Below the pieces are notes generated by a model. It worked only from the letters and a program-made list of their open reading frames with translations. It searched no databases and had not been told where the DNA came from. The translations under genes were made by a program, and so were the position numbers. Below, piece by piece: positions 1 to 64,000 of a stretch of DNA of 64,000 nt (the stretch's first letter is position 1; each line of letters begins with the position of its first letter). Source of the stretch: Verrucomicrobiota bacterium (lineage in GTDB: Bacteria; Verrucomicrobiota; Verrucomicrobiia; Chthoniobacterales; SZAS-18); the NCBI GenBank assembly GCA_025353105.1, contig JANXRG010000068.1, positions 1-64,000 on the forward strand. The letters run 5' to 3'.

Positions 1-155
1 TAAAGTCGGTTCGGATCCACGGGCGATCCCTTCACGTGATAAATTTCCCAACCGGCAAAATGCGGTCCGCTCACGTCCCACCGTGCCCGCTTTGCGTCCG
101 CGGTGAGAAGAAAGGCGCCCTTACGAGTGCCCACCAGAACACGCACGCCGCTCAT
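1..155 (-). CDS. BNR/WD40-like repeat (sialidase-fold) protein, 5' end only
   Basis: Partial gene running off the left edge; 51 N-terminal codons are visible. The start is the ATG at 153-155 on the minus strand, with a strong GGGAGG ribosome site 6 to 8 bases upstream. The peptide begins [17 protein letters not shown] and continues with a [15 protein letters not shown]-type segment. From memory this opening is characteristic of a large family of cytosolic BNR/WD40/YVTN-like beta-propeller proteins annotated as glycosyl hydrolase or exo-alpha-sialidase, whose true substrate is unclear. The start overlaps, ATGA-style, the end of a 25-codon ORF just upstream. Family placement is good; function is not inferable from this fragment. 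Confidence 0.75.
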
Positions 156-229
156 GACACACCTCCCGTCACGCTGCTTGCATGCGGCCGCGGATTCGTC
201 GGACTGCTCTCATTGCTTTGATGACTCAT
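152..229 (-). CDS. possible 25-residue upstream ORF coupled to the BNR-like gene
   Basis: A short [14 protein letters not shown]... ending GGVS, starts at an ATG preceded by GGAGAC. Its TGA overlaps the ATG of the following propeller gene in the arrangement ATGA. The peptide is hydrophilic, rich in Ser, Asn and Pro, and has no recognisable domain. It could be a translationally coupling leader or chance. The same frame stays open upstream, but that extension reads like intergenic repeat sequence and was not accepted as protein. Confidence 0.25.
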
Positions 230-985
230 GGCTTGTCTCCTTCGGATGGTTGATTTTCCGGCGGCGCATTCGAGATGGCCACCCAGAGGATCGACGACTG
301 TAAGGGGTAATTTTGGACAGCGGAATCGCATTTTTCGCGACGCCGCGGGTGGGTTCGGGGTCAACCGAAGAAGAGGAACTACCAAGAAATCCAAGGTCGC
401 CAAGGGTGTTTGGCGAGGATGAGCAAGCGTGGATGCTGAACTCCCTGTTCCAATGCAGTTTTTCTTGGTGTCCCTGGTGGTGAGCACTCTGCCAACGCCA
501 CGTCATTTCATGGCGACGAACGGAACACTAATGCACACGAACGACCCAGCTGAAGTGGGCGAGCGATCTCGATCTCAAATTTGATTCTGCGGTCCTTGCT
601 CCTTTCCAACCCGCCGCCGGCAGCCGCTCCCAGGCCTGCTCCAAATTTCGCCCGCGTCCGTCGGTCGGCCGTTGTGCAGCTCCGCCGGATTCGGGAAATC
701 GAGACGGTCGCGGCCGAGGAGCACGTTGCGGTCCGGCACGACGGCCAGCGGGTTTCAGTCCGACGCAACGTCCGCGACCTGCGCGACAAACTGCTTTTTG
801 CGACGCCCGCGTCGGTGGCGGCCGGCGCGACCGTCGGAAATCAGGGCCGCCGCCGGGGCGCCGCGCGCAGAGTTTGGGACGTGTCGGCGAAACGTCCCTC
901 CCATCTTGCCAACGCGTCCGGAGGTCGCGTTCCACCGGTATCGTCTCCCCTTTTCCTCCTTCTTCCCTCCTCCTTGTTCCCTTTG
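230..985. other. long stretch without a convincing gene
   Basis: About 750 bases between the propeller gene and the CBS protein. Both strands carry open frames, but their translations are Arg/Pro/Ala-rich and without domains, as expected for GC-rich non-coding DNA. The segment around 360-480 has short 'accaagaaatccaagg' and 'tcttggtgtccctggtggtgag' motifs of the kind found as intergenic repeats. Around 600-830 one minus-strand frame reads almost like protein (NPLAVVPDRNVLLGRDRL) but is broken by stops, so a decayed gene is possible. A palindromic repeat copy lies at 874-937. Confidence 0.5.
874..937 (+). repeat. palindromic repeat element, copy A (half element)
   Basis: Contains a hairpin GGGACG...CGTCCC (876-898, inner part GTGTCGGCGAAA) followed by an arm that matches, almost base for base, the right arm of the full element at 7176-7279 (ccggaggtcgcgttccacc). 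The same hairpin-plus-arm order and orientation recur at 3121-3183. The reverse strand of the arm reads as the spurious peptide start MERDLRTRW. Probably a REP- or MITE-like family. Confidence 0.75.
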
Positions 986-1435
986 TTAGCTCGAATAGCC
1001 GCCGTGGATGTATTGCTCGAGTTGGGCAATGGCCGCGGTCTGGACCGAGATGATCCAGTTTACGAGATCCCCAATCGATACAATGCCGATCAGGCGTCCG
1101 TCCTGCACCACCGGCAGGTGGCGCACCCGGTTCTGCGTCATCAAGCGCATGCAGCGATCGATCGAATCATTCGGTGAGACCGTGAGCGGCGGCGACGACA
1201 TGACCTCGCCAATCGACGTCTCCTTGGAAGACCGGCCCTTGAGCACAATCTTCCGCGTGTAATCGCGCTCGCTGAACATGCCGAGCACCTGGTCACCCCG
1301 CATGACGGGAAGCGCGCCCACATTCTTTTCCGACATCATTTTAATCGCGTCGAAGACCATGGTTTCGGGCGCAATTGACCAGACGTCGGAGCCTTTCTGG
1401 CCGAGGAGCCCGCTGACTGGACTGTTGATTTCCAT
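986..1435 (-). CDS. twin CBS-domain protein
   Basis: A 149-residue protein made almost entirely of two CBS domains (about residues 17-65 and 75-130), with the typical motifs GALPVMRGDQVLGMFSERDY and RHLPVVQDGRLIGIVSIGDL. Such stand-alone CBS pairs bind adenine nucleotides (AMP, ATP, SAM) and act as energy sensors on partner proteins; the partner here is unknown. The ATG at 1435 (MEINSPVSG) was chosen because the 23 codons upstream read as Arg-rich non-coding sequence. It follows the hydrolase-cyclase gene on the same strand after a 254-base gap, so shared transcription is possible but not shown. Confidence 0.88.
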   Translation of the reverse strand: MEINSPVSGLLGQKGSDVWSIAPETMVFDAIKMMSEKNVGALPVMRGDQVLGMFSERDYTRKIVLKGRSSKETSIGEVMSSPPLTVSPNDSIDRCMRLMTQNRVRHLPVVQDGRLIGIVSIGDLVNWIISVQTAAIAQLEQYIHGGYSS

Positions 1436-1689
1436 GACGGCAAAACGATGACTACTTGGAGTATCGGCCCTTCTTCGGCGGAGTCCAAGCGCAAAAGCCA
1501 ACAAAGGCGTGGGGGTAGAGAGAGGGTGTGGGGTGGCCAGTGCAGGGCAAATCGTTCATTTCAATAATGCCTTCCGAATGCCGAAGTCGGATGGCGGGAA
1601 CGGCGCAGTTTACCCGAATGAACACGAATCAGAACGCGGGGCGCCTCCTTCCCTTTCCTTCTTCTTCCCTGCGCTTTTTCCTTTTCCGC

Positions 1690-3021
1690 TCATGCTCTCG
1701 CGCTGAACAGCTTCCACTCGCCGGGGATGCCCCTCAGCTCGTGGACCCGGAGGTCCGTGAATTCGATGCCGGAGCCCGACACGAGGTCTTTCACGGTCCC
1801 GGAAACCAGCACGCCACCTGGGTCCGCCTTTGCCATGATGCGCGCGCCCGTGTGGACGGCGATGCCGCCCACATTGTCGCCCATCAATTCGCATTCCCCC
1901 GTATGCACGCCGGCGCGCACTTCAATCCCGAGTTGCTTGACCGCGAGCACGATGGCAAGCGCGCAGCGCACCGCGCGCGCAGGCCCGTCGAAGGTCGCGA
2001 GGAATCCGTCGCCGGAAGTGTTCGTCTCCTTGCCGCGGAAGCGCGCGAGTTCCTTGCGCACAATCGCGTAGTAGGAGTTCAAAAGATTGCGCCACGCGCT
2101 GTCACCGAGCTCCGCCGCGCGTTCGGTGGACGACGCGATGTCGAGGAAGAGCACGGTGGCCAGGATGCGATCCGAGGAGTCGATCGGTCGTTCGCCGGTG
2201 ATGAACTCCTGGATGTCCGAGAGGATGGTCTCCATGTCGTCGAGCATCATCGAGTGGCTGTTGCCCGGATACTCGATGAACTTCGCCCCCTGAATCCGCG
2301 ACGCCATGTCGCGCGCGGCTTCCACGTTGGCGCAGGAGTCGCCGGTGCGGTTCATCACCAGGGTGGGCGCCTGAATCGACGGGAGAATGGGCCGGGTGTC
2401 GATCTGCCCGTTCATCGTCTCGTAGGCCCGGACGGCCGACGGGCTCGCGGCCGCGCGCATGTAACGGCCGACCGATTCAATAAACGCGGGGTCAGCGTCC
2501 CGCCCCACGCCCGCACCGAATCCCGTGATGTAGTCAAAGGAAGGCCAGTCGTCCTGGATCGAGGCAAGCATCTGATCGTGTTCCTCCTGGGTCTGGCCCC
2601 ACGGATGGTCGGGGGAATTGATCCAGCGGGCTTGGGCACCCCAGATCATCAGCGAAATCACGCGCTCCGGATGGGTGGCAGCAAAAAGGCATGCCATCGA
2701 GCCGCCTTCGGAAACCCCAATCAAGTTGGCGCGCTCAATGCCGACATCATCCATCACCGCGCGGATATCGTCGGCACGCTCCTCGAGAGTGGCCATTTTT
2801 ACGGGCCGGTCGGAAAGGCCCGTCCCGCGCTTGTCGAAGCGAATCAGGCGGCAAAACTTGCTGAACCGCTCAAAGAAAAGCGCGCGCCGCGGCATTTCCC
2901 AATCCAAATCCAGATGCGACATCGTGCCCGGGGCCCACACGACGTCGACCGGGCCGTCGCCGCTGATCTGATACGCGATCCGAACGTCGCCGCTGCGGGC
3001 GTATTTTGTTTTCGGCAACAT
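1690..3021 (-). CDS. alpha/beta-hydrolase fused to class III nucleotide cyclase
   Basis: A 443-residue two-domain protein. Residues 1 to about 260 are an alpha/beta hydrolase with the nucleophile elbow GVSEGG (Ser104), the [13 protein letters not shown] motif and a late GNSH histidine. Residues about 275-440 are a class III adenylate/guanylate cyclase catalytic domain, with the first metal Asp in [11 protein letters not shown], the second in TSGDGF, and HTGE further on. The combination suggests a cytosolic enzyme in which binding or hydrolysis of a small ester-like ligand sets cyclic nucleotide output. This fusion is known in other bacteria, but its ligand is generally unknown. The start is the ATG at 3021; the longer frame upstream is encoded by repeat copy B. 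It is not an obvious kynurenine formamidase, although it lies near that pathway. Confidence 0.85.
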
Positions 3022-3120
3022 GGAATGTTTGTGCGTCGCTTCATCCGAAGGGTCAAGCCTGACGAGGAAATGAGCGTGATCGAGAATAGCGGCCAGAAGA
3101 CAGAAGTCGGAGAGCAGGGC

Positions 3121-3183
3121 TTGGGACGTTTCGGCGAAACGTCCCCCCATTTTCCAACGCGCCCGGAGGTCGCGTTCCACCGG
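3121..3183 (+). repeat. palindromic repeat element, copy B (half element)
   Basis: Same order as copy A: a perfect 9-bp hairpin GGGACGTTT-CGGCG-AAACGTCCC (3123-3145), a short spacer, then the arm gcccggaggtcgcgttccacc. It sits between divergent genes, the hydrolase-cyclase and panE-like genes. The arm shares its sequence with both arms of the 7176-7279 element. Confidence 0.8.
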
Positions 3184-3261
3184 CCCGACTCATCCGTCTC
3201 CAATCCGCTTCAAACTTCACTCGATCTCCGACCTTCGCCGCCTAGCGTCGAACGAATCAAA

Positions 3262-4215
3262 ATGATGAATACACTCGTGGTCGGAGCCGGGGCGATCGGT
3301 GGTTACTATGGCGGTCGGATGCTGGAGGCCGGTCGGGACGTAACCTTCCTCGTGCGCCCGCGTCGCGCCGCCGAGCTGGCCAGGACCGGCCTCGTGATCC
3401 GCAGCGAGGCCGGCGATTTCGACCGGGCCTCGCCGCCCACCGTGACGGCCGAAACCCTCCGCGAGACCTACGATCTCATTTTGCTGAGCTGCAAAGCCTA
3501 CGACCTGGAGAGCGCGATGGAGGCCATTGCGCCGGGTGTCGGCGCAAACACAGTCATCCTCCCGCTGCTCAACGGCATGCGTCATCTCGATGCCCTGGAT
3601 GCTCGATTCGGTGCCACGCGCGTGCTCGGCGGGTTATGCCTGATCTCAACCGTGCTGGATTCCGAGGGTCGAATCATCCACCTCACGAAAGACATCCACA
3701 CACTGTCGTTCGGCGAACACGATGGCACGCAGTCCGCGCGCGCGGTGGAAATCGCCGCGGAAATGGCGGGCGCCCGCTTCGACGCGCGTCTCAGCGAGAA
3801 CATCCGGCAAGAACTGTGGGAGAAATGGGTCTTCATCGCTTCGGCCGCCGGCATCACCTGCCTCATGCGTGGCACCGTCGGCGACATCGTGGCCGCGGGC
3901 GGGGCGGACCTTGCGTCGGCCCTCATCGAGGAATGCGCCGCGATCGCGGCCCGGCAAGGATTCCCACCCAGCGCGTCCGCCCTGCAGCGCACGCACGGTT
4001 TATTGACCGCGCCCGATTCCGCCTTTGTCGCCTCGATGTTCCGCGACCTCGAACGGGGCGCGGCCATCGAGGCCGAACAGATCGTCGGCGACTTGCTGCG
4101 TCGGGACGGGAAACAGGGCGGCGTCAGTCCGCTGCTTCGGGTCGTCAACACTCACTTGAAGGCCTACGAGGCTCGCCGTGCGCGCGAAGCCCAGTCAGGG
4201 GGCGGTTCCGCTTAG
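3262..4215 (+). CDS. 2-dehydropantoate 2-reductase-like protein (PanE/ApbA family)
   Basis: A 317-residue NADPH-dependent ketopantoate reductase family member. The N-terminus [20 protein letters not shown] is the dinucleotide-binding GxGxxG motif, LLSCKAYDL carries the family's conserved Lys, and the C-terminal half holds the helical ApbA_C domain ([12 protein letters not shown]). PanE proper makes pantoate for coenzyme A, but many paralogues reduce other 2-oxo acids, and no other pantothenate gene is nearby. It precedes the tryptophan dioxygenase gene by about 170 bases on the same strand. Either of two adjacent ATGs (3262, 3265) could be the start. Confidence 0.85.
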
Positions 4216-4382
4216 GAAAACTTCCGCCCGCGCTCACCGCGATCTCCGTTTTCGGCGGACCGGCGGACGGGATATTGATCAGACAATCTCGACGATCGCC
4301 GGTTTGTGGGAAATGATGCCCACGCGCGTTCCCCCCTGCGTTCCGTCGCCGTCACCCCACTTTGGCTCAGTTCGATTTTGCC

Positions 4383-5252
4383 ATGTCCGATCCCGATCCT
4401 CTTCCGGAGAACCAGCGGTTGCTTGAACCGGGCATCGTGCTCGATCTCAAGAACCGTCTCAACTACGCCGGGTATCTCCGACTGGATCAATTGCTGGCGG
4501 CGCAGCAGCCGCTCTCGCAGCCGGTGCATCACGATGAGATGCTGTTCATCATCCAGCACCAGACGTCCGAACTGTGGATGAAGCTCATGATTCACGAGCT
4601 GACGGGCGCCATCGGGCATCTGCGCGCCGACGAGCTCTCGCCGTGCTTCAAAATCCTGGCGCGCGTGAAGCAAATCCAAATGCAGTTGTTCAACGCGTGG
4701 GCGGTCCTCGAAACGCTGACGCCGACGGAATATCTGCAGTTTCGCTCGGTCCTCGGCAACGCGTCGGGTTTTCAATCGGTGCAGTACCGCACGATCGAAT
4801 TCCTGCTCGGTAACAAGCACGCCGGCACGATCGAGGCTCATCGTCATGACCCCGCCGTTTATGCCGCGCTCAAAGCAGTGCTCGAAGCCCCGGCGATTTA
4901 CGATGAATTTCTCGCGCACCTCTCGCGCCGCGGCTTCCCGGTGCCGGGCGATTTGGTCCAGCGCGATTTCTCTCAGCCGCACAAACGCGACGCGCGGCTG
5001 ATTCCCATCTTCAAGGACATCTACGAAAATCCCCATGAGCATTGGGCCGCCTACGAGATGTGCGAAAAACTCGTCGACGTGGAGGAGTACTTCCAGCTCT
5101 GGCGCTTCCGCCACATGAAGACCGTGGAACGCATCATCGGATTTCGTCGCGGCACCGGTGGCTCATCGGGCGTGGGCTTTTTGCAAAAGGCGCTCGAGCT
5201 CACTTTCTTCCCGGAATTGCTGGATGTGCGCACGGAACTGAAACAGGCATGA
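4383..5252 (+). CDS. kynA: tryptophan 2,3-dioxygenase
   Basis: A 289-residue haem dioxygenase that opens the indole ring of L-tryptophan to give N-formylkynurenine, the first step of the kynurenine pathway. Visible signatures are [19 protein letters not shown] near the N-terminus and the C-terminal [13 protein letters not shown]...GTGGSSG block, in which His244 is the expected proximal haem ligand. Length agrees with bacterial homologues. The ATG at 4383 ([11 protein letters not shown]) was preferred to an upstream TTG at 4362. Its TGA overlaps the next gene's ATG (ATGA at 5249-5252), so dioxygenase and dehydrogenase are translationally coupled. Confidence 0.96.
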
Positions 5253-6721
5253 ACGACATCGCCAACTTCATCGGCGGCCGGAACGTCCCGCCCCTCTCGA
5301 GCGCGTACCTCGAGAACGTGGACCCGGCGACCGGAGAGGTCTACGGCCGCGTCCCCGCGAGCTGCCCCCAGGATGTCGATGCCGCCACCGCCGCCGCCGC
5401 TGCTGCGTTCCCTGCCTGGTCCGCCACTCCCGCCTCGGAACGCTCGCAGATTCTCCTGGGCCTCGCGGATCTGATCGACGAAAATCTCGAACTGCTTGCC
5501 CGCGCGGAATCGATCGACAGCGGTAAGCCGCTCTCGCTCGCGCGAGCGGTCGATATTCCGCGCAGCGCGGCCAATTTCCGCCATTTCGCCACCGCGATTC
5601 TCCACATCTCCTCGGAGTTTCATGACTTCGATGGCGGCGGCATTCCCGGCGGCGTCCCGGCCCTGAATTACACGCTGCGCCGACCACGCGGCGTCGCGGG
5701 CCTCATCTCACCGTGGAACCTGCCGCTCTATCTGTTCACGTGGAAGATCGCGCCGGCGCTTGCGACCGGGAACTCGGTCGTGGCCAAGCCATCGGAGATC
5801 ACCCCGATGACGGCAAGCCTGCTCGCCGATCTCTGCACGCAGGCCGGCCTTCCGCCCGGCGTGCTCAACATCGTGCATGGCACCGGACCGGAATGCGGCG
5901 CGGCGATCGTGCGGCATCCAGACATCCCGGCCGTGTCGTTCACCGGTTCCACCAAGGTCGGACAATGGATCGCACAGACCGCTGGACCGATGTTCAAACG
6001 GCTCTCCCTGGAACTCGGCGGCAAGAATCCCCTCATCGTCTTCGAGGATGCCGACGTGCCATTGGCGATGGAAACGGCCATGCGCGCCGGGTTCTCCAAT
6101 CAAGGTCAGATCTGCCTCTGCGGCTCACGCATCCTTGTCCACGAATCTCTCGTTGAGAAATTCATCGCGGATCTGACGGAGCGCGCGCGGGCGCTGCGCG
6201 TCGGCGATCCGCTGGACGCCCCCACCCAGCAAGGCGCGCTCAGCAGCCGCGCACATTTGGAAAAGGTCGCGTCGCTGGTCAACCTCGCCCGCGATCTCGG
6301 CGGCACCATTCATTGCGGTGGCGACCGCGTAGCCGCGACCTCGCTGCCGACGCGTTGCCGCAGCGGCTTTTTCTACCAACCGACCGTCATCAGCGGCCTC
6401 GACCCGGCGTGCCCGGTCGAGCAGGAGGAGATCTTCGGGCCGGTCGTCACCGTGCAGGCGTTCAAGGATGAAGCGCATGCCGTCGCCCTCGCCAATGGCA
6501 CGAAATACGGACTGGCCGCGACGTTGTTCACGCAAAACGCGTCGCGCGCGCACCGCGTTGCCGCGCGGATGGAGGCGGGAATCGTCTGGGTGAATTGCTG
6601 GATGGTACGCGATTTGAGAACTCCATTCGGCGGGGCCAAGGCCAGCGGCGTGGGACGCGAGGGCGGCATGGAGGCGATCCGGTTTTTTACGGAACCAAAA
6701 AACATCTGCATCGCGGGATGA
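5249..6721 (+). CDS. nbaE: 2-aminomuconate 6-semialdehyde dehydrogenase (ALDH family)
   Basis: A 490-residue NAD-dependent aldehyde dehydrogenase. Catalytic features are Asn157 (SPWN), Glu255 (LELGGKN) and Cys289 (NQGQIC); Lys180 and FTGSTKVG form part of the cofactor site. ALDHs of this close type oxidise 2-aminomuconate semialdehyde or 2-hydroxymuconate semialdehyde. Its position between tryptophan dioxygenase and a RidA-type deaminase, opposite an ACMS decarboxylase gene, makes the aminomuconate activity the likely one. The start is the ATG overlapping the dioxygenase stop. Confidence 0.9.
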
Positions 6722-6743
6722 ACGAGGGATAGGGCAACCTTTG

Positions 6744-7178
6744 ATGACCACGAGAATCGACAGCACGAAAGCCGCGGAACCGATCGGACCGTATCCACAC
6801 GCTCGCCGAGTGGGGAATCTGCTTTTTCTCTCTGGAGTGGGGCCGCGCCAACGTGGGACCAGGGATATTCCCGGTTCGACGCTCGATGCCGACGGAAACC
6901 TCATTGATTACGACATTGAGGCGGAAATACTCTCGTGCTTCGAAAACGTGCGGAACGTGCTCGAAGCGGCGGGCTCAGCCTGGGAGCAAATCGTGGATGT
7001 CACCGTCTTCCTCACGAACCTGAAGCGTGACTGGACCACGTACAACCGCGTGTACGGCCAGCACTTTCCTCCGGGGCCGAACCAGCCCACGCGCACGACG
7101 TGCGAGATCTCAGCCCTGCCGACCGGCGGCAATTCACCGATCCATTTCGAGATCAAGGTGATCGCGACCGTCACATAG
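6744..7178 (+). CDS. nbaF: RidA-family protein, probable 2-aminomuconate deaminase
   Basis: A 144-residue RidA/YjgF/YER057c-family protein, with IGPYPHARRVGNLLFLSGVGP at the N-terminus and PTRTTCEISALP with the conserved Arg near the C-terminus. RidA proteins hydrolyse enamines or imines. A branch of this family, as in the 2-nitrobenzoate pathway of Pseudomonas, deaminates 2-aminomuconate. Its place directly after the semialdehyde dehydrogenase (22-base gap) supports that role. The ATG at 6744 is used rather than the TTG at 6741. The TAG stop is formed by the first bases of the palindromic element at 7176-7279. Confidence 0.88.
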   Translation: MTTRIDSTKAAEPIGPYPHARRVGNLLFLSGVGPRQRGTRDIPGSTLDADGNLIDYDIEAEILSCFENVRNVLEAAGSAWEQIVDVTVFLTNLKRDWTTYNRVYGQHFPPGPNQPTRTTCEISALPTGGNSPIHFEIKVIATVT

Positions 7179-7279
7179 GTGGAACGCGACCTCCGGGCGC
7201 GTTGGCAAAGGGTTTGGCAGCCCGCGGGCGCGGGCTGCATTTGTTTTTGACAACGTGCCCGGAGGTAGCGTTCCACCTA
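7176..7279. repeat. complete palindromic (MITE-like) element between convergent operons
   Basis: A 104-bp element with terminal inverted repeats of about 31 bp matching at 28 positions. Both ends read TAGGTGGAACGC inward, followed by (G/T)ACCTCCGGGC. The centre holds a second, perfect hairpin (7217-7238). The outermost TAG of the left end is the stop codon of the RidA-like gene, and the outermost TAG of the right end is the stop codon of the kynurenine monooxygenase gene. Terminal TA dinucleotides would fit a TA target duplication, as made by IS630/Tc1-type transposases. Copies A and B share one arm. Confidence 0.85.
7217..7248 (+). terminator. hairpin with T-rich tail, probable terminator of the kynA operon
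   Basis: A perfect 9-bp GC-rich stem (GCAGCCCGC / GCGGGCTGC, loop GGGC) is followed on the plus strand by CATTTGTTTTT, which is the form of a rho-independent terminator. It lies 39 bases after the RidA-like stop, inside the palindromic element. The wider palindrome could also stop the opposing transcript from the kmo side. Confidence 0.65.
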
Positions 7280-8653
7280 ACCCAGCGCGCGTTGCGCACC
7301 GCGGCGCACTTCGGTCTTCCACGCATCCTCACCAAGGTCCTGCAGTCTTGCGGCAGGAATCTCGGAAATGATGCGATCCAAAACCACATCCAGTTCGAGC
7401 CCACGTCGCAGCGCATCGGCATAGGGAACCGTGGAGAACGACACCAAATTGTACTGCGGCGTGACGCGATCCGGAAACGCCTGGTGAACCGTCTGCTCGA
7501 TCTTTTTGCGGTACAGAAAGTCAGCCGTTCCGACTTTGTCGCGCATCTCGAGAAAATTTGCCAACGCCATTTCCGCGATCGCATCCGCGTTGGGCTTGCG
7601 CAGATCCTGAAATTCCCGGAGCGCGGCGCCGCGGTCGGCGGGGTTTTTCGCGAGGCATTCCGACAACGCCAGGCAATCCTCAAACGCGGCGTTCATCCCC
7701 TGGCCATAGAACGGCACAATCGCATGCGCAGCGTCGCCGAAAATGCACACCTTGTCCCGCCAATGCCACGGCGAACACCGCACGGTGACGAGCGAGCCCG
7801 TGGGATTGCCAAAATAGTCCTCTTCCAGCGTCGGCATTAATGGCGCGGCATCGGGATAGTGCGTCGCAAAAAACGCGCGCACGTCCTCCGCCGTGCGCAC
7901 ATTTTCAAATCCGTGCGCGCCCGCAAACGGCCAGAAGAGGGTGCACGTGAAGGACTCGTCGCGGTTCGGCAGCGCGATCATCATCGAGCTGCCCCGAGGC
8001 CAGATATGCAGCGCGTTCGGCTCCAACGCGAAGCCATCCGCCGTCGCGGGAATCTGCAGCTCCTTGTACCCGTGCTCGAGGTAGCTTTGGCTGTATTCAA
8101 AGCGATCGGTCTTCTGCAACCGCGCCCGCACCGGCGAAAAAGCGCCGTCGGCCCCGAGAATGAGATCCGCGCCAACCCGCTTGGGTCCCCTCGCGCTATC
8201 AAAAATTGCGGCGGGGGCATCGAGGTCCACGTCGAGGCACGGGCAGTCGAAAATGATCTGAACGTTTTGATAAGCCGCCGCCGCGTGGATCAGGGCGAGA
8301 TTCAAACCACCGCGTGAAACGGAGTTGATCGCATCCCCCGGATCGTGGCTGTACGGCTGGAAGATCGAAGCCGTGCCCACGCCGATCGACCCCGGATGAA
8401 TCATCCGCCCGCGCATCGGGATGGCCTCGGTGTTCATCACCATGTCCGCGAGGTCCGCGCCGGCGAGGCCGCTGATGCCACGGATCGAGAGAGCTAGATT
8501 GATGGAGCGCCCGCCGAGGTAGCCCTTCGCCCGCGGATCGGGCCGACGCTCGTAAATGCTCACGCGATAGCCGGCGCGCGCGAGATAGCAGCCCATCAGC
8601 GAGCCAGCCAGCCCGGCGCCGATGATCATTACATGGGTGGAAGACGTGCTCAT
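7277..8653 (-). CDS. kmo: kynurenine 3-monooxygenase
   Basis: A 458-residue FAD-dependent aromatic hydroxylase converting L-kynurenine to 3-hydroxykynurenine with NADPH and oxygen. The Rossmann motif IIGAGLAGSLMGCYLARAG ends in the acidic YERR segment. KGYLGGRSINLALS is characteristic of this enzyme, GADGAFSPVR is the conserved DG motif, and IFGDAAHAIVPFYGQGMNA is the second FAD motif. It is the last gene of the minus-strand kynurenine operon, with its ATG overlapping the kynureninase stop (TCAT at 8650-8653). The C-terminus carries a hydrophobic/basic stretch as in other KMOs. Confidence 0.95.
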   Translation of the reverse strand: MSTSSTHVMIIGAGLAGSLMGCYLARAGYRVSIYERRPDPRAKGYLGGRSINLALSIRGISGLAGADLADMVMNTEAIPMRGRMIHPGSIGVGTASIFQPYSHDPGDAINSVSRGGLNLALIHAAAAYQNVQIIFDCPCLDVDLDAPAAIFDSARGPKRVGADLILGADGAFSPVRARLQKTDRFEYSQSYLEHGYKELQIPATADGFALEPNALHIWPRGSSMMIALPNRDESFTCTLFWPFAGAHGFENVRTAEDVRAFFATHYPDAAPLMPTLEEDYFGNPTGSLVTVRCSPWHWRDKVCIFGDAAHAIVPFYGQGMNAAFEDCLALSECLAKNPADRGAALREFQDLRKPNADAIAEMALANFLEMRDKVGTADFLYRKKIEQTVHQAFPDRVTPQYNLVSFSTVPYADALRRGLELDVVLDRIISEIPAARLQDLGEDAWKTEVRRGAQRALG

Positions 8654-9939
8654 TGTCCTCCGAAAACCTCGTTCAGCACGCGCACGAGGCGCCAGACATC
8701 GTGGAACGAGTTATAAAGCGGCGCGGGCGCGACGCGAATGACGTCGGGCTCGCGGAAGTCGCAGAAGACGCCGCGCTCGTGCAGCAGTCGTGACGTCGCG
8801 GGCGTGGCGCCATCGATCTCGAGCGACAGTTGCGCGCCCCGATCCGCGGATTTCGGCGGGGTGAGAATCCGAAGGCGTTCGTGGATCGCCGACGCTTTCA
8901 GTGACTGCTCCAGATAGTTCGTGAGTGCGATCGATTTGGCTCGAAGCGCCGGCATCGTGGCGCGCTCAAAGATCTCAAGCGACACGCGTAGCGGCGCCAG
9001 CGCGAGCACGGGCGGATTGCTGAGCTGCCACGCGTCCGCGCTGTCGACCGGCACAAACTCCGGTCCCATCTTGAAGCGCGTGGCCGGGTCGTTGCCCCAC
9101 CAGCCGGCGAACCGTGGGAGGGTCCGGTCGCGGAGATGTCGCTCGTGCACGAACGCACCGGCGACGGCGCCGGGGCCGGCGTTGAGATATTTGTACGAGC
9201 ACCACGCGGCAAAATCGCAATCCCAATCGTGGAGTTGCAGATTCACGTTCCCCGCCGCGTGAGCTAGATCCCAGCCGACGACGATTCCGTGGTCGCGGGC
9301 GAAGCGCGTGATCGCGGGCAGGTCGAAATACTGGCCCGTGAGATAATTCACGCCGCCCAGCAGGAGCAGCGCGATCGACGATGACTGAAGCTCGATGGCC
9401 TCCAGGATGTCGTCCGTGCGCAGGGTGGACTCACCGTCACGCGGCTTGAGTCGAATCAAGCCGTGGTCCCGGTCAAACCCGGCGCGCCCGTGATGAAAAT
9501 CGAGCTGGCTCTGCACCGCGTACGAATCGGACGGGAATGCGGAATCCTCGATCACGATCTGGTAGCGCTCACGCGTCGGCCGATAGAACGAGACCATGAG
9601 CAGATGCAGATTGGTGGTCAGCGAGTTCATCGCCACGACCTCGCGCGGAAGTCCGCCGACCACGCGCGCAAGCGTCGCGCGAACCTCCTCATGATAGGGG
9701 AGCCAGGGATGCCGGGCCGCGACGTGTCCCTCCACGCCAAACTCGGCCCAATCCTCGAGTTCCTGGTCGACCGCGGCGCGTGTGGCCTTCGGCTGCAGGC
9801 CGAGCGAATTGCCGACGAAATAGAGCGGTTTGCCGGCCGGCGCCCGCGGGAAGTGGAAGAGATCCCGGAAGGATCGCAGCGAATCCTCCGCATCACAGCG
9901 GTGCGCGAAGTCCTCTTTGGAGGCGTCTGAAGTGTTCAT
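8650..9939 (-). CDS. kynU: kynureninase
   Basis: A 429-residue PLP enzyme that cleaves 3-hydroxykynurenine (and kynurenine) to 3-hydroxyanthranilate (or anthranilate) plus alanine. The PLP site is evident in GWDLAHAAGNVNLQLHDWD and the Schiff-base lysine in CSYKYLNAGPG. YFVGNSLGLQPKAT at the N-terminus is a kynureninase hallmark. Length fits the family (about 415-430). It overlaps the decarboxylase gene upstream and the monooxygenase downstream by 4 bases each, so all three are very likely made from one message. Confidence 0.96.
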   Translation of the reverse strand: MNTSDASKEDFAHRCDAEDSLRSFRDLFHFPRAPAGKPLYFVGNSLGLQPKATRAAVDQELEDWAEFGVEGHVAARHPWLPYHEEVRATLARVVGGLPREVVAMNSLTTNLHLLMVSFYRPTRERYQIVIEDSAFPSDSYAVQSQLDFHHGRAGFDRDHGLIRLKPRDGESTLRTDDILEAIELQSSSIALLLLGGVNYLTGQYFDLPAITRFARDHGIVVGWDLAHAAGNVNLQLHDWDCDFAAWCSYKYLNAGPGAVAGAFVHERHLRDRTLPRFAGWWGNDPATRFKMGPEFVPVDSADAWQLSNPPVLALAPLRVSLEIFERATMPALRAKSIALTNYLEQSLKASAIHERLRILTPPKSADRGAQLSLEIDGATPATSRLLHERGVFCDFREPDVIRVAPAPLYNSFHDVWRLVRVLNEVFGGQ

Positions 9940-11042
9940 GAATGGAGTCCCGTCGGGCGGGGCGGGAGATTTAAAAATTGCGCGGCTGATCCCGACAGCA
10001 GGTCAGTCACGCATTCGCTGGCCAGCTCGGCCTTCATTTGTTCGATCAACGCCCCGGGCCGGTCTTCTCCGAGCGGAAACGGATAGTCGGAGCCGAGCGC
10101 GATGCGGTTGGAGCCAAACTGGCGGACCAGAAGTCGCAGCGCGTCGATGTCGTGCACGAGCGAGTCCACGAAAAATTTCGCCGGCCGGTCGGGCCCGGCA
10201 AGATAATCGCGCGGGTCCCGGGATTCGGCCGGGAAAAGATCGGGCCGGCAGGCGCGGCCGTGCGCGATGCGGCCAAGCGTTCCGGGAAACGAACCGCCAC
10301 CGTGCGAGAAGCAGACGCGCAGGCGCGGCAGGCGGTCGAGCACGCCGCCGAATATCACCGAGCAGATAGCCACGCAGGTTTCGGCGGGCATGCCGACGAG
10401 CCACGGCATCCAGTAGCGGGCCAGACGATTCATCGTCCGGGCCGATTCGCCGGCCCGGGCATGCAAACCGAATTGCAGCATGTCCCAAGGATGAACGAAG
10501 ACGCATGCGCCGATCGATTCGGCCGCGGTGAGAATTTCGATGACGCCGGGATCGTCGAGATTCACGCCATTGATGTTGGTGCCGATTTGGACGCCCGGAA
10601 ATCCCAGTTCCTTCACGCAGCGCTCGAGTTCCCGAATCGCCCGCGAGGTGTCCTGCATCGGGATGGTGCCGAGGCCCACGAAATGTTCCGGGTGCGATGC
10701 GCTCACGCTGGCGATGTGATCGTTGAGGAGCCGGGCGAGGTCGTACGCGTCCGCCGCTTTGGCCCAATAGGAAAACATGACGGGCACCGTGGAGAGTGCC
10801 TGCAGGTTGACGCCCGTGGTCTGCATTTCGGCCAATCGGACGGCGGGATTCCACAGGTTCTCCCGCACGTCGCGGAAACTGGTGCGGGAACCATCCGCTT
10901 CGGAACGCTGCAGGCGCGCGCAACCGGCCGTGCAACCGGGTGCATCGTGCGCGAGTTCAATCCAGCCGGCGTAACCACTCCGTTGCGTCCAATCCGGCCA
11001 ATGCTGCGGAAGGATGTGAGTGTGAAGATCGATCTTCAGCAC
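9936..11042 (-). CDS. nbaD: 2-amino-3-carboxymuconate-6-semialdehyde decarboxylase (ACMSD)
   Basis: A 368-residue amidohydrolase-fold zinc enzyme. It decarboxylates ACMS to 2-aminomuconate semialdehyde, drawing flux away from quinolinate and NAD. The N-terminal metal motif is IDLHTHILPQHW (His7, His9). A FVHPWDM histidine, FSHGGGSFPGTLGR and a GSDYPFPLGE aspartate complete the site. The start is uncertain: the GTG at 11042 places the HxH motif where the family has it, while a GTG at 11096 would add 18 residues that read like an 'accaagaacgaatcac' intergenic repeat. Neither has a clear ribosome site. It overlaps kynU by 4 bases. Confidence 0.93.
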   Translation of the reverse strand: MLKIDLHTHILPQHWPDWTQRSGYAGWIELAHDAPGCTAGCARLQRSEADGSRTSFRDVRENLWNPAVRLAEMQTTGVNLQALSTVPVMFSYWAKAADAYDLARLLNDHIASVSASHPEHFVGLGTIPMQDTSRAIRELERCVKELGFPGVQIGTNINGVNLDDPGVIEILTAAESIGACVFVHPWDMLQFGLHARAGESARTMNRLARYWMPWLVGMPAETCVAICSVIFGGVLDRLPRLRVCFSHGGGSFPGTLGRIAHGRACRPDLFPAESRDPRDYLAGPDRPAKFFVDSLVHDIDALRLLVRQFGSNRIALGSDYPFPLGEDRPGALIEQMKAELASECVTDLLSGSAAQFLNLPPRPTGLHS

Positions 11043-11114
11043 AGGCGGGACGGAGTGATCGGTGATTCGTTCTTGGTTATTAGTGGGAACCAACACGAAT
11101 GACGCCCCCTGCCC

Positions 11115-11828
11115 TCATCGAAGGCGCGCCGAACCCTTCTTCAACTTCGCGCGCGATCCTCCCGCCTTCGACTTTCGACCTTCGACTTTCGACTTCGTCT
11201 GCCTGGCTCGTTTCTTCGAGTTTCGAATTTCGAGTTTCGAGTCTCCGATCGGGGCGGCCCTCACCCCACCCTTGGCCAGACGAATCGCACCGGCCCGTGC
11301 CACCACGGTCCCGCACTTCCGGCACGTGCGGCGTTCGATCGGTCCACTCCAGAAGTCCTCCATGACGATTTTGAGGTCCTGGTCGATTTTGTTGAGCACC
11401 CATTGCGCTTCGTACACGGGCGCATCGCACGCCGGGCAGTACCAGCGCAGCGCGTCTTTCTGCGGGTTGCCGTGGGGGTCGACCCCGCGGGGAAACTCCA
11501 TGATCAGTCCGACGGTGCCGGCCGGGCGCTGCGGGCGATGCGGGAGCCAGCGCGGCAGCAGAAACAGTTCGCCTTCTTTGATGATGATTTCGTGCGGCTC
11601 GCCACCGTCGAGCGGCCGAACCCGCACGGCGATGTCTCCCTTGAGCTGGAAGAAGAGTTCCTCCGTCGGGTTGACGTGAAAATCGTTGCGCGTGTTCGGA
11701 CCGCCGGACACGAAGACGATCACGTCCGAGGATCCGTTGAACAGCTGCTTGTTGCTTACCGGGGGCTTGAGATCGGGTGCGTTTTCCTTGATCCACTTGG
11801 CGAGGTTGAGTTTGGCGGGCAGGTTCAT
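11115..11828 (-). CDS. nbaC: 3-hydroxyanthranilate 3,4-dioxygenase with repeat-encoded C-terminal tail
   Basis: A 237-residue cupin that opens 3-hydroxyanthranilate to ACMS. Expected iron ligands are His51, Glu57 and His97; substrate arginines fit Arg47 and Arg101, and Glu111 is also present. The bacterial rubredoxin-like zinc site is intact (CPAC at 131-134, CRKC at 169-172). Known bacterial enzymes end about 10 residues later, at roughly 175-185. Here about 50 extra, strongly basic residues follow (KLEIRNSKKRARQTKSK...). They are encoded by tandem 'ttcgagtttcgaa' and 'ttcgactttcgac' repeats, which suggests a lost stop codon read through into an intergenic repeat. The start is the ATG at 11828, with GGAG about 10 bases upstream. 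Confidence 0.93.
   Translation of the reverse strand: MNLPAKLNLAKWIKENAPDLKPPVSNKQLFNGSSDVIVFVSGGPNTRNDFHVNPTEELFFQLKGDIAVRVRPLDGGEPHEIIIKEGELFLLPRWLPHRPQRPAGTVGLIMEFPRGVDPHGNPQKDALRWYCPACDAPVYEAQWVLNKIDQDLKIVMEDFWSGPIERRTCRKCGTVVARAGAIRLAKGGVRAAPIGDSKLEIRNSKKRARQTKSKVEGRKSKAGGSRAKLKKGSARLR
11165..11242. repeat. two blocks of short tandem 'ttcgactt/ttcgagtt' repeats inside the dioxygenase tail
   Basis: Block 1 (11165-11196) is built from ttcgactt units and block 2 (11214-11242) from ttcgagtt/ttcgaatt units. Related tracts lie outside genes at 15094-15118 and 44314-44343. On the minus strand they read as 'actcgaaactcgaa', and in the dioxygenase frame they give SKLEIRNSK- and SKVEGRKSK-like peptides. 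Confidence 0.8.
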
Positions 11829-11876
11829 GGGGGCGATCTCCGGGGAGGGAAGAGGTGAGGGCAAGCGTGTTCCTTT

Positions 11877-11890
11877 GTCGAACGTTTGTC
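11877..11890. promoter_or_regulatory. imperfect palindrome upstream of the dioxygenase gene, possible operator
   Basis: The 14-base site gtcgaacgtttgtc has the symmetric core aacgtt flanked by partly matching arms (pattern GNCNAACGTTNGNC). It lies about 50 bases upstream of the dioxygenase ATG in a 117-base gap that starts a new transcription unit or follows the E1 gene. No regulator gene is adjacent, so this is only a candidate. Confidence 0.2.
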
Positions 11891-11945
11891 CGCCTAAAAA
11901 CGACAAAATTGTGCGCTGGTGGCGCGCTCGCCCACGTTCCCGCGA

Positions 11946-14177
11946 TTATCCACAGAGCTTCCGCGCGGCTTCGACGATCTGCGCTTCGGAAATCAAGACG
12001 AGATTCGCGGCGGCGGCGAGTGGCACGTAGGAGTCTACCGCGCGAACCGACCCCATCGGCCCGATGAATCCCGTCTCGGCCAGCGCGGCAATGGCGGCAT
12101 CGGCGATCCCGCCACCGGTCGCACGGCATTCATCCGCAACCAGCACGCGACCGCATTCCCAGGCGTGGTGCCGAATTGCTTCCACCGGCAGCGGGTTGAG
12201 CCAGCGCACATCGAGCACGCGCGCCTGGATCCCCTGCTCTTTCAAGCGTCGCGCTGCGCGTAGCGACAGCCGCAGACCGTTGGCATAGCTCACGATCAAC
12301 AGATCCTGCGCCTCCTCGTGATAGAGGCCGACTTCGCCGGGCAGAAGGATGCGCCCGGGCGACGGGTAATCGAAAAGCCATTGGTTATCGCCGTCCGCAT
12401 GCAGGTCACGTTCGTGATAAAGCGCGATCGGTTCGAGAAAAATGGCCACTCGTCCACACGCCCGCGCCGTGGCGACGAGGCCACGCAACATCATGGCGGC
12501 TTCATCGCCGCGCGACGGTACCGCCAGCAGCAAACCCGGAATATCCCGCAGCGCGCCGATCGAATTGTCGTTGTGAAAATGTCCGCCGAAACCTTTCTGG
12601 TACGCGAGACCCTGCACGCGAACGACCATCGGATTGGCGAACTGGCCCGTGGAAAAAAACTGCAACGAACAAGCCTCGCCGCGCAACTGGTCGAGGGCGT
12701 TGTGCACGTAAGCGAGGTATTGAATTTCCGGGATCGGTAGCAGTCCGGCCAGGCCCGCGCCCTGCGCCACGCCCAGAATCGTGGTCTCGTCGAGCAGCGT
12801 ATCGAAGCAGCGGTGCGGCCCGAACTTCGCCTGCAGGCCGGCCGTGACGTTGTAAACGCCTCCCTTCTTTCCGACATCCTCGCCGAACACGATAATCTCC
12901 GGGAAGCGCAGCATCTCATCCGCGAGCGCGGAATTGATGTGCGCCCCCAGCGTGCGCTTGGTCGTCGCCGCGAATTTCTCCGGCAGCGTGTCGCCAAAGA
13001 ATCCGTTCCGCGCCACGCCTTCCGCCTGGATCTCGGTCGTCGCGCGAATGATGGTTTCGTTGTACGGCGCGAGCGGACGGATGATCTCTTCCACGCTGGT
13101 CAGCTTCGGGCTGTGTGCGGCCACCTCGGCGCACGCCGCGTCGACGCGCCGTTGAACTTCGAGCATCATTCCCTGCATTTCCGCGGGGCTCGCGGCCCCG
13201 CTCTCGACGAGGAAGCGCGCATTGATGAGCAACGGGTCACGCGCCTCAATCGCTTCAATCTCCGCGACGCTGCGATACGACTCCTCGACATCCGTACCCG
13301 CGTGCCCCCACAACCGCACGGTGTGCAGATGCAAGAACACCGGTGTGCGGTTGGAACGGCAATGCCGGATCGCCTCCTCCGCCACCGCCCAGATTTCATC
13401 CATCGCACCGGCGGCCTCGAAGTACGCGAGATGGGTCTGGCGGCTGAACGAATCATGGATCCAATTGCGCGGCGTCTCGACCGAGATGCCGATGCCATTG
13501 TCCTCGCACAAAAACACGATCGGCGCCGTGCCGCCGCGTCGCACGGCATACCGCGCGGAATTGATTCCCGCCAGCGCGGCCGCGTGATTGGCAGAGGCAT
13601 CGCCGAAGGAGCACAACACAATCGAATCCGCGCTCAGATGGTTCGCGATGTCGAGGCGATGCGCGCGACGCAAGGCGAACGCCATGCCGGCCGCCTTCGG
13701 CAGATGCGAGGCGATCGTGCTGGTTTGAGGCGGCACCCACATCGGCCAACTGCCCCAGACCTTGTGGCGCCCGTGTGAAATGGGATCGTCGGCGGACGCG
13801 CAGAAGGAGCGCACGCTGTCGAGAATCGGATTCGCGCCGGGCAGCTGGCGCGAGCGCGCCATCATCAACCCGCCGGAGCGATAATGCAGGAAGCACGGAT
13901 CATCGAGCCGAAGCAACGCACCGACCACCGCGTTCTGCTCATGCCCGGCGCTGGAGATCGTATAGAAGGACTGATTCGTCTTGCGCAGCTCTCGCGCCGC
14001 AACATCGAGCAAGCGACTAGTGACCTGATCCTCGAAAAGTTCGCGCGCCTGCTGAACGGTCAACGAAGAGTCGGGAGCCAGTGCAGCGTCCGCGGACAAG
14101 CCCGCGGCGGTTCCCGGCGCGAAGGCAAGGTAGGCGGCTAGATTCTCCTGGACGATTTCGACGCGGGTTTTGGCCAT
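11946..14177 (-). CDS. fused alpha-beta 2-oxoacid dehydrogenase E1 component
   Basis: A 743-residue thiamine-diphosphate enzyme joining E1-alpha (about 1-350) and E1-beta (about 400-743). The alpha half has the ThDP motif GDASANHAAALAGIN...CEDNGIGIS. The beta half has VFGEDVGKKGGVYNVTAGL, LDETTILGVAQGAGLAGLLPIPEIQ and a transketolase C-terminal domain. Such fusions act as the E1 of branched-chain 2-oxoacid or pyruvate-type complexes in several phyla. No E2 or E3 gene lies in this window, so the complex must be completed from elsewhere. It sits 117 bases upstream of the dioxygenase gene on the same strand. An activity on 2-oxo acids from tryptophan breakdown is possible but unproven. Confidence 0.88.
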   Translation of the reverse strand: MAKTRVEIVQENLAAYLAFAPGTAAGLSADAALAPDSSLTVQQARELFEDQVTSRLLDVAARELRKTNQSFYTISSAGHEQNAVVGALLRLDDPCFLHYRSGGLMMARSRQLPGANPILDSVRSFCASADDPISHGRHKVWGSWPMWVPPQTSTIASHLPKAAGMAFALRRAHRLDIANHLSADSIVLCSFGDASANHAAALAGINSARYAVRRGGTAPIVFLCEDNGIGISVETPRNWIHDSFSRQTHLAYFEAAGAMDEIWAVAEEAIRHCRSNRTPVFLHLHTVRLWGHAGTDVEESYRSVAEIEAIEARDPLLINARFLVESGAASPAEMQGMMLEVQRRVDAACAEVAAHSPKLTSVEEIIRPLAPYNETIIRATTEIQAEGVARNGFFGDTLPEKFAATTKRTLGAHINSALADEMLRFPEIIVFGEDVGKKGGVYNVTAGLQAKFGPHRCFDTLLDETTILGVAQGAGLAGLLPIPEIQYLAYVHNALDQLRGEACSLQFFSTGQFANPMVVRVQGLAYQKGFGGHFHNDNSIGALRDIPGLLLAVPSRGDEAAMMLRGLVATARACGRVAIFLEPIALYHERDLHADGDNQWLFDYPSPGRILLPGEVGLYHEEAQDLLIVSYANGLRLSLRAARRLKEQGIQARVLDVRWLNPLPVEAIRHHAWECGRVLVADECRATGGGIADAAIAALAETGFIGPMGSVRAVDSYVPLAAAANLVLISEAQIVEAARKLCG

Positions 14178-14293
14178 GAAATGAGCGGGGTCGAATCGAA
14201 TTCAGCAGGCGGCGGTTAAGAAGAGCGACCCAGATTAACCGGATTTCCCAAATTAACCAAAGGACGGGCTCGGAATCATTGTGCTCCGCTGCT

Positions 14294-15040
14294 TCACCGT
14301 CCACCCGTTACGTCGATGAAACTGCCGGTCACGTACGAGGCTTCGTCGGAAAGCAGCCACAGGATCGCGGCGGCGACTTCCCCGGGTTGGCCGCCGCGCT
14401 TCATCGGGACGAGATCTTTCACGCGCTCCACGCGGTCCGGCTCGCCGCCGAGCGCGTGGATATCAGTGTAGATGAATCCCGCGCGCACTCCATTGACGCG
14501 GATGCCCTCGGTCGCGACCTCCTTGGCCAAACCGATCGTCATCGTGTCGAGCGCGCCCTTCGTCGCAGCGTAGTCGATGTACTCGCCCGGCGAACCAACG
14601 CGCGCGGCGCCCGACGACACATTCACGATCGCGCCGCCGCCGCCGCCGTAGAGCGAGGACATCCGCCGAACCGCTTCACGCGCACATAGAAACGCGCCCG
14701 TGACATTCGTCGCGAAAACCCGCTGCAATCGCGCCGCGTCCATGGCGTCGAGCCGTGACTGCATCTCGAGAATCCCGGCATTGTTCACCAACGCGGTCAG
14801 GGGGCCCAACTCACGATCCACGATTTCAAAAATGGCCGCGACGTCGGCCTCGCGGGACACGTCGCCCGGCACCACGTAGGCGTAGCCGCCGGCTTTCATG
14901 ATGTCGGTCGCGACCAACTCGGCCGCCCCGCGATCTCGGACGTAGTTCACCGCGACGGCGTAGCCCTGCGCCCCCGCGAGCCGCGCCGTGGCCGCACCGA
15001 TGCCGCGGCTGCCGCCCGTGATGAGCATCACTTTCTTCAT
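14294..15040 (-). CDS. short-chain dehydrogenase/reductase (FabG-like)
   Basis: A 248-residue classical SDR. The N-terminus MKKVMLITGGSRGIGAATAR is the TGxxxGIG cofactor motif, with NNAG for the central strand, a catalytic Ser in VNVSSGAARVG, and YAATK supplying Tyr and Lys. The C-terminus SYVTGSFIDVTGGR is typical. The residues after the second strand suggest NADP preference. The substrate is unknown. The ATG at 15040 was chosen because the upstream frame passes through an intergenic repeat tract. It lies 116 bases upstream of the E1 gene on the same strand. Confidence 0.92.
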   Translation of the reverse strand: MKKVMLITGGSRGIGAATARLAGAQGYAVAVNYVRDRGAAELVATDIMKAGGYAYVVPGDVSREADVAAIFEIVDRELGPLTALVNNAGILEMQSRLDAMDAARLQRVFATNVTGAFLCAREAVRRMSSLYGGGGGAIVNVSSGAARVGSPGEYIDYAATKGALDTMTIGLAKEVATEGIRVNGVRAGFIYTDIHALGGEPDRVERVKDLVPMKRGGQPGEVAAAILWLLSDEASYVTGSFIDVTGGR

Positions 15041-15093
15041 CACGCGAGTCTGGGCGCGATCCAGGCGCGCGACAACGGGAAGATTGGCGATCA

Positions 15094-15118
15094 AAAACTC
15101 GGAGATCGAAACTCGAAG
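15094..15118. repeat. 'actcgg/atcgaaactcgaag' repeat tract
   Basis: A short tract of the same family as the one in the dioxygenase tail, in the 120-base gap between the SDR and permease genes. Confidence 0.55.
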
Positions 15119-15160
15119 AAACGGCAGAAAGAGCCAAGGACAAAGCTTCAAGACCGACCG

Positions 15161-16927
15161 TCAGCATTTTTGCGTGACGTCTTTAATTTCCTCCTTTTTC
15201 CTTCCTCCTTGTTCTTTTGCCTCACCCTGCTCGATCACCGACTGCGCCCGTTGTTTTCGCACTCGCCAGAGCTGGAGGATCAGCCCGGCGACCACGAACC
15301 CGTTGACCGTCTGCCAGAACCAGAACGCCTGCGGAATGGTCTTGCCAACGTCCAGCGGGATCGTCACGGGAATCAGGGTCTGGGCCGCAAAGAAAGGCGC
15401 GGCAAACGGTGAAACGCCGGCAAGCCAGACCGACGCGTTGAGAAAGGGATTCTGCGCGGCGGCGAGGACGGCCCCGACCATGGCGGGCACGATTCCCACG
15501 AAGATGCCGAAGAGAAACGGCCACTTTCCGCCGCGCGCCTCGAGCATCGCCTGGAAGCCGAGACCGGAACCGAGGAGCACCAGCGCGAACGTCCACCCCC
15601 CGTACGCGGGGAATTTGATGCCGGCGAACCACGACGACTCGACGAGCCCACGCGCGAACAACGTCCACCCCAGCGCGCCAATCACGGCCATGACCGCGAC
15701 AAACCAGAACGATCCGGCGGCATCGGAAAAGCGGGGCAGATGCGCCCAGCCAAGCTTGCGCATGCGCCGCACGCCGCGGAGCTGTTCGTCCTCGGTCGCC
15801 GTGATGATCATCGTGAGGACGGCGATGAGGCAAAGCGTGACGAGTCCGTAGAGCCCGATCATCCCGACGGCTTCCTCGATCTGCGGCTTCCAGTCCGCCC
15901 CCACGGAAACGCGCAGGCGGCGGCCAATCTCGCGCGACGGAAAGAGCAACCCCGGCTCGATCAGCGGCAGAGCATTTCCGAGCAGAAGAATTTGCGTCCA
16001 GGCGAAGAGTCCGACCGCCCAAATTTTCCCGAGGAGATGCGATTCCGCCCGGCGCCAGCGGCGCCAGAGCATGACGATGAACGTGAGGATCAGCGCGCCC
16101 TGCGTGAACAACGTGAAGACCCACTCGGAGAAGTGGAGGCCGAAGAAGCGGACCTCGGTGGCGAGCGGCACGCCGCCCTGCGTCATCGCCCGGGCGGCGC
16201 GGAGGGCGCGGCCCGCCGTTTCCGGCATCAAGTTGGCGAAGGATTCCTGGAAAACCGGTGAGAGCGTAAAGTATTTGAAGAACACGAGGCCAAACCGCGA
16301 GACCTGCGGGATGACGGTGTAGAGCAGGAAGACGATGCCGATGGACAGCAGGAACGCCCACCGGCGGTTCTTCACGACCGTGCCGGCGACGAGGCCCGTG
16401 AGATGATAGAGCACGGCGGAGCTGAGAAAAACGACGTAGAGCGGAAGCCATGTCGTAGGGGGCACCTGGCCGCTCCACAACGCCCAGATCGTGTAGGGCA
16501 GGGTGGCCAGAAACATGACGTACTCGCGCACCGGCAGACCGAAGAGATAGCCGAGCACCTTGGCCAGCGGCGTCATCGGGGTGAGACGCTGATAATCGAG
16601 CACGCCTTCATCGGCCTCGCCGGTCATGCCGCCGGCCACCTGTCCGGTGCCGAGGACAAAGAGAATGACCGACTGCAGCACGAGCAGCGGGACCAGCGGC
16701 GCGCGCTCCGCATCGGCCAACGGCATGTCCGCGCGATAAACGGCCATGGTACGGATGATGAAGAAAAGAAATGACGCCGGGACGAGCGTGAGGATGAGCC
16801 AGATGGTAAGATGCTTCGCCCGCAGCCGGGCGCGAACGTAGCGGCGGCAGATCGGGTTGGCCCAGATTTTCCAGGCGGGCAACGGATGCACCGCCTCGAC
16901 GGCGGACGAGGAAGCGGGCGCGATCAT
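15161..16927 (-). CDS. ABC-2 type transporter permease
   Basis: A 588-residue polytopic inner-membrane protein with about 12 hydrophobic segments (e.g. TIWLILTLVPASFLFFIIR, LLVLQSVILFVLGTGQVAGG) separated by charged loops. It starts with a soluble N-terminus and ends in a charged tail (QGGRKKEEIKD). Its ATG overlaps the stop of the upstream ATPase gene (TCAT at 16924-16927), so the two form one exporter. The fold agrees with ABC-2 export permeases; no substrate can be deduced. Confidence 0.85.
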   Translation of the reverse strand: MIAPASSSAVEAVHPLPAWKIWANPICRRYVRARLRAKHLTIWLILTLVPASFLFFIIRTMAVYRADMPLADAERAPLVPLLVLQSVILFVLGTGQVAGGMTGEADEGVLDYQRLTPMTPLAKVLGYLFGLPVREYVMFLATLPYTIWALWSGQVPPTTWLPLYVVFLSSAVLYHLTGLVAGTVVKNRRWAFLLSIGIVFLLYTVIPQVSRFGLVFFKYFTLSPVFQESFANLMPETAGRALRAARAMTQGGVPLATEVRFFGLHFSEWVFTLFTQGALILTFIVMLWRRWRRAESHLLGKIWAVGLFAWTQILLLGNALPLIEPGLLFPSREIGRRLRVSVGADWKPQIEEAVGMIGLYGLVTLCLIAVLTMIITATEDEQLRGVRRMRKLGWAHLPRFSDAAGSFWFVAVMAVIGALGWTLFARGLVESSWFAGIKFPAYGGWTFALVLLGSGLGFQAMLEARGGKWPFLFGIFVGIVPAMVGAVLAAAQNPFLNASVWLAGVSPFAAPFFAAQTLIPVTIPLDVGKTIPQAFWFWQTVNGFVVAGLILQLWRVRKQRAQSVIEQGEAKEQGGRKKEEIKDVTQKC

Positions 16928-17871
16928 GCTGGGGTGCTATTCTCCGCGACGTCGATGAGGATTTCCTCGAAGGTGGATTTCTGCTCCTCGAAAACCGTGA
17001 TCCGCAATTGTTGGGCGACGAGGCCGGCGAGCAGCGCGGCCTGCTCCTCGTGCGTGCCGGAAAATGAGAGCGAGAGGCGCTCGCCCGCCCGCTTGAGTTC
17101 GGTGACTCCGGACTGATTCCACAGCCAGTCTGCCGCTGCGTCGGCTCGCTCCAGTAGCGCCACGGTGAGCGTGCGTTCGGCCCGCCCGAGCAGGCGGCGG
17201 ACCTCGTCGACCGTTCCGGCGGCAAGGAGGTGACCGCGATTCATCACGCAGATCGACGAGCACATCTCCGCGAGCTCGCTGAGGATGTGCGAGCTGATGA
17301 AGACCGTGCTCCCGGCCTCGGCCAGGCGCCGGAGCGCGAGGCGAAGATTTCGCCGCGAAAGCGGATCCATGCCGCTGGCCGGTTCATCGAGGATCAACAC
17401 TTTCGGGGCGTGCAACAATGTCTTGGCGAGCACGAGCCGTTGCGTCTGCCCACGCGAGAGCGTCTTGCAAAAGACATTCCGGCGATCCGAAAGCGCGACT
17501 TCCTCGAGGCAGGTATCGACCCGCTCGCGCCGCGCCGCGGCCGAGCCGAGGCCGTGGGCATCGGCGAAGAGATCGAGAAATTCCCAGACTTTCAAATCGG
17601 AGGGAACCGGCGCGAGGTCGGGCATGTAGCCCATGATGCGCCTGGCCGCCTCGGGGTTCTCAAAGATGTCGATGCCCCCGAGCCGCACCTCGCCGTAGGT
17701 CGGGTCCATGAGCATCGCGAGAACGCGGAACGTGCTCGTCTTGCCGGCGCCATTCGGACCGACGAGACCGAACACCTCGCCCGCGGGAACGGAAAGCGTG
17801 ACATCGGAGACCGCGACGAAGTTTCCGTAATCGACGCGCAGATCGCGGATTTCGATGGCGGCGGCTGGCAT
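16924..17871 (-). CDS. ABC transporter ATP-binding protein
   Basis: A 315-residue cytoplasmic ATPase with Walker A GPNGAGKT, the Q-loop region, a degenerate signature TLSRGQTQRL (consensus LSGGQ), Walker B VLILDEPASGMDP and an H-loop in FISSHILSE. About 90 residues after the ATPase core form the C-terminal extension common in ABC-2 exporters (drug, gliding or Nos-type). It is the first gene of the pair with the permease at 15161-16927. The degenerate signature still has the essential Ser and Gly. Confidence 0.92.
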   Translation of the reverse strand: MPAAAIEIRDLRVDYGNFVAVSDVTLSVPAGEVFGLVGPNGAGKTSTFRVLAMLMDPTYGEVRLGGIDIFENPEAARRIMGYMPDLAPVPSDLKVWEFLDLFADAHGLGSAAARRERVDTCLEEVALSDRRNVFCKTLSRGQTQRLVLAKTLLHAPKVLILDEPASGMDPLSRRNLRLALRRLAEAGSTVFISSHILSELAEMCSSICVMNRGHLLAAGTVDEVRRLLGRAERTLTVALLERADAAADWLWNQSGVTELKRAGERLSLSFSGTHEEQAALLAGLVAQQLRITVFEEQKSTFEEILIDVAENSTPA

Positions 17872-17952
17872 GGACGGGGGTGGGAAACTCGAAGGACCGG
17901 GACACGTTGCACGTCAGACTCCGGACGCGCAATGAACCAAAGACAGGAACAA

Positions 17953-17973
17953 AATTACCAAATTTTCTAAATT
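17953..17973 (+). repeat. AT-rich inverted repeat, left copy
   Basis: A 21-base sequence starting aattaccaaattttc; it matches the reverse complement of 18381-18401 at 19 of 21 positions. The two copies face each other across about 400 bases. Confidence 0.6.
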
Positions 17974-18380
17974 ACCAAACATTTTGAGGCGACGTGAGAC
18001 CCATTCGATCGGCGCCAACGCGTTCTTCTTCGACTCAGTCGGCTCCATTTTCGCGTCTTCGCCTGAGCCCTTCAGTAACGCGGCAAGGTGATTCAGCAGA
18101 AAAGTCTCACGCAAAGCCGCGAAGGCGCGAAGAAGGTTCGGAAGGGCGAATGACGATGACGTAAGGAATCACGAACAGGTCCGGACAGACACGAATGCGG
18201 TTTCTCACACGGCGACCAGGGAAGCACGGAGAATGAAGGGTCAGGGCGCCCCTCCGCTATGGTCTCAGTATCTCCTAATCCCCGGGCCTCCGTGAACTCC
18301 GTGTGAAATCACTGATCGCACACTCATGAAGAAGCGTTCACCATTCGGCGCTCTGCGCGGTTCTCGCACTCAATTTCGTA

Positions 18381-18401
18381 AATTTGGAAAATTTTGTAAT
18401 T
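18381..18401 (-). repeat. AT-rich inverted repeat, right copy
   Basis: Partner of 17953-17973, reading aatttggaaaattttg on the plus strand. AT-rich patches stand out strongly in this GC-rich sequence. Confidence 0.6.
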
Positions 18402-18446
18402 AAGTTCCAATAAACAGCAACAGGCCAGCGAGATCGATCGACGAAG

Positions 18447-19643
18447 TCACGCAACCACACACCACACTTCCGTTTGCGGGGTGGAGAGCCAGCGGCAGCC
18501 GGTCTCGGTCACCACGACCATCTCCTCGAGATCGAAGTGCCCATACCCCTCGACCGCGACCCCAAGCTCAAGCGTGTAGACCTGGCCGCATTCGACGGGA
18601 AAAAACGGCGTTTGGCCATATCGCTCCCACCGCGGCCCGAGCAGACCTCCACCGTCGTGCGCCATGCGTCCAACCTGATGGCCCAGCGCGTGCAGGTATT
18701 CCGGGTAACCCGCTGAGGTGAGAAACGCGCGCGCGGCCGCATCAACCTCCCAGCCCGTCACGCCCGGCTTCAGCGCCGCAAAACCCGCGCGAATTGTCCC
18801 GACCACCACGTCACACGCGCGCCGCAGCAGTTCCGGGACGGTGTTGCCGAGATACCAGCAGCGTTGAAGATCGGAGGAGTAGCCGTCCTTGGTCACGCCC
18901 AGATCCACGTGCAGCAGGTGACCCGGCGCGAGCACGCGATGATCCGAAGCCATCGTGTGCCCGATGGGCGACTCGGGCCCGCAATTCACGATCGGATCGC
19001 CGGCCGCGTCCCACGCGAAGCCAAGTTTGCGATCGTGAATCCTCGCATGGACCTGATCGTAGATCGCGCGTTCGGATGTGCCGGGCCGCGCCATCTCACC
19101 GATTTCCCAAAACAGCCGGTCGGTCTCGACGATTGCCTCTGCCATGCGAGCCAGCTCGGACGGCGTCTTGCGCCCGCGCAGCGCGCGGAGAATCGGTTCC
19201 GCTGACACCATCCCTCCCGCAAAGCGCGTCCCGACGAGATAACGACAGAGCAGCCGAAACATTCCGTGCGTCAGTCCATCCGCCTTGTCATCGCTCTCCG
19301 AAAAATTCACGGCAAGCTTTGGTCGCGCGATGTCCGCCGGCACGAGTGCATCCAACGCGGCCAGCAACGGTTCCTTGATGCTTTGGTGATAGCCGATCAC
19401 CTGGTCCCAGTCGCCGGACTCGACCAGCGGATCGGCATCGTATGCACCGACCACGGCGTTCTTCCGGCCGGTTCTTGAGACCAGCAACGCGCTCTGCCAC
19501 GTCAGGCCGCCCTCCACGAGTAGCCCTACGACTGGATCCTCGGCGCCATATGTCTCCCGCACGAACGTGATCCAAACGTCGATTTCGGAAGCCGTCATCA
19601 TCGCCGCCGCTTGATTAATCTTTTCGCGCGTGATTTCGCTCAT
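18447..19643 (-). CDS. M24 family metallopeptidase (Xaa-Pro aminopeptidase/creatinase fold)
   Basis: A 398-residue pita-bread-fold protein with an N-terminal creatinase-like domain and a C-terminal M24 domain. Metal ligands appear in HVDLGVTKDGYSSDLQR (two Asp), HALGHQVG (His), YTLELGVA (Glu) and DLEEMVVV (Glu), so a dinuclear metallopeptidase is expected, releasing N-terminal residues before proline or acting on a related substrate. The ATG at 19643 is used. A perfect TATAAT lies so close upstream that the message probably has no leader. Divergent from the MATE gene. Confidence 0.92.
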   Translation of the reverse strand: MSEITREKINQAAAMMTASEIDVWITFVRETYGAEDPVVGLLVEGGLTWQSALLVSRTGRKNAVVGAYDADPLVESGDWDQVIGYHQSIKEPLLAALDALVPADIARPKLAVNFSESDDKADGLTHGMFRLLCRYLVGTRFAGGMVSAEPILRALRGRKTPSELARMAEAIVETDRLFWEIGEMARPGTSERAIYDQVHARIHDRKLGFAWDAAGDPIVNCGPESPIGHTMASDHRVLAPGHLLHVDLGVTKDGYSSDLQRCWYLGNTVPELLRRACDVVVGTIRAGFAALKPGVTGWEVDAAARAFLTSAGYPEYLHALGHQVGRMAHDGGGLLGPRWERYGQTPFFPVECGQVYTLELGVAVEGYGHFDLEEMVVVTETGCRWLSTPQTEVWCVVA

Positions 19644-19649
19644 GACGCG

Positions 19650-19655
19650 ATTATA
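19650..19655 (-). promoter_or_regulatory. TATAAT -10 box giving a probably leaderless M24 peptidase mRNA
   Basis: On the minus strand the sequence reads TATAATCGCGTCATG. With the usual 6 to 7 base distance, transcription would begin at or next to the A of the ATG at 19643. A weak TGCACC stands 17 bases upstream as a possible -35. No ribosome-binding site is present, which fits a leaderless transcript. Confidence 0.5.
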
Positions 19656-19700
19656 CCGGAGACCGCTTCCCTGGTGCATAAATCTGGTAATTTAGTGCAC

Positions 19701-21077
19701 ATGAAAGATCTCACGCAGGGTTCCATTCCGAAGCACATCATGACCATGGCCCTGCCGATCATGGCGGGCATGCTGTTGCAAACGCTTTATTACGTGGTTG
19801 ATCTGTACTTCGTTTCACGCCTCGGCAACGCGGCCATCGCCGGGGTGAGCGCGGCCGGCAACCTCATGTTCGTCGTCTTCTCGCTCACGCAGATGCTTGG
19901 CGTCGGCATCGTGGCGTTGATGTCGCACGCGGTGGGACGCAAGGACCAGCCGGACGCGAACCTGATCTTCAACCAGTCGCTCGTGCTCTCGGGCCTTTGC
20001 GCGCTGGTGACCATCGTGGCGGGCTACGTTTTCACGCGGGCGTACATGGGCACGCTCGGCGCGGATGAAGCGACCGCGGCCGCGGGCACCAGCTATCTCT
20101 ACTGGTTTCTGCCCGGCCTGGCCCAGCAGTTTGCGCTGGTGGCGATGGGATCGGCCCTGCGCGGCACCGGCATCGTCCAACCGACGATGATCGTACAGGC
20201 GCTAACCGTGCTGCTGAATATCATCCTTGCGCCCGTGCTGATCGCCGGCTGGGGAACGGGCCGCCCGCTCGGCGTGGCGGGCGCCGCGCTGGCGAGCACC
20301 GTTTCGATCGCGATCGGCGTGGTCGTCCTCGCGCTCTATTTCCTGAAGCTGGAGAAATACGTCTCGCTACACGCGGATCAATGGGCTCCGCGGCCGGCCA
20401 CGTGGGGTCGCATCTTGAAAATCGGCCTGCCCGCCGGCGGTGAGTTTGGCCTGATGTTCATCTAGATGGCCGTGATTTTCCTGATCATCCGACACTTCGG
20501 TTCCGCGGCGCAGGCCGGGTTCGGCGTAGGCATGCGCGTCATGCAATCGATCTTTCTCCCCGCCATGGCGGTCGCCTTTGCGGCCGCGCCCATCGTTGGG
20601 CAAAATTTTGGCGCGCGGCACCCGCAACGCGTGCGCGACACGTTTCGCATGGCCGCGATCATCGGCGCCGCGATCATGCTGGTTCTCACACTGGTGTGCC
20701 AATGGCGCGCGGAGTGGTTCATCCAGTTCTTCACGTCGGATGCCGCGGTCGTGGGGGTCGGCGCGCAATACCTCCAGATCATCTCCTGGAATTTCATCGC
20801 CACGGGCGTCATCTTCACCTGCTCGAGCACGTTCCAAGGTCTGGGAAATACTTGGCCGTCCCTGCTGAGCAGCGGCTCGCGCCTCGTCACGTTCGCGATC
20901 CCCGCCTTCTGGCTCTCGCAGCGGTCCGGCTTCAAGCTCGAGCACCTGTGGTATTTGTCCGTCGCGACCGTCACGCTGCAGATGCTGACAAGCCTCTGGC
21001 TGCTCCAAGGACAATTCCGGGCGCGTTTGCTGAACCTGAAGCCAGAACCCGAGAGACCGGTCGTCCATCCGGCGTGA
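19701..21077 (+). pseudogene. MATE family efflux transporter interrupted by an in-frame amber codon
   Basis: One continuous frame of 458 codons except for a TAG at 20463-20465. Part 1 (19701-20462) gives MKDLTQGSIPKHIMTMALPIMAGMLLQTLYY and six or more membrane segments; part 2 (20466-21077) resumes at once with MAVIFLIIRHFG and continues the second half-bundle. The joined product has normal MATE length (about 450) and would export organic cations or drugs using Na+ or H+. The protein around the stop reads EFGLMFI*MAVIF, where an aromatic residue such as Tyr would be natural, so TAC or TAT changed to TAG by one base is likely. A real inactivating mutation, suppression or an assembly error cannot be told apart here. 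Confidence 0.85.
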
Positions 21078-21106
21078 AGTCCGGCTGGCCTTGAATTCCG
21101 GCATCG

Positions 21107-22675
21107 TTGCTGCTGCATGAGAACACCGTGTTCAATCTTGGAAACCTTCTCCGGACGCGGGCGATCGCGCTGATCATCGGCGCGCTGGCGCCGCGGTCGG
21201 ACGCGGCGATCATAAACGTCACGCCCAGCGACAACTACACGAAGATCGAGGCGGCGCAGGCGGGCGATGAGGTGGTGATTGCGCCCGGGACTTATCGGTT
21301 CCGGGTTCACCTCACGGGTCAGGGCTCGGCGTTGAACCCGATCAAGATTCGCGCGTTGGATCCAAACAACAAACCGGTCTGGGATTTCAGCGCGACGCTG
21401 GTGGAGAACGCGCCGGGGAGTTACAGCGCGGGCGACCGCGGGCGCGGCGGCTGGCAGGTGAGCGGCGGCGCGAACTATCACATTTCCGGCATCGTCATCA
21501 TGGGCTGCCAAACCGCCTCGAAGAATTCCGCCGGCCTGCGCTATTACAACGGCACCACCGGCCTCGAGGTCTCGGATTGCATTTTCCGCGCGAACGACAA
21601 CGGCGTCACCGGCGGCACGCAGGACAGCGACGCGGTCTTCGAATTCTGCGAGTTCGATGCAAACGGAAATCTCGGCGCCACCGCCGCGACGCACAATCTC
21701 TACATCTACGGCGGCACCTTTGCGCTCCGCTATTCGTACGTGCACGACAGCGTGCAGGCCGAGAATTTCCACATTCGTTGTCACACCTCCTACCTCGAGT
21801 ACAACTGGTTCGCGCGGGCCAGGAATTACGAGGGAGATCTGATGACGAACGACGACTTCAGCGGCCCCGGGCCCTTCACGCAGACGATGGTCATTCGCGG
21901 AAACGTGTTCATCCAAAGCAGCAACCCCGGCAATCACTCCCAAGTGCTCGTCATCTTCAACGACGGCGGACTCGCCAACGAAAACATGTCGATGCAGATC
22001 ATCGGAAACACGTACATCGGCAACGGCATCCAGGGCAACGGCGGCGGTGCTGCCTTCGTGCATCTCTCGAACGCAGACCACACAACGATGAGCGCCGTGG
22101 TGTCGAACAACGTCATCTCCGGCACAACCCTCCCGATTTTGATTGAGGACGCGCTCAACGGCACCGTGCAAGGCACGAATAACTGGCTGAAAACGGGAGT
22201 CACACCCGGCGGCCTGACCGCATCGATTTTCTCCGCGGCACCGGGCTTTCAAAACGCGTTGGGCTTCGACTACACGCTTGCGTCCGGCAGCGCGGCGATC
22301 GGAGCAGCCGCCGCGTTGACTCCAGGATTCGCGCCGACGCGGGAGTATTTCCAGAACCAGACCGTGACGCGGCAATTCCGGACGCGGTCAACCGCGCAAG
22401 ATCCTGGGGCACTCGAGAGCAGCACGACGGGGGTGGGCATTGGACCCTATGGCGCCCAGCCGTTGCCGATCCTCACAACGCAGCTGGCCGGCGGCAACGT
22501 GATGCTCGCTTGGCCGCTCACGTCGTCAGGCTTTGTCCTGGAACAGGTGGGCACGCTCGATGGAACGGCCGCGTGGAGCGCAATCCCGGGACTGTATCCA
22601 AATAGTGCCGCCGGATTTGGGATCTCGCTCCCGCAACCGAGCGATTCGGCCTTCTATCGATTGGCAAAGCCGTGA
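21107..22675 (+). CDS. exported right-handed parallel beta-helix protein with C-terminal domain
   Basis: About 515-522 residues. A signal peptide (TRAIALIIGALAPRSDAA) is followed by a pectate-lyase-like beta-helix (about 40-390), with repeated turns such as HISGIVIMGCQ, LEVSDCIFRAND, AVFEFCEFDANG and MVIRGNVFIQSS. The last 70 residues (MLAWPLTSSGFVLEQVG...FYRLAKP) resemble the short beta-rich C-terminal module common on exported verrucomicrobial proteins. A polysaccharide lyase or binding role is possible, but no catalytic site was identified. The start is TTG 21107 or GTG 21128; no in-frame ATG lies before the signal peptide. Confidence 0.82.
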   Translation: MLLHENTVFNLGNLLRTRAIALIIGALAPRSDAAIINVTPSDNYTKIEAAQAGDEVVIAPGTYRFRVHLTGQGSALNPIKIRALDPNNKPVWDFSATLVENAPGSYSAGDRGRGGWQVSGGANYHISGIVIMGCQTASKNSAGLRYYNGTTGLEVSDCIFRANDNGVTGGTQDSDAVFEFCEFDANGNLGATAATHNLYIYGGTFALRYSYVHDSVQAENFHIRCHTSYLEYNWFARARNYEGDLMTNDDFSGPGPFTQTMVIRGNVFIQSSNPGNHSQVLVIFNDGGLANENMSMQIIGNTYIGNGIQGNGGGAAFVHLSNADHTTMSAVVSNNVISGTTLPILIEDALNGTVQGTNNWLKTGVTPGGLTASIFSAAPGFQNALGFDYTLASGSAAIGAAAALTPGFAPTREYFQNQTVTRQFRTRSTAQDPGALESSTTGVGIGPYGAQPLPILTTQLAGGNVMLAWPLTSSGFVLEQVGTLDGTAAWSAIPGLYPNSAAGFGISLPQPSDSAFYRLAKP

Positions 22676-22758
22676 CCCTTGGACCCAAACGGGCGCGACG
22701 TCGCTCGTGCTCGGAATGCCGGTCGACGGGCAAACGCGAGTCGATCCTTCGGCCTACT

Positions 22759-23697
22759 TCAACCCTCCCGATTGGCCTCGGCGGTCGCCATCACCACCGT
22801 CGGCGGCGGCGACATCGCCGGGACGACGCCGATCCGCACCGGTCGGTTCGAATCGAGGAAGCCCAGCGCGTGGGGCGGAGCGATGACGCGAACGCCGGCG
22901 GAACGCTGCGCATCGCGGATCTGCTCGTGGAACCTCGGCATCTCCGTCCAGTGCATTTTGGGCCGAAAGTGATGCTCGGCGTGGTAGCCGTTGTTGAACC
23001 AGAGCCAGTTGTAAAGCCGGTGATAACTGCTGACGCCCCACGCGATCGGAACATCGGGATTGGCGCCGAAGTGCAGAAAATAGCCATTCAAATAGGAGAG
23101 ACAATGCCCGAAATAGTAGAACGGAAGAAAGTAGACCATGAACCTCCAGTTGAAGAAGAAGGCGGCGGCCCAAAGCAAAACGAAACTCGCGATCTCGAAG
23201 ATCCCCCAACGCGCATCCGCCGGGTTTCGCCGCCGAATCTGACGATAGATCGCTTTGGGATCGTCCCGGAAATAGCCGCAGAAAACGTACGACCAGACGT
23301 TCTCGGGTTCGCCCTCGTGACCGAACCGGTAAATGGAAAGCGGATCGATGGTGTTGCCTTCCTCGTCGGGCCGATCGCTGTTGCCCATGTGGTGCTCCGT
23401 GTGCACGCGATCGTAAAACGTCTGCGAATATCCCATCGTCCAGGATTCAAGCACGCTGAAGAGCCGGTTGAGCGCGGGCGCGCGGAAAAACGGGTTGTGG
23501 AGAAAGGCGTGCGCGACGCCGTTGATATTCCACGAGACGCTGACCGAATAGGTGAACCCGAGACAAATCAGCGCCCACCACGGCAGGGACGGGAAAAGAT
23601 AGTAGAGCCCGACCACGAAAGCGAAATGCAACAAGCCGGAGATCGCCGGGAAGATATCCGTCGCGGAATGGGCAAATATACGATTGGGCGGTTTCAT
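22759..23697 (-). CDS. membrane fatty acid desaturase-family protein
   Basis: A 312-residue integral membrane di-iron enzyme. Three histidine boxes are visible: HAFLH (first), HTEHH (second) and HAEHH (third), with hydrophobic stretches between them (SGLLHFAFVVGLYYLFPSL, YFLPFYYFGHCLSYL). It probably introduces a double bond or hydroxyl into a lipid acyl chain or similar lipid, with an external electron donor. Regiospecificity cannot be read from sequence. It is convergent with the beta-helix gene (84 bases between stops). Confidence 0.88.
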   Translation of the reverse strand: MKPPNRIFAHSATDIFPAISGLLHFAFVVGLYYLFPSLPWWALICLGFTYSVSVSWNINGVAHAFLHNPFFRAPALNRLFSVLESWTMGYSQTFYDRVHTEHHMGNSDRPDEEGNTIDPLSIYRFGHEGEPENVWSYVFCGYFRDDPKAIYRQIRRRNPADARWGIFEIASFVLLWAAAFFFNWRFMVYFLPFYYFGHCLSYLNGYFLHFGANPDVPIAWGVSSYHRLYNWLWFNNGYHAEHHFRPKMHWTEMPRFHEQIRDAQRSAGVRVIAPPHALGFLDSNRPVRIGVVPAMSPPPTVVMATAEANREG

Positions 23698-24043
23698 CCT
23701 GACCGCGGAATATCCGGAGGAGGCCGGGTGACGTCAATGAGGGTTCGTGGCAGCGTGCCAATTCGCGCCCCCCGGGGAAACAGAAACCATTGATCAGACC
23801 CGCATTCCGCGGAGGGAGGGGCCCAAGCATTTCGTCCATTGGCCACGTCGCGAAGATCGAAGCGGTGCTGCTGCCAAATCTCCGGAACCGTCGCTTCCGT
23901 CGTCGAAATCGCAGGGGAGATTCATTTCTGCGCCAACTCGCGCCCGACCGTGCCGCGCTCGGAGGTTGCGTTTGTGGCCGGCTTGATTCCCTGTCATCCT
24001 CGCGTAGACATTTCCTTCAGATTCGTACGACTCCTCTCGTAGC
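23698..24043. other. 346-base intergenic region, no gene seen
   Basis: Lies between the divergent desaturase and GNAT-like genes and so should contain both promoters. The open frames are Arg-rich and without domains. I found no convincing promoter or operator. Confidence 0.5.
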
Positions 24044-25258
24044 GTGAAAATCCATATCGTACCGGAAGCACGTCCCGCCGCGTCCCCCGACACCGAATCG
24101 TGTTTTCCGGTCACCGGGGGGGAAGCGCGGATCGAGCGAAGTGCGTCCGCGTTTTCCGACGAGGAGTGGAGTGAGGCCTTTGCGGGCGAAGCGAAGGACG
24201 GTCGCTACCACGCAATTGTGCAGTCAACGATCCGCGGCGATTTCGCCTACCGATACCTCTCCGTCCGAGACTACCGCGGAAGACTGCGCGTGCTGCAGCC
24301 GTTCTTCCTCACGAACCAGGACCTGCTCGTGGGCGTGCCCGCCGTGGTGCGATCGGCCGCGGCGGCAATCCGGAAATTGTTTCCGCGATTCATGATGCAA
24401 CTGATGCTCATGGCGGGATGTGCGGCGGGCGAGGGGCATCCCGGATTGCTCGGTGACGCCGCGGAGTCGGCTGCAATGTTATTCGAGTCGCTCGACGAAT
24501 ATGGGCGCCGGCAAGGCGCGAAAATGGTGACATTGAAAGACTTTCCGAAATTAAACCGCGCGCGGCTTGAGGCGGGAGCCGCGGCGGCTGGTTACAAGCG
24601 CATTCCGAGTTTTCCGGGAACCGTGATTGAAGTTTCGGATTACGTACACTTCGATGATTATCTGGCGAGGGCCGTGGGCAAGGCGACGCGCAAAAGCATG
24701 CGGCGGAAATTTCGCGCGGCGGACGCGCTGCAGCCTTCGCTCAGCTTCGAGGTGCTAATCGATCCCGCACCCGAAGCCGAGGCCCTGTGCGCGCTGTACC
24801 AACAGGTTTACGAACGCAGCGAGTTTCGATTTGAGGCGTTGACGCCGGACTATTTCCGCGAGTTAAGCCGCCAAATGCCAGACACCGCGCGTTTTTTTGT
24901 CTGGCGGGTGGCCGGCCGACCGGTAGCCATGAGCGCGACGCTCGTCCTTGATGGCAAGATTTACGACAATTACCTCGGGTTGGACTATGCCGTCGCCCAC
25001 GAGCGGCACCTCTATTACGTGACTCTGCGCGACATCTTCAACTGGGCGGTTCAAAACGGCATCACGACGTACTACAGCACGCCCTTGGATTACGAGCCCA
25101 AGCTTCGAATGCGCTTCCGCCTGGCCCCGCTCGATCTGTACGTCAAGCATTTGAACCGGGCGATCAATCCGATCTTCGGACGCGTCCTGCCATTCCTCGA
25201 GCCGACCCGCTACGATAAGACTCTCCCAAAATTCAGTAATGCGGCGGATCTGGTGTAG
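24044..25258 (+). CDS. GNAT/FemAB-like acyltransferase family protein
   Basis: A 404-residue protein with the two-domain GNAT look of the FemAB/BioF2-like (GNAT_6) group. A basic segment GKATRKSMRRKFRAA precedes the second domain, and this contains FFVWRVAGRPVAMSATLVLDGKIYDNYLGLDY, the usual beta-strand/acyl-donor region, then YSTPLDYEPKLRMRF. Relatives act in peptidoglycan bridge, lipid or exopolysaccharide modification. The start is the GTG at 24044, since no in-frame ATG occurs early. Substrate unknown. Confidence 0.75.
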   Translation: MKIHIVPEARPAASPDTESCFPVTGGEARIERSASAFSDEEWSEAFAGEAKDGRYHAIVQSTIRGDFAYRYLSVRDYRGRLRVLQPFFLTNQDLLVGVPAVVRSAAAAIRKLFPRFMMQLMLMAGCAAGEGHPGLLGDAAESAAMLFESLDEYGRRQGAKMVTLKDFPKLNRARLEAGAAAAGYKRIPSFPGTVIEVSDYVHFDDYLARAVGKATRKSMRRKFRAADALQPSLSFEVLIDPAPEAEALCALYQQVYERSEFRFEALTPDYFRELSRQMPDTARFFVWRVAGRPVAMSATLVLDGKIYDNYLGLDYAVAHERHLYYVTLRDIFNWAVQNGITTYYSTPLDYEPKLRMRFRLAPLDLYVKHLNRAINPIFGRVLPFLEPTRYDKTLPKFSNAADLV

Positions 25259-25344
25259 GAGATTTTCGACGGGAAGGACTCGACGCTGGCCAAACAGGGC
25301 GCATCGGGCGGCCGACCAGCCACAAATTTTCGGGCGCGTGCGTT

Positions 25345-26232
25345 TCAATCAGATGCGCCGCCCATCCCCGACTTTCCCGTCAGGGCCGGCCAAATCGCAT
25401 CGAAGGCTCGCAGGTTAATGGCGTGCGCCGTCGCGGCCTCGCGCGCGGTGAGTTTCGGATGGTCGAAACGCGAAGCCAGGGCTTGCGCGCGACGCGCGAA
25501 TACGGGGGCCGACCACGCGCCGCAGAGATCGCCTCCCAGGATGTTCGAGTGGGCTCGAAGTTCCGCGATGGCCCAAACGAGATCGCTCGTCGTAAACCGC
25601 CCGCATTCCCAGTTCGTGACCGCGACGTCCCCCTGCAAGCAGTCCATGTCGACCGTAATGTAAACCCGCGTTCCCGCGAGCCGCCGCGCAAACGCCCGGA
25701 AGCGATCGCGCCAGTCCGTGGGTCGCATCGCGGCGGCGAGCAACTTGGACTGGTAGCGTCCGCGGCGGTCATCCGCCCACGCGTTCACCTCCAGGCGCCC
25801 GCTCCGCAGCGCCCGGTGATTCGCAAAGAGGCGGCCCGGCCACCAATACTCGAAGCCGCTCACTCCCCAGACGCTCGCAAGCGTGAGCACGGGCGCGAGC
25901 TCAAGCGCACGATTCATCCAGCCACCGCACGCCCAGCGGGGCGGCCGAACATCCCAATCCGGATGATTGTCAAAAGAGACCAACGTGAGCGGTTGATCCG
26001 CGAATCGCCGCAGCCAAAACGCGGTGAGGTGGTGAAAGTCGCCCGACCCGAAAACCAGATACGGCGACGGCGATATGGCCGGCGCAATTTCCACCGCGAA
26101 CCCCTCGATCTCCGAGCGCGGCGCGATGAACCGTAGGCGAGGCCCCCAGTGACGCAGATCGATCCGCGGCAAGTTGCCCAATCCCTCCGGCCACGCACCG
26201 TCGAAATCCAAATGGATGCCTTCGGGGTTCAA
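25345..26232 (-). CDS. ureohydrolase (arginase/agmatinase)-fold protein
   Basis: A 295-residue protein with degenerate versions of the arginase metal motifs in the right order: GSGDFHH (for GGDHS), SFDNHPDWD (for DAHxD) and TVDMDCLQGD (for SxDxDxxDP). Most Mn ligands are therefore kept, although the surroundings differ, so the substrate may not be arginine or agmatine. The start is taken as a TTG at 26232 whose last two bases begin the TGA of the upstream membrane-protein gene (TTGA). This puts NPEGIHLDFDGAW at the N-terminus. Residues upstream of that are only a shadow of the other gene. Confidence 0.72.
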   Translation of the reverse strand: MNPEGIHLDFDGAWPEGLGNLPRIDLRHWGPRLRFIAPRSEIEGFAVEIAPAISPSPYLVFGSGDFHHLTAFWLRRFADQPLTLVSFDNHPDWDVRPPRWACGGWMNRALELAPVLTLASVWGVSGFEYWWPGRLFANHRALRSGRLEVNAWADDRRGRYQSKLLAAAMRPTDWRDRFRAFARRLAGTRVYITVDMDCLQGDVAVTNWECGRFTTSDLVWAIAELRAHSNILGGDLCGAWSAPVFARRAQALASRFDHPKLTAREAATAHAINLRAFDAIWPALTGKSGMGGASD

Positions 26233-28157
26233 TCGGGCGAGAGACGCCTGACCCGTCCGTCCTGCAGGTCGAACACGACGCGGGTCACGCCGGGTTTGAA
26301 AACAAAGCGCATGGCCTCCACGCCGTCCGCGTCGGCTTGCAGCACTTCGACGCTGAAATTGGGATACTCGACCCGTGCGCCCGTGACCTGGACGGACTCG
26401 GCCGCCGGATGAATCTCCTCGATCAGGCTGCGCATGAACCGGCCGTTGCGAATCCGGACGGACAGCACGTCGGCGGATTCCCATTCCGCCGTCACCGGCG
26501 CCTTGCCCGTCGCCCCAGGGAGTGCCGCCGCGAAGAATCGCTGGATGAAGGCGTTGTCGATTTGGAATTCACCGACCGGCAGCAACTTTGGGTGGATGCT
26601 CAAGACCTGCACATCGAGGGTGGGATCCCCGGCAAGGAGCGCAGGCATCATCTCCAGGCCGAACGACGGAGACCAAAGGTTCAGGAGATAAACAGACATG
26701 CCCTTTTCGGGCGCGGGAAGCTGACGCTGCAACTCCTGAATCTGACCGCGGGCGATGTTCGCGGGAAACGACCACATCACATTGTAGGTCCAGGCGAGGA
26801 CGATCCCGAGCAGCGACAGGAAGGCAACGCGGACGCGAAGGCTCTGTCCTCGGGCGGTGAGCCGCTCGTAGGCGAGGCCGAGCAGCAGGCAGAATCCGAC
26901 CGAGGGCACGTAAAGTTGGCGCTCCGTGGGGGTCACCAAAAAAGCGGGCAGGACGGGAATGAGAAAGAACGCTGCGGCGACCAACATTCGCGAGTCGCGA
27001 CCACCCATTCGCCGCCAAAGCCAGCCTAAAACTACGAGGAGGGCCGCGCTCAGTGCCATGAGCGGAACCTTTCCAAGGAGGGGTTCAAGGTTATCGAGAT
27101 CGATCGGCACAAAGGGCAGTGGCAAAAAAAGGTGCGACAGCAAGTACGCGAACTGAAAGAGAACGGACCGCGCAAAGAGGGGAGGATCCGTAAATTGGTG
27201 CAGGTACATGCTGTTGGCCTGGTACTGCTGGATATCCGCAAAGATTCCCGCGTGAAATACGACATAGGCCCCCCCGATTGCCACGAATGGAGTCAAACGC
27301 TTCCCGATGGAGCGCCAACGCCATGAACCCGGTCCGCCGCCCGCGGCGGGACCGAACCCCGTCTTCCACCAATCCACAACCCCCAACAACACCGGCAACG
27401 TGACTGCAAGTTCGTGACCCAGAAGCGCCAACACGAAACTGCCGACCGACGCTACAAAAAACCACGGTGGACTGTCGGCATCGCGTGACCGCATGAAAAG
27501 CGTCACGGCGAGCAGATAGAACACCGCGACCAGCGGATTGGCGTTCCCACCCACCCACTGGATCGCCTCGGCTTTTGCCGGATGAACCGCAAAGGCGAGG
27601 CCGACGATAAAGGCCGGGCCGCACCGCCGAAAAAATTGTCCGGCAAGCCAGAGCACGATCAAGGATGTCGCGACGTGCAACGCGATGCTGCTGAGATGAT
27701 ACGCCCGCGCGTCGAGTCCCCAGATGGACCAGACTCCCTTGTACACGACGGAGACGAGCGGACGAAAGTATCCCTCGCCCGCGTGGGCGTTGATGCGACT
27801 GGCGTTGAACCAGTAGCGCTTGTATTCCTCCTGCCCACCCACGCGGTAGGGCTCGAGCACCGCGGACCACGGATGACTGGCGGACCATTCGACTAACCAG
27901 TAATCATCCATCATGAAGTAGTTCCCGATGGAGTTCGCGAAAGTGACGAACGCCGCGAGAGCAACCACGACCGCGGCGTAACGACGGAGATGCCGCCCAA
28001 GAACGGTGCGCCCGGGAGCGGGGGGGGTCGATAGATGCTTTCCGGCGGCCGCAACCACCGGCTGTAAAGCGGATGGCGTCGGTCCGCCGTCCAGTCGGAA
28101 AAATGGCACGCTCTCTCCTAAGGCGAGAATGGTTCGGAGGCGAGACGGAACTAGCAT
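26229..28157 (-). CDS. large polytopic membrane protein (GT-C/GT39-like mannosyltransferase fold)
   Basis: About 642 residues. After a cytoplasmic N-terminus, the first membrane segment (YAAVVVALAAFVTFANSIGNYF) is followed by the acidic MMDDYW motif typical of GT-C glycosyltransferases in the first outer loop. About ten more membrane segments follow, then a soluble C-terminal domain of about 180 residues with VQVTGARVEYPNF-like beta strands. A lipid-linked-sugar transferase acting outside the inner membrane is the best guess. The start is uncertain: ATG 28157 is given (GAGGA about 15 bases upstream), with ATG 28244 and TTG 28289 as alternatives. It overlaps the ureohydrolase-like gene. Confidence 0.72.
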   Translation of the reverse strand: MLVPSRLRTILALGESVPFFRLDGGPTPSALQPVVAAAGKHLSTPPAPGRTVLGRHLRRYAAVVVALAAFVTFANSIGNYFMMDDYWLVEWSASHPWSAVLEPYRVGGQEEYKRYWFNASRINAHAGEGYFRPLVSVVYKGVWSIWGLDARAYHLSSIALHVATSLIVLWLAGQFFRRCGPAFIVGLAFAVHPAKAEAIQWVGGNANPLVAVFYLLAVTLFMRSRDADSPPWFFVASVGSFVLALLGHELAVTLPVLLGVVDWWKTGFGPAAGGGPGSWRWRSIGKRLTPFVAIGGAYVVFHAGIFADIQQYQANSMYLHQFTDPPLFARSVLFQFAYLLSHLFLPLPFVPIDLDNLEPLLGKVPLMALSAALLVVLGWLWRRMGGRDSRMLVAAAFFLIPVLPAFLVTPTERQLYVPSVGFCLLLGLAYERLTARGQSLRVRVAFLSLLGIVLAWTYNVMWSFPANIARGQIQELQRQLPAPEKGMSVYLLNLWSPSFGLEMMPALLAGDPTLDVQVLSIHPKLLPVGEFQIDNAFIQRFFAAALPGATGKAPVTAEWESADVLSVRIRNGRFMRSLIEEIHPAAESVQVTGARVEYPNFSVEVLQADADGVEAMRFVFKPGVTRVVFDLQDGRVRRLSPD

Positions 28158-28317
28158 GGCCGCGGGGCAAATTCCTCCCCGCCCCAAATTCGAGCGCAAC
28201 CCGGTGGGGTCTATCTCAAACCGAGTCCGCGGGGCGCCCACCATCGGCGGGCCGTTGAAATTCTTTTTAATCCGAAAAATCCTTCGCAACGTGATTCGGA
28301 AGGTTCAAAATTGAGGC

Positions 28318-28614
28318 ATGGCTGCACAGCGATACAAAATGCCGGAAAACACCGACTTCGGCGAATACCTCGAGGAGATAAACCTGACCGATTTCGACCC
28401 GCACGGATTTGTGGCGGACTCCGACGTGGGCGATCCGATTGTCAACGCTGTGCTGCATCGGAAGGGATTTGTCCCGGACGCGGCCTGGGTGCCGCACGAA
28501 CGGGAGGGCACGTGGGGATTACGCTATTGGGCAAGCGACGACGACGCCGAAAAGGGCGGAGAAGCGTTCGGCGAAATCATCCGGACACCCGTGCCGGAAT
28601 CAACCTCGGAATGA
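28318..28614 (+). CDS. small acidic protein of unknown function
   Basis: A 98-residue soluble, acidic protein (MAAQRYKMPENTDFGEY...) with aromatic/acidic patches such as FDPHGFVADSDVGDP. No signal peptide, no membrane segment and no family I recognise. The ATG at 28318 is used; MPENTDF, seven codons on, is an alternative. It ends 25 bases before the lipid-kinase gene and is likely in the same operon. Confidence 0.65.
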   Translation: MAAQRYKMPENTDFGEYLEEINLTDFDPHGFVADSDVGDPIVNAVLHRKGFVPDAAWVPHEREGTWGLRYWASDDDAEKGGEAFGEIIRTPVPESTSE

Positions 28615-28639
28615 CGGCGATGGCCTGAATCCGGGCCGC

Positions 28640-29578
28640 ATGAAAACATTTTGCGTCGTCAATCCGGAATCGGGCGGCGGGCGCACGGGCCGGCAGTGGT
28701 CCGGGCTTCAGCGCCAGCTTGAGCGCGCCATCGGTCCCGTGCAGGCCGAATTTACCGCCCGCTCCTTCGCGGCTGTCGCGATCACCCGGCGCGCGCTGAA
28801 CGCCGGCTACGACCGCATCATCGCAGTCGGAGGCGACGGCACGGTCAGCGAGGTCGCAAACGGCTTTCATCTCGACCGGGCGCCGATCAACCGCGACGCC
28901 TCCCTTGGATTCTTGATGACCGGCACCGGCAGCGATCTGCGAAGAACCTTCGGCATCGAGGCGGACACCGAGGCGCAAATTGCGCGATTGGCGTCCGGCC
29001 AGCCACGGGAAATTGACCTCGGCCGTGTCACCTGCGTCAACGAACAGGGCAACCGCGACGAGAGGCTGTTCATCAACATCGGCAGCTTTGGTCTCTCCGG
29101 CTCGATCGCGCGCCGGGTCAATCAGGCCACGCAATCCAAGCGGCTCGGTGGTCGGTTCTCGTTCATGTGGAACAGTGCCCTCGGTACGATTCGTCACCAC
29201 AACCTGCCGGTTCATCTGCAGGTCGACGACGCGTTTGATGAAGTCATTGAGGTGACCACGGTCGCGATCGCCAACGGACAGTTTTTTGGGGGCGGGATGT
29301 GGATCGCGCCAGGCGCAGATCCCGCCGATGGCCTGTTCGACGTCGTCATCATGCGCGACGTCAGCCGGATCGAAACGATGCGCAATCTGCCCAAGGTCTA
29401 CGCCGGCCGACATTTGGAGAATCCGAAGGTCACCGTCGTTCGCGGAAGGAAGGTGACCGCCGTGCCGATCGAGAAAATCGGCGGGGAACCCGTCCTGATC
29501 GAGGTCGACGGCGAATCGCCGGGCCGCCTGCCCGCGACGTTCGAGATCCTGCCGCGGGCGATTCAAGTGGCGTGCTGA
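28640..29578 (+). CDS. diacylglycerol kinase-family lipid kinase
   Basis: A 312-residue DAGK_cat-family enzyme (YegS/DgkB-like). The N-terminus FCVVNPESGGGRTGRQW, the nucleotide motif IIAVGGDGTVSEVANGF (GGDGT at about 64-68) and LMTGTGSDLRRTFGI are all canonical. A C-terminal beta-sandwich carries ANGQFFGGGMWIAPGADPADGLFDVVI. It should phosphorylate diacylglycerol or a related lipid using ATP at the membrane's inner face. Its position between the small acidic protein and the adenylate-kinase-like gene suggests a phosphate-transfer operon, but no common pathway is obvious. Confidence 0.92.
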   Translation: MKTFCVVNPESGGGRTGRQWSGLQRQLERAIGPVQAEFTARSFAAVAITRRALNAGYDRIIAVGGDGTVSEVANGFHLDRAPINRDASLGFLMTGTGSDLRRTFGIEADTEAQIARLASGQPREIDLGRVTCVNEQGNRDERLFINIGSFGLSGSIARRVNQATQSKRLGGRFSFMWNSALGTIRHHNLPVHLQVDDAFDEVIEVTTVAIANGQFFGGGMWIAPGADPADGLFDVVIMRDVSRIETMRNLPKVYAGRHLENPKVTVVRGRKVTAVPIEKIGGEPVLIEVDGESPGRLPATFEILPRAIQVAC

Positions 29579-29659
29579 CGCCGCAACGCGAGTCCGGCGG
29601 CATCATTGTCACCGAAAGAATCAGCGGGCAATGTGCCTCAATCTGCGCTCCAATCCGGC

Positions 29660-30883
29660 ATGCCGAAATCCTCCCCCACCGGAACGGCCGCGTCGCCCCC
29701 GCCGACCGCGGAAAAGCTGCCTGATCTCGAAATCAAGGATGCCCAGTTGATCTTCGACGCCGTCTGGCAGGACCTGGAGGAAGAATTTGGTCGCGAGAAT
29801 CTGCGTTTCCCCAAGGAAATCATCCTGCTCGGCGGTGCCCCGGGCTCCGGCAAGGGCACGCAGACCGAGTTTATCGCCAACACGCGCGGCCTCACCTGCG
29901 GACCGATCGTCATCAGTTCATTGCTCGATTCACCCGAGGCGAAGCGGTTGAAGGATGCCGGCAACATGGTCGGTGACCGGGAGGTGATCAGCCTGCTTTT
30001 TCAGCGGCTGCGCGCAGAGGAAATTCGCGACGGCGTCATTCTCGACGGCTTTCCGCGCACGAAGACGCAGGTCGAATGTCTCAAACTGCTCGTGAAAAAA
30101 ATGATCGAGCTGCGCCAGGAATATTACCTCACGCCGCTCAGTCTCCATTTCCGCCAGCCGACGATTCAGATCATGGTGCTCTTCGTCGATGAGCAGACTT
30201 CCGTCGAACGCCAGCTCCAGCGCGGGCGCGAGGTGAAGGCGCACAACGAAGAGGTCGGCCGCACGGGAGTCGGCACGATGCTCGAGGAGCGCGCCACCGA
30301 CTACGCCGAGGACCTTGCCCGGCGTCGCTACCGCGTCTTCAAGGAGCAAACGTGGGACGCGTTGCAGTCGCTGAAGGAAACGTTTCACTATCACTTCATC
30401 AACGCGCAGGGGCCAATCGAAGAGGTGCAACAAAACATCCTGCGCGAGCTGAAATATCAGAGCACGCTCGAGCTGGATCCACGCACGTTCGACCGCCTGC
30501 GCGGGATTCCCCTAGCCAGTCAGATTGTAATCCACGCGCGGCAGGAAATGGTGAAGCGGCTCGATGGTTACGAGTTGGAGCACACCGGGCTCTTCGCCCA
30601 GGTCATCACGTTCCTCGACCGGAAGTTGATGCCAATCGTCATCCGGCACGCGATTTCCGGCGTGGCGCTGGTCAACACCGAGGACATGCTGCTCGATGAC
30701 CCGCTTGCGTTGGCGATGTTGATCGATGTCTTTTCCGAGCGGGGCTTTCACGCCACCGTGGATCTGCATCGCATCGAGATCCCCGAGCGGGTCGATGTCG
30801 CCACCGGATTGATCAGTTGCCGCGTGAAGAAAGTCTTCCGCATCCAGGTGCGGTTCCCGGGATCCGAGATTCGGCGCGGGTGA
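29660..30883 (+). CDS. adenylate-kinase-like protein with C-terminal extension
   Basis: A 407-residue protein. Residues about 45-255 form a nucleoside monophosphate kinase with the P-loop GGAPGSGKGTQ (about 57-67), DGFPRTKTQ (about 128) and a LID region. True adenylate kinases are about 215 residues. Here a further 150 residues follow (LELDPRTFDRLRGIPLASQIVIHARQEM...), including TEDMLLDDPLALAMLIDVFSERGFHATVDLHRIEIP, which I cannot assign. The LID segment is also long (REVKAHNEEVGRTG). The ATG at 29660 was chosen; a TTG at 29606 would add 18 residues. The gene is 81 bases after the lipid kinase. Confidence 0.82.
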   Translation: MPKSSPTGTAASPPPTAEKLPDLEIKDAQLIFDAVWQDLEEEFGRENLRFPKEIILLGGAPGSGKGTQTEFIANTRGLTCGPIVISSLLDSPEAKRLKDAGNMVGDREVISLLFQRLRAEEIRDGVILDGFPRTKTQVECLKLLVKKMIELRQEYYLTPLSLHFRQPTIQIMVLFVDEQTSVERQLQRGREVKAHNEEVGRTGVGTMLEERATDYAEDLARRRYRVFKEQTWDALQSLKETFHYHFINAQGPIEEVQQNILRELKYQSTLELDPRTFDRLRGIPLASQIVIHARQEMVKRLDGYELEHTGLFAQVITFLDRKLMPIVIRHAISGVALVNTEDMLLDDPLALAMLIDVFSERGFHATVDLHRIEIPERVDVATGLISCRVKKVFRIQVRFPGSEIRRG

Positions 30884-30887
30884 GCGG

Positions 30888-30906
30888 GGCGGCCGCCCGG
30901 GCCGCC
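30888..30906. terminator. GC-rich hairpin between convergent genes
   Basis: A perfect 7-bp stem (ggcggcc/ggccgcc, loop gcccg) immediately follows the adenylate-kinase-like stop and precedes the converging SGNH gene. No T-run follows, so its role as a terminator is tentative. Confidence 0.35.
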
Positions 30907-30926
30907 TGCGCATCAGTCATCCCGCG

Positions 30927-32012
30927 TCACTTTACACTTTCCTTCCCCGCCAATGCCGTCTTCAGGTACGGCACGAGCCGCCGGGTGAACTCGACCGAGT
31001 CCGGACCGGAGAGATGTGACCATTCGGGGCAATCAAAGCCCGCGAGTTCGGGATAATCCTCAAAATAAATGCCCGGCGCACCGGTGTCCTTGAGCAGGCG
31101 CGTCCAGGGACCAGCGCGAGGCGTCGCCTGATCCTCAAGTTCCTTGAGCTTTCCAGTCATCGGGAATCGCACGAACACAACCTTTCCGCCCCGCGCGCGA
31201 ATCTTCTCCACCGCCGCGGCGGTGTCGCCAAAGCGCGCCTCGATCGCCTTGCCCACGCCCGCGAGAAACTTTTCCTTCGGCACGTAGCTCGGCGGCGGCG
31301 GCGGCGTGAAGAGCGGCAGCCAGCCTTCTTTGATTCGGGTCTGCAAAGCTCCCGGGCGCACGCACTCCTCGACCATCCGCGTACGGCGGTCGCGTTCCGT
31401 GGTTTGAAAGTAGGGCGGCGGGATCCGCGGCGGCGACAAGGCGGTTCGATTCGGAATTGGCAGCTTCTCGAGCAACCTGGCGAGCGTCAGATCCCTTTCC
31501 TTCAGAAACGCAAACCGCTCCTCAGCCAACATGCCGAGTTGGTGCGAGACGCGCTGCGCCGGAGTCCAGCTCCGGTAACGTTTCAGCGCCTTCTCCGACG
31601 CCTCAACCAGCGGGCCGCCAGGCGCGAAAAACATCCTCGGAACGATCCCGCAGATCACCGTGCCGCGGAACTTCTCGTCGGCAGCGAGATCAGCGAGAAC
31701 GGGATAGGCGCAACTGCCCGCGAGCGCGAGTTGCACTGGTCGCGAACCCAGGCCCTGCTCGAGGACGGCAAGATCCATGTCGAACAACGCCCGCGAGTCG
31801 CCGATGATGACGATCGAGTCCGGCTTGACCCGCTCCCGCGCCTGCGCCCAGAGATCGGACGTATCGTTCAACGTCGGCCGGTAACGGGCGGAGCGCGCGT
31901 ACAACTCCCACGCGATGGTCGGGCCCGCGGTCAGCAGCACGACGATGATCAGAATCCCGCGCCACGAGTGGTCCGGAATCGTCCGCTTAAAGTCGAAGGG
32001 AACAAAAGCCAT
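30927..32012 (-). CDS. SGNH-hydrolase-like membrane-anchored protein (AlgJ/AlgX-type partner)
   Basis: A 361-residue protein anchored by one N-terminal membrane helix (GILIIVVLLTAGPTIAWELY) with the rest periplasmic. IVIIGDSRALFDMDL is the GDS-type nucleophile block of SGNH esterases, and a C-terminal WSHLSGPDSVEF holds the expected Asp-x-x-His-like region, though the order (HLSGPDS) differs. Such proteins pair with MBOAT acyltransferases to move acetyl groups onto exported polysaccharides. The MBOAT gene lies directly upstream, 34 bases away on the same strand. Confidence 0.75.
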   Translation of the reverse strand: MAFVPFDFKRTIPDHSWRGILIIVVLLTAGPTIAWELYARSARYRPTLNDTSDLWAQARERVKPDSIVIIGDSRALFDMDLAVLEQGLGSRPVQLALAGSCAYPVLADLAADEKFRGTVICGIVPRMFFAPGGPLVEASEKALKRYRSWTPAQRVSHQLGMLAEERFAFLKERDLTLARLLEKLPIPNRTALSPPRIPPPYFQTTERDRRTRMVEECVRPGALQTRIKEGWLPLFTPPPPPSYVPKEKFLAGVGKAIEARFGDTAAAVEKIRARGGKVVFVRFPMTGKLKELEDQATPRAGPWTRLLKDTGAPGIYFEDYPELAGFDCPEWSHLSGPDSVEFTRRLVPYLKTALAGKESVK

Positions 32013-32046
32013 GGCAGAATGTCACGCGCCGCAAAAAAATCTCCGC

Positions 32047-33468
32047 TCAAAATTGAAAGTAGATGAAGGCACTGCCGCTTCCTTGGTTGAGGATGATCGC
32101 AAAGAGCATGACGGCCCAGAGCGCCGTGACCAGCCAGCGCGGCGTCCGGGATACCACCGCCTCGATCGTGGTGTTCCGCATGAGCCAGTGGGCCAGCAAA
32201 AGGCCGGCCGAGACGATGGCCACCTGCAGAATTTCGCGCGTGGTCAGGATCGCCTCGCCGTTCGGGAAGAAGCCGACCATCGCCCGCACAAGCCGCGCCG
32301 CCGTCGCGAAATCCCCGGCGCGAAAGAAGACCCACGTGAAGCAAACCGCCACGTACGTGACCAGCGCGATCAACACCTGCACGCCGAGCGACTCGGTCCA
32401 CGCCGCGTCCCTGAAGATGGCCCGGCACACGCGCTCAATCACGAGCAGCACGCCGTGAATCAGACCCCACACAACGAAGGTCCACGCCGCACCGTGCCAG
32501 AGGCCGCCGAGAAACATCACGATGATCAAATTGACGGCGGCGCGCGCGGGACCCGACCGGTTTCCGCCCAGCGGGATGTAGAGAAAATCGCGCAGAAACG
32601 TGGACAGAGAGATGTGCCACCGGCGCCAGAAGTCGGAAAACCCGATGGCGGCATACGGAAACCGGAAGTTGTCGCGCAGCTCAAAGCCGAGGCAAAGCGC
32701 GGCGCCGATGGCGCAGGTCGAGTAGCCCGCGAAGTCGAAAAAGATCTGGCCGGAAAAGGCGAGCACTCCCATCCACGCGTCGAGCGTGTTCAGCGGGCCG
32801 GGGTAGTTGAAGATCGTGTCCGCGGAGCCCGAGAGCATGGTGTCGGCGAGCACGGTCTTCTGAAACAGCCCGAATGTCATGAGGAGCAGTCCCCAGATGA
32901 ATCGTCCCGCGCGGGGTGCTGGCGGCGCCACGCATTGCGGCAGGAAATCCGCGGCGCGCACGATGGGGCCGGCCACGAGTTGCGGGAAGAATGAGACCGC
33001 GAGCACAAAGTCGCGCAGCGATTTCGTCGGTTGGGCCACGCCGCGATAGACGTCAAGCGTGTAGGACAACGAGTGAAACGTGTAAAACGAGATTCCGATC
33101 GGCAGGAAGATGTTGAGGTGCGGCGGCTGGTAGATGATTCCGACCTGCGCGAGCAGCCATTGGGTATTCTCGAGGAGAAAATTTCCGTACTTGAAGAAGC
33201 CCAGCATGCTGAGATTCACGACCACGCTGGCGGTGGTCCACGCCTTGCGGCGGCGGGGTTCGACCGCGGCCGCGATGCGCGCGCCAAGGTAAAAATCGAG
33301 CGCCGACGTGGCAAAGAGCAGCAGGGCGAACGGCGGATTCCACGCGCCGTAGAAAATGTAGCTCGCGACCAGGAGCAGGTTCTTGCGCGCGTTCCACGAC
33401 TTCAACGTCCAATAGACGCTGACAACGATGATGAAGAAGACGACGAACGTGAGCGAGTTAAACAGCAT
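32047..33468 (-). CDS. MBOAT family O-acyltransferase (AlgI-like)
   Basis: A 473-residue polytopic membrane protein, MLFNSLTFVVFFIIVVSVYW at the start. Characteristic blocks are FPQLVAGPIVRAADFLPQ, FFDFAGYSTCAIG, FWRRWHISLSTFLRDFLYIPLGG and GGLWHGAAWTFVVWGLIHG, the last containing the catalytic-type histidine. AlgI-type enzymes transfer acetyl groups across the inner membrane for O-acetylation of alginate, cellulose or peptidoglycan. No biosynthetic polysaccharide cluster is near, so the acceptor is unknown. The ATG at 33468 was chosen; the frame extends further but without a credible N-terminus. Confidence 0.94.
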   Translation of the reverse strand: MLFNSLTFVVFFIIVVSVYWTLKSWNARKNLLLVASYIFYGAWNPPFALLLFATSALDFYLGARIAAAVEPRRRKAWTTASVVVNLSMLGFFKYGNFLLENTQWLLAQVGIIYQPPHLNIFLPIGISFYTFHSLSYTLDVYRGVAQPTKSLRDFVLAVSFFPQLVAGPIVRAADFLPQCVAPPAPRAGRFIWGLLLMTFGLFQKTVLADTMLSGSADTIFNYPGPLNTLDAWMGVLAFSGQIFFDFAGYSTCAIGAALCLGFELRDNFRFPYAAIGFSDFWRRWHISLSTFLRDFLYIPLGGNRSGPARAAVNLIIVMFLGGLWHGAAWTFVVWGLIHGVLLVIERVCRAIFRDAAWTESLGVQVLIALVTYVAVCFTWVFFRAGDFATAARLVRAMVGFFPNGEAILTTREILQVAIVSAGLLLAHWLMRNTTIEAVVSRTPRWLVTALWAVMLFAIILNQGSGSAFIYFQF

Positions 33469-33641
33469 GCAGTGAGCGCGTTTTACGGCGGAAGTCCGCA
33501 AAGGAAACGCAGGCGGGGCAGGAAAAGCGAGGAAGAACTGATCAATTTTCAATGGGCCGGCCGGCAGCGGAGCGACGCTTTTGGCGGTTGCAAAATCCGG
33601 CCGGTGGTGAACTCGAGATCACACCCAGCTCCCTTCCCCTC

Positions 33642-35681
33642 ATGAATCGTCCCCTCATCCCGACCGCCTTTTTCGGACTGCTTTGCCTCCTTGCGCCCGC
33701 CGCCCAGGCGCGCGTGGACCGCGTGGAGATCCTCTCGCGGACTGATGTGCTGGACGGGAAACCGTTCGGCGACGCCGGACCGTACGAGAAAATCATCGGA
33801 AAAGTGTATTTCAAGGTGCGTCCGCGTAGTGCGCACAACCGCGTCCTCGTCGATCTCGACAAGGCCCCGCGAAATGCCGCGGGCGAGGTGGAGTTCTCGG
33901 CCGACGTTTACATCCTCCGGCCAAAGGATCCGGCTCGGGCGCGCGGTTCACTTTTGCTGGAGATCCCAAACCGCGGCTCCAAGGGTATCATCCGGTTGTT
34001 TCAAGGCGCTAAGGGATCCCTCGATCCCACGACGGAAGAGGAGTTCGGCGACGGCTTCCTACTCCGACGCGGCGTGACGTTGGTTTGGATTGGCTGGCAG
34101 TTCGATGTGCGCGATGAAGCGGGCCTGATGCGGCTCACGGCGCCCATCGCGCGGGGCGCGGGCGGCAAATCAATCACCGGCCTCCTCCGCTCCGATTTCG
34201 TCGTCACCGAAAAGGTGGATCAGCATCCGCTCGGACACCTCATCACCGGCAGCATCGGCGGAACCGAATACGCGGTCGCCGATTCTGCCGATCCCGTGAA
34301 TGTGCTGACGGTGCGCGATTCGCCGATGGCTCACCGCCGGTCGATCCCGCGCGACCAATGGCAATTTGCGCGCATCGCGGACGGGAAAATTGAGCCGGAT
34401 TCACGTTCGCTCGTCTTGCAGGGCGGATTCCAACCAGGGAAAATTTACGAAGTCGTCTATCGCGTGAAGGATCCGGTGGTCGCAGGGCTTGGACTCGCCG
34501 CCGTGCGAGATCTCGCGTCGTACTTCAAGCATGATACAAATGCGGTCGCCCCCGCCGCACGCGTGTACGCGTTGGGCATCTCCCAAAGCGGTCGCTTCCT
34601 GCGCCATTTTCTCATGCAAGGATTTAATGCCGATGAGTCGGGGCGCCGCGCGTTCGACGGCATGCTGATCCACGTCGCCGGTGCGGGCGTCGGCAGCTTC
34701 AACCACCGCTTTGCCCAACCCTCGCGCGACGCGCAGCCGACCAGCGCGCTCTTTTACCCGACCGACCTCTTTCCGTTCGCTGATACGCCGCAGAAGGATC
34801 CGAAGTCGGGACGCCGGTCCGGCCTGCTCGATCGGGCGCGGGCGGAGGGCGTGCTGCCAAAGATTTTCTACACGAACACTTCGTACGAATACTGGTCGCG
34901 CGCGGCGTCTCTGATCCACACCTCGCCCGATGGCACGCGCGATCTGCCGTCGCTGGATGATGTCCGCGTTTACTTTCTGGCGGGCCTGCAGCATTTCTCG
35001 GGACCGTTTCCGCCTTCGCGCGGCACTAATCCCTCGCTGCTCGCCCGATTCCCGCAGAATCCGAATCCGATGCGCTGGTACTGGCGGGCGCTCCTTGTGA
35101 ATCTCGACGAGTGGGTGGCGAACGGCGTCACGCCTCCGCCGAGCTGCCACCCTCGTCTCGACGACGGCACGCTGGTCGCGCGCGAGCGCCTGGCATTCCC
35201 CCGGATTCCGGACGCCGCGCCACCGGAGCGATTGCAGCTGGCTCCCCGGCTCGATTTTGGATCCCAATGGCCGCCGGGCATCATCACGCGCGAGCCGCCG
35301 CGCGTGGGTGAGTCATTTCCCGTTTTCCTGCCGCAGGTCGATGCCGACGGCAACGATCGTGGTGGCGTGCGCCTGCCGCAACTCGTGGTTCCACTGGCGA
35401 CTTACACCGGTTGGAATTTCCGCGATGCCGCCGCTGGAATGCCCGGCGAAAGAATCAGTTTTCTCGGATCGTATTTTCCCTTTGCGAAAACGAAGCGCGA
35501 GCGTGAGCAAAGCGGCGATCCGCGCTTGTCGATCGAGGAACGCTACCGCTCCCGCGAAGATTATCTTGAGCGCTTCAGCGCGGCCGCGGCGAAGTTGCGA
35601 GACGGCCGCTTCCTCCTGCCAGAAGACGTTGAGCCGATGATTCGTCGCGGCGGCGAGGAATGGGATGAAGTCATGAAATGA
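33642..35681 (+). CDS. exported alpha/beta hydrolase domain protein
   Basis: A 679-residue protein with a signal peptide (MNRPLIPTAFFGLLCLLAPAAQA) and a long alpha/beta-hydrolase-like domain similar to the Abhydrolase_10 group. ALGISQSGRFLRHFL carries the nucleophile-type GxSxxG. IPNRGSKGIIRLF and FTNTSYEYWSRAASL-like segments fit that family. Relatives are uncharacterised periplasmic or outer-membrane-associated esterases or peptidases. Divergent from the MBOAT gene; no operon partner evident. Confidence 0.78.
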   Translation: MNRPLIPTAFFGLLCLLAPAAQARVDRVEILSRTDVLDGKPFGDAGPYEKIIGKVYFKVRPRSAHNRVLVDLDKAPRNAAGEVEFSADVYILRPKDPARARGSLLLEIPNRGSKGIIRLFQGAKGSLDPTTEEEFGDGFLLRRGVTLVWIGWQFDVRDEAGLMRLTAPIARGAGGKSITGLLRSDFVVTEKVDQHPLGHLITGSIGGTEYAVADSADPVNVLTVRDSPMAHRRSIPRDQWQFARIADGKIEPDSRSLVLQGGFQPGKIYEVVYRVKDPVVAGLGLAAVRDLASYFKHDTNAVAPAARVYALGISQSGRFLRHFLMQGFNADESGRRAFDGMLIHVAGAGVGSFNHRFAQPSRDAQPTSALFYPTDLFPFADTPQKDPKSGRRSGLLDRARAEGVLPKIFYTNTSYEYWSRAASLIHTSPDGTRDLPSLDDVRVYFLAGLQHFSGPFPPSRGTNPSLLARFPQNPNPMRWYWRALLVNLDEWVANGVTPPPSCHPRLDDGTLVARERLAFPRIPDAAPPERLQLAPRLDFGSQWPPGIITREPPRVGESFPVFLPQVDADGNDRGGVRLPQLVVPLATYTGWNFRDAAAGMPGERISFLGSYFPFAKTKREREQSGDPRLSIEERYRSREDYLERFSAAAAKLRDGRFLLPEDVEPMIRRGGEEWDEVMK

Positions 35682-35772
35682 GGCGGGAGATCCGTCGGTC
35701 ACGGTTTAAGGGCGAGCACGGTTCGGGCACAAAAAAATCGCGCATGGCTCAGGGTATGCTTGGAATGATGCG

Positions 35773-36582
35773 GTGGATTTCTTTTCCCGCTTTCGCCTGC
35801 TGGCAACGGTTGCCATTGCCGTTCCCTTGCTCATCCTGTTTGCCATCCTTTGGTCGTTGACGGATTCGCATCAATCGATCGAAACGGCGTTGAACACGGT
35901 GCGGCAGGTCAGACAACTCGACGAAGAGCTCGAGCGGGTGCAGGGCTTGATCCTCGAAGCGGAAAGCTCACAACGCGGTTTCCTACTGACGAGTCGGACC
36001 AACTATTTGACGCCGCACGCACAAGCAGCCGTCCAACTACCCGTTGTGCTTGAGCGTTTGGTTCAAATGTCGAAGCCGTTCCCGGACGCTTCCGCCCAAA
36101 TCGACATTCTGGGCGGTTTGGTCGACGAGCGCATGCGCTTGATGTCACGTTCGATCGAATACGAGCGCCTCCAGCGGCACGAGGAGGCTCTCGCGTTGGT
36201 GAATACCGACCGGGGGATGGAAGTGACAGAGGCGATTCGCCGGGTGGTCGGCAATCTCCGCAAGGCCAAGCAGGGGGAGCTTGCCCTCGGCCGCCTTGAT
36301 CTGGACGAGCGCCTCACGAAGGACAGCATCGCGGCGACCATTTTGGCGGGTTTCGATGTCGTCTTTCTGGTCGGAATTATTGCGCTGCTCCAGCACGTGA
36401 TCCGACTTCAAAAAATCGCCACCGTCTGTGCCTGGAGCAAGACCATTCGCGACGATGACGAGTGGATATCCTTTGAGGTGTATCTTCAGCGCAAGTTTGG
36501 CATGGCGATTACCCACGGCATTTCGCATGAAATGGCCGATCGCCTGCTTGAGGAGGGCCGAAAGGAACTCGTCCGGAAATAA
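35773..36582 (+). CDS. CHASE3-domain membrane protein
   Basis: A 269-residue protein with an N-terminal membrane helix (LLATVAIAVPLLILFAILWSL), a periplasmic helical CHASE3 domain (about 30-180; ERVQGLILEAESSQRGFLLTS is the signature) and a second helix (AATILAGFDVVFLVGIIALL). It ends in about 60 cytoplasmic residues (VCAWSKTIRDDDEWISFEVYLQRKFG). These resemble the short CHASE3-linked tail seen in some two-component sensors, but no kinase or cyclase domain is present. The CAWSKTIRDD...W segment recurs in response-sensor proteins. The start is the GTG at 35773. Confidence 0.82.
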   Translation: MDFFSRFRLLATVAIAVPLLILFAILWSLTDSHQSIETALNTVRQVRQLDEELERVQGLILEAESSQRGFLLTSRTNYLTPHAQAAVQLPVVLERLVQMSKPFPDASAQIDILGGLVDERMRLMSRSIEYERLQRHEEALALVNTDRGMEVTEAIRRVVGNLRKAKQGELALGRLDLDERLTKDSIAATILAGFDVVFLVGIIALLQHVIRLQKIATVCAWSKTIRDDDEWISFEVYLQRKFGMAITHGISHEMADRLLEEGRKELVRK

Positions 36583-36608
36583 AGGAAGCTCGGACCAAAT
36601 CGGCTCCT

Positions 36609-36640
36609 CCCCGGTTTGGGCAAGGCAAGCCGAACCGGGG
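36609..36640 (+). terminator. GC-rich hairpin after the CHASE3 gene
   Basis: An 11-bp stem (ccccggtttgg/ccgaaccgggg with one G-T pair; loop gcaaggcaag) 27 bases past the stop codon. It lacks a T-run, so a rho-independent terminator is only likely, not certain. Confidence 0.4.
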
Positions 36641-36737
36641 GCCCGGCGAAGCGTCGTTGACTTCCCCAGTCCATTTCGCAAGCATCGTAGCTTCGCGGAT
36701 GCGGCTTCGCGCGTCCCGGTAACCCCCCTAAACCGCG

Positions 36738-37871
36738 ATGAAACTGCCGCCCTTTTCTCTCGTTTTTGTCGGATCCGTCCTCGTCACTCCGTGCGCGTTC
36801 GTCTTCGGACAAAAGCCCGCGGATTCCAACGTGGGAGCGCCGAGTTATGAAGTCGATGCGCGTTGGCCGAAACAATTGCCCAACCAGTGGATCATGGGCC
36901 AGGTCGGCGGCATGTGCGTGGATAAACAGGATCATGTCTGGGTCATCCAGCGTCCGCGTTCCCTCGCGCCGGATGAGCTCGCGGCCGACCAGAAGCCGCC
37001 GCAGACGATCTGCTGCCGGAACACGCCGTCCGTGATGGAATTCGATTCCGAGGGAAATCTGATCCAAGCCTGGGGCGGACCCGATTACGTGCCGCACTGG
37101 CCGAAGCGCGAACACGGCATTTGGGTGGATGGCGGGGGAAATGTTTGGGTCGGCGGGAACGACGCCTCGGATCGGGGGGTTTTGAAATTTACGCGCGACG
37201 GCAAACTGCTGATGGAAATCGGTCGGCAATCGACCGAGCCGCAGAATAACCAGGACGTCACGATGCTCGGCCAACCCGCGTCGATCGAGGTGGATGACGC
37301 AGCCCACGAAGTTTACATCGCCGACGGCTATCTGAACAAGCGGGTCGTCGTGTACGATTCTGAAACCGGCGCATTCAAGCGTGGCTGGGGTGCCTATGGC
37401 GTTTCGCTCGCCCAGATCGACAATGACAAAGCCGCTGCCTACAAGCTGGACGGCCCGGTAAATCCACAGTTTGGCAGTCCGGTTCACTGCGCCCGTCTCT
37501 CCGTTGATGGGATGGTTTATGTCTGCGACCGCATCAACGATCGCATCCAGGTTTTCACCAAATCGGGGACCTATTTGTATGAGTTCATGATCGCGCCCGC
37601 GACGCTCCAGAATGGTTCGACGTGGTGTGTCGCATTCTCGCGCGATCCCAGGCAAAAATACCTGCTCGTCGCGGATGGTGCGAACAACGTCATCTGGGTC
37701 GTCGAGCGCAGCACGTGCAGGATCGTAACCCAGTTCGGGCACAGCGGCCGCAATGCCGGCCAATTCCATTGGGTCCACGCCGCCGAGACCGACTCGAAGG
37801 GAAATTTCTACACCGGTGAAGTCGACAACGCGCGCCGCATCCAGAAATTCAAGCTGACGGCTGGGCGCTGA
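36738..37871 (+). CDS. exported NHL-repeat beta-propeller protein
   Basis: A 377-residue protein with a signal peptide (MKLPPFSLVFVGSVLVTPCAFVFG) and NHL-type repeats, e.g. GGMCVDKQDHVWVIQR, HGIWVDGGGNVWVGG, ASIEVDDAAHEVYIADGYLNKRVVVYD and ARLSVDGMVYVCDRINDRIQVF. The closing repeat is VHAAETDSKGNFYTGEVDNARRIQKF. Six-bladed propellers of this kind include SMP-30-like and peptidylamidoglycolate-lyase-like proteins; the reaction here is not known. It ends one base before the convergent SRPBCC gene's stop. Confidence 0.85.
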   Translation: MKLPPFSLVFVGSVLVTPCAFVFGQKPADSNVGAPSYEVDARWPKQLPNQWIMGQVGGMCVDKQDHVWVIQRPRSLAPDELAADQKPPQTICCRNTPSVMEFDSEGNLIQAWGGPDYVPHWPKREHGIWVDGGGNVWVGGNDASDRGVLKFTRDGKLLMEIGRQSTEPQNNQDVTMLGQPASIEVDDAAHEVYIADGYLNKRVVVYDSETGAFKRGWGAYGVSLAQIDNDKAAAYKLDGPVNPQFGSPVHCARLSVDGMVYVCDRINDRIQVFTKSGTYLYEFMIAPATLQNGSTWCVAFSRDPRQKYLLVADGANNVIWVVERSTCRIVTQFGHSGRNAGQFHWVHAAETDSKGNFYTGEVDNARRIQKFKLTAGR

Positions 37872-37872
37872 A

Positions 37873-38370
37873 TTACGGCGGGCCCGTCTGCGCCTGGCGC
37901 TGGAGTTCTTCGAGCCACGTTTGGTGCCATCGGAACATACGATGCGGAAAAAGGAGCTTCCCGACCCGGCAGGCGATCCCATGCTGGGTCTCCTCCGTGA
38001 TCATTTCGCAGCCGCCGTCAGTTTTCCGAAGCAGCCACGCGTGATACGCCCACACGCCCAGGCCGCGCGCGTTCCACGCCAGACGCTCGCCCGGGACAAA
38101 CTCGACGACCTCTGAAACCAAATTCACGCCAAACGTCTTCCACCGGAACACGGCGCCCGGCGTGAGATCCGGGCCCGGGCCGTTTTCGAACCGCACGTCC
38201 GCGGCGTTCTTGTACCACTTCGGCCAGCGCGTGGCGCGGATGAGCCAGGCCCAGGCCAAATCGGGTGCCACGATCATTCGGAGCTCATTCCGCACGTGGA
38301 TCGGCGAGCGGTCCGGACGGAATTCGTCGGGCCAGCGGATACTTGAGCCGGAGTTTTCGTCAGGGGACAC
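37873..38370 (-). CDS. SRPBCC (START/polyketide-cyclase-fold) protein
   Basis: A 165-residue soluble protein with the helix-grip fold signature: an N-terminal strand IHVRNELRMIVAPDLAWAWLIRATRWPKWY, and a central WKTFGVNLVSEVVEFVPGERLAWNARG. It closes with a long C-terminal helix (HQTWLEELQRQAQ). Members bind hydrophobic ligands or act as cyclases or deacylases. The start is the GTG at 38370. Function cannot be inferred. Confidence 0.8.
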   Translation of the reverse strand: MSPDENSGSSIRWPDEFRPDRSPIHVRNELRMIVAPDLAWAWLIRATRWPKWYKNAADVRFENGPGPDLTPGAVFRWKTFGVNLVSEVVEFVPGERLAWNARGLGVWAYHAWLLRKTDGGCEMITEETQHGIACRVGKLLFPHRMFRWHQTWLEELQRQAQTGPP

Positions 38371-38436
38371 TTTGGGATCCAGGTCGGATACGCTGCATGG
38401 GACTGATGGGACAAATGCGACCTATGTGCGCATGCT

Positions 38437-41400
38437 TCACGCCTTTGGGATGGGCGGCGGCAGGGGGTCAGGCGTTGGCCTTGGCTGGCGCCGGAAAAAT
38501 CCGCCCTCGCTGAAATTTCCCCAACCCCATCGCAGCCAGCGGATGAGGGACGCGGCCAGCCAGAGCGCCCATGCGAGCATCAAGAGCCGATACCACCAGA
38601 TCGAGATCGAGAGGCAACCGGGTCGCGGCAGCAGGGCCTCGCTCCGGGCTTGGAACCACCGGAGCACCGTGCGGCTGGATCCGTTTCCGGTGATGAACAT
38701 TTTCGGATTGCCGAGTAGTCCCTCGCCCACGGCCGCGAGCAACGTCAACATCGCCGCTACGGTCAGCCCGATCAGCACGACCTGCAGCCCGTTGTACTCA
38801 CGGTTGCTGCGGCGCAGGAACGATTCGTCGCCCCGCCACGCGAGGAGGAAGAGCCAGCCGATGACGGTGAACGCCGCCGGCGGCGAGACCTGGGTCAGCC
38901 CGATCACGAGCAGCATCCATTCGACCGGACGCAGCGGCGAGCGTGGAACGCGGCCCAGCGCAAACGCGGCGAGCAACGCGCAGACCAGAATGCCCCAGAG
39001 ACGCACGGCGGGCCCGCGCTGCGGTCCGTCGGCCCACAGGACCCAGCGATTGTCCGGCACGGTGACGATCGTGTTGATGTTCGCGCTCTCCACCGGCAGC
39101 CGCACGTCCTCGGCCCGCGTCCGGAAGCCGAGCGGGACATTGATTTTCCAGGCGATGACGACCGACTGCTCCCCGGGCTGGAGCGGAATGATCACCTTCG
39201 TGCCATCCTTGCGCACGGGGATCGACTTGTTGTTGTGCGTCAGCGAGGTAACCTCGGCGTCGGCGGGCAGGTCGACGAGAAAATCCTCACCCAGACTGCA
39301 GCGCAGCGCGAGCGTGAGCTTGGATGTGCGCTGGCGCTGGCCGAGCGAAATCTCGCGCGTGCCCTTGCCGACCGTGACGGTCGCTCCGGCGATGGCTTCC
39401 GGCCGGCTGATGGAAAGTTTTGCGCCCTCGCCGGGCCACGGTTGCCACACGGGAACAAGTTCCGGATTGCCGGGCTCGAAGATGGGCGGGAGGCCGGACA
39501 GCGCGACATTCCACACCGGTGATGCAACCAGCGTCCAGCGCTCGACCCACGAATCCCCGGTGCGCGTTGCGAGATTCAGTTTCGGCGTCGCCGCCAATCC
39601 ACTCTCCCACTCGAAGCTGTCCTGCTGCGCGCCGAGCCGCACTTCGATAAATCCGTCCTTCACGACGGCGTTCGACGAGAGGACGTTCTCACCCGGTAGC
39701 AACGGCACGCGCAATGCGATCGCCTTTCCGACGGGCGAGAGACGCCGCACCGTCGTGCGCACTTGCCAGATGAGTCCGAGTTCAAGCTGCCGGTCCACCG
39801 CGACCATGGATTGGAGATCCGTCCGATCGTAGCTCGCAGCGCCGGCGGCGGTCTTCTGCTTCAACGCGAAAAAGATCTGCTGCTCCGGCACGCCATCGGG
39901 TCGCACCCCGGTGAACGTCCAGCCCGGCGCCTCGATCTTCACCTGGCGCGGCTTGAGCTGGAAGGTCCATTCCCATTCCGTGACATCCGCCAGCAGGCCC
40001 TCGACTCGCACGCGGTGAACACCCTCGGGCAGGACGACCCAGAGGTATCCGTCGTCGCGTCGCAGCACCGGCTCGGGCTTGCCATCGACGAGGACGGAAA
40101 CCGGCGACCATGCGGGCAATCGTCCGGGCAATGGCACCGCGGTCCGGACCGCCGTATGCACCTCGGCGTCGATCGTGATGCGGCGCTCATTGAGCGTGAG
40201 CGACACGGACGGAATGTCGGCCGCATTCGGATACGCGTCGGATGGCTCAAGCAGGCGCGCGCGCAATGTATCGAGCATCGATTGTTCCGGAAATTGGGCC
40301 GACGCGGATCCCGCGACGCCGGCGCCGAACGCAAACATGAGCATCGCGGCGGTCTTGCCGCCCACGCGCAGGAGCGGTCCGGCCCAGCGGCGCGCGTGCA
40401 ACAACACGGCCACGAGCGCGAGCAAAAGCGCAACCCGGAGAACGGTCAGCACGCGCTCGAGCCCGAGGGGGATGAGAATGGGGCGCACTTGCTGCGAGGC
40501 CTGCACCGGACCATTCCAGCCATACGCAACCGTGCGCCACGACCATTGCGGCACGCCGGGCCCCGTCTGGATGCGGGCCTTGGCGTCGAAGGACATGTTT
40601 TCCGTTTGAGCCCGCTGCCCCTTCCGGAGAATATTCCCCGCGCTCGAGTCGGCTTTCGCCGCAGGCATGATGCTGCGCGGCTTGTCGGACTCTGCGGAAT
40701 CCATGCTCTGGGCAGGGATCTCCATGACTTGCGGCGAAGACGACGGCCCCATCGCAAGACCGGAATAGACGCCTGCCATCCCGCGGGTTCCGACAACCTC
40801 CAATTGCGGATAAAGCGCCTGCTGAATCTGCTGCGTCACAAACGGAATCAGAATCAGGACAAAGGCGGCGAGGCAGATCCATTTAGCCGCGCGGACGAGG
40901 CGGCGGCCCCAACCCTCGGGCACCACCCGCAGGAGGGCGAGCGGCACAAGAAGCACCAGCCAGATGTACCGCGGCGCATCCGGCTCGTGGTACGCGAGTC
41001 CAAACGCGAAAAACGCGAGCACCGCCGCGCCGAGTCCCCAAAGCCGGAAGACGGCGAGCGTAAAGATGAGCAGGAGAAAAAGATCGAGGAGCGTCCACGC
41101 GGTCAGCCAATCGCCCTGCACCCAATCCGCCCCGAAGAGCGCGAAGAGCCGCCAGCCGGGCGGCAGGTTGAGCGTGACCCGCAGGGCGTCGGCATCTGCC
41201 CGCCAGCCCGACGCGGAAAATTCCCGCGCGCGCGCCATGCGGCCCGTGGCCTCAAGCATGAGCTTGCGGCTGCGAATCTCCACGCCGGCGGCTTGATTCT
41301 GCGGGTTGAGCGTGATGAGTTGGCCCTGCCCCGCGTTGCGGACCGAGCCGAGATCCTGGCCCGGCGCGGCATCGAGCCGCCAGATTTGCTGCATCTGACC

Positions 41401-42531
41401 GCTGATGTCATCGCGGAACGTGAACCCGCCCCCGTTTTCATCGAGCCACAAGACGCGCGTGAAGGTGAGTCCCGCCGGCTTTTGCTGACCCATCCCGCGC
41501 ATGCGTTCCTCGACGCGAAACGGCGTCGCCGTGTCCCAACGATAAACCGGCAGCGCGCGCCATTTTTCCGGAAAGGTCGTTTGGGAAACGTCGATCGCGG
41601 TCGCACCGGGGATCTCGACCATGCGGAAATCCGGTCGCGAGCGAAACGCGATCAGCGCCTCGGCGCTCGCCGGCTTTGCGCCCGCGGCGTAGCGAATTTC
41701 CTTCGGGTTGTCGGAGCGAAACGCGTCGGCGCGAATCGTCCATTTCCCCGCGCGCACCTGCGCCTTCATCCGGCCGGCATCGTCGACCGCGACGGGGATC
41801 GGACTCTCGACCGCCGCGAGCTTCCAGCCTTCGGGCAGGACCGTGCCGAGATCCTCCTCGCGGCTCTTGCCCGAAACGATGATTTCGATTTCCGCGCGCA
41901 ACCACATCGGAATGCCGTCCTCGAGCGAGGCGTACATCTTCACCGAAAGGAAATCCTTGTCGGCCTCCTCGGCGGAGCCGTCGCGCTTCAGCCAAAGGAA
42001 TCCCTGCGCGTCCCACGCGGGCGCATCGATCGGCTTGCCGTCGATGCTCAGGGCGAGGATGCCGATTTCGCGCGGCAGCGGAATGCGCTGCGGGATGTCA
42101 TTCCATCGATACACGCCCTCGAGTTTGTACGTCCCGGCCGTCAGGCGGACCGAGGGCGCGCCACCGTGCTCCACCACGGGAACCGAAGCGCCGCTGGCCT
42201 TCACCTCGAGCGGCCACGCGTCGGGGCCGCCAGGCAACGGCACCCACGCGTCATGGAAAACGGTGACGCCAAAATCAAAGCGCGCGCCCGCGCGCTCGGC
42301 CTGCAATGCGAATCGTGACGGCCAGAAGCAAAGGTGCTTCTTCGCGTCCAGGTAGGGCGTCGGGCAATTCTGATGCGCGTCGCCCCAGGTGACCCAACCT
42401 TCCCAAGCCTTGAGCAACTCGGGAATCGACCTGGTCTTGCTTTCCGGCGCCGCCGCCGCCGCATCGGGCGGGAGCGACATAAAGGCAGCCATCACGGCGA
42501 GGCCGGCGAATCCGAGTCGAAAAAATTTCAT
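38437..42531 (-). CDS. very large membrane/periplasmic protein of unknown function
   Basis: A 1364-residue protein with a signal peptide (MKFFRLGFAGLAVMAAFMSLPPDAAAA) and a large exported beta-rich region (about 30-450). A central cluster of membrane helices (about 475-590: LLDLFLLLIFTLAVFRLWGLG, FVLILIPFV) and another near 720-780 follow, then a second large beta-rich domain (about 800-1170), then C-terminal helices. Two homologous-looking domains around a membrane core suggest a duplicated architecture. I know of no named family. The ATG at 42531 is used; ATG 42555 would add eight residues. Divergent from the serine hydrolase. Confidence 0.8.
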   Translation of the reverse strand: MKFFRLGFAGLAVMAAFMSLPPDAAAAAPESKTRSIPELLKAWEGWVTWGDAHQNCPTPYLDAKKHLCFWPSRFALQAERAGARFDFGVTVFHDAWVPLPGGPDAWPLEVKASGASVPVVEHGGAPSVRLTAGTYKLEGVYRWNDIPQRIPLPREIGILALSIDGKPIDAPAWDAQGFLWLKRDGSAEEADKDFLSVKMYASLEDGIPMWLRAEIEIIVSGKSREEDLGTVLPEGWKLAAVESPIPVAVDDAGRMKAQVRAGKWTIRADAFRSDNPKEIRYAAGAKPASAEALIAFRSRPDFRMVEIPGATAIDVSQTTFPEKWRALPVYRWDTATPFRVEERMRGMGQQKPAGLTFTRVLWLDENGGGFTFRDDISGQMQQIWRLDAAPGQDLGSVRNAGQGQLITLNPQNQAAGVEIRSRKLMLEATGRMARAREFSASGWRADADALRVTLNLPPGWRLFALFGADWVQGDWLTAWTLLDLFLLLIFTLAVFRLWGLGAAVLAFFAFGLAYHEPDAPRYIWLVLLVPLALLRVVPEGWGRRLVRAAKWICLAAFVLILIPFVTQQIQQALYPQLEVVGTRGMAGVYSGLAMGPSSSPQVMEIPAQSMDSAESDKPRSIMPAAKADSSAGNILRKGQRAQTENMSFDAKARIQTGPGVPQWSWRTVAYGWNGPVQASQQVRPILIPLGLERVLTVLRVALLLALVAVLLHARRWAGPLLRVGGKTAAMLMFAFGAGVAGSASAQFPEQSMLDTLRARLLEPSDAYPNAADIPSVSLTLNERRITIDAEVHTAVRTAVPLPGRLPAWSPVSVLVDGKPEPVLRRDDGYLWVVLPEGVHRVRVEGLLADVTEWEWTFQLKPRQVKIEAPGWTFTGVRPDGVPEQQIFFALKQKTAAGAASYDRTDLQSMVAVDRQLELGLIWQVRTTVRRLSPVGKAIALRVPLLPGENVLSSNAVVKDGFIEVRLGAQQDSFEWESGLAATPKLNLATRTGDSWVERWTLVASPVWNVALSGLPPIFEPGNPELVPVWQPWPGEGAKLSISRPEAIAGATVTVGKGTREISLGQRQRTSKLTLALRCSLGEDFLVDLPADAEVTSLTHNNKSIPVRKDGTKVIIPLQPGEQSVVIAWKINVPLGFRTRAEDVRLPVESANINTIVTVPDNRWVLWADGPQRGPAVRLWGILVCALLAAFALGRVPRSPLRPVEWMLLVIGLTQVSPPAAFTVIGWLFLLAWRGDESFLRRSNREYNGLQVVLIGLTVAAMLTLLAAVGEGLLGNPKMFITGNGSSRTVLRWFQARSEALLPRPGCLSISIWWYRLLMLAWALWLAASLIRWLRWGWGNFSEGGFFRRQPRPTPDPLPPPIPKA

Positions 42532-42729
42532 TATGGGTTGCGGGGATGGCTCCATTCAATAAGACGGCGAACCCCGCGTCGAGCCTCCCGGTTTTTGGAA
42601 AATATCGCGACCCGAGTGCGAAAACCCAGGACGCCTGGACAACGGGGTTCCCGAAACATTGACCTCTCGTTTGTGATACTCCCCCTTCCATTGGTCCGAT
42701 ACGATTCTCCCAAACACCTTCCCCATCCC

Positions 42730-44292
42730 ATGCGCGCTCGAACGATTTTCCCCTGCCTGATGGTGGCCATCGCCCTCACCTCCCGCGCCGCGACCGCGGC
42801 CCACGCGGAAGCACCAAGTTATGCGCCGCCGGAATTCGCGGACAACGATCGCCGGTCGAAAATTGAGTCGCTGCTGCCGGAGATCGAGAAGCGCTACCGC
42901 GATTATGCAGAGGAGCGGCACGTGCCGGGTCTCGTCTATGGGATCGTGCTTGAAGGAAAACTGATTCATACCGGCGCGCTCGGCTTCTCCAACCTCGAGC
43001 GCCAGATTCCGGCGACGGCGGACACGCGCTTTCGCATCGCCTCGATGACCAAGAGCTTTGTCGCCATGGCGGCGCTGAAGTTGCGCGACGAAGGCAAACT
43101 CCGGCTCGATGATCCCGTGGAACGCTATCTGCCGGAGTTTCGCCGGGTCCGACCGCCGATCGCGGACGCACCGACGATTACGATCCGCCAGTTGATGACG
43201 ATGACGACGGGCTTGCCCGAGGACAATCCGTGGGGCGACCAGCAACTGGCCATCAGCGTTGAGGCGCTGCGAAAATTTGTCGGCGGCGGCCTCTCGTTCT
43301 CGAATCCGCCGGGGCAGGAATTCGAGTACAGCAATCTCGGTTTCTGCGTCCTCGGCCAGGTCGTCTCGAAGGTCGCCGGGATGACGTTCCAGCAGTACAT
43401 CACGAAGCACATTCTGCGGCCGCTCGGCATGACGAGTACGGTCTGGGAATTTACGGACGTACCGGCCGACAAGCTGGCCCTCGGTTACCGTTGGGAGGAT
43501 GAAAAATGGCAGCTTGAGCCGATGCTGCACGATGGCGCCGGCGCCGCGGCGGGAGGTTTGATCACGACGATGGACGACTTCGCGCGCTACCTCGCCTTTC
43601 AGCTCGATGCGTGGCCGGCCCGGGGAGAGCCGGAACGCGGTCCGGTGCGGCGCGCCTCCGTGCGCGAGATGCACAAGCCGTCGGCTTTCGCGCAGCTCAA
43701 CGTGAAAGCGACGATGGTCGACGAGAAGACCCCGAATCCGTCCGTTGCGTTCTACGGTTTCGGCCTCGGCTGGTCGATCGATAGCCGAAAAATCATCCGC
43801 ATCTCACACACGGGCGGACTGCCCGGGTTCGGCAGCATCTATCGCTTTGCCCCGGATTTCGGCGTCGGGGTGATCGCTTTTTCCAACCTGACCTACGAGG
43901 CGGTCACGAAGCCCAGCATAGTGGCGCTGACCACGATGTTGGAACCGGGCAGGCTTGAGCCGCGGAAATTGGCGACGTCGGCAATTTTGGAAACGCGCCG
44001 GACCGAGGTCGCGGATTTGATCTGGGCGTGGGACGTGGCGCTTGGGCAGAGAATCCTGGCGGAAAATTTCTACCTCGATCGGTCGCGCGACCGTTGGGTC
44101 ACGCACTCGCACGACACGCTGGACAAGCTCGGAAACGTCACCTCGATCGGCCCCATAACCCCGGAAAACCAGTTGCGCGGAAGCTTTCCGGTCGACGGCG
44201 AGAACGGGCGCGTGGAAGTCCGTTTCACGCTGACGCCCGAGCGCGTGCCGAAGGTGCAGGAGCTCGCGCTCGAATTCTTGCCCAATCCATAA
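42730..44292 (+). CDS. exported serine hydrolase, beta-lactamase/PBP-like (class C fold)
   Basis: A 520-residue protein with a signal peptide (TIFPCLMVAIALTSRAATAAHA). The active-site motifs of the serine beta-lactamase/DD-peptidase family are SMTK (SxxK), YSN (as in EYSNLGFCV) and HTGG (KTG box). FRIASMTKSFVAMAALKL is the classic opening of the catalytic domain. An extra C-terminal domain of about 120 residues follows. Relatives include esterases, D-aminopeptidases and EstB-like enzymes, so resistance is not implied. Confidence 0.92.
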   Translation: MRARTIFPCLMVAIALTSRAATAAHAEAPSYAPPEFADNDRRSKIESLLPEIEKRYRDYAEERHVPGLVYGIVLEGKLIHTGALGFSNLERQIPATADTRFRIASMTKSFVAMAALKLRDEGKLRLDDPVERYLPEFRRVRPPIADAPTITIRQLMTMTTGLPEDNPWGDQQLAISVEALRKFVGGGLSFSNPPGQEFEYSNLGFCVLGQVVSKVAGMTFQQYITKHILRPLGMTSTVWEFTDVPADKLALGYRWEDEKWQLEPMLHDGAGAAAGGLITTMDDFARYLAFQLDAWPARGEPERGPVRRASVREMHKPSAFAQLNVKATMVDEKTPNPSVAFYGFGLGWSIDSRKIIRISHTGGLPGFGSIYRFAPDFGVGVIAFSNLTYEAVTKPSIVALTTMLEPGRLEPRKLATSAILETRRTEVADLIWAWDVALGQRILAENFYLDRSRDRWVTHSHDTLDKLGNVTSIGPITPENQLRGSFPVDGENGRVEVRFTLTPERVPKVQELALEFLPNP

Positions 44293-44313
44293 GCGACCCC
44301 CGGGGAGGCCGCA

Positions 44314-44343
44314 AACTCGAAGTTCGACACTCGAAACTCGAAG
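44314..44343. repeat. 'actcgaagttcgacactcgaaactcgaag' type tract
   Basis: A third copy of the short repeat family, in the gap after the serine hydrolase stop, between two convergent genes. Confidence 0.7.
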
Positions 44344-44429
44344 GTAGCGCAGAAGATCCCAAACGCGGAAAAACTGAGCGTCCCCTTTTACATCTCGAAT
44401 CTCCCCAACCAATAACAATTAACCCTGGC

Positions 44430-45041
44430 CTACGGCTTCGAAAACGCGGAGCCGGCCGGGGGGACGCGCTGCTCCCATTTGAACAGCTTGTCGCCCGCGA
44501 CTTTTTTACACGTGATCCGTCCGCTGTCGACCCATGGATCCAAAGTGACGCCCTCGGTGTACGGCTGATCGACCGCGGTGACGACAACGGTGTTGTGCTC
44601 GAAGCGGAGTCCCCAGTCCGAGACACACCAGTGATATTCGAACGTGCGCGGCTTCAACGGGGCCAGGGCCGCCGCCATATCCCAGGTCCACTGCCAGCAG
44701 AGGCCGCGATCTTTCATCCCCACGTTAATGAGCATGTTGTGGAATTCGGGAATCATCGTGACGCCATACTTCCTGGCGAGCTCCGCCCCCGTGCGCACGG
44801 CCGTTTCCGCGATGAGCCGCGCTTCCGCCGGATCCGTCTTCGGCCCGAGGCCGATCAGCGTGACGGTGATTTTCTCAATGTTCTTCTGCTCCGGTCGGTT
44901 GAAGACGACGCGATCGCCGTCGTAGCGCACGCTCGGCCGAACGACGCAGCCGACGAGGACCAGCGCCGAAACGACGACCGCCAACGTGGCGGGGAACGAG
45001 AGGTGATTTTGAGGCACGCGGTTTGGTCCTGGAAAGTTCAT
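44430..45041 (-). CDS. lipoprotein of unknown function
   Basis: A 203-residue protein with a lipoprotein signal (SFPATLAVVVSALVLVGC, lipobox LVGC), so probably anchored to the outer membrane. The mature part is alpha/beta mixed, with IEKITVTLIGLGPKTDPAEARLIAETAVRTG and a Trp-rich segment (CWQWTWDM, YHWCVSDWGLRFEHN). I do not recognise the family. The ATG at 45041 is chosen, since the upstream frame has no sensible peptide. The 250 bases upstream (45042-45291) show no gene. Confidence 0.75.
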   Translation of the reverse strand: MNFPGPNRVPQNHLSFPATLAVVVSALVLVGCVVRPSVRYDGDRVVFNRPEQKNIEKITVTLIGLGPKTDPAEARLIAETAVRTGAELARKYGVTMIPEFHNMLINVGMKDRGLCWQWTWDMAAALAPLKPRTFEYHWCVSDWGLRFEHNTVVVTAVDQPYTEGVTLDPWVDSGRITCKKVAGDKLFKWEQRVPPAGSAFSKP

Positions 45042-45291
45042 CCGGCGCGATCTCCCTATGGATGCGCGCTGCTCCTGTAAATGGAAAACTGCCGCTAGTC
45101 GACCAACGGGCTCTCTAGTCCAGCAGTTCGACCGAATCGTCCGGGCGCACGGTACCCTCATCGAGGGCGGCACCATAGACCCCAGACATCGCCCCGTGGC
45201 CTGGCCCCACTTTTTTAACAACATCGGGTCCGACTTTCCGGTTTGGGGATCCGACGTGACGGGTGGTAAACAAGATGCGCGGCCGCAGACA

Positions 45292-46092
45292 TCACGACCC
45301 GGACACCTCAATGGTCAGGGTTGAAAAATCGCTCACCCACATTCCCTGGTCCTCGCGGTAATCCAAGTGCACCGAAAACACCATGGCTCGGCCCGCCTTC
45401 TCGACCGGAAAGGTCGCTTCGCCGTCGGCATCGGTGGTCTGGAACTTCGCATGCTTCATGCCGTCGTGGCGCAGGCCCAATGAGGCGCCGGCGATCGGCT
45501 TGCCTTGATAAAGCAATCGAAACGACGCGTTCTGGCCCACCCGAGCCGTGAACGGATTTGTGATCGGAATAATCTCCAGCCGTTGGCCCACCGGCTCGCT
45601 CCACGACAGGTCCGTGCGCGCGTCGCCCACGGACAGAACCGTCTTGGCGTGCTTGGTGTAAGTCTCCTTCCAGGCCTGGTGCCGCCGCAACCGCGACCAC
45701 GTGGCCCGCACCTCCATGCGGGCGTGAATCTCGTCGAGGTACTGCGCGACTGTGCGGTTGGCCAGCTCGATCGGCCGCGGGTGGAGGGTGACCCACGCGG
45801 TCGCGACGCCGTCCCGGTCGAAGGATTGACTCAATTGGAACGCATTTGCGCCGCGGCCAACTTGGGAGAGGGGCGCCTGATTTCCCGCCAGGCGAAAGGA
45901 GGCCGCCTGGATGCGCTCCGGTGCGATGGCGTGATCCGGCACCGGATATTTTCCGCCGCTCGTGAGATGAAAGGACACGGCCTGCGCCGGCGCCGTTTGA
46001 AACGTCGAGGGTTGCAGCCACGTGTCGTGACCGCACAGCGGAGTAACGCCGAGCAACAGCCCGAACGTGAAGATCGACGCGAAGCGACGCAT
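45292..46092 (-). CDS. DUF4198-like exported protein
   Basis: A 266-residue protein with a signal peptide (MRRFASIFTFGLLLGVTPLCG) and HDTWLQPSTF immediately after it, the typical start of DUF4198 proteins. The C-terminal part is a carboxypeptidase-regulatory-like domain: GKPIAGASLGLRHDG, FQTTDADGEATFPVEKAG. DUF4198 proteins often accompany metal (Ni, Co) uptake, but no such transporter is nearby. The ATG at 46092 is used. Confidence 0.8.
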   Translation of the reverse strand: MRRFASIFTFGLLLGVTPLCGHDTWLQPSTFQTAPAQAVSFHLTSGGKYPVPDHAIAPERIQAASFRLAGNQAPLSQVGRGANAFQLSQSFDRDGVATAWVTLHPRPIELANRTVAQYLDEIHARMEVRATWSRLRRHQAWKETYTKHAKTVLSVGDARTDLSWSEPVGQRLEIIPITNPFTARVGQNASFRLLYQGKPIAGASLGLRHDGMKHAKFQTTDADGEATFPVEKAGRAMVFSVHLDYREDQGMWVSDFSTLTIEVSGS

Positions 46093-46167
46093 CACGACAG
46101 CAGACACGAAAAACCGAGCGGCTGGCGAGTCGGAAATTCCATGGGCGACGACCGGAATCGAGGATGA

Positions 46168-46254
46168 TCAGGCGCTTCGCTCGTCCGCGTCCAGCAGATC
46201 GAAGATGGTCCGCACGTGTTCAGGATCGAGATGACGATAGGTTGTCGGCAGCAC
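46168..46254 (-). pseudogene. possible remnant of a tyrosine-recombinase C-terminus
   Basis: A short frame (28 codons) reads VLPTTYRHLDPEHVRTIFDLL and then stops. It resembles the last helix of phage-integrase-type recombinases, where a Tyr-x-His-Leu motif precedes a charged tail. It lies in the 206-base gap between the Gdx-type and DUF4198-like genes with nothing else of the protein left. Equally it could be chance. Confidence 0.2.
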
Positions 46255-46298
46255 GGCGGGGAGACGGGAGAATCGTCATTCGCGGAATTGCGAGATCA

Positions 46299-46631
46299 TC
46301 ACTGCGCGAGTTTCAACACCACCACCCCGCCGACGATCATCGCGACACCGAGGAAACGCTCGAGTCCGGTTGGATCGCCATAAACCAACACCCCAACGAG
46401 ATAAGTCCCGGTGGCGCCGATGCCGGTCCACACGGCGTAGGCGGTGCCGATCGGAATCTGCCTTTGCGCCATCCACAACAGCCACCCACTGACGCCCATG
46501 CCGACGATGGCGACGCTGAGTCCAACGACGCTTTTCCCAGGGGATTGCGCCATCTTCAACCCGACCGGCCAGCCGATTTCAAACAAGCCCGCGATCAGCA
46601 GCCAAATCCAAGCCGCGTTGAGGGAATTCAT
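46299..46631 (-). CDS. gdx: SMR-family transporter of the Gdx/SugE (guanidinium exporter) type
   Basis: A 110-residue protein with four membrane helices. The key Glu18 in IAGLFEIGWPVGLK and the GTAYAVWTGIGA stretch match SugE/Gdx proteins rather than EmrE. Gdx exports guanidinium in exchange for protons and acts as a dual-topology dimer. Its ATG overlaps the stop of the transhydrogenase-like gene (TCAT at 46628-46631). No guanidine riboswitch is recognisable, and in this operon it could not lie directly upstream. Confidence 0.88.
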   Translation of the reverse strand: MNSLNAAWIWLLIAGLFEIGWPVGLKMAQSPGKSVVGLSVAIVGMGVSGWLLWMAQRQIPIGTAYAVWTGIGATGTYLVGVLVYGDPTGLERFLGVAMIVGGVVVLKLAQ

Positions 46632-48043
46632 GGTCGGCGGGACGAGGAGGCCGGGAGGCCGCGTTGGAGGAGAGCGTCGTACGTGGCATACTTGTAGAGG
46701 TCGCCGAGGGTCGGGTAATTGAAGCACGCGCGATTGAAAAGCTCGGCGCCGGCTTCACTCAACATCGCAATGAGCCCGATGTGGACCAACTCCGTAGCCT
46801 GTTCGCCCACCACGTGAACCCCGATCAAGCGCATATCGATGCGCCGGAAGATGAGCTTCAGGAATCCCACCTCATCGCCAATGATGCGGCCGCGCGGATT
46901 GTTCGCATAGCGGGCGCGGCCGACGACGTAGTCGATGCCCTTTTCGCGAACCGCTTCCTCGGTGTCTCCCACCGTGCTGGCTTCCGGAATCGTGTAGATG
47001 CCGGTGGGCAGCAGCGGTGCGAGGTCGGATTTGGCCGTGACGCCGAGCGCGTGACACACCGCGATGCGTGCCTGCTCCATGCTCGTCGCCGCGAGCGCGG
47101 GTGGCCCAATCACGTCGCCCGCGGAATAAATATGCGGCACCACGGTCCGGTAGTACGCGCCCACCGGGATGAGGCCGCGATTGCCCGGCGCGATCCCGGC
47201 CGCGGCGAGATTGAGTTCGGCGGTGTTGCTCGAGCGGCCCGCGCAAACGAGGACGCCATCGCAGTCGAGCGTGGCACCGGAGGAAAGCGTGAGCCGTGCG
47301 TCACCGGGCCGGGAGCCGTCGCAATGCGTGACTTTTTCCTTCCAATGAAAGTTCACGCCGTTCGCGGTCATCGTGTCGGCCAGCGCGCGGGAGACCTCGC
47401 GATCCAAAAACGGCAGCAGCACGTCGCGCCCATCGATGAGATGCACCTCGACGCCCATCGCAGCGAACGTGCATGCGTATTCGCTGCCGATGACCCCGGC
47501 GCCGACCACCGCCAGGCGCTTTGGCATGGTCTCGAGGTGGAGCAACTCGTTGGAATCGTGCACACACGCGTCGTCGAAATTGAACTCCGGCGGATGCCAC
47601 GGCGCGGAACCTGTGGCAATGAGGATAAACTTGCCGCTGAGGCGGACTTCGGAACCGTCGACGCCCACGATGCGCACGGTGTGCGGGTCGATGAAGTTCG
47701 CGGTGCCCCGGAAGCGCTCGACGTTGTTTGAGCGCAATTTCTCCTCCATCGTCTTGCGCTCGCCGCCGCTCACCTGTTGGGAATGCCACATGAAGTCGCC
47801 CACGGTCGCCTCGCGGCGCAGCGAAAGATCGACACCCAAGAGCCGGCGCGAGTGCCAGCCGGAAAGCGCGAGCGCCGTCTCGCGCAGGGTCTTGCTCGGC
47901 ACGGTGCCCGAGTTAAGGCCCGCACCGCCGATTTCCTGTTCCTTCTCGATCAGCGCGACGTGTGCCCCGAATATCGCCGCGGAGTTGGCGCCGGTGGCCC
48001 CGGCTGGGCCGGCACCAATGACGATTAAATCGTGGGTATTCAT
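46628..48043 (-). CDS. sthA: soluble pyridine nucleotide transhydrogenase (SthA-like) flavoprotein
   Basis: A 471-residue FAD-NAD(P) oxidoreductase of the dihydrolipoamide-dehydrogenase fold. GAGPAGATGANSAA binds FAD, GAGVIGSEYACTFAAMG binds NAD, and the C-terminal dimerisation domain (FRRIDMRLIGVHVVGEQATE) is complete. The redox disulfide motif is absent: the place reads GGAGLNSGTVPSK. SthA of E. coli keeps one cysteine there, while this protein has none. Transhydrogenation needs no disulfide, so SthA activity (NADPH + NAD+ to NADP+ + NADH) remains the best guess. Coupled to the SMR gene. Confidence 0.88.
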   Translation of the reverse strand: MNTHDLIVIGAGPAGATGANSAAIFGAHVALIEKEQEIGGAGLNSGTVPSKTLRETALALSGWHSRRLLGVDLSLRREATVGDFMWHSQQVSGGERKTMEEKLRSNNVERFRGTANFIDPHTVRIVGVDGSEVRLSGKFILIATGSAPWHPPEFNFDDACVHDSNELLHLETMPKRLAVVGAGVIGSEYACTFAAMGVEVHLIDGRDVLLPFLDREVSRALADTMTANGVNFHWKEKVTHCDGSRPGDARLTLSSGATLDCDGVLVCAGRSSNTAELNLAAAGIAPGNRGLIPVGAYYRTVVPHIYSAGDVIGPPALAATSMEQARIAVCHALGVTAKSDLAPLLPTGIYTIPEASTVGDTEEAVREKGIDYVVGRARYANNPRGRIIGDEVGFLKLIFRRIDMRLIGVHVVGEQATELVHIGLIAMLSEAGAELFNRACFNYPTLGDLYKYATYDALLQRGLPASSSRRP

Positions 48044-48313
48044 GGCAGAGGGGTTCTCACCGATCCCACCAACTTAACGTCAATTCGCCGCGTGCCGAGC
48101 GGGATTGTGATCCGGTTCCGGATCGAGACGTGGAACAACCAGCGGATGCGCCGATCGGGGGTTGACCTCTCACACCCATTCATTTTGCCTCCGGCGCCGT
48201 TCCGGTCGTCGCGTCCTTTCGGCGGTTCGCGTCTTCGTGGTTGGTTCCAACCCGGAAAGGTGACAAGCTTCCCCCTCGGTTGCGTCGTCCCGTCACGGCG
48301 CGGTCATGTCTCG

Positions 48314-49063
48314 ATGAAGACTGCGACGCATTCGCTCTCGGTGATCATTCCGGCCTACAACGAGGCGACGCTGTTACCGCGCCTGCTCGACAGCCTGGAA
48401 GCGGCGCGTTCCCGCTGGGGTGGGGCGCCCAACGCCGTCGAAATCGTGGTCGCGAACAACCAATCGACCGACGCGACCGCGACACTCGCGCGCAACCGCG
48501 GGTGCGTCGTCGTCGCCGTGGAAAAGCGCTGCATCGCTGCGGCGCGGAACGGCGGAGCCCGCGCGGCGACCGGCGAGGTGCTCTGCTTCGTCGATGCCGA
48601 CACGGTCGTGCACGCGGAGACGTTCAATGAGATTGACCGCATCATGCGCGAAGGCCTTTGCGTGGCGGGTGCAACCGGAGGTCGCATGGAACGCATGTCG
48701 CCGGGCCTCGCGGTGACTTGGGCGGTGCTCACGCCGATGGTCCGGCTGATGGGCGTCGACACCGGGGTTGTGTTCTGCCACGCGGCGGATTATGCGGCGG
48801 TCGGCGGTTACCGCGAGTCGCTGCTCGCGGCCGAGGACGTGGATTTCCTTATCCGCCTCAAGCGCCTGGGCCGGGCGCGCGGCCAGGGCTTCGTCCGCGC
48901 GTCGGCGGCGCCCGCGATCATCTCCGCGCGCAAGTTCGATCGGTACGGCGACTGGCATATGCTGCGTGAAATGTTTGCGATACCGTGGCGGTTGCGGCGC
49001 GGCCGCAAGACCGCGGAGACGGCAATCCGCCGCTACTGGTACGAGGACCGGCGGAACGGGTGA
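48314..49063 (+). CDS. glycosyltransferase family 2 protein
   Basis: A 249-residue cytoplasmic GT-A fold enzyme: SVIIPAYNEATLLPRLLDSL is the nucleotide-sugar site, LCFVDADT holds the DxD-type metal motif, and the acceptor region contains a LLAAEDVDFLIRL (ED) acid. The substrate is unknown. The ATG at 48314 is used. Its stop is 10 bases before the convergent methyltransferase's stop. Confidence 0.9.
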   Translation: MKTATHSLSVIIPAYNEATLLPRLLDSLEAARSRWGGAPNAVEIVVANNQSTDATATLARNRGCVVVAVEKRCIAAARNGGARAATGEVLCFVDADTVVHAETFNEIDRIMREGLCVAGATGGRMERMSPGLAVTWAVLTPMVRLMGVDTGVVFCHAADYAAVGGYRESLLAAEDVDFLIRLKRLGRARGQGFVRASAAPAIISARKFDRYGDWHMLREMFAIPWRLRRGRKTAETAIRRYWYEDRRNG

Positions 49064-49073
49064 ATCGTGGGGA

Positions 49074-49718
49074 TCAAGCCACGCCGCGCGTCCACCAATC
49101 GGTGTGCAACAATCCCCATTCGGACAACCGGCGTTCGCGCAGTGCATAGCCGCGCGGGACGAGGAATTCCTCCGCGGGGATCAGGCTCGACGCCGGGAGG
49201 TCGGTGACCTGCCGGAAGAAAAGATACATTGAGCGCACGATCCACCGGGCGCGCCATCGCGCGAAGCCCGACGCCGGCACGCGGAAGTCCGCCAGCAGCC
49301 ATTGCGCGTCAGACGTCAGGGCGGGACCGAGGATTTCAAGCAGGCGCTCGATCTGATCGCGTCGAAAACAATCAAAAAAGAAATGCGTGACCGCCAGATC
49401 GTACGTCCCCGGCGAAGGCGTCCACGCCAACGCGTCCGCGTGGATGAACTCGACCGCGGCGAGGTCGACTCCCCTCGCCCGCAGCCGCGCGCGGGCGCGC
49501 CTGATCATCGCCGCGCTCGCGTCCACGCATGTCACGCGCGCGCGCGGATGCGCGGCGAGAAACTCCTCGAGAAAACGGCCGTTGCCGTCGCCCAGCAGGA
49601 GCGCGTGGCGGGCTTGCGGGAGGCCGCGCAGAAACGCCGTGCGGCAGTGTTGCAGTTTGCGGCCGGCCAGCAACCATTCCATCCAGCGGTAGTGCGGCGC
49701 GAGCGAATCGAAGCTCAT
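49074..49718 (-). CDS. class I SAM-dependent methyltransferase
   Basis: A 214-residue protein. The SAM motif reads ALLLGDGNGRFLEEFLAAHPRARVTCVDASAAMIRRAR (motifs I and II), with a DLAVTHFFFDCFRRD segment for motif IV. The N-terminus MSFDSLAPHYRWMEWL is common in UbiE/Coq5-like methyltransferases. The SAM loop GDGNG is slightly unusual compared with GxGxG. Its ATG overlaps the stop of the upstream small membrane protein (TCAT at 49715-49718). Confidence 0.88.
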   Translation of the reverse strand: MSFDSLAPHYRWMEWLLAGRKLQHCRTAFLRGLPQARHALLLGDGNGRFLEEFLAAHPRARVTCVDASAAMIRRARARLRARGVDLAAVEFIHADALAWTPSPGTYDLAVTHFFFDCFRRDQIERLLEILGPALTSDAQWLLADFRVPASGFARWRARWIVRSMYLFFRQVTDLPASSLIPAEEFLVPRGYALRERRLSEWGLLHTDWWTRGVA

Positions 49719-50107
49719 GCGACGCGGGACGGGACGCGCGCCGGCCGGAGATCGCGCTGCCACCACAAGAAAGCGACGATGGCGCCCACGGCGTAGGCGG
49801 CAACGTCCCACGGATCACCGGTCGTGTGCGGCATGAAGCGCGGGCAAATCACCTCGAACAGCACCGACCACCCGAGCCAGTGGCCCGCGACCTCGAGGGC
49901 GGTCGGCGGTTGATCGTGATCGCGCAAATGCAGCCACCGGTGCAGCAGCAGCAGCGGGGGCAGCGCGCACGGGATGAGCAGGACATCGTTGAACCACGAA
50001 TGGAAAAACTCGATCGACGAGTGGGGTTTGATCACCCAGCGATTGAGCGCATACAGCGCGCACGAAGCCGCGAAGAGCGGATCGAGCACGTACCGGAACG
50101 CCTTCAT
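49715..50107 (-). CDS. small integral membrane protein
   Basis: A 130-residue protein with three or four membrane segments (LFAASCALYALNRWV, SWFNDVLLIPCALPPLLLLH, VAAYAVGAIVAFLWW) and conserved-looking HSWFNDVLLIP and PWDVAAYAVGA motifs. It resembles a family found in Bacteroidetes and Verrucomicrobia that lacks a firm function. It is coupled to the methyltransferase downstream and, through a TGA/ATG overlap, to a 25-residue ORF upstream. Confidence 0.75.
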   Translation of the reverse strand: MKAFRYVLDPLFAASCALYALNRWVIKPHSSIEFFHSWFNDVLLIPCALPPLLLLHRWLHLRDHDQPPTALEVAGHWLGWSVLFEVICPRFMPHTTGDPWDVAAYAVGAIVAFLWWQRDLRPARVPSRVA

Positions 50108-50181
50108 AGCGTCCAGATGATGATGAGTCCCGAGCCGAGGCCGATGGCGACCTTAATTAGAATCTTTGCGAGTAGCATCAT
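50104..50181 (-). CDS. candidate 25-residue single-pass membrane peptide
   Basis: MMLLAKILIKVAIGLGSGL... is a short hydrophobic peptide with two N-terminal Lys and a Trp near the end, consistent with one membrane helix. Its TGA overlaps the ATG of the 130-residue membrane protein (ATGA). No strong ribosome site is seen. The tight coupling makes it more than a random ORF, but there is no homology evidence. Confidence 0.4.
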   Translation of the reverse strand: MMLLAKILIKVAIGLGSGLIIIWTL

Positions 50182-50264
50182 GGGAAAAATTGAACCTGGA
50201 AATGAAGTCCGGACATCGCCGCAGCGGGTGGCGAACCCAAGGGACCGCGCCGCTCAACGCTGGC

Positions 50265-50390
50265 CTACATGTCCGCCTTGACCGCCCCAAATTGCCGCAC
50301 CTCGGATTTCTTGGCGTTGTTGGCCGCGAGCCCGGCGAGAGCCCACTCGAGCGAGAACCAAAGGGCGGGGCGGAAGAAGGGAAGTTTCAT
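50265..50390 (-). CDS. candidate 41-residue small protein
   Basis: A short frame MKLPFFRPALWFSLEWALAG... with a hydrophobic, Trp-containing first half and a basic/charged second half (NNAKKSEVRQFGAVKADM). It has the look of a small membrane-associated protein and lies upstream of the 25-residue peptide on the same strand. Support is weak. Confidence 0.3.
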   Translation of the reverse strand: MKLPFFRPALWFSLEWALAGLAANNAKKSEVRQFGAVKADM

Positions 50391-50528
50391 GGCGTTGAAC
50401 TGGAAGACTCGTCTGGACTAACCTAGTGCGCCACGCCACCCTTTCGCGACAAAAACTTTGTGCCGCCTGCTCCCCGCCGCCCGGTCAACTCCTTTTTCCA
50501 CGCGTCGGCCTGCGCGCACCGTGGCTTG

Positions 50529-51722
50529 ATGATTGCGGTCGCGGTCGTCCTGGCAGCGTTTGCCTCGGGCCCGTCCGTGGCGCCCGCCCAAGCCCTGGGT
50601 CAGACTATCTACATCTCCGCACGGCCGGACGCGCCGGGCAGCGGTACGGCCTCCCGGCCGTTCGACGGCAGCGACGCGATCAAACTGGACGCGTTGCTAA
50701 AGTCGCTACCGGCCGGGACGCTGCGCGTGCAATTTGGCGCGGGAGTTTTTGTGACAACGGCAGGCGTTCCAGTCAAAGACGGCTGGACCGTGCAGGGCGA
50801 AGGTCCAAGTCGCACGACCATTCGTCTCGCCGACGGTGTGTTGTGTTCCGCGGACGAACAGGCGCTGCTCGTCGGAGGCTACGACTTCGGCGGCGCCGCG
50901 ACGCTGCTGAGTCATGCCTGCGTCCGTGATCTCAAGATTGATGGAAACCGTCGGGGTCAGCCCGCCTACGTCTCGCACCTTCCTGGTGCCATCAATGCGG
51001 TTGTCCTGTGGGCGCGCCAGTCGCGGATCGAAAACGTCCATGTGGTCAACACCTACTCCCATCCCGGCGAAGGTTTCCCGGTGCACATCTATTCCACCGG
51101 CGGCACGCTCGCGCAGCCCAACTGCGCCGACATCGAGAGCGTGCATGTCTATTTTCACGAGGGGTATGCGACGTCAATCAGCGTGTTCGACCAGACCGGA
51201 GGACGCATCACGGGCGGCATCCGGAATTGCGTCGTCAAGGGATATGGACGGCCGCCAAGTTCCGCCGGGTTCGGCGCCGGCGGGTGGGTCGACTTCGAGG
51301 TCTCGGACAACCGCGTCGAGGGCATGGCCTGCGGGGTGACGATCGACACGCACAACTATGCGCGCGTCCGTTTCCGCCGGAATACCTTCACCGGACTCTA
51401 CAAATTCGGATTCCTCGTCAACGGCAGCGGGCAGTACGATTCGCTCACGTTTCGCGGCAACCGGACGGAACTTGGCCCGAGCGATGGGGCTCATTACAAG
51501 TTTGACGTCGCCCGCCTGACCAATTTGCGCATCGAAAACAACATCCTGATCAGCCGGGGCCGCCCGCTCACGGTGGCACTGCACGGCGGCGGGAACGCCG
51601 ATGGGGTCATTCGTGCGAACCGAGTAAGCCCGGGACTGGATTTCGTAGTGCCGAAGTTGTCGCGCCTGGGCGTCGGGAAAAACCGGGTGCTCCCGCCGCC
51701 GGTGAACGGCTCAGGCCATTGA
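50529..51722 (+). CDS. exported right-handed beta-helix protein
   Basis: A 397-residue protein with a signal peptide (MIAVAVVLAAFASGPSVAPAQA) and pectate-lyase-like beta-helix coils, e.g. GWTVQGEGPSRTTIRLADG, ACVRDLKIDGNRRGQ, SRIENVHVVNTYSHPGEG, GGIRNCVVKGYG and RFRRNTFTGLYKFGF. Its role may be polysaccharide binding or cleavage, as for the protein at 21107, but it lacks that protein's C-terminal domain. The ATG at 50529 is chosen over a GTG at 50460. The last 12 bases overlap the end of the convergent VanZ gene. Confidence 0.82.
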   Translation: MIAVAVVLAAFASGPSVAPAQALGQTIYISARPDAPGSGTASRPFDGSDAIKLDALLKSLPAGTLRVQFGAGVFVTTAGVPVKDGWTVQGEGPSRTTIRLADGVLCSADEQALLVGGYDFGGAATLLSHACVRDLKIDGNRRGQPAYVSHLPGAINAVVLWARQSRIENVHVVNTYSHPGEGFPVHIYSTGGTLAQPNCADIESVHVYFHEGYATSISVFDQTGGRITGGIRNCVVKGYGRPPSSAGFGAGGWVDFEVSDNRVEGMACGVTIDTHNYARVRFRRNTFTGLYKFGFLVNGSGQYDSLTFRGNRTELGPSDGAHYKFDVARLTNLRIENNILISRGRPLTVALHGGGNADGVIRANRVSPGLDFVVPKLSRLGVGKNRVLPPPVNGSGH

Positions 51723-52184
51723 GAGAGCGCGCCGCGAGCGGTGCCATAGCCACAGCAGCGTCAGACCGATCGCGGCACCGCCCGCGTCGATCATCACATC
51801 CACCGGCGACCCGGTGCGCGACGGCACGAAGGCCTGGTGAACCTCGTCCAGCGCAGCGTAGAGCACGCAGATGCCGAACGGAAGCGCCGCGGCGCGCACC
51901 CGCCACGGCGTTCGCGTGGGCAGCACGGGCCGGCGCCACCATCCGCGCCACAGCAGCACCGCCAGAAACGCGTACTCGGTGAGATGCGCGCATTTCCGGA
52001 CGGTAAGAATCAGTCCGCGAATCGCCGCTTCGCCCAAGCCAAGCCATTGCAAAAGTGGGATCAGCAAGCGCGATTGATGCGACGCCGCCCCGAGGTCCGT
52101 CGAGCCGATGAAGATGATCGCCATCATGACCAAGGCCGGCCACCACCAGCGCAGGGCGGAGGGGGGCGTCAGCGGTTCGTTCAT
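51711..52184 (-). CDS. VanZ family membrane protein
   Basis: A 157-residue protein with four membrane segments. RKCAHLTEYAFLAVLLW and DEVHQAFVPSRTGSPVDVMIDAGGAAIG are the VanZ signatures (KxxHxxEY and DExHQxFxxxRxxxxxDxxxD). Despite the name, most VanZ-like proteins are not involved in glycopeptide resistance, and several act in envelope homeostasis. No operon partner. Confidence 0.92.
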   Translation of the reverse strand: MNEPLTPPSALRWWWPALVMMAIIFIGSTDLGAASHQSRLLIPLLQWLGLGEAAIRGLILTVRKCAHLTEYAFLAVLLWRGWWRRPVLPTRTPWRVRAAALPFGICVLYAALDEVHQAFVPSRTGSPVDVMIDAGGAAIGLTLLWLWHRSRRALSMA

Positions 52185-52314
52185 TGGGCCTCACACCCTT
52201 GCCCCAGAAGGCCGAACGCGGCAACGATATCGTCTGGCCGTGGCCCGGTCCTTTTTTCGAGACATCCATCCCGGCTTCCTGCTAGAGATCAGCTCCGCTC
52301 CTTTATCCACGCCC

Positions 52315-53130
52315 ATGCAACGCACCGCTCCCCTTCTCGCCGCGCTCGCCCTCGCGGCCGCCGTCCCGGCCTTCGCCGCCAACGAGCCGCCCAAGTCGCT
52401 CACGCCCGCGGAGATGAAGACCGACAATTACATCCTGCCGCCCCCCGAGGAAGTGTTCATGGCTCTCCGCGGCGTGAGCACGATCGATTTCGCCCGGCTC
52501 TGCGCCATGATCGCGAAGGATCCCTCCACCTCGAAATCAAGGTTCACGAGTGACGGCGCCAAAGCCGCGAATCTCGGCCTGCGCGTTGCCGACGCCTTTG
52601 TCGCCGTGCAGGCGAAGGACGCAAACGCGCTCCGGCGCGCCTCCGATGTGATCGAAATCCTCTCGCTCGAGCTCTCCGCCGACCTCTCGTTGAAGAACAA
52701 GATCGCCGTCGCCAACAAGCTCGCCGACGAGGGCAAATGGACCGAGTTGCGCACGATTCTCGAGTCGGTCCGGGTCGACGTGCTCGACGAGATGAAGGCC
52801 AACAAGGACAAGGATTCCGTCACGCTGGCGACCGTCGGCGGCTGGTTGCGCGGGCTGAACATCGCCACCACGGCCCTCTCCGAAAACTTCGAGCCGGACG
52901 CCACCAAGCTGCTGCGCCAGCCGCAACTCGTCGCCTACCTCAAGAAGCAGCTCGAGGGCCTGGGCCCGAAGTCGAAGGACCTGCCCTTCGTGAAGAAGAT
53001 CGTCAGCCAGATGGATGTGGTGGCCAAGCTCACCGATATCCCCGACGGCAGCACGTTGAGCAAGGATGACCTGAAGAAACTCAACCAGATCAGCAACGAG
53101 CTCGTCGCCGCCGTCGCCAACGCCGCGTGA
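52315..53130 (+). CDS. exported helical protein of unknown function
   Basis: A 271-residue protein with a signal peptide (MQRTAPLLAALALAAAVPAFA). The mature part is largely helical and charged, without a recognised domain (LRRASDVIEILSLELSADLSLKNKIAVANKLAD...). It is followed 32 bases later by another exported protein and then the TerB-ABCG fusion gene, so a role linked to that transporter is plausible but unproven. Confidence 0.72.
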   Translation: MQRTAPLLAALALAAAVPAFAANEPPKSLTPAEMKTDNYILPPPEEVFMALRGVSTIDFARLCAMIAKDPSTSKSRFTSDGAKAANLGLRVADAFVAVQAKDANALRRASDVIEILSLELSADLSLKNKIAVANKLADEGKWTELRTILESVRVDVLDEMKANKDKDSVTLATVGGWLRGLNIATTALSENFEPDATKLLRQPQLVAYLKKQLEGLGPKSKDLPFVKKIVSQMDVVAKLTDIPDGSTLSKDDLKKLNQISNELVAAVANAA

Positions 53131-53162
53131 TGCCCGGCGCGACCCCATTTCCCCCGAAATAT

Positions 53163-53612
53163 ATGAAGCGCTTGATTCTCTCCGCTCTCGCCGCCGGCGC
53201 GTTGCTCGCCGCCCCCGTCGCGCACCTGCTCGCCAGCCAGCTCGGCGCCAAGGTCACCGCCCTCGCCATCATGAAGGCGCTCGCCGACAGCGGCTGGACG
53301 ATTCGCGACGGCTCCATCGACGAGCTCAATCAGGGCGAATCAAAGGTGTATCCCGTCACGCTCTATTACGGCAACACCTACAAGATCGTCGCCGCGGGCG
53401 ATGAGGATGCCGCCGACGTGGACATCGGCGTGTACTACGGGCCCGAGGGCAAATTCCTGATCAAGGACGACGACAACAGCAATGTCGCCGTCGTCACGGT
53501 CACGCCGGGCTACACCGATCAGTTCTACATCAAGGTGGTAATGGCGAAGACGAAGACCGGCGGCACGGCCCATTTCGTGGTGCAATACGCCTCCAAGACC
53601 AAGAACCGGTAA
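53163..53612 (+). CDS. small exported protein of unknown function
   Basis: A 149-residue protein with a signal peptide (MKRLILSALAAGALLAAPVAHLLA). The mature part contains a beta-rich stretch (VYPVTLYYGNTYKIVAAGDEDAADVDIGVYYG; ending TAHFVVQYASKTKNR) suggesting a compact beta-sandwich. The ATG at 53163 was chosen. Second of two exported proteins preceding the transporter gene. Confidence 0.72.
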   Translation: MKRLILSALAAGALLAAPVAHLLASQLGAKVTALAIMKALADSGWTIRDGSIDELNQGESKVYPVTLYYGNTYKIVAAGDEDAADVDIGVYYGPEGKFLIKDDDNSNVAVVTVTPGYTDQFYIKVVMAKTKTGGTAHFVVQYASKTKNR

Positions 53613-53678
53613 CGCCCACCGCTCGCCGGCGCGAGCACGCGCGCCCCCGCGCGGACGGGCCAGCCTGGAGGCAAATCC

Positions 53679-56600
53679 GTGAACATGGCCTCCCTCTTTC
53701 GCCGGCATCCCAGGTCGGCCACCGCCGACCGGGCCCGCCAGGATCGACTGCTCTCGGGGGTCCTGCAGATTTTCGCGCTCATCGCGAACGCGGACGGTTC
53801 GGTGGGCGACGACGAGATGCGCTACGTCGAATCGTATCTCTTGTCGCTCAATCCCGGCGACACCCCGCGGCTGCTCGAGGAGTTCAAACGTAACGTCGCG
53901 CAGAATCTGCCGATCGACTCGACCGTTGCGGCACTCGAGGGCGCGTTCAGCTACGAGGAAAAACTCTTCGTGCTTGGAAAATCCTACGAGTTGCTCGACG
54001 TGCATCGCATCTCGGATGCCGAGCTGAAGGCCGCGCGATCCGTCGCGTGGAGCCTGGGCATCCACTCGCTCGACGCGAATCTGATCGAGGATCATTTCAT
54101 CCACGAGGTCCCTGCCGCCGCGCCCCCGCCGGGCACGCCGGTGCACATCCACGTCCTGCGGCTTTCCGACAACCGCAATGCCCCCGACGAACTCGCGCTA
54201 CCGCTGCCGGGCCTGCGCGCCGACATCTACGCGCTGGCCGGCGGATACTACATCCGCCAGCGCGACGACCAGCAGGCCATCACGATCGGCGGGCAGCGCC
54301 TGCGGCGGAACTTTCTGACCAAGATTCGGCGGCTCGACGCGTTGTGCATTGGCGGCGTCATGATCCGGCAGGGGGACCTGCCCTTCTACCTGCACCGGGT
54401 CGCCAAGAGCGGGCAGATGCAATCGCTCTTCGTCTCCTCCTCCACCAACGGCACGTTCACGGTCACCAGCGAACGCACCGATCAACCCACGTTGTTGCAG
54501 CTCGACCTCGAAGGCATCCTCATCATCGCCTCGACGCCCGATCCCGCCGCCGTGCAGATCAATCACCAGCCGCTTGCGCGCCCGCGCCGCGTGGTCCTCG
54601 GCGACGCTTTCGAAATCCGCAGCGTGCCGCTCGATCTCCGAAAGCTGCTCTTCAATCATCTCACCGACGAATTTTCGTTCGAGGGCGATCCGGATGGCGC
54701 CTGCATCGTGGCGTGTTCCATTTCGAACAAGCCGGACTCCGACATCCACGTGCCCGACCGTCAGGGCAAACGCTGGCGCGCCGAGATTCGCCGAGACCCA
54801 GACGGCGGATTTCGTTTCTTCGCGGGCGATTGTCCGCATCGCCTGCTCCGGCACGGTCATCCCTTTTCGGAAAACCAGACGCTGCCCAACGGCGAGCGGC
54901 TCACCCTCGCCGGCTTCGGTCTCGAACTCGACGGGCCCGTCGTCCATCGCTTCCCGCCCGGCGTGCAGAATCTCGCCGCGGATCGGCTGACGTATGTCTT
55001 CCCGGATCGATCGGTCGGCATCGACGACGTCGCGTTTGAAGCCGAGCGTGGTGATCTCATCTGCATCCTCGGTCCCAGCGGCTGCGGCAAATCCACGCTG
55101 CTCAGTATCCTCACCGGCGCGACCGAACCAACCCGCGGCAGCGTGCGGGTCGACGGCACGGAGCTCCACCGCAACGCGCGGCTCCAGTCGCGCATCGGCT
55201 TCGTGCCGCAGGACGATTTACTCTTCGAGAATCTCACCGTTGGCGAGAACCTCGAATACTCCGCCCGCCTGCGCATGCCCGCGGAAACGCCTGACCACGT
55301 CGAGCGCATGGTGCGCAAGTCGCTCCGGGAGGTCGGCCTGCGCGAACGCCGCCACGTGCGCGCGGGCGGACCGCTCGACAAAACGCTCAGTGGGGGCGAG
55401 CGCAAGCGGCTCAACATCGGACTCGAGTTGCTCGGCGATTACGAGATCCTGTTGCTCGACGAACCCACCTCGGGACTTTCCTCCGGCGACGCGCTCAAGG
55501 TCGTCGAGGTGCTCAAGAATCGCGCGCTCGACGGCGGCATCATTTTCGCCGTCGCGCATCAGCCCAGCGCCAAGCTGCTGGACCTGTTCGATAAAGTCCT
55601 GCTGCTCGACAAGGGCGGAAAGGTCGCGTTCTTCGGCGACGTGGGCGCCGCTTTTCGCTATTTCCACGAGCACGAGCACGGCGAAATCCTCACGCCCATG
55701 GGCGAGACCGCGGCGCTGGACGCGGATTTTCTTTTCCAGGCGCTCGAGCGGTCGAGCCTGCGCATCGACGGCACGCCGGACCAGACGCGGCGTCATCCGC
55801 CGTCGTACTGGCAGGAGCGCTTCGCGAAATACCGCGACACCAATGTGCTCGGCCGGCTCTATCACGCGCGGCCGCCGCAATGGACCGATGACGGCGGGCC
55901 TCCCGTGCCGAAGATCGCCGCGCGCATCGGGCAGTTCATCACGTTGCTCCGCCGCGAATCGCTCAACAAGTGGCGCAACGGATTCAACCTCCTCGTCAAC
56001 CTCGGCTCGGCCATCGGCCTCGCGCTCATTGTCACCCTCGCCTGCCGCGAGAGCGCCGATGGAAATTACGAGCTCGCCCGCAACCGCGCGTTTGGAAATT
56101 TTCTTTTCCTCACCACGGTCGTCGCGCTGTTTCTGTCGCTCTCGGCGAGCGTGACCGAGATCGTAAAGGATCGCGCCATCCGCCTGCGCGAACGCCTGCT
56201 CGGCATCCCGCACGTGCTTTACTTGCTGAGCAAATTGCTGCCGCTGCTCGCGATCTTTCTCGTCCAGATCGCGTTGTACGAGTTCACCGGCTTCACCGTG
56301 CTCGGCGTGCGCGAGTTGTGGCTGCCGTATTGGGCGGTGCTGGGCGTGACGGGATTCGCCGGCCTGGCGATCGGCTTGTTTTTTTCCGCCTTGCCTTCGA
56401 TGACCGACAAGGCCGCGTCGGCGCTGATCCCGATTTTGCTCGTTCCTCAGATCATCCTCAGCGGCGCCCAACCGTTCCCGTTTGAGCGGATGGCGCACAT
56501 CCATTGGCCCGGGAGGCGCCCGGCCGACGCGAGGGAGGCCGCGTCCTCGCCGCCGTGGGCCGCGGAATTGATGCCGTCGCGCTGGAGTTACGAGGCACTC

Positions 56601-56966
56601 GTGTGTCTGCAGCGCGATCGCGGCTTCGAGCAGCAATACCGCGACGCGCTGACGCTGGTGACAAAATCGCGGCGCGACCCGGGTTCGATCAACGAGACGG
56701 TGCTCGAGTTGGCGCGCACCGCAAAAGCCTCGGGCGAGGGCGACGCCGCCAACTCAACCAGGCGAATGACGCTGTTCCACAATGAATTTTCCAAGGAGGG
56801 CTCGCCGAGCCGCGACGTCGTGCTGCGCTGGACTTCCGCGAACGTCAGTCGCGTTTTTTGGAATGCGAACGTGCTCTTTGCGATGGGATTCGGATGGCTG
56901 GTGCTGACCTGGCTCGTGTTGAAATTTGGCCGGCCGATCCGGAGCTGGCTGGGACCGAAGAAGTAG
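53679..56966 (+). CDS. TerB-like/FHA-like/ABCG fusion transporter
   Basis: A 1095-residue protein. Residues about 25-135 look like a TerB-type helical domain (LQIFALIANADGSVGDDEM). Residues about 150-430 hold FHA-like beta-sandwich segments. Residues about 435-660 are an ABCG ATPase with Walker A GPSGCGKST (about 465), signature LSGGERKRLNI (about 570) and Walker B ILLLDEPTSGLSS (about 590). Several membrane helices follow (about 770-1090). The layout matches WHITE/ABCG half-transporters with regulatory N-terminal domains. The GTG at 53679 has GGAGG seven bases before it and is preferred to the ATG at 53685. Confidence 0.85.
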   Translation: MNMASLFRRHPRSATADRARQDRLLSGVLQIFALIANADGSVGDDEMRYVESYLLSLNPGDTPRLLEEFKRNVAQNLPIDSTVAALEGAFSYEEKLFVLGKSYELLDVHRISDAELKAARSVAWSLGIHSLDANLIEDHFIHEVPAAAPPPGTPVHIHVLRLSDNRNAPDELALPLPGLRADIYALAGGYYIRQRDDQQAITIGGQRLRRNFLTKIRRLDALCIGGVMIRQGDLPFYLHRVAKSGQMQSLFVSSSTNGTFTVTSERTDQPTLLQLDLEGILIIASTPDPAAVQINHQPLARPRRVVLGDAFEIRSVPLDLRKLLFNHLTDEFSFEGDPDGACIVACSISNKPDSDIHVPDRQGKRWRAEIRRDPDGGFRFFAGDCPHRLLRHGHPFSENQTLPNGERLTLAGFGLELDGPVVHRFPPGVQNLAADRLTYVFPDRSVGIDDVAFEAERGDLICILGPSGCGKSTLLSILTGATEPTRGSVRVDGTELHRNARLQSRIGFVPQDDLLFENLTVGENLEYSARLRMPAETPDHVERMVRKSLREVGLRERRHVRAGGPLDKTLSGGERKRLNIGLELLGDYEILLLDEPTSGLSSGDALKVVEVLKNRALDGGIIFAVAHQPSAKLLDLFDKVLLLDKGGKVAFFGDVGAAFRYFHEHEHGEILTPMGETAALDADFLFQALERSSLRIDGTPDQTRRHPPSYWQERFAKYRDTNVLGRLYHARPPQWTDDGGPPVPKIAARIGQFITLLRRESLNKWRNGFNLLVNLGSAIGLALIVTLACRESADGNYELARNRAFGNFLFLTTVVALFLSLSASVTEIVKDRAIRLRERLLGIPHVLYLLSKLLPLLAIFLVQIALYEFTGFTVLGVRELWLPYWAVLGVTGFAGLAIGLFFSALPSMTDKAASALIPILLVPQIILSGAQPFPFERMAHIHWPGRRPADAREAASSPPWAAELMPSRWSYEALVCLQRDRGFEQQYRDALTLVTKSRRDPGSINETVLELARTAKASGEGDAANSTRRMTLFHNEFSKEGSPSRDVVLRWTSANVSRVFWNANVLFAMGFGWLVLTWLVLKFGRPIRSWLGPKK

Positions 56967-57032
56967 GGACAAGCAGGACGCCACCCATAGGCTAGGAGCG
57001 AACTTGGAGTGCCACCCGACGCTCTTGGCACG

Positions 57033-57055
57033 GGCACGGGCAGGATGCCCGTGCC
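57033..57055. repeat. perfect palindrome ggcacgggca-gga-tgcccgtgcc
   Basis: A 10-bp perfect stem with loop gga, within 'gcacgggcacgggcaggatgcc', 67 bases after the transporter stop. Palindromes of this form are common intergenic elements in planctomycete and verrucomicrobial genomes. It may also terminate the transporter transcript, though no T-run follows. Confidence 0.7.
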
Positions 57056-57172
57056 ACGGCGACCCCCAGCCGCCCCTCCCACGAATCTTGACCCGACGTG
57101 GCTCGCTGGTAGGGTTACCGTCCCTCCTCGGTTAATTGCGGTCTCCCCAACACTCCCCTCCCATCTAGGAAT

Positions 57173-59002
57173 ATGAGCGACTCCGGGCTACCAGTCGCCG
57201 CTGCCAACGGCACCAAGCTTTCGAAAATTTCGGAAGCCGTCATCCGTATCGCGGGTAACTCCCAAGACGGCATCCAGGCCATCGGCGGGTTCCTCGCGCG
57301 CCTCGCCGGGCGGAGCGAGCAGGAGGTGATGACGTTCATGACGATCCCGTCCACGATTTCCGGCGGCCCCTCGCTCTTCCAGGTCCGCATCGGCTCCGGC
57401 GAAGTGCTCAGCGCCGGCGACGACGCCGATGTGTTGCTCTGCTTTTACGAGCACAGTTACCTCGCCAACGCCGGGGCCTTGAAGAAGGGCGGCATCGTGC
57501 TCTACGACAGCGATCACATGGAGCCCAATCCGGAGTGGGAGACACTCTACCGCCACATCGGCGTGCCGATCTCGAGCCTGACGATCGAGGCCGTCGGCGG
57601 TACCGGGAAGGACAAGGGCAAGAACATCTACGCGCTCGGACTCGTCGCGAAAATGTTCCATCTCGATGTGCCCAAGCTGACGCGCCTAATTGAGGAGCGC
57701 TTTACCGGCAAGGATCCAACGGTCGTCCAAAATGCGCTTGGTTGCTTCCACGCGGGCTACGGCCACGAGCTGCAGCATCTGTTCGAGAGCTTTGCTTTTA
57801 ACACGGTCGACAAGGGCGGCCGCAATCAGGTGGTGATGGGTGGCAACGAAGCCATCGCCTACGGACTCCTCGCCGCCGGCGTGCGCTTTGGCGCGGGGTA
57901 TCCGATCACGCCCTGGAGCGACATCATGGAATTGCTTCGGCGCGAGCTGCCCAAATACGGCGGTACCTTTGTGCAATGCGAAGACGAGATCGCCGCGGTT
58001 TCGATGGCCATCGGCGCCAGCTACGCGGGCCGCGTCGCCGTGACCGGCTCGTCCGGCCCCGGCGTTTCGCTCAAGACCGAGGCGCTTGGCTGGGCCTCGA
58101 TGGCCGAGATGCCGCTCGTCATCATCGACGTGCAACGCGGTGGGCCCTCCACCGGCATGCCGACCAACGTCGAACAATCCGATTTGAACATCGCGTGCTT
58201 TGGCGGCCACGGCGACAGCCCGCGCGTGGTCCTGGCCCCATGCAGCGTGGAGGATTGTTTCTACACGGCCATCGAAGCGGTGAACATCGCGCGCAAATAC
58301 AGCACGCCCGTCATTCTCCTCACCGATCAAGGCATCGCCACGCGGATCGAGGCGTTCCCGGCGCCGGACCTCGAAAAAATCTGCCAGGACATTGGGCCCG
58401 ATTTCACGGCGGTCGCCGATCACAAGCCGTACGATCTCGCCGCCGTCGATGGCATCACGCGCCATCTCGCGCCCGGCACCCGGGTCGCGAGTGGAAAATA
58501 TCCCGTCGTCACCGGGCTCGAGCACGATGAACTCGGCCACCCGAGTGGATCACCCACCCTGCACATGCTGATGACGGCGAAGCGCCGCAACAAATACAAG
58601 AAACTCGCCAGCGAACTGCCCACTCCGCAGATCTATGGCGCGCCCGAGGGCGAAATCCTGCTGGTCGGCTGGGGCTCCGTGCTGGGCCCGTTGCGCGAGG
58701 CCGTGCAGCAGGCGCGCGCCGCCGGCGAGGCGATCTCGGCGGTCCACATCCGTCATTTGCATCCGCTGCCGAACGGACTCGACAACATCTTCGCGGGCTT
58801 CCGCCACGTGCTCGTCGTCGAACTGAACGACGAAGGCTTTTACGGCTACGGCCAGCTCGCGGGTATCTTGCGCGCGCGTTTTTGCGATCCGAAAATTCGC
58901 GGCATCACCAAGACCGACGGCCTCCCCTGGAAAGTGCGCGAGATTCTCGATCGCGCGCGCGCGACCGCTGGCTCGAACGCCAACTCCACCCTTCCCGCCT
59001 GA
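57173..59002 (+). CDS. korA: 2-oxoacid:ferredoxin oxidoreductase, fused gamma-alpha subunit
   Basis: A 609-residue subunit. The N-terminal gamma-like domain (about 20-200; AVIRIAGNSQDGIQAIGGFLARLAG) joins the alpha domain, which carries GAGYPITPWSD and the coenzyme-A-binding type motif RGGPSTGMPT. Together with KorB it oxidatively decarboxylates a 2-oxo acid, probably 2-oxoglutarate, to acyl-CoA while reducing ferredoxin. It could run in reverse in anaerobic or carbon-fixing metabolism. The ATG at 57173 has GGA close upstream. Confidence 0.92.
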   Translation: MSDSGLPVAAANGTKLSKISEAVIRIAGNSQDGIQAIGGFLARLAGRSEQEVMTFMTIPSTISGGPSLFQVRIGSGEVLSAGDDADVLLCFYEHSYLANAGALKKGGIVLYDSDHMEPNPEWETLYRHIGVPISSLTIEAVGGTGKDKGKNIYALGLVAKMFHLDVPKLTRLIEERFTGKDPTVVQNALGCFHAGYGHELQHLFESFAFNTVDKGGRNQVVMGGNEAIAYGLLAAGVRFGAGYPITPWSDIMELLRRELPKYGGTFVQCEDEIAAVSMAIGASYAGRVAVTGSSGPGVSLKTEALGWASMAEMPLVIIDVQRGGPSTGMPTNVEQSDLNIACFGGHGDSPRVVLAPCSVEDCFYTAIEAVNIARKYSTPVILLTDQGIATRIEAFPAPDLEKICQDIGPDFTAVADHKPYDLAAVDGITRHLAPGTRVASGKYPVVTGLEHDELGHPSGSPTLHMLMTAKRRNKYKKLASELPTPQIYGAPEGEILLVGWGSVLGPLREAVQQARAAGEAISAVHIRHLHPLPNGLDNIFAGFRHVLVVELNDEGFYGYGQLAGILRARFCDPKIRGITKTDGLPWKVREILDRARATAGSNANSTLPA

Positions 59003-59016
59003 ATCCCACTGCCGTT

Positions 59017-59979
59017 ATGAGCACGCTCGCCATCGCCCACGAAGCCCTTCTCCCCCGCACCGGTCTCGCCGCGCAGCTTCCGCCACCACCGGATCTTCCA
59101 GAGGGCGATCGCAAGCCGCTCACGAAGAAGGAAACGGCCGCCGATCATCCGACCTGGTGCCCCGGTTGCGGCGATTTCTCGGTGCTCGCGTTTTACTACA
59201 AGCTGATCGAGAAGCGCAAAATTCATCACGAGAAGATCACCACCATTGCCGGCATCGGCTGTTCCTCGCGTTTCCCATATTTTGTCCAGGCGCACGGCGC
59301 GCATTACATTCACGGCCGCGCCCTGCCTTTCGCGAGCGGCATCTCGCTTTCGCGGCCGGATCTGCATGTCTTCGTCTTCGGCGGCGATGGCGATGCGTTC
59401 TCGATCGGCGGCAATCATTTCACGCACACCGCGCGCAAGAACATCAAGCTGACCTATGTCGTGATGGACAACTGGGTCTACGGCCTGACCAAGGCGCAGA
59501 CTTCACCGACCACCCCGATCGGTCACAAATCCAAGACCGATATCTGGGGCGCGGCGGATCGGCCGATCAATCCGATGAAACAGGCCATAAGTGCCGGCGC
59601 CACGTTTGTCGCGCGCACGGCCGCGACGAATCCCAATCACATTCTCGCGATGATGGAAGCCGCGATGGACCATGACGGATTCAGCTTCATCCAGTGCCTG
59701 AGCGAGTGCATTGAGTTCTTCCCCGGTTCATTTGACGCGTCGATCCCGCGCAAGGGCGGCGTCTTCAATCTGGTGCCTGAGAATCACGACGTGACCGACG
59801 AATTCGCGGCGTACAAGCTCGCGGACGAACCCTTTCCGGGCAGCTTCGGCATCTTCTACAAGAAGGACGCGCCGACAAAGAATGGGAACGAGGCCAAGAT
59901 CATCTCCGACCACCGCGCCAAGGTCGCCGGCCTCGCCGACTGGCAGATCCTGCAGAAGAGTTTTGATCGGATGAAGTGA
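59017..59979 (+). CDS. korB: 2-oxoacid:ferredoxin oxidoreductase, beta subunit
   Basis: A 320-residue subunit that carries thiamine diphosphate and an iron-sulfur cluster. Cluster cysteines are in WCPGCGD and GIGCSSRFP with one more later; FGGDGDAFSIGGNHF is the ThDP/Mg motif (GDGD...N). An N-terminal extension of about 35 residues precedes the domain. Fourteen bases separate it from the korA stop, so they are one unit. Confidence 0.94.
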   Translation: MSTLAIAHEALLPRTGLAAQLPPPPDLPEGDRKPLTKKETAADHPTWCPGCGDFSVLAFYYKLIEKRKIHHEKITTIAGIGCSSRFPYFVQAHGAHYIHGRALPFASGISLSRPDLHVFVFGGDGDAFSIGGNHFTHTARKNIKLTYVVMDNWVYGLTKAQTSPTTPIGHKSKTDIWGAADRPINPMKQAISAGATFVARTAATNPNHILAMMEAAMDHDGFSFIQCLSECIEFFPGSFDASIPRKGGVFNLVPENHDVTDEFAAYKLADEPFPGSFGIFYKKDAPTKNGNEAKIISDHRAKVAGLADWQILQKSFDRMK

Positions 59980-59991
59980 TGGGGGGAACGG

Positions 59992-61857
59992 TCAGCGCGG
60001 CGGTGGAAGATCGCGCATTTGCCCGTATCGATCCCTCACGGACTCAAGCAAGGCCGCTGCTTCCGCGCCATCGGGCCGCTCGCGACTGCGTTCCATCGCC
60101 CGCCGCAGATTCGAGTAATCAGCCTCAACTCGCAGCATCCACAACTCCGCGTCCGGGCCCTCCAGGCCGGCTGCCGCCTCCACCGCGAGACCCGCGAAAA
60201 ACGCGGCGTGGCGATCGCGGACGATCGTCAATTCCCCCGATGCCTCGAGCTTGGCGCGGCAATAGTCCCACATTGATTCCAGCAGCGTGTAACGCGGCGC
60301 ACCGTCGACCCCGGTCTCGAGCGTGACGAGCGACTTGTCGACCAACTGCGAGAGCAGATCCAAAATCTCGCCGCGTTCGATCCCGTCGCCCGCGCAGATC
60401 CCCTCGACCGCCTCGAGTGTCCGCCCGCGCGAAAACGCGGTCAGCCGCCGATACAGGATCTGCTCCTTCTCGCACAATAGATCGTAGCTCCAATCGATCA
60501 ACGCCTGCAGGGTCTGCTGCCGCGGCTGCACGGTCGTGCCGCGGGCCGAGAGCAGGTGGAAGCGATCGTCGAGATGCGAGGCGATCTGTTCGAGCGTGAG
60601 CACCTTCACGCGCGCGGCCGCCAGCTCGATAGCCAGCGCGATGCCATCGAGGGCCCAGCAGATCTTCGCGATCACCGGCGCGTTCTCCGGCACGATGGCA
60701 AAGGAAGGCTGGGCCGCCGTGGCGCGTTCCACGAAAAGCCGCATGCCTTCGTATTGCGAAAGGTTTTGCACGAGCTCCTGGCCATCGAGCGGTCCCCGCC
60801 AGAGATCGGGCACGGACATCGTCGGCACCGACCACGTAACTTCGCCGGGCACACCCAACACGTGACGGCTGGTGATCAGCAGGCGCAGAGCCGGACAAGA
60901 GCGGAGCAGCGCCTGCACGAGCAACGCGGCGGCGTCGGCGATTTGCTCGCAGTTGTCGAGGACGAGCAGCAGCGTGCGCGAACGCAGGTAGTTCACGAGC
61001 GTCTCGACCATCGGGCGTCCCGGTTCCTCAGAAACGCCGAGTGTACCGGCGACCACGTGCGGGACACGCTCACGGTCGGTCAGCATCGCCAGCTCGACCA
61101 GCCAGACCCCATCGGGAAATTCGTCGAGCACTTCCGCGGCGACCTGCAACGCGAGTCGCGTCTTGCCGGTGCCGCCCGCGCCCATCAGGTTCAACAGCCG
61201 CGTCGTCCCCAACAAGCGCTGTACCTCCGACGTTTCACGTTCGCGGCCGATGAAGGAAGTCAGCTCGACCGGCAGGTTGCCCGGCACCACCGCGGCGACC
61301 TCGAGGGATCGAAGCGGGGGGAAATCCGACGACAAAGTGGGATCGATGAGTTGAAAGACATGCTCCGGGCGATCCAAATCCTTCAATCGTTGCTCGCCCA
61401 TGTCGCGCAGATCAACGGCGTCGGGCAACACGCCGTGCAGCAATTCACGGGTCGCAAACGAAACGAGAATCTGGCCGCCGTGACCCGCCGCCAGCAGGCG
61501 CGCGACGAGATTCATGGGCGGGCCAAAATAGTCGCCATCGCGCGCCTCGGGGGCGCCGGTGTGCAGCGCCATGCGGACACGCATCGACGGAATGCCTTTC
61601 CACTTCTCCGCCGCGAGCGCGTGTTGGGCATCCAGCGCCGCCCCCGCCGCGGCCACCGGCGTGTGGAACGCCGCGTAAAACGAGTCGCCCACGGTCTTGA
61701 AAACATAGCCGTCGTTCATCTCGATGACGTGCCGCAGCAGATCATCGTGCCGCGCCAGGGCCCGCTGCATCGTCGTGGGGCACTTCTGCCAAAGCTGCGT
61801 GCTCCCCTCGATGTCGGTAAAGAGAAACGTGACGGTGCCGGTGGGGGGAGTGGGCAT
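59992..61857 (-). CDS. class III nucleotide cyclase fused to NB-ARC-like ATPase
   Basis: A 621-residue regulator. Residues 1 to about 180 are an adenylate/guanylate cyclase domain (FLFTDIEGSTQLW holds the first metal Asp, KTVGDSFYAAF the second). From about 195 an AAA/NB-ARC-type ATPase follows, with the P-loop LMGAGGTGKTRLALQVA (about 222-229) and LLLVLDNCEQIADAA. The C-terminus holds helical repeat sequence (LLSQLVDKSLVTLETG..., TLLESMWDYCRAKLEASGE). This layout is known from actinobacteria and some other bacteria as a signal-transduction protein, usually with a TPR tail that is not present here. The ATG at 61857 is used. Divergent from the VOC gene. Confidence 0.88.
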   Translation of the reverse strand: MPTPPTGTVTFLFTDIEGSTQLWQKCPTTMQRALARHDDLLRHVIEMNDGYVFKTVGDSFYAAFHTPVAAAGAALDAQHALAAEKWKGIPSMRVRMALHTGAPEARDGDYFGPPMNLVARLLAAGHGGQILVSFATRELLHGVLPDAVDLRDMGEQRLKDLDRPEHVFQLIDPTLSSDFPPLRSLEVAAVVPGNLPVELTSFIGRERETSEVQRLLGTTRLLNLMGAGGTGKTRLALQVAAEVLDEFPDGVWLVELAMLTDRERVPHVVAGTLGVSEEPGRPMVETLVNYLRSRTLLLVLDNCEQIADAAALLVQALLRSCPALRLLITSRHVLGVPGEVTWSVPTMSVPDLWRGPLDGQELVQNLSQYEGMRLFVERATAAQPSFAIVPENAPVIAKICWALDGIALAIELAAARVKVLTLEQIASHLDDRFHLLSARGTTVQPRQQTLQALIDWSYDLLCEKEQILYRRLTAFSRGRTLEAVEGICAGDGIERGEILDLLSQLVDKSLVTLETGVDGAPRYTLLESMWDYCRAKLEASGELTIVRDRHAAFFAGLAVEAAAGLEGPDAELWMLRVEADYSNLRRAMERSRERPDGAEAAALLESVRDRYGQMRDLPPPR

Positions 61858-62001
61858 GGGCGGCGGCGGGTCCCAATGTGCCAGCCGTCGGGCATCAATC
61901 CAACCATCTTGCGTGACACCAATCCCGCACGGACGACGCGCTCGACCGACCGATGAAGACCGGCTAATTTGCAGCGTCTCTTCGATCCGGGGGAAATCGC
62001 T

Positions 62002-62379
62002 ATGCTGAACAAGGCTAAACTCGTCGGCTTCGCCGCCACGCAGAACCCGGCGGCGGCCAAGGAATTTTACGGCCATACCCTGGGCTTGCCGCTCGTCGAG
62101 GACACTCCCTTTGCGATCGTCTTTGAGGCGAACGGAACGATGCTTCGAATTCAAAAGGTCGAAGCCCTCGCGCCGGCGGGGCACACGACGCTCGGTTGGG
62201 CGGTCGATGACGTTCGCGCGACGATTGAACATTTGATGACGAAAGGAGTGCGCTTTGAGCGCTATGATCCGTTGCCGCAGGACGCGCTCGGGGTCTGGAC
62301 GACCCCGGACGGATCGCGCGTCGCCTGGTTCAAGGACGTCGATGGCAACATTCTTTCGCTGACGGAATTTCGGCGGTGA
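62002..62379 (+). CDS. VOC (glyoxalase/bleomycin-resistance fold) protein
   Basis: A 125-residue single-module VOC protein: FAATQNPAAAKEFYGHTLGLPLVEDTPFAIVFEANGTMLRI in the first half and WFKDVDGNILSLTEF in the second. Two such modules usually make a dimer that binds a metal and acts on a small substrate or antibiotic. The function is not determinable. GGGGGAAAT precedes the ATG at 62002. Confidence 0.88.
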   Translation: MLNKAKLVGFAATQNPAAAKEFYGHTLGLPLVEDTPFAIVFEANGTMLRIQKVEALAPAGHTTLGWAVDDVRATIEHLMTKGVRFERYDPLPQDALGVWTTPDGSRVAWFKDVDGNILSLTEFRR

Positions 62380-62535
62380 CCGCCATGCCCGCGGCGCGGC
62401 GCGCAAAATCCTTAAGGTATCTTTACTATTTATTGGCCGGAAGCGGCGGGGCGCGTTGTGGAGTTGATCTGTCGCGCGGCCTCAGGCCTAATCGGCGAAA
62501 TTCGACCGATGGAATGACTCAGCCGCCCCCCGGCC

Positions 62536-63960
62536 ATGTTTCTCCGACAAATCTTTGATCTCCGGCTTTCCCAGTACGCGTACGTGATTGGTTGCCAGCG
62601 TAGCGGGGAAGCCATCGTCATCGATCCCGAACGCGACGTGCAACGCTATCAGCGGGTCGCCGCGGAGAACGACTTGAAAATCGTGGCGGTCGCCGAGACG
62701 CACATTCACGCGGACTTCGTCAGCGGTGCGCGGGCGCTGGTGGAAAATGACGGGGCGCATGGATACCTGTCGGCCGAAGGTGGCGGGGACTGGCAGTCGG
62801 AGTGGGCACGCGGAGGCAAGGACGTCACGCTCCTGCGCGATGGGGATCATTTTAATATCGGACGAATCCGTTTCGATGTCCGGCACACTCCGGGGCACAC
62901 GCCCGAGCACATTTGCTTTCTCGTCACGGACGAAGGCAGCGGGGCAACCGAACCCATCGCCCTGTTGAGCGGCGATTTTCTCTTCGTCGGCGACGCCGGT
63001 CGGCCGGATTTGCTGGAGACGGCCGCGGGCATCGGCGGCACCCAGCAGAAGGGGGCGGACGAACTTTATGCGAGCCTCCGTCGACTGGACGATCTTTCGG
63101 ATTTTCTGCAGGTCCTGCCCGCGCACGGCGCGGGCAGCGCCTGTGGCAAGGCGCTTGGGGCGGTGCCAAGCTCGACGTTGGGATACGAGCGGCGGTTCAA
63201 CCCGACCCTGCGCCTGGCCCTGCAGGGAGGTGCCGGCGACTTCGCCTCCTCCATTCTCACCGGGCAGCCTGAACCCCCGCTTTATTTCGCCGAGATGAAA
63301 CGCGTCAATCGCGCCGGACCCGATGTCACGGTGCAGGTGCCGACGCCGCGCGCGTGGACGGTGGACATGGCGATCGCCGCCGCCCAGCGTGGTGAGGTCG
63401 TGCTCCTCGATACGCGTCCCCGGACGACCTTTCTCGAAACTCATCTACGCGGCAGCCTTTACGCGCCGGCAGCCGGAAACTTCTCGGATGCGGCCGGGAG
63501 CTACCTCGCGCCCGGCGACCAGATCGTGCTTATCGTCGAGCGCGAGGAGGTCGTTGCGGCGGCCGCACTGGAGCTCTTTCGCATTGGTTTCGATCACCTC
63601 GCGGGCTGGGTGCTTGCGGCGGACATTGCCACCGCGTCGGGTGCACTCGAAACGGTCCGCCGTGTCCGGTTCGACGAACTGGGTTCGTGGCTGGCGAGTC
63701 ATCCCGACACCAGAATCCTCGATGTGCGTCGCGCCTCGGAGTTTGCGTCGAGCCATCTCCGCGGCGCGAAGAACATCGCCCACACGCGCCTGCGCGCCCG
63801 CCTTGCGGAGGTGCCGGACGCGCCGTTTGTCCTCGTGCATTGTCAAAGCGGGATGCGTGCGCTTCCCGCCATCGCGTTTCTCCGCCGCGCGGGTCGCGAA
63901 GCGCTGCTCATCGACGGTTCCTTTGCCAACGCGCCGCGCGAACTCATCGAGCAATTTTAA
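62536..63960 (+). CDS. persulfide dioxygenase-like MBL hydrolase fused to two rhodanese domains
   Basis: A 474-residue protein. Residues 1 to about 250 form a metallo-beta-lactamase-fold domain of the ETHE1/persulfide dioxygenase type: ETHIHADFVSG (His56, His58, Asp60), HTPGHTPEHI and LLSGDFLFVGDAGRPDL. Two rhodanese modules follow. The first (about 275-360) lacks the active-site cysteine; the second (about 380-474) has HCQSGMRA with the catalytic Cys. The protein probably oxidises glutathione persulfide to sulfite and handles sulfane sulfur. The ATG at 62536 is used. It ends at the right edge of the window. Confidence 0.9.
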   Translation: MFLRQIFDLRLSQYAYVIGCQRSGEAIVIDPERDVQRYQRVAAENDLKIVAVAETHIHADFVSGARALVENDGAHGYLSAEGGGDWQSEWARGGKDVTLLRDGDHFNIGRIRFDVRHTPGHTPEHICFLVTDEGSGATEPIALLSGDFLFVGDAGRPDLLETAAGIGGTQQKGADELYASLRRLDDLSDFLQVLPAHGAGSACGKALGAVPSSTLGYERRFNPTLRLALQGGAGDFASSILTGQPEPPLYFAEMKRVNRAGPDVTVQVPTPRAWTVDMAIAAAQRGEVVLLDTRPRTTFLETHLRGSLYAPAAGNFSDAAGSYLAPGDQIVLIVEREEVVAAAALELFRIGFDHLAGWVLAADIATASGALETVRRVRFDELGSWLASHPDTRILDVRRASEFASSHLRGAKNIAHTRLRARLAEVPDAPFVLVHCQSGMRALPAIAFLRRAGREALLIDGSFANAPRELIEQF

Positions 63961-64000
63961 CTGTCGCCCAACCGCGACGGACCGTTGCGCAACTGTCATT

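Follow-up and report, generated by a model that had tools for sequence, protein, structure and literature searches.

Described ABCG-type exporters

Little is understood of bacterial ABCG-type exporters and, to our knowledge, dedicated extracytoplasmic partners for them are rare. Among the described systems, the pair Rv1747 / PknF of Mycobacterium tuberculosis consists of an FHA-ABCG exporter and its Ser/Thr kinase, and Rv1747 is implicated in the export of a cell-envelope component (PMC3908365, PMC5549992). Like the transporter studied here (G3), Rv1747 has, in one chain, a cytoplasmic regulatory head placed before an ABCG-type ATPase and an ABC-2 domain. Three differences separate the present locus from it: (i) G3 has a TerB domain and an FHA-like part without the phosphothreonine motif; (ii) no kinase gene adjoins it; and (iii) two genes for exported partners, G1 and G2, precede it. 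The locus does not belong to the Rv1747 kind, since it holds neither a Pfam FHA domain with the S-x-x-H motif nor an adjacent Ser/Thr kinase gene. A paralogous locus of the same genome (G000 C116), in which a true FHA-ABCG is flanked by kinases, is still closer to the Rv1747 system.

Organization of the locus

The locus lies in a window of 64,000 nucleotides (the whole stretch of DNA analysed) from a Verrucomicrobiota bacterium. All three open reading frames that the earlier note had placed in close order on one strand were found at their positions (Table 1). The spacing is 32 nt between G1 and G2 and 66 nt between G2 and G3, and a search for terminator-like sites on the + strand between the three genes found none; they are probably co-transcribed. 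Homologues from the same genus share 72-73% identity with G1 and G2 and 65% with G3, so the three genes are not chance open reading frames. No kinase-like open reading frame was found in a 17-kb stretch around them.

Table 1. Features of the three-gene locus (positions in the window).
Feature	Position	Strand	Description
G1	52315-53130	+	271 aa; exported all-helical protein of a Verrucomicrobiota family without Pfam match
G1 signal peptide	52315-52377	+	By inspection: hydrophobic stretch ending in AFA
G2	53163-53612	+	149 aa; exported; signal peptide, helix and eight-stranded beta-sandwich (PPC/collagen-binding/GOLD type)
G3	53679-56966	+	1095 aa; GTG start; single-chain TerB / FHA-like / ABCG-type exporter
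TerB domain of G3	53769-54062	+	aa 31-128; Pfam PF05099, 27.8 bits (cut-off 24.4)
FHA-like stretch of G3	54717-54938	+	About aa 347-420; weak PDB profile matches; S-x-x-H absent
ABC ATPase of G3	55023-55472	+	aa 449-598; Pfam PF00005, E 1.7e-31
ABC-2 membrane domain of G3	55932-56468	+	aa 752-930; Pfam PF01061, E 9.6e-17
Loop before the last membrane helix of G3	56481-56852	+	aa 935-1058, about 124 residues; from hydropathy only

The exporter

The transporter parts that had been noticed in G3 are clear in Pfam (ABC_tran and ABC2_membrane). As in ABCG half-transporters, the ATPase, with its Walker A (465), signature (570), Walker B (591) and H-loop (627) motifs, stands before the ABC-2 domain. 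Hydrophobic segments are found between residues 767 and 934 and at 1059-1084; by hydropathy only, G3 crosses the membrane six times and a large loop precedes its last helix, which also agrees with the ABCG type. Those PDB matches that cover both the ATPase and the membrane part in a single stretch are ABCG proteins. Against the NCBIfam model of the White-type pigment precursor permease (TIGR00955), G3 scores 235.5 bits, below the curated cut-off of 736. By analogy with ABCG topology, which we take to apply to G3, the loop before the last helix is predicted to lie outside the cytoplasm, and it is a candidate docking surface for G1 and G2.

Concerning the head, the TerB domain passes the Pfam cut-off and is matched by all six members of alignment A4 at a loose threshold. 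In this respect G3 resembles the TerB tellurite-resistance family (PF05099), but TerB is here one domain of a transporter and not a protein by itself. Sensing of envelope stress through TerB, an idea of the earlier note, might be a role of this domain. The "FHA-like" label is weakly backed. On the one hand, FHA proteins are among the top PDB sequence matches of that stretch, all of them non-significant (KIF1B, E 0.027; GarA, E 1; KIF13B, E 1.7). On the other hand, Pfam FHA (PF00498) gives no match in G3, and an hhalign comparison of the G3 head with six FHA domains of relatives is not significant (probability 3.4). Furthermore, S-x-x-H, the phosphothreonine-binding motif of FHA domains, is absent from the aligned stretch.

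A core TerB/FHA-like/ABCG transporter, mostly single-copy, is present in 109 of the 117 relatives, and G3 is its divergent paralogue. The core transporter occurs in Chthoniobacterales-like and Verrucomicrobiales-like genomes, the own genome included (G000 C48), and has the same domain order as G3, with identities of 17-19% in the head and 26-28% over the whole protein (three compared). It differs from G3 in being mostly one per genome, in forming a separate clade (99/99) and in its neighbourhood: G1 adjoined none of the 23 core loci whose fetched region was read.

The exported pair

G1 and G2 are unnamed families, and their members at this locus have no Pfam match, which for G2 includes PPC (PF04151). 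G1 was found in 114 of the 117 relatives, commonly in 2-4 and up to 6 copies per genome with varied neighbours, and it occurs both in the order of the locus and in a second order. A signal-like N-terminus was detected in 110 of 132 distinct copies (by a crude test). The AF2 model of G1 (pLDDT 86) is all helical and has no convincing match among PDB folds (Foldseek best E 0.6). Its VIA matches are generic four-helix bundles with Z up to 9.1, a range common for helical models, and the modelled protein may still share some already known fold.

Two named proteins were considered for G1 and set aside. A match to BREX BrxE (NCBIfam E 0.024; 14.6 bits, where the cut-off is 80) was treated as chance. 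The salt-tolerance protein StlA, which has been named in connection with Akkermansia, is described as a predicted four-helix membrane protein that then had no homologues (PMC3861447); judged by membrane prediction and distribution, G1 is probably a different protein. The available part of a paper on PVC signature proteins (PMC3444138) contains nothing about G1, G2 or G3.

For G2, the best homologue reaches Pfam PPC with E 2.5e-4 and 22.3 bits, under the gathering cut-off of 25.9. The AF2 model (pLDDT 88) predicts a PPC/collagen-binding/GOLD-like beta-sandwich, and structural matches to PPC and collagen-binding domains were indeed obtained with it: the C-terminal part of Tk-SP (3afg; Z 10.9, rmsd 2.0, 98 aligned), the ColH CBD (Z 9.5) and 5sv5 (Z 8.8, rmsd 2.5, 91 aligned). 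In predicted fold, therefore, G2 is like PPC, bacterial collagen-binding domains, PliG and GOLD domains (Z 8.8-10.9); unlike PPC, G2 is exported as a protein of its own, in a pair with G1, and is not a protease appendage. The toxin names that appear in the fold lists are due to the shared beta-sandwich, and no function was read from them. The earlier view of two secreted proteins without known domains consequently holds for G1 and has to be revised in part for G2. A signal-like N-terminus is present in 114 of 116 G2 copies.

Of 146 distinct G1 copies, 115 are immediately followed by G2, with a 4-nt overlap in 71 of the 103 junctions measured. The pair occurs all across the order; a genome has several paralogous copies, most of which lack an adjoining G3. 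Its usual neighbours are PhoH/YbeY (with HD), an ACT-domain gene, an ABC-2 transporter and a Ser/Thr kinase; most pairs have neighbours without an ABCG, and many have no transporter at all (PhoH/HD/YbeY, ACT). An ABC-2 ATPase stands beside 55 of the 146 G1 copies, mostly in one lineage.

These data bear on the proposal, made in the earlier note, that the locus is a dedicated unit by which G3 secretes G1 and G2 as its cargo. The gene order, the export of both proteins and the exporter fold of G3 agree with it. However, both proteins carry Sec-like signal peptides of their own, which would make an ABC exporter unnecessary for their export, and no ABCG adjoins most G1-G2 copies. Besides, the fold of G3 is that of ABC-2/ABCG and not of type I secretion, the cassette has no membrane-fusion or TolC-like partner, and the neighbouring families have signal-like N-termini. 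Given the proteins' own export signals and the usual absence of the transporter beside the pair, secretion of G1 and G2 by G3 is improbable.

A different role for the pair, that of an extracytoplasmic sensor which feeds various membrane systems and here signals to or switches G3 without handling its substrate, draws on the kinases. A Ser/Thr kinase gene follows G1 within 2.6 kb in 5 of the 146 distinct copies, and Pfam-confirmed kinases lie near G1 at seven loci (L075, L230, L232, L236, L295, L297 and L227). Two of these, L075 (G000 C116) and L227 (G289, without G2), also hold a true FHA-ABCG. Moreover, in the G1 tree the kinase-linked G1s of G000 C116 and G328 C17 both group with the ABCG-linked ones (98/96). 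Nevertheless, the proteins have no recognisable sensory motif, a sensor would not be expected beside the housekeeping genes (PhoH/YbeY, ACT), and the similar loci L310 and L315 have no kinase in the stretch read. A pure sensor is, on balance, rather unlikely.

Conservation of the three-gene order

Ten G3-like transporters of this locus's kind (window-type ABCGs) were found. In eight of the nine resolvable genomes (G000, G004, G365, G620, G692, G745, G076 and G064, from three families and two orders) the transporter gene comes immediately after G1 or G1-G2 on the same strand, against 0/23 for the core loci. The conservation of order suggested in the earlier note is borne out by this count, with two qualifications: (i) the cases are not independent because the genomes are related; and (ii) most cassettes were found by ABCG similarity (that of G365 was first seen via G1), while the f4 genomes were noticed because their second ABCG copies shared contigs with G1. 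The exception, G002, has G1-G2 and a window-type ABCG, unlinked. The G025 locus is broken between two contigs, and past its G1 there is a fragment that matches. G2 is missing from the f4 cassettes, and no TerB/FHA-like head can be recognised in the transporters of the related cassettes of families f15 and f4. G1 and the G3 head also occur in the same 40 of 288 genomes of the phylum (with 12 further weak head-only matches); this shared profile follows clade boundaries and was therefore not used for linkage.

In the ABCG tree, the window-type transporters group together with a support of 93/89, which does not reach the star threshold of the program, and the core ABCGs (18 rows) form a separate group (99/99); in an earlier test, placement of the G365 ABCG with the core was not rejected (p-AU 0.089). 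In the G1 tree, from which four long-branch rows (G345 C43, G376 C74, G328 C118 and G179 C7) had been dropped beforehand, a single clade of 15 rows (98/96) unites the ABCG-linked G1s with the kinase/FHA-ABCG-linked ones, and the ABCG-linked G1s alone form no resolved clade (31/14).

It could be argued that the genes have no functional link: G1-G2 would be an envelope protein of general use, present in multiple copies (a complex that stabilises the envelope or associates with the wall, for example), and an ABCG gene that came beside one copy would have been inherited along with it. The presence of G1 in almost all genomes of the order, in several copies with varied neighbours, points that way, and so does G001, where the pair (C56) is kept without a second ABCG at an apparently orthologous site. 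Against this stand the persistence of the order between families and two orders at 30-40% identity of the whole transporter, the broadly matching groupings on the ABCG and G1 trees and the absence of G1 from the 23 core loci read. Mere inheritance side by side is accordingly considered unlikely.

Proposed function

The recurrence of the three-gene order in distantly related Verrucomicrobiota suggests that G1 and G2 work with the exporter outside the membrane and not as its cargo. The locus is thus tentatively read, at a little less than an even chance, as a conserved three-gene cassette composed of an ABCG exporter with a cytoplasmic regulatory head and two dedicated extracytoplasmic partners. 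G3 would be a half-transporter of the ABCG type (ABC-2) in the inner membrane, which presumably acts as a homodimer and is regulated by its TerB and FHA-like head. G1 and G2 would be made together and exported by Sec, after which the helical G1 and the PPC-like beta-sandwich G2 may form an extracytoplasmic complex that docks, most simply, on the last long extracytoplasmic loop of G3 and receives or gates its export product. By analogy with FHA-ABCG exporters, the cargo could be a lipid, a glycolipid or another hydrophobic envelope component, with export as the probable direction of transport.

A broader reading is conceivable, albeit doubtful: G1-G2 may be a general extracytoplasmic module of Chthoniobacterales/Verrucomicrobiales that has been repeatedly coupled to different membrane machines, namely (i) TerB/FHA-like ABCGs; (ii) FHA-ABCGs with Ser/Thr kinases; and (iii) two-component ABC-2 exporters. 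The locus would then represent an undescribed ABCG class with dedicated exported partner subunits and phospho- or stress-type cytoplasmic control.

Significance

Searches of open-licence PMC papers found none that describes the unit, in agreement with the earlier note. Since G1 and G2 occur in nearly every genome searched of the order, knowing what they do would annotate several genes in each genome of abundant soil bacteria and of their gut relatives. With its recurring link to ABC-2 exporters and kinases, the so far unexplained pair becomes a partner hypothesis that can be tested.

The Cassette and Its Transporter

The window comes from contig C107 of a draft genome (G000; 3.72 Mb, 121 contigs) and its three open reading frames, here called G1, G2 and G3, match the description in the earlier note, with intergenic gaps of 32 and 66 nt. 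A scan of the locus found no terminator-like site on the + strand between them, and no sigma-70-like promoter, the latter result being uninformative for this phylum. The neighbours of the cassette are a VanZ-family gene and a protein that matches the right-handed beta-helix family weakly (24.3 bits, slightly under the cut-off).

Coordinates of the cassette, its protein domains and related loci
Feature	Source	Position	Strand	Remark
G1	window	52315-53130	+	271 aa
G2	window	53163-53612	+	149 aa
G3	window	53679-56966	+	1095 aa
VanZ-family gene	window	51711-52184		divergent, upstream of cassette
Weak beta-helix match	window	50460-51722	+	adjoining cassette
TerB	G3	aa 31-128		Pfam
FHA-like stretch	G3	near aa 347-420		non-significant PDB matches
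ABC_tran	G3	aa 449-598		Pfam
ABC-2 membrane domain	G3	aa 752-930		Pfam
Membrane segments	G3	between aa 767 and 934; 1059-1084		hydropathy
G1 paralogue without G2	G000 C107	70260-71051		beyond window; L072 10240-11055 +
G1-G2 with kinases and FHA-ABCG	G000 C116, L075	5495-19001		
G1 with kinases and FHA-ABCG	G289, L227	5480-17001		family f15
G1-G2 before PhoH	L074	7056-11548		
ABCG with RyR domain	G745, L366	2107-6117		

As the earlier note had proposed, G3 carries a TerB domain. The solved structures that match its ATPase and membrane parts in a single stretch are ABCG proteins, and by hydropathy the last membrane segment is preceded by a loop some 124 residues long. The FHA-like part also claimed there fares less well: FHA domains are among the best, non-significant PDB sequence matches to the corresponding stretch, but Pfam FHA has no match in G3, hhalign against six FHA domains from relatives is not significant, and the S-x-x-H motif, which binds phosphothreonine in FHA domains, is absent from the G3 family alignment. 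Judged from sequence, an FHA-like part is plausible but weak.

A Second, Divergent Copy

A six-row profile of the TerB/FHA-like head of G3 finds it in 109/117 relatives, nearly always as one copy per genome in a frame near 1200 aa, with strong matches in 40/288 genomes across the phylum. This head-bearing ABCG is a core transporter, whose copy in the window's genome lies on contig C48, and G3 is a second, divergent copy of it. The two smallest relatives (G012 and G021, 0.9 Mb) have neither G1 nor the core transporter, as expected of reduced genomes.

Full-length scores of the window type reach 1464 (G002), 1417 (G000) and 1324 bits (G004) against at most 554 for the core among 213 genomes of the window's order; among 386 genomes in the order of G365 the outliers are G365 (1213), G620 (1119) and G692 (676 bits). 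G745 (551 bits), within the core score range, was picked for two matches and a long frame. Its ABCG ends in a C-terminal RyR domain (PF02026, E 2.8e-12), which was not found in two other window-type ABCGs scanned alongside.

In a tree of 31 rows, built from the ATPase onwards, the ten window-type ABCGs form one group (93/89, below the program's star threshold, hence suggestive) and the core another (99/99); an earlier test on fewer genomes did not reject a position of the G365 ABCG among the core proteins (p-AU 0.089).

Conservation of the Gene Order

The order G1-G2-ABCG on one strand is found in six genomes (G000, G004, G365, G620, G692 and G745), and G1-ABCG without G2 in G076 and G064; G025 appears to have the latter arrangement, split between contigs. 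In G002 the window-type ABCG lies apart from the pair. G1 is thus linked to the window-type ABCG in 8/9 resolvable cases versus 0/23 distinct core loci for which 1.5 kb or more of upstream sequence could be read (Fisher p 9e-7, overstated, the genomes being related), and the proposed three-gene unit is real and kept. Frequent separation, which by the earlier note would refute the unit, does not apply to this subfamily, but it does to the pair, which usually occurs without the transporter. In G001 the pair adjoins a gene resembling, by eye, the VanZ gene of the window, and the sole head-bearing ABCG is the core copy. The head is recognised in window-type members of family f1 and in none of those of f15 and f4; what stays constant in the cassette is therefore G1, in most cases G2, and the body of the ABCG.

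The Exported Pair

G1 is present in 114/117 relatives (six copies in the window's own genome) and G2 in 77/117 by single-sequence search. In a crude test for signal peptides, 110/132 G1 and 114/116 G2 copies score positive. That both proteins lack known domains holds for Pfam, where neither window protein has a family, and for G1, predicted all helical (AF2, pLDDT 86) with no convincing PDB match to the model, but less so for G2, whose predicted N-terminal helix and eight-stranded beta-sandwich (pLDDT 88) resemble PPC, collagen-binding, PliG and GOLD domains.

With profiles, G2 directly follows G1 in 115/146 distinct G1 copies, and in 65/65 from named database records that had been selected through G1 patterns. 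At 71/103 measured junctions the two reading frames share 4 nt, as in translationally coupled pairs. Within 2.6 kb downstream of the 146 copies (11 had less sequence), the following neighbours can be differentiated: (i) an ABC-2 ATPase (55, mostly from one bacterial family), followed by its membrane gene in the loci inspected; (ii) an ACT-like gene, as we presume it to be (20); (iii) PhoH with 7TM-HD, often YbeY (17); (iv) a Ser/Thr kinase (5); and (v) an ABCG (3 of these copies). A further 35 copies have no such neighbour.

Other arrangements were also observed. The pair directly precedes PhoH, 7TM-HD and often YbeY in two orders (L074, L231, L235, L239, L240 and others). A G1 lineage without G2 is oriented divergently to a glycosyltransferase family 2 gene and an L,D-transpeptidase (YkuD) gene (L238, L222, L223, L233), also in Akkermansia-like genomes. 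A G2-less paralogue 47% identical to G1 lies 17 kb downstream on C107, with a counterpart in G001 on C39.

Possible Function

Among characterised systems Rv1747/PknF comes closest; this FHA-ABCG exporter has been implicated in the export of a cell-wall component (PMC3908365, PMC5549992). The window locus is alike in architecture but misses two of its defining features, the FHA motif and an adjacent kinase. Contig C116 of the window's genome carries a Rv1747/PknF-like cluster with an exported pair: G1-G2, a Ser/Thr kinase, a true FHA-ABCG, whose FHA domain Pfam recognises at E 8.7e-9, and a second kinase. Locus L227 is the same theme in a different order of bacteria: a kinase with Sel1 repeats, G1, a small protein, an FHA-ABCG and a kinase. 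In a G1 tree of 54 rows, ABCG-linked and kinase/FHA-ABCG-linked copies share a 15-row group (98/96), within which the ABCG-linked copies alone resolve no clade (31/14).

The idea that G1 and G2 are cargo of the transporter is unlikely because both bear their own export signals. The best explanation, tentatively held and a little short of an even chance, is that the cassette encodes an exporter with extracytoplasmic partners; the main rival to this explanation reads the pair as a sensor module.
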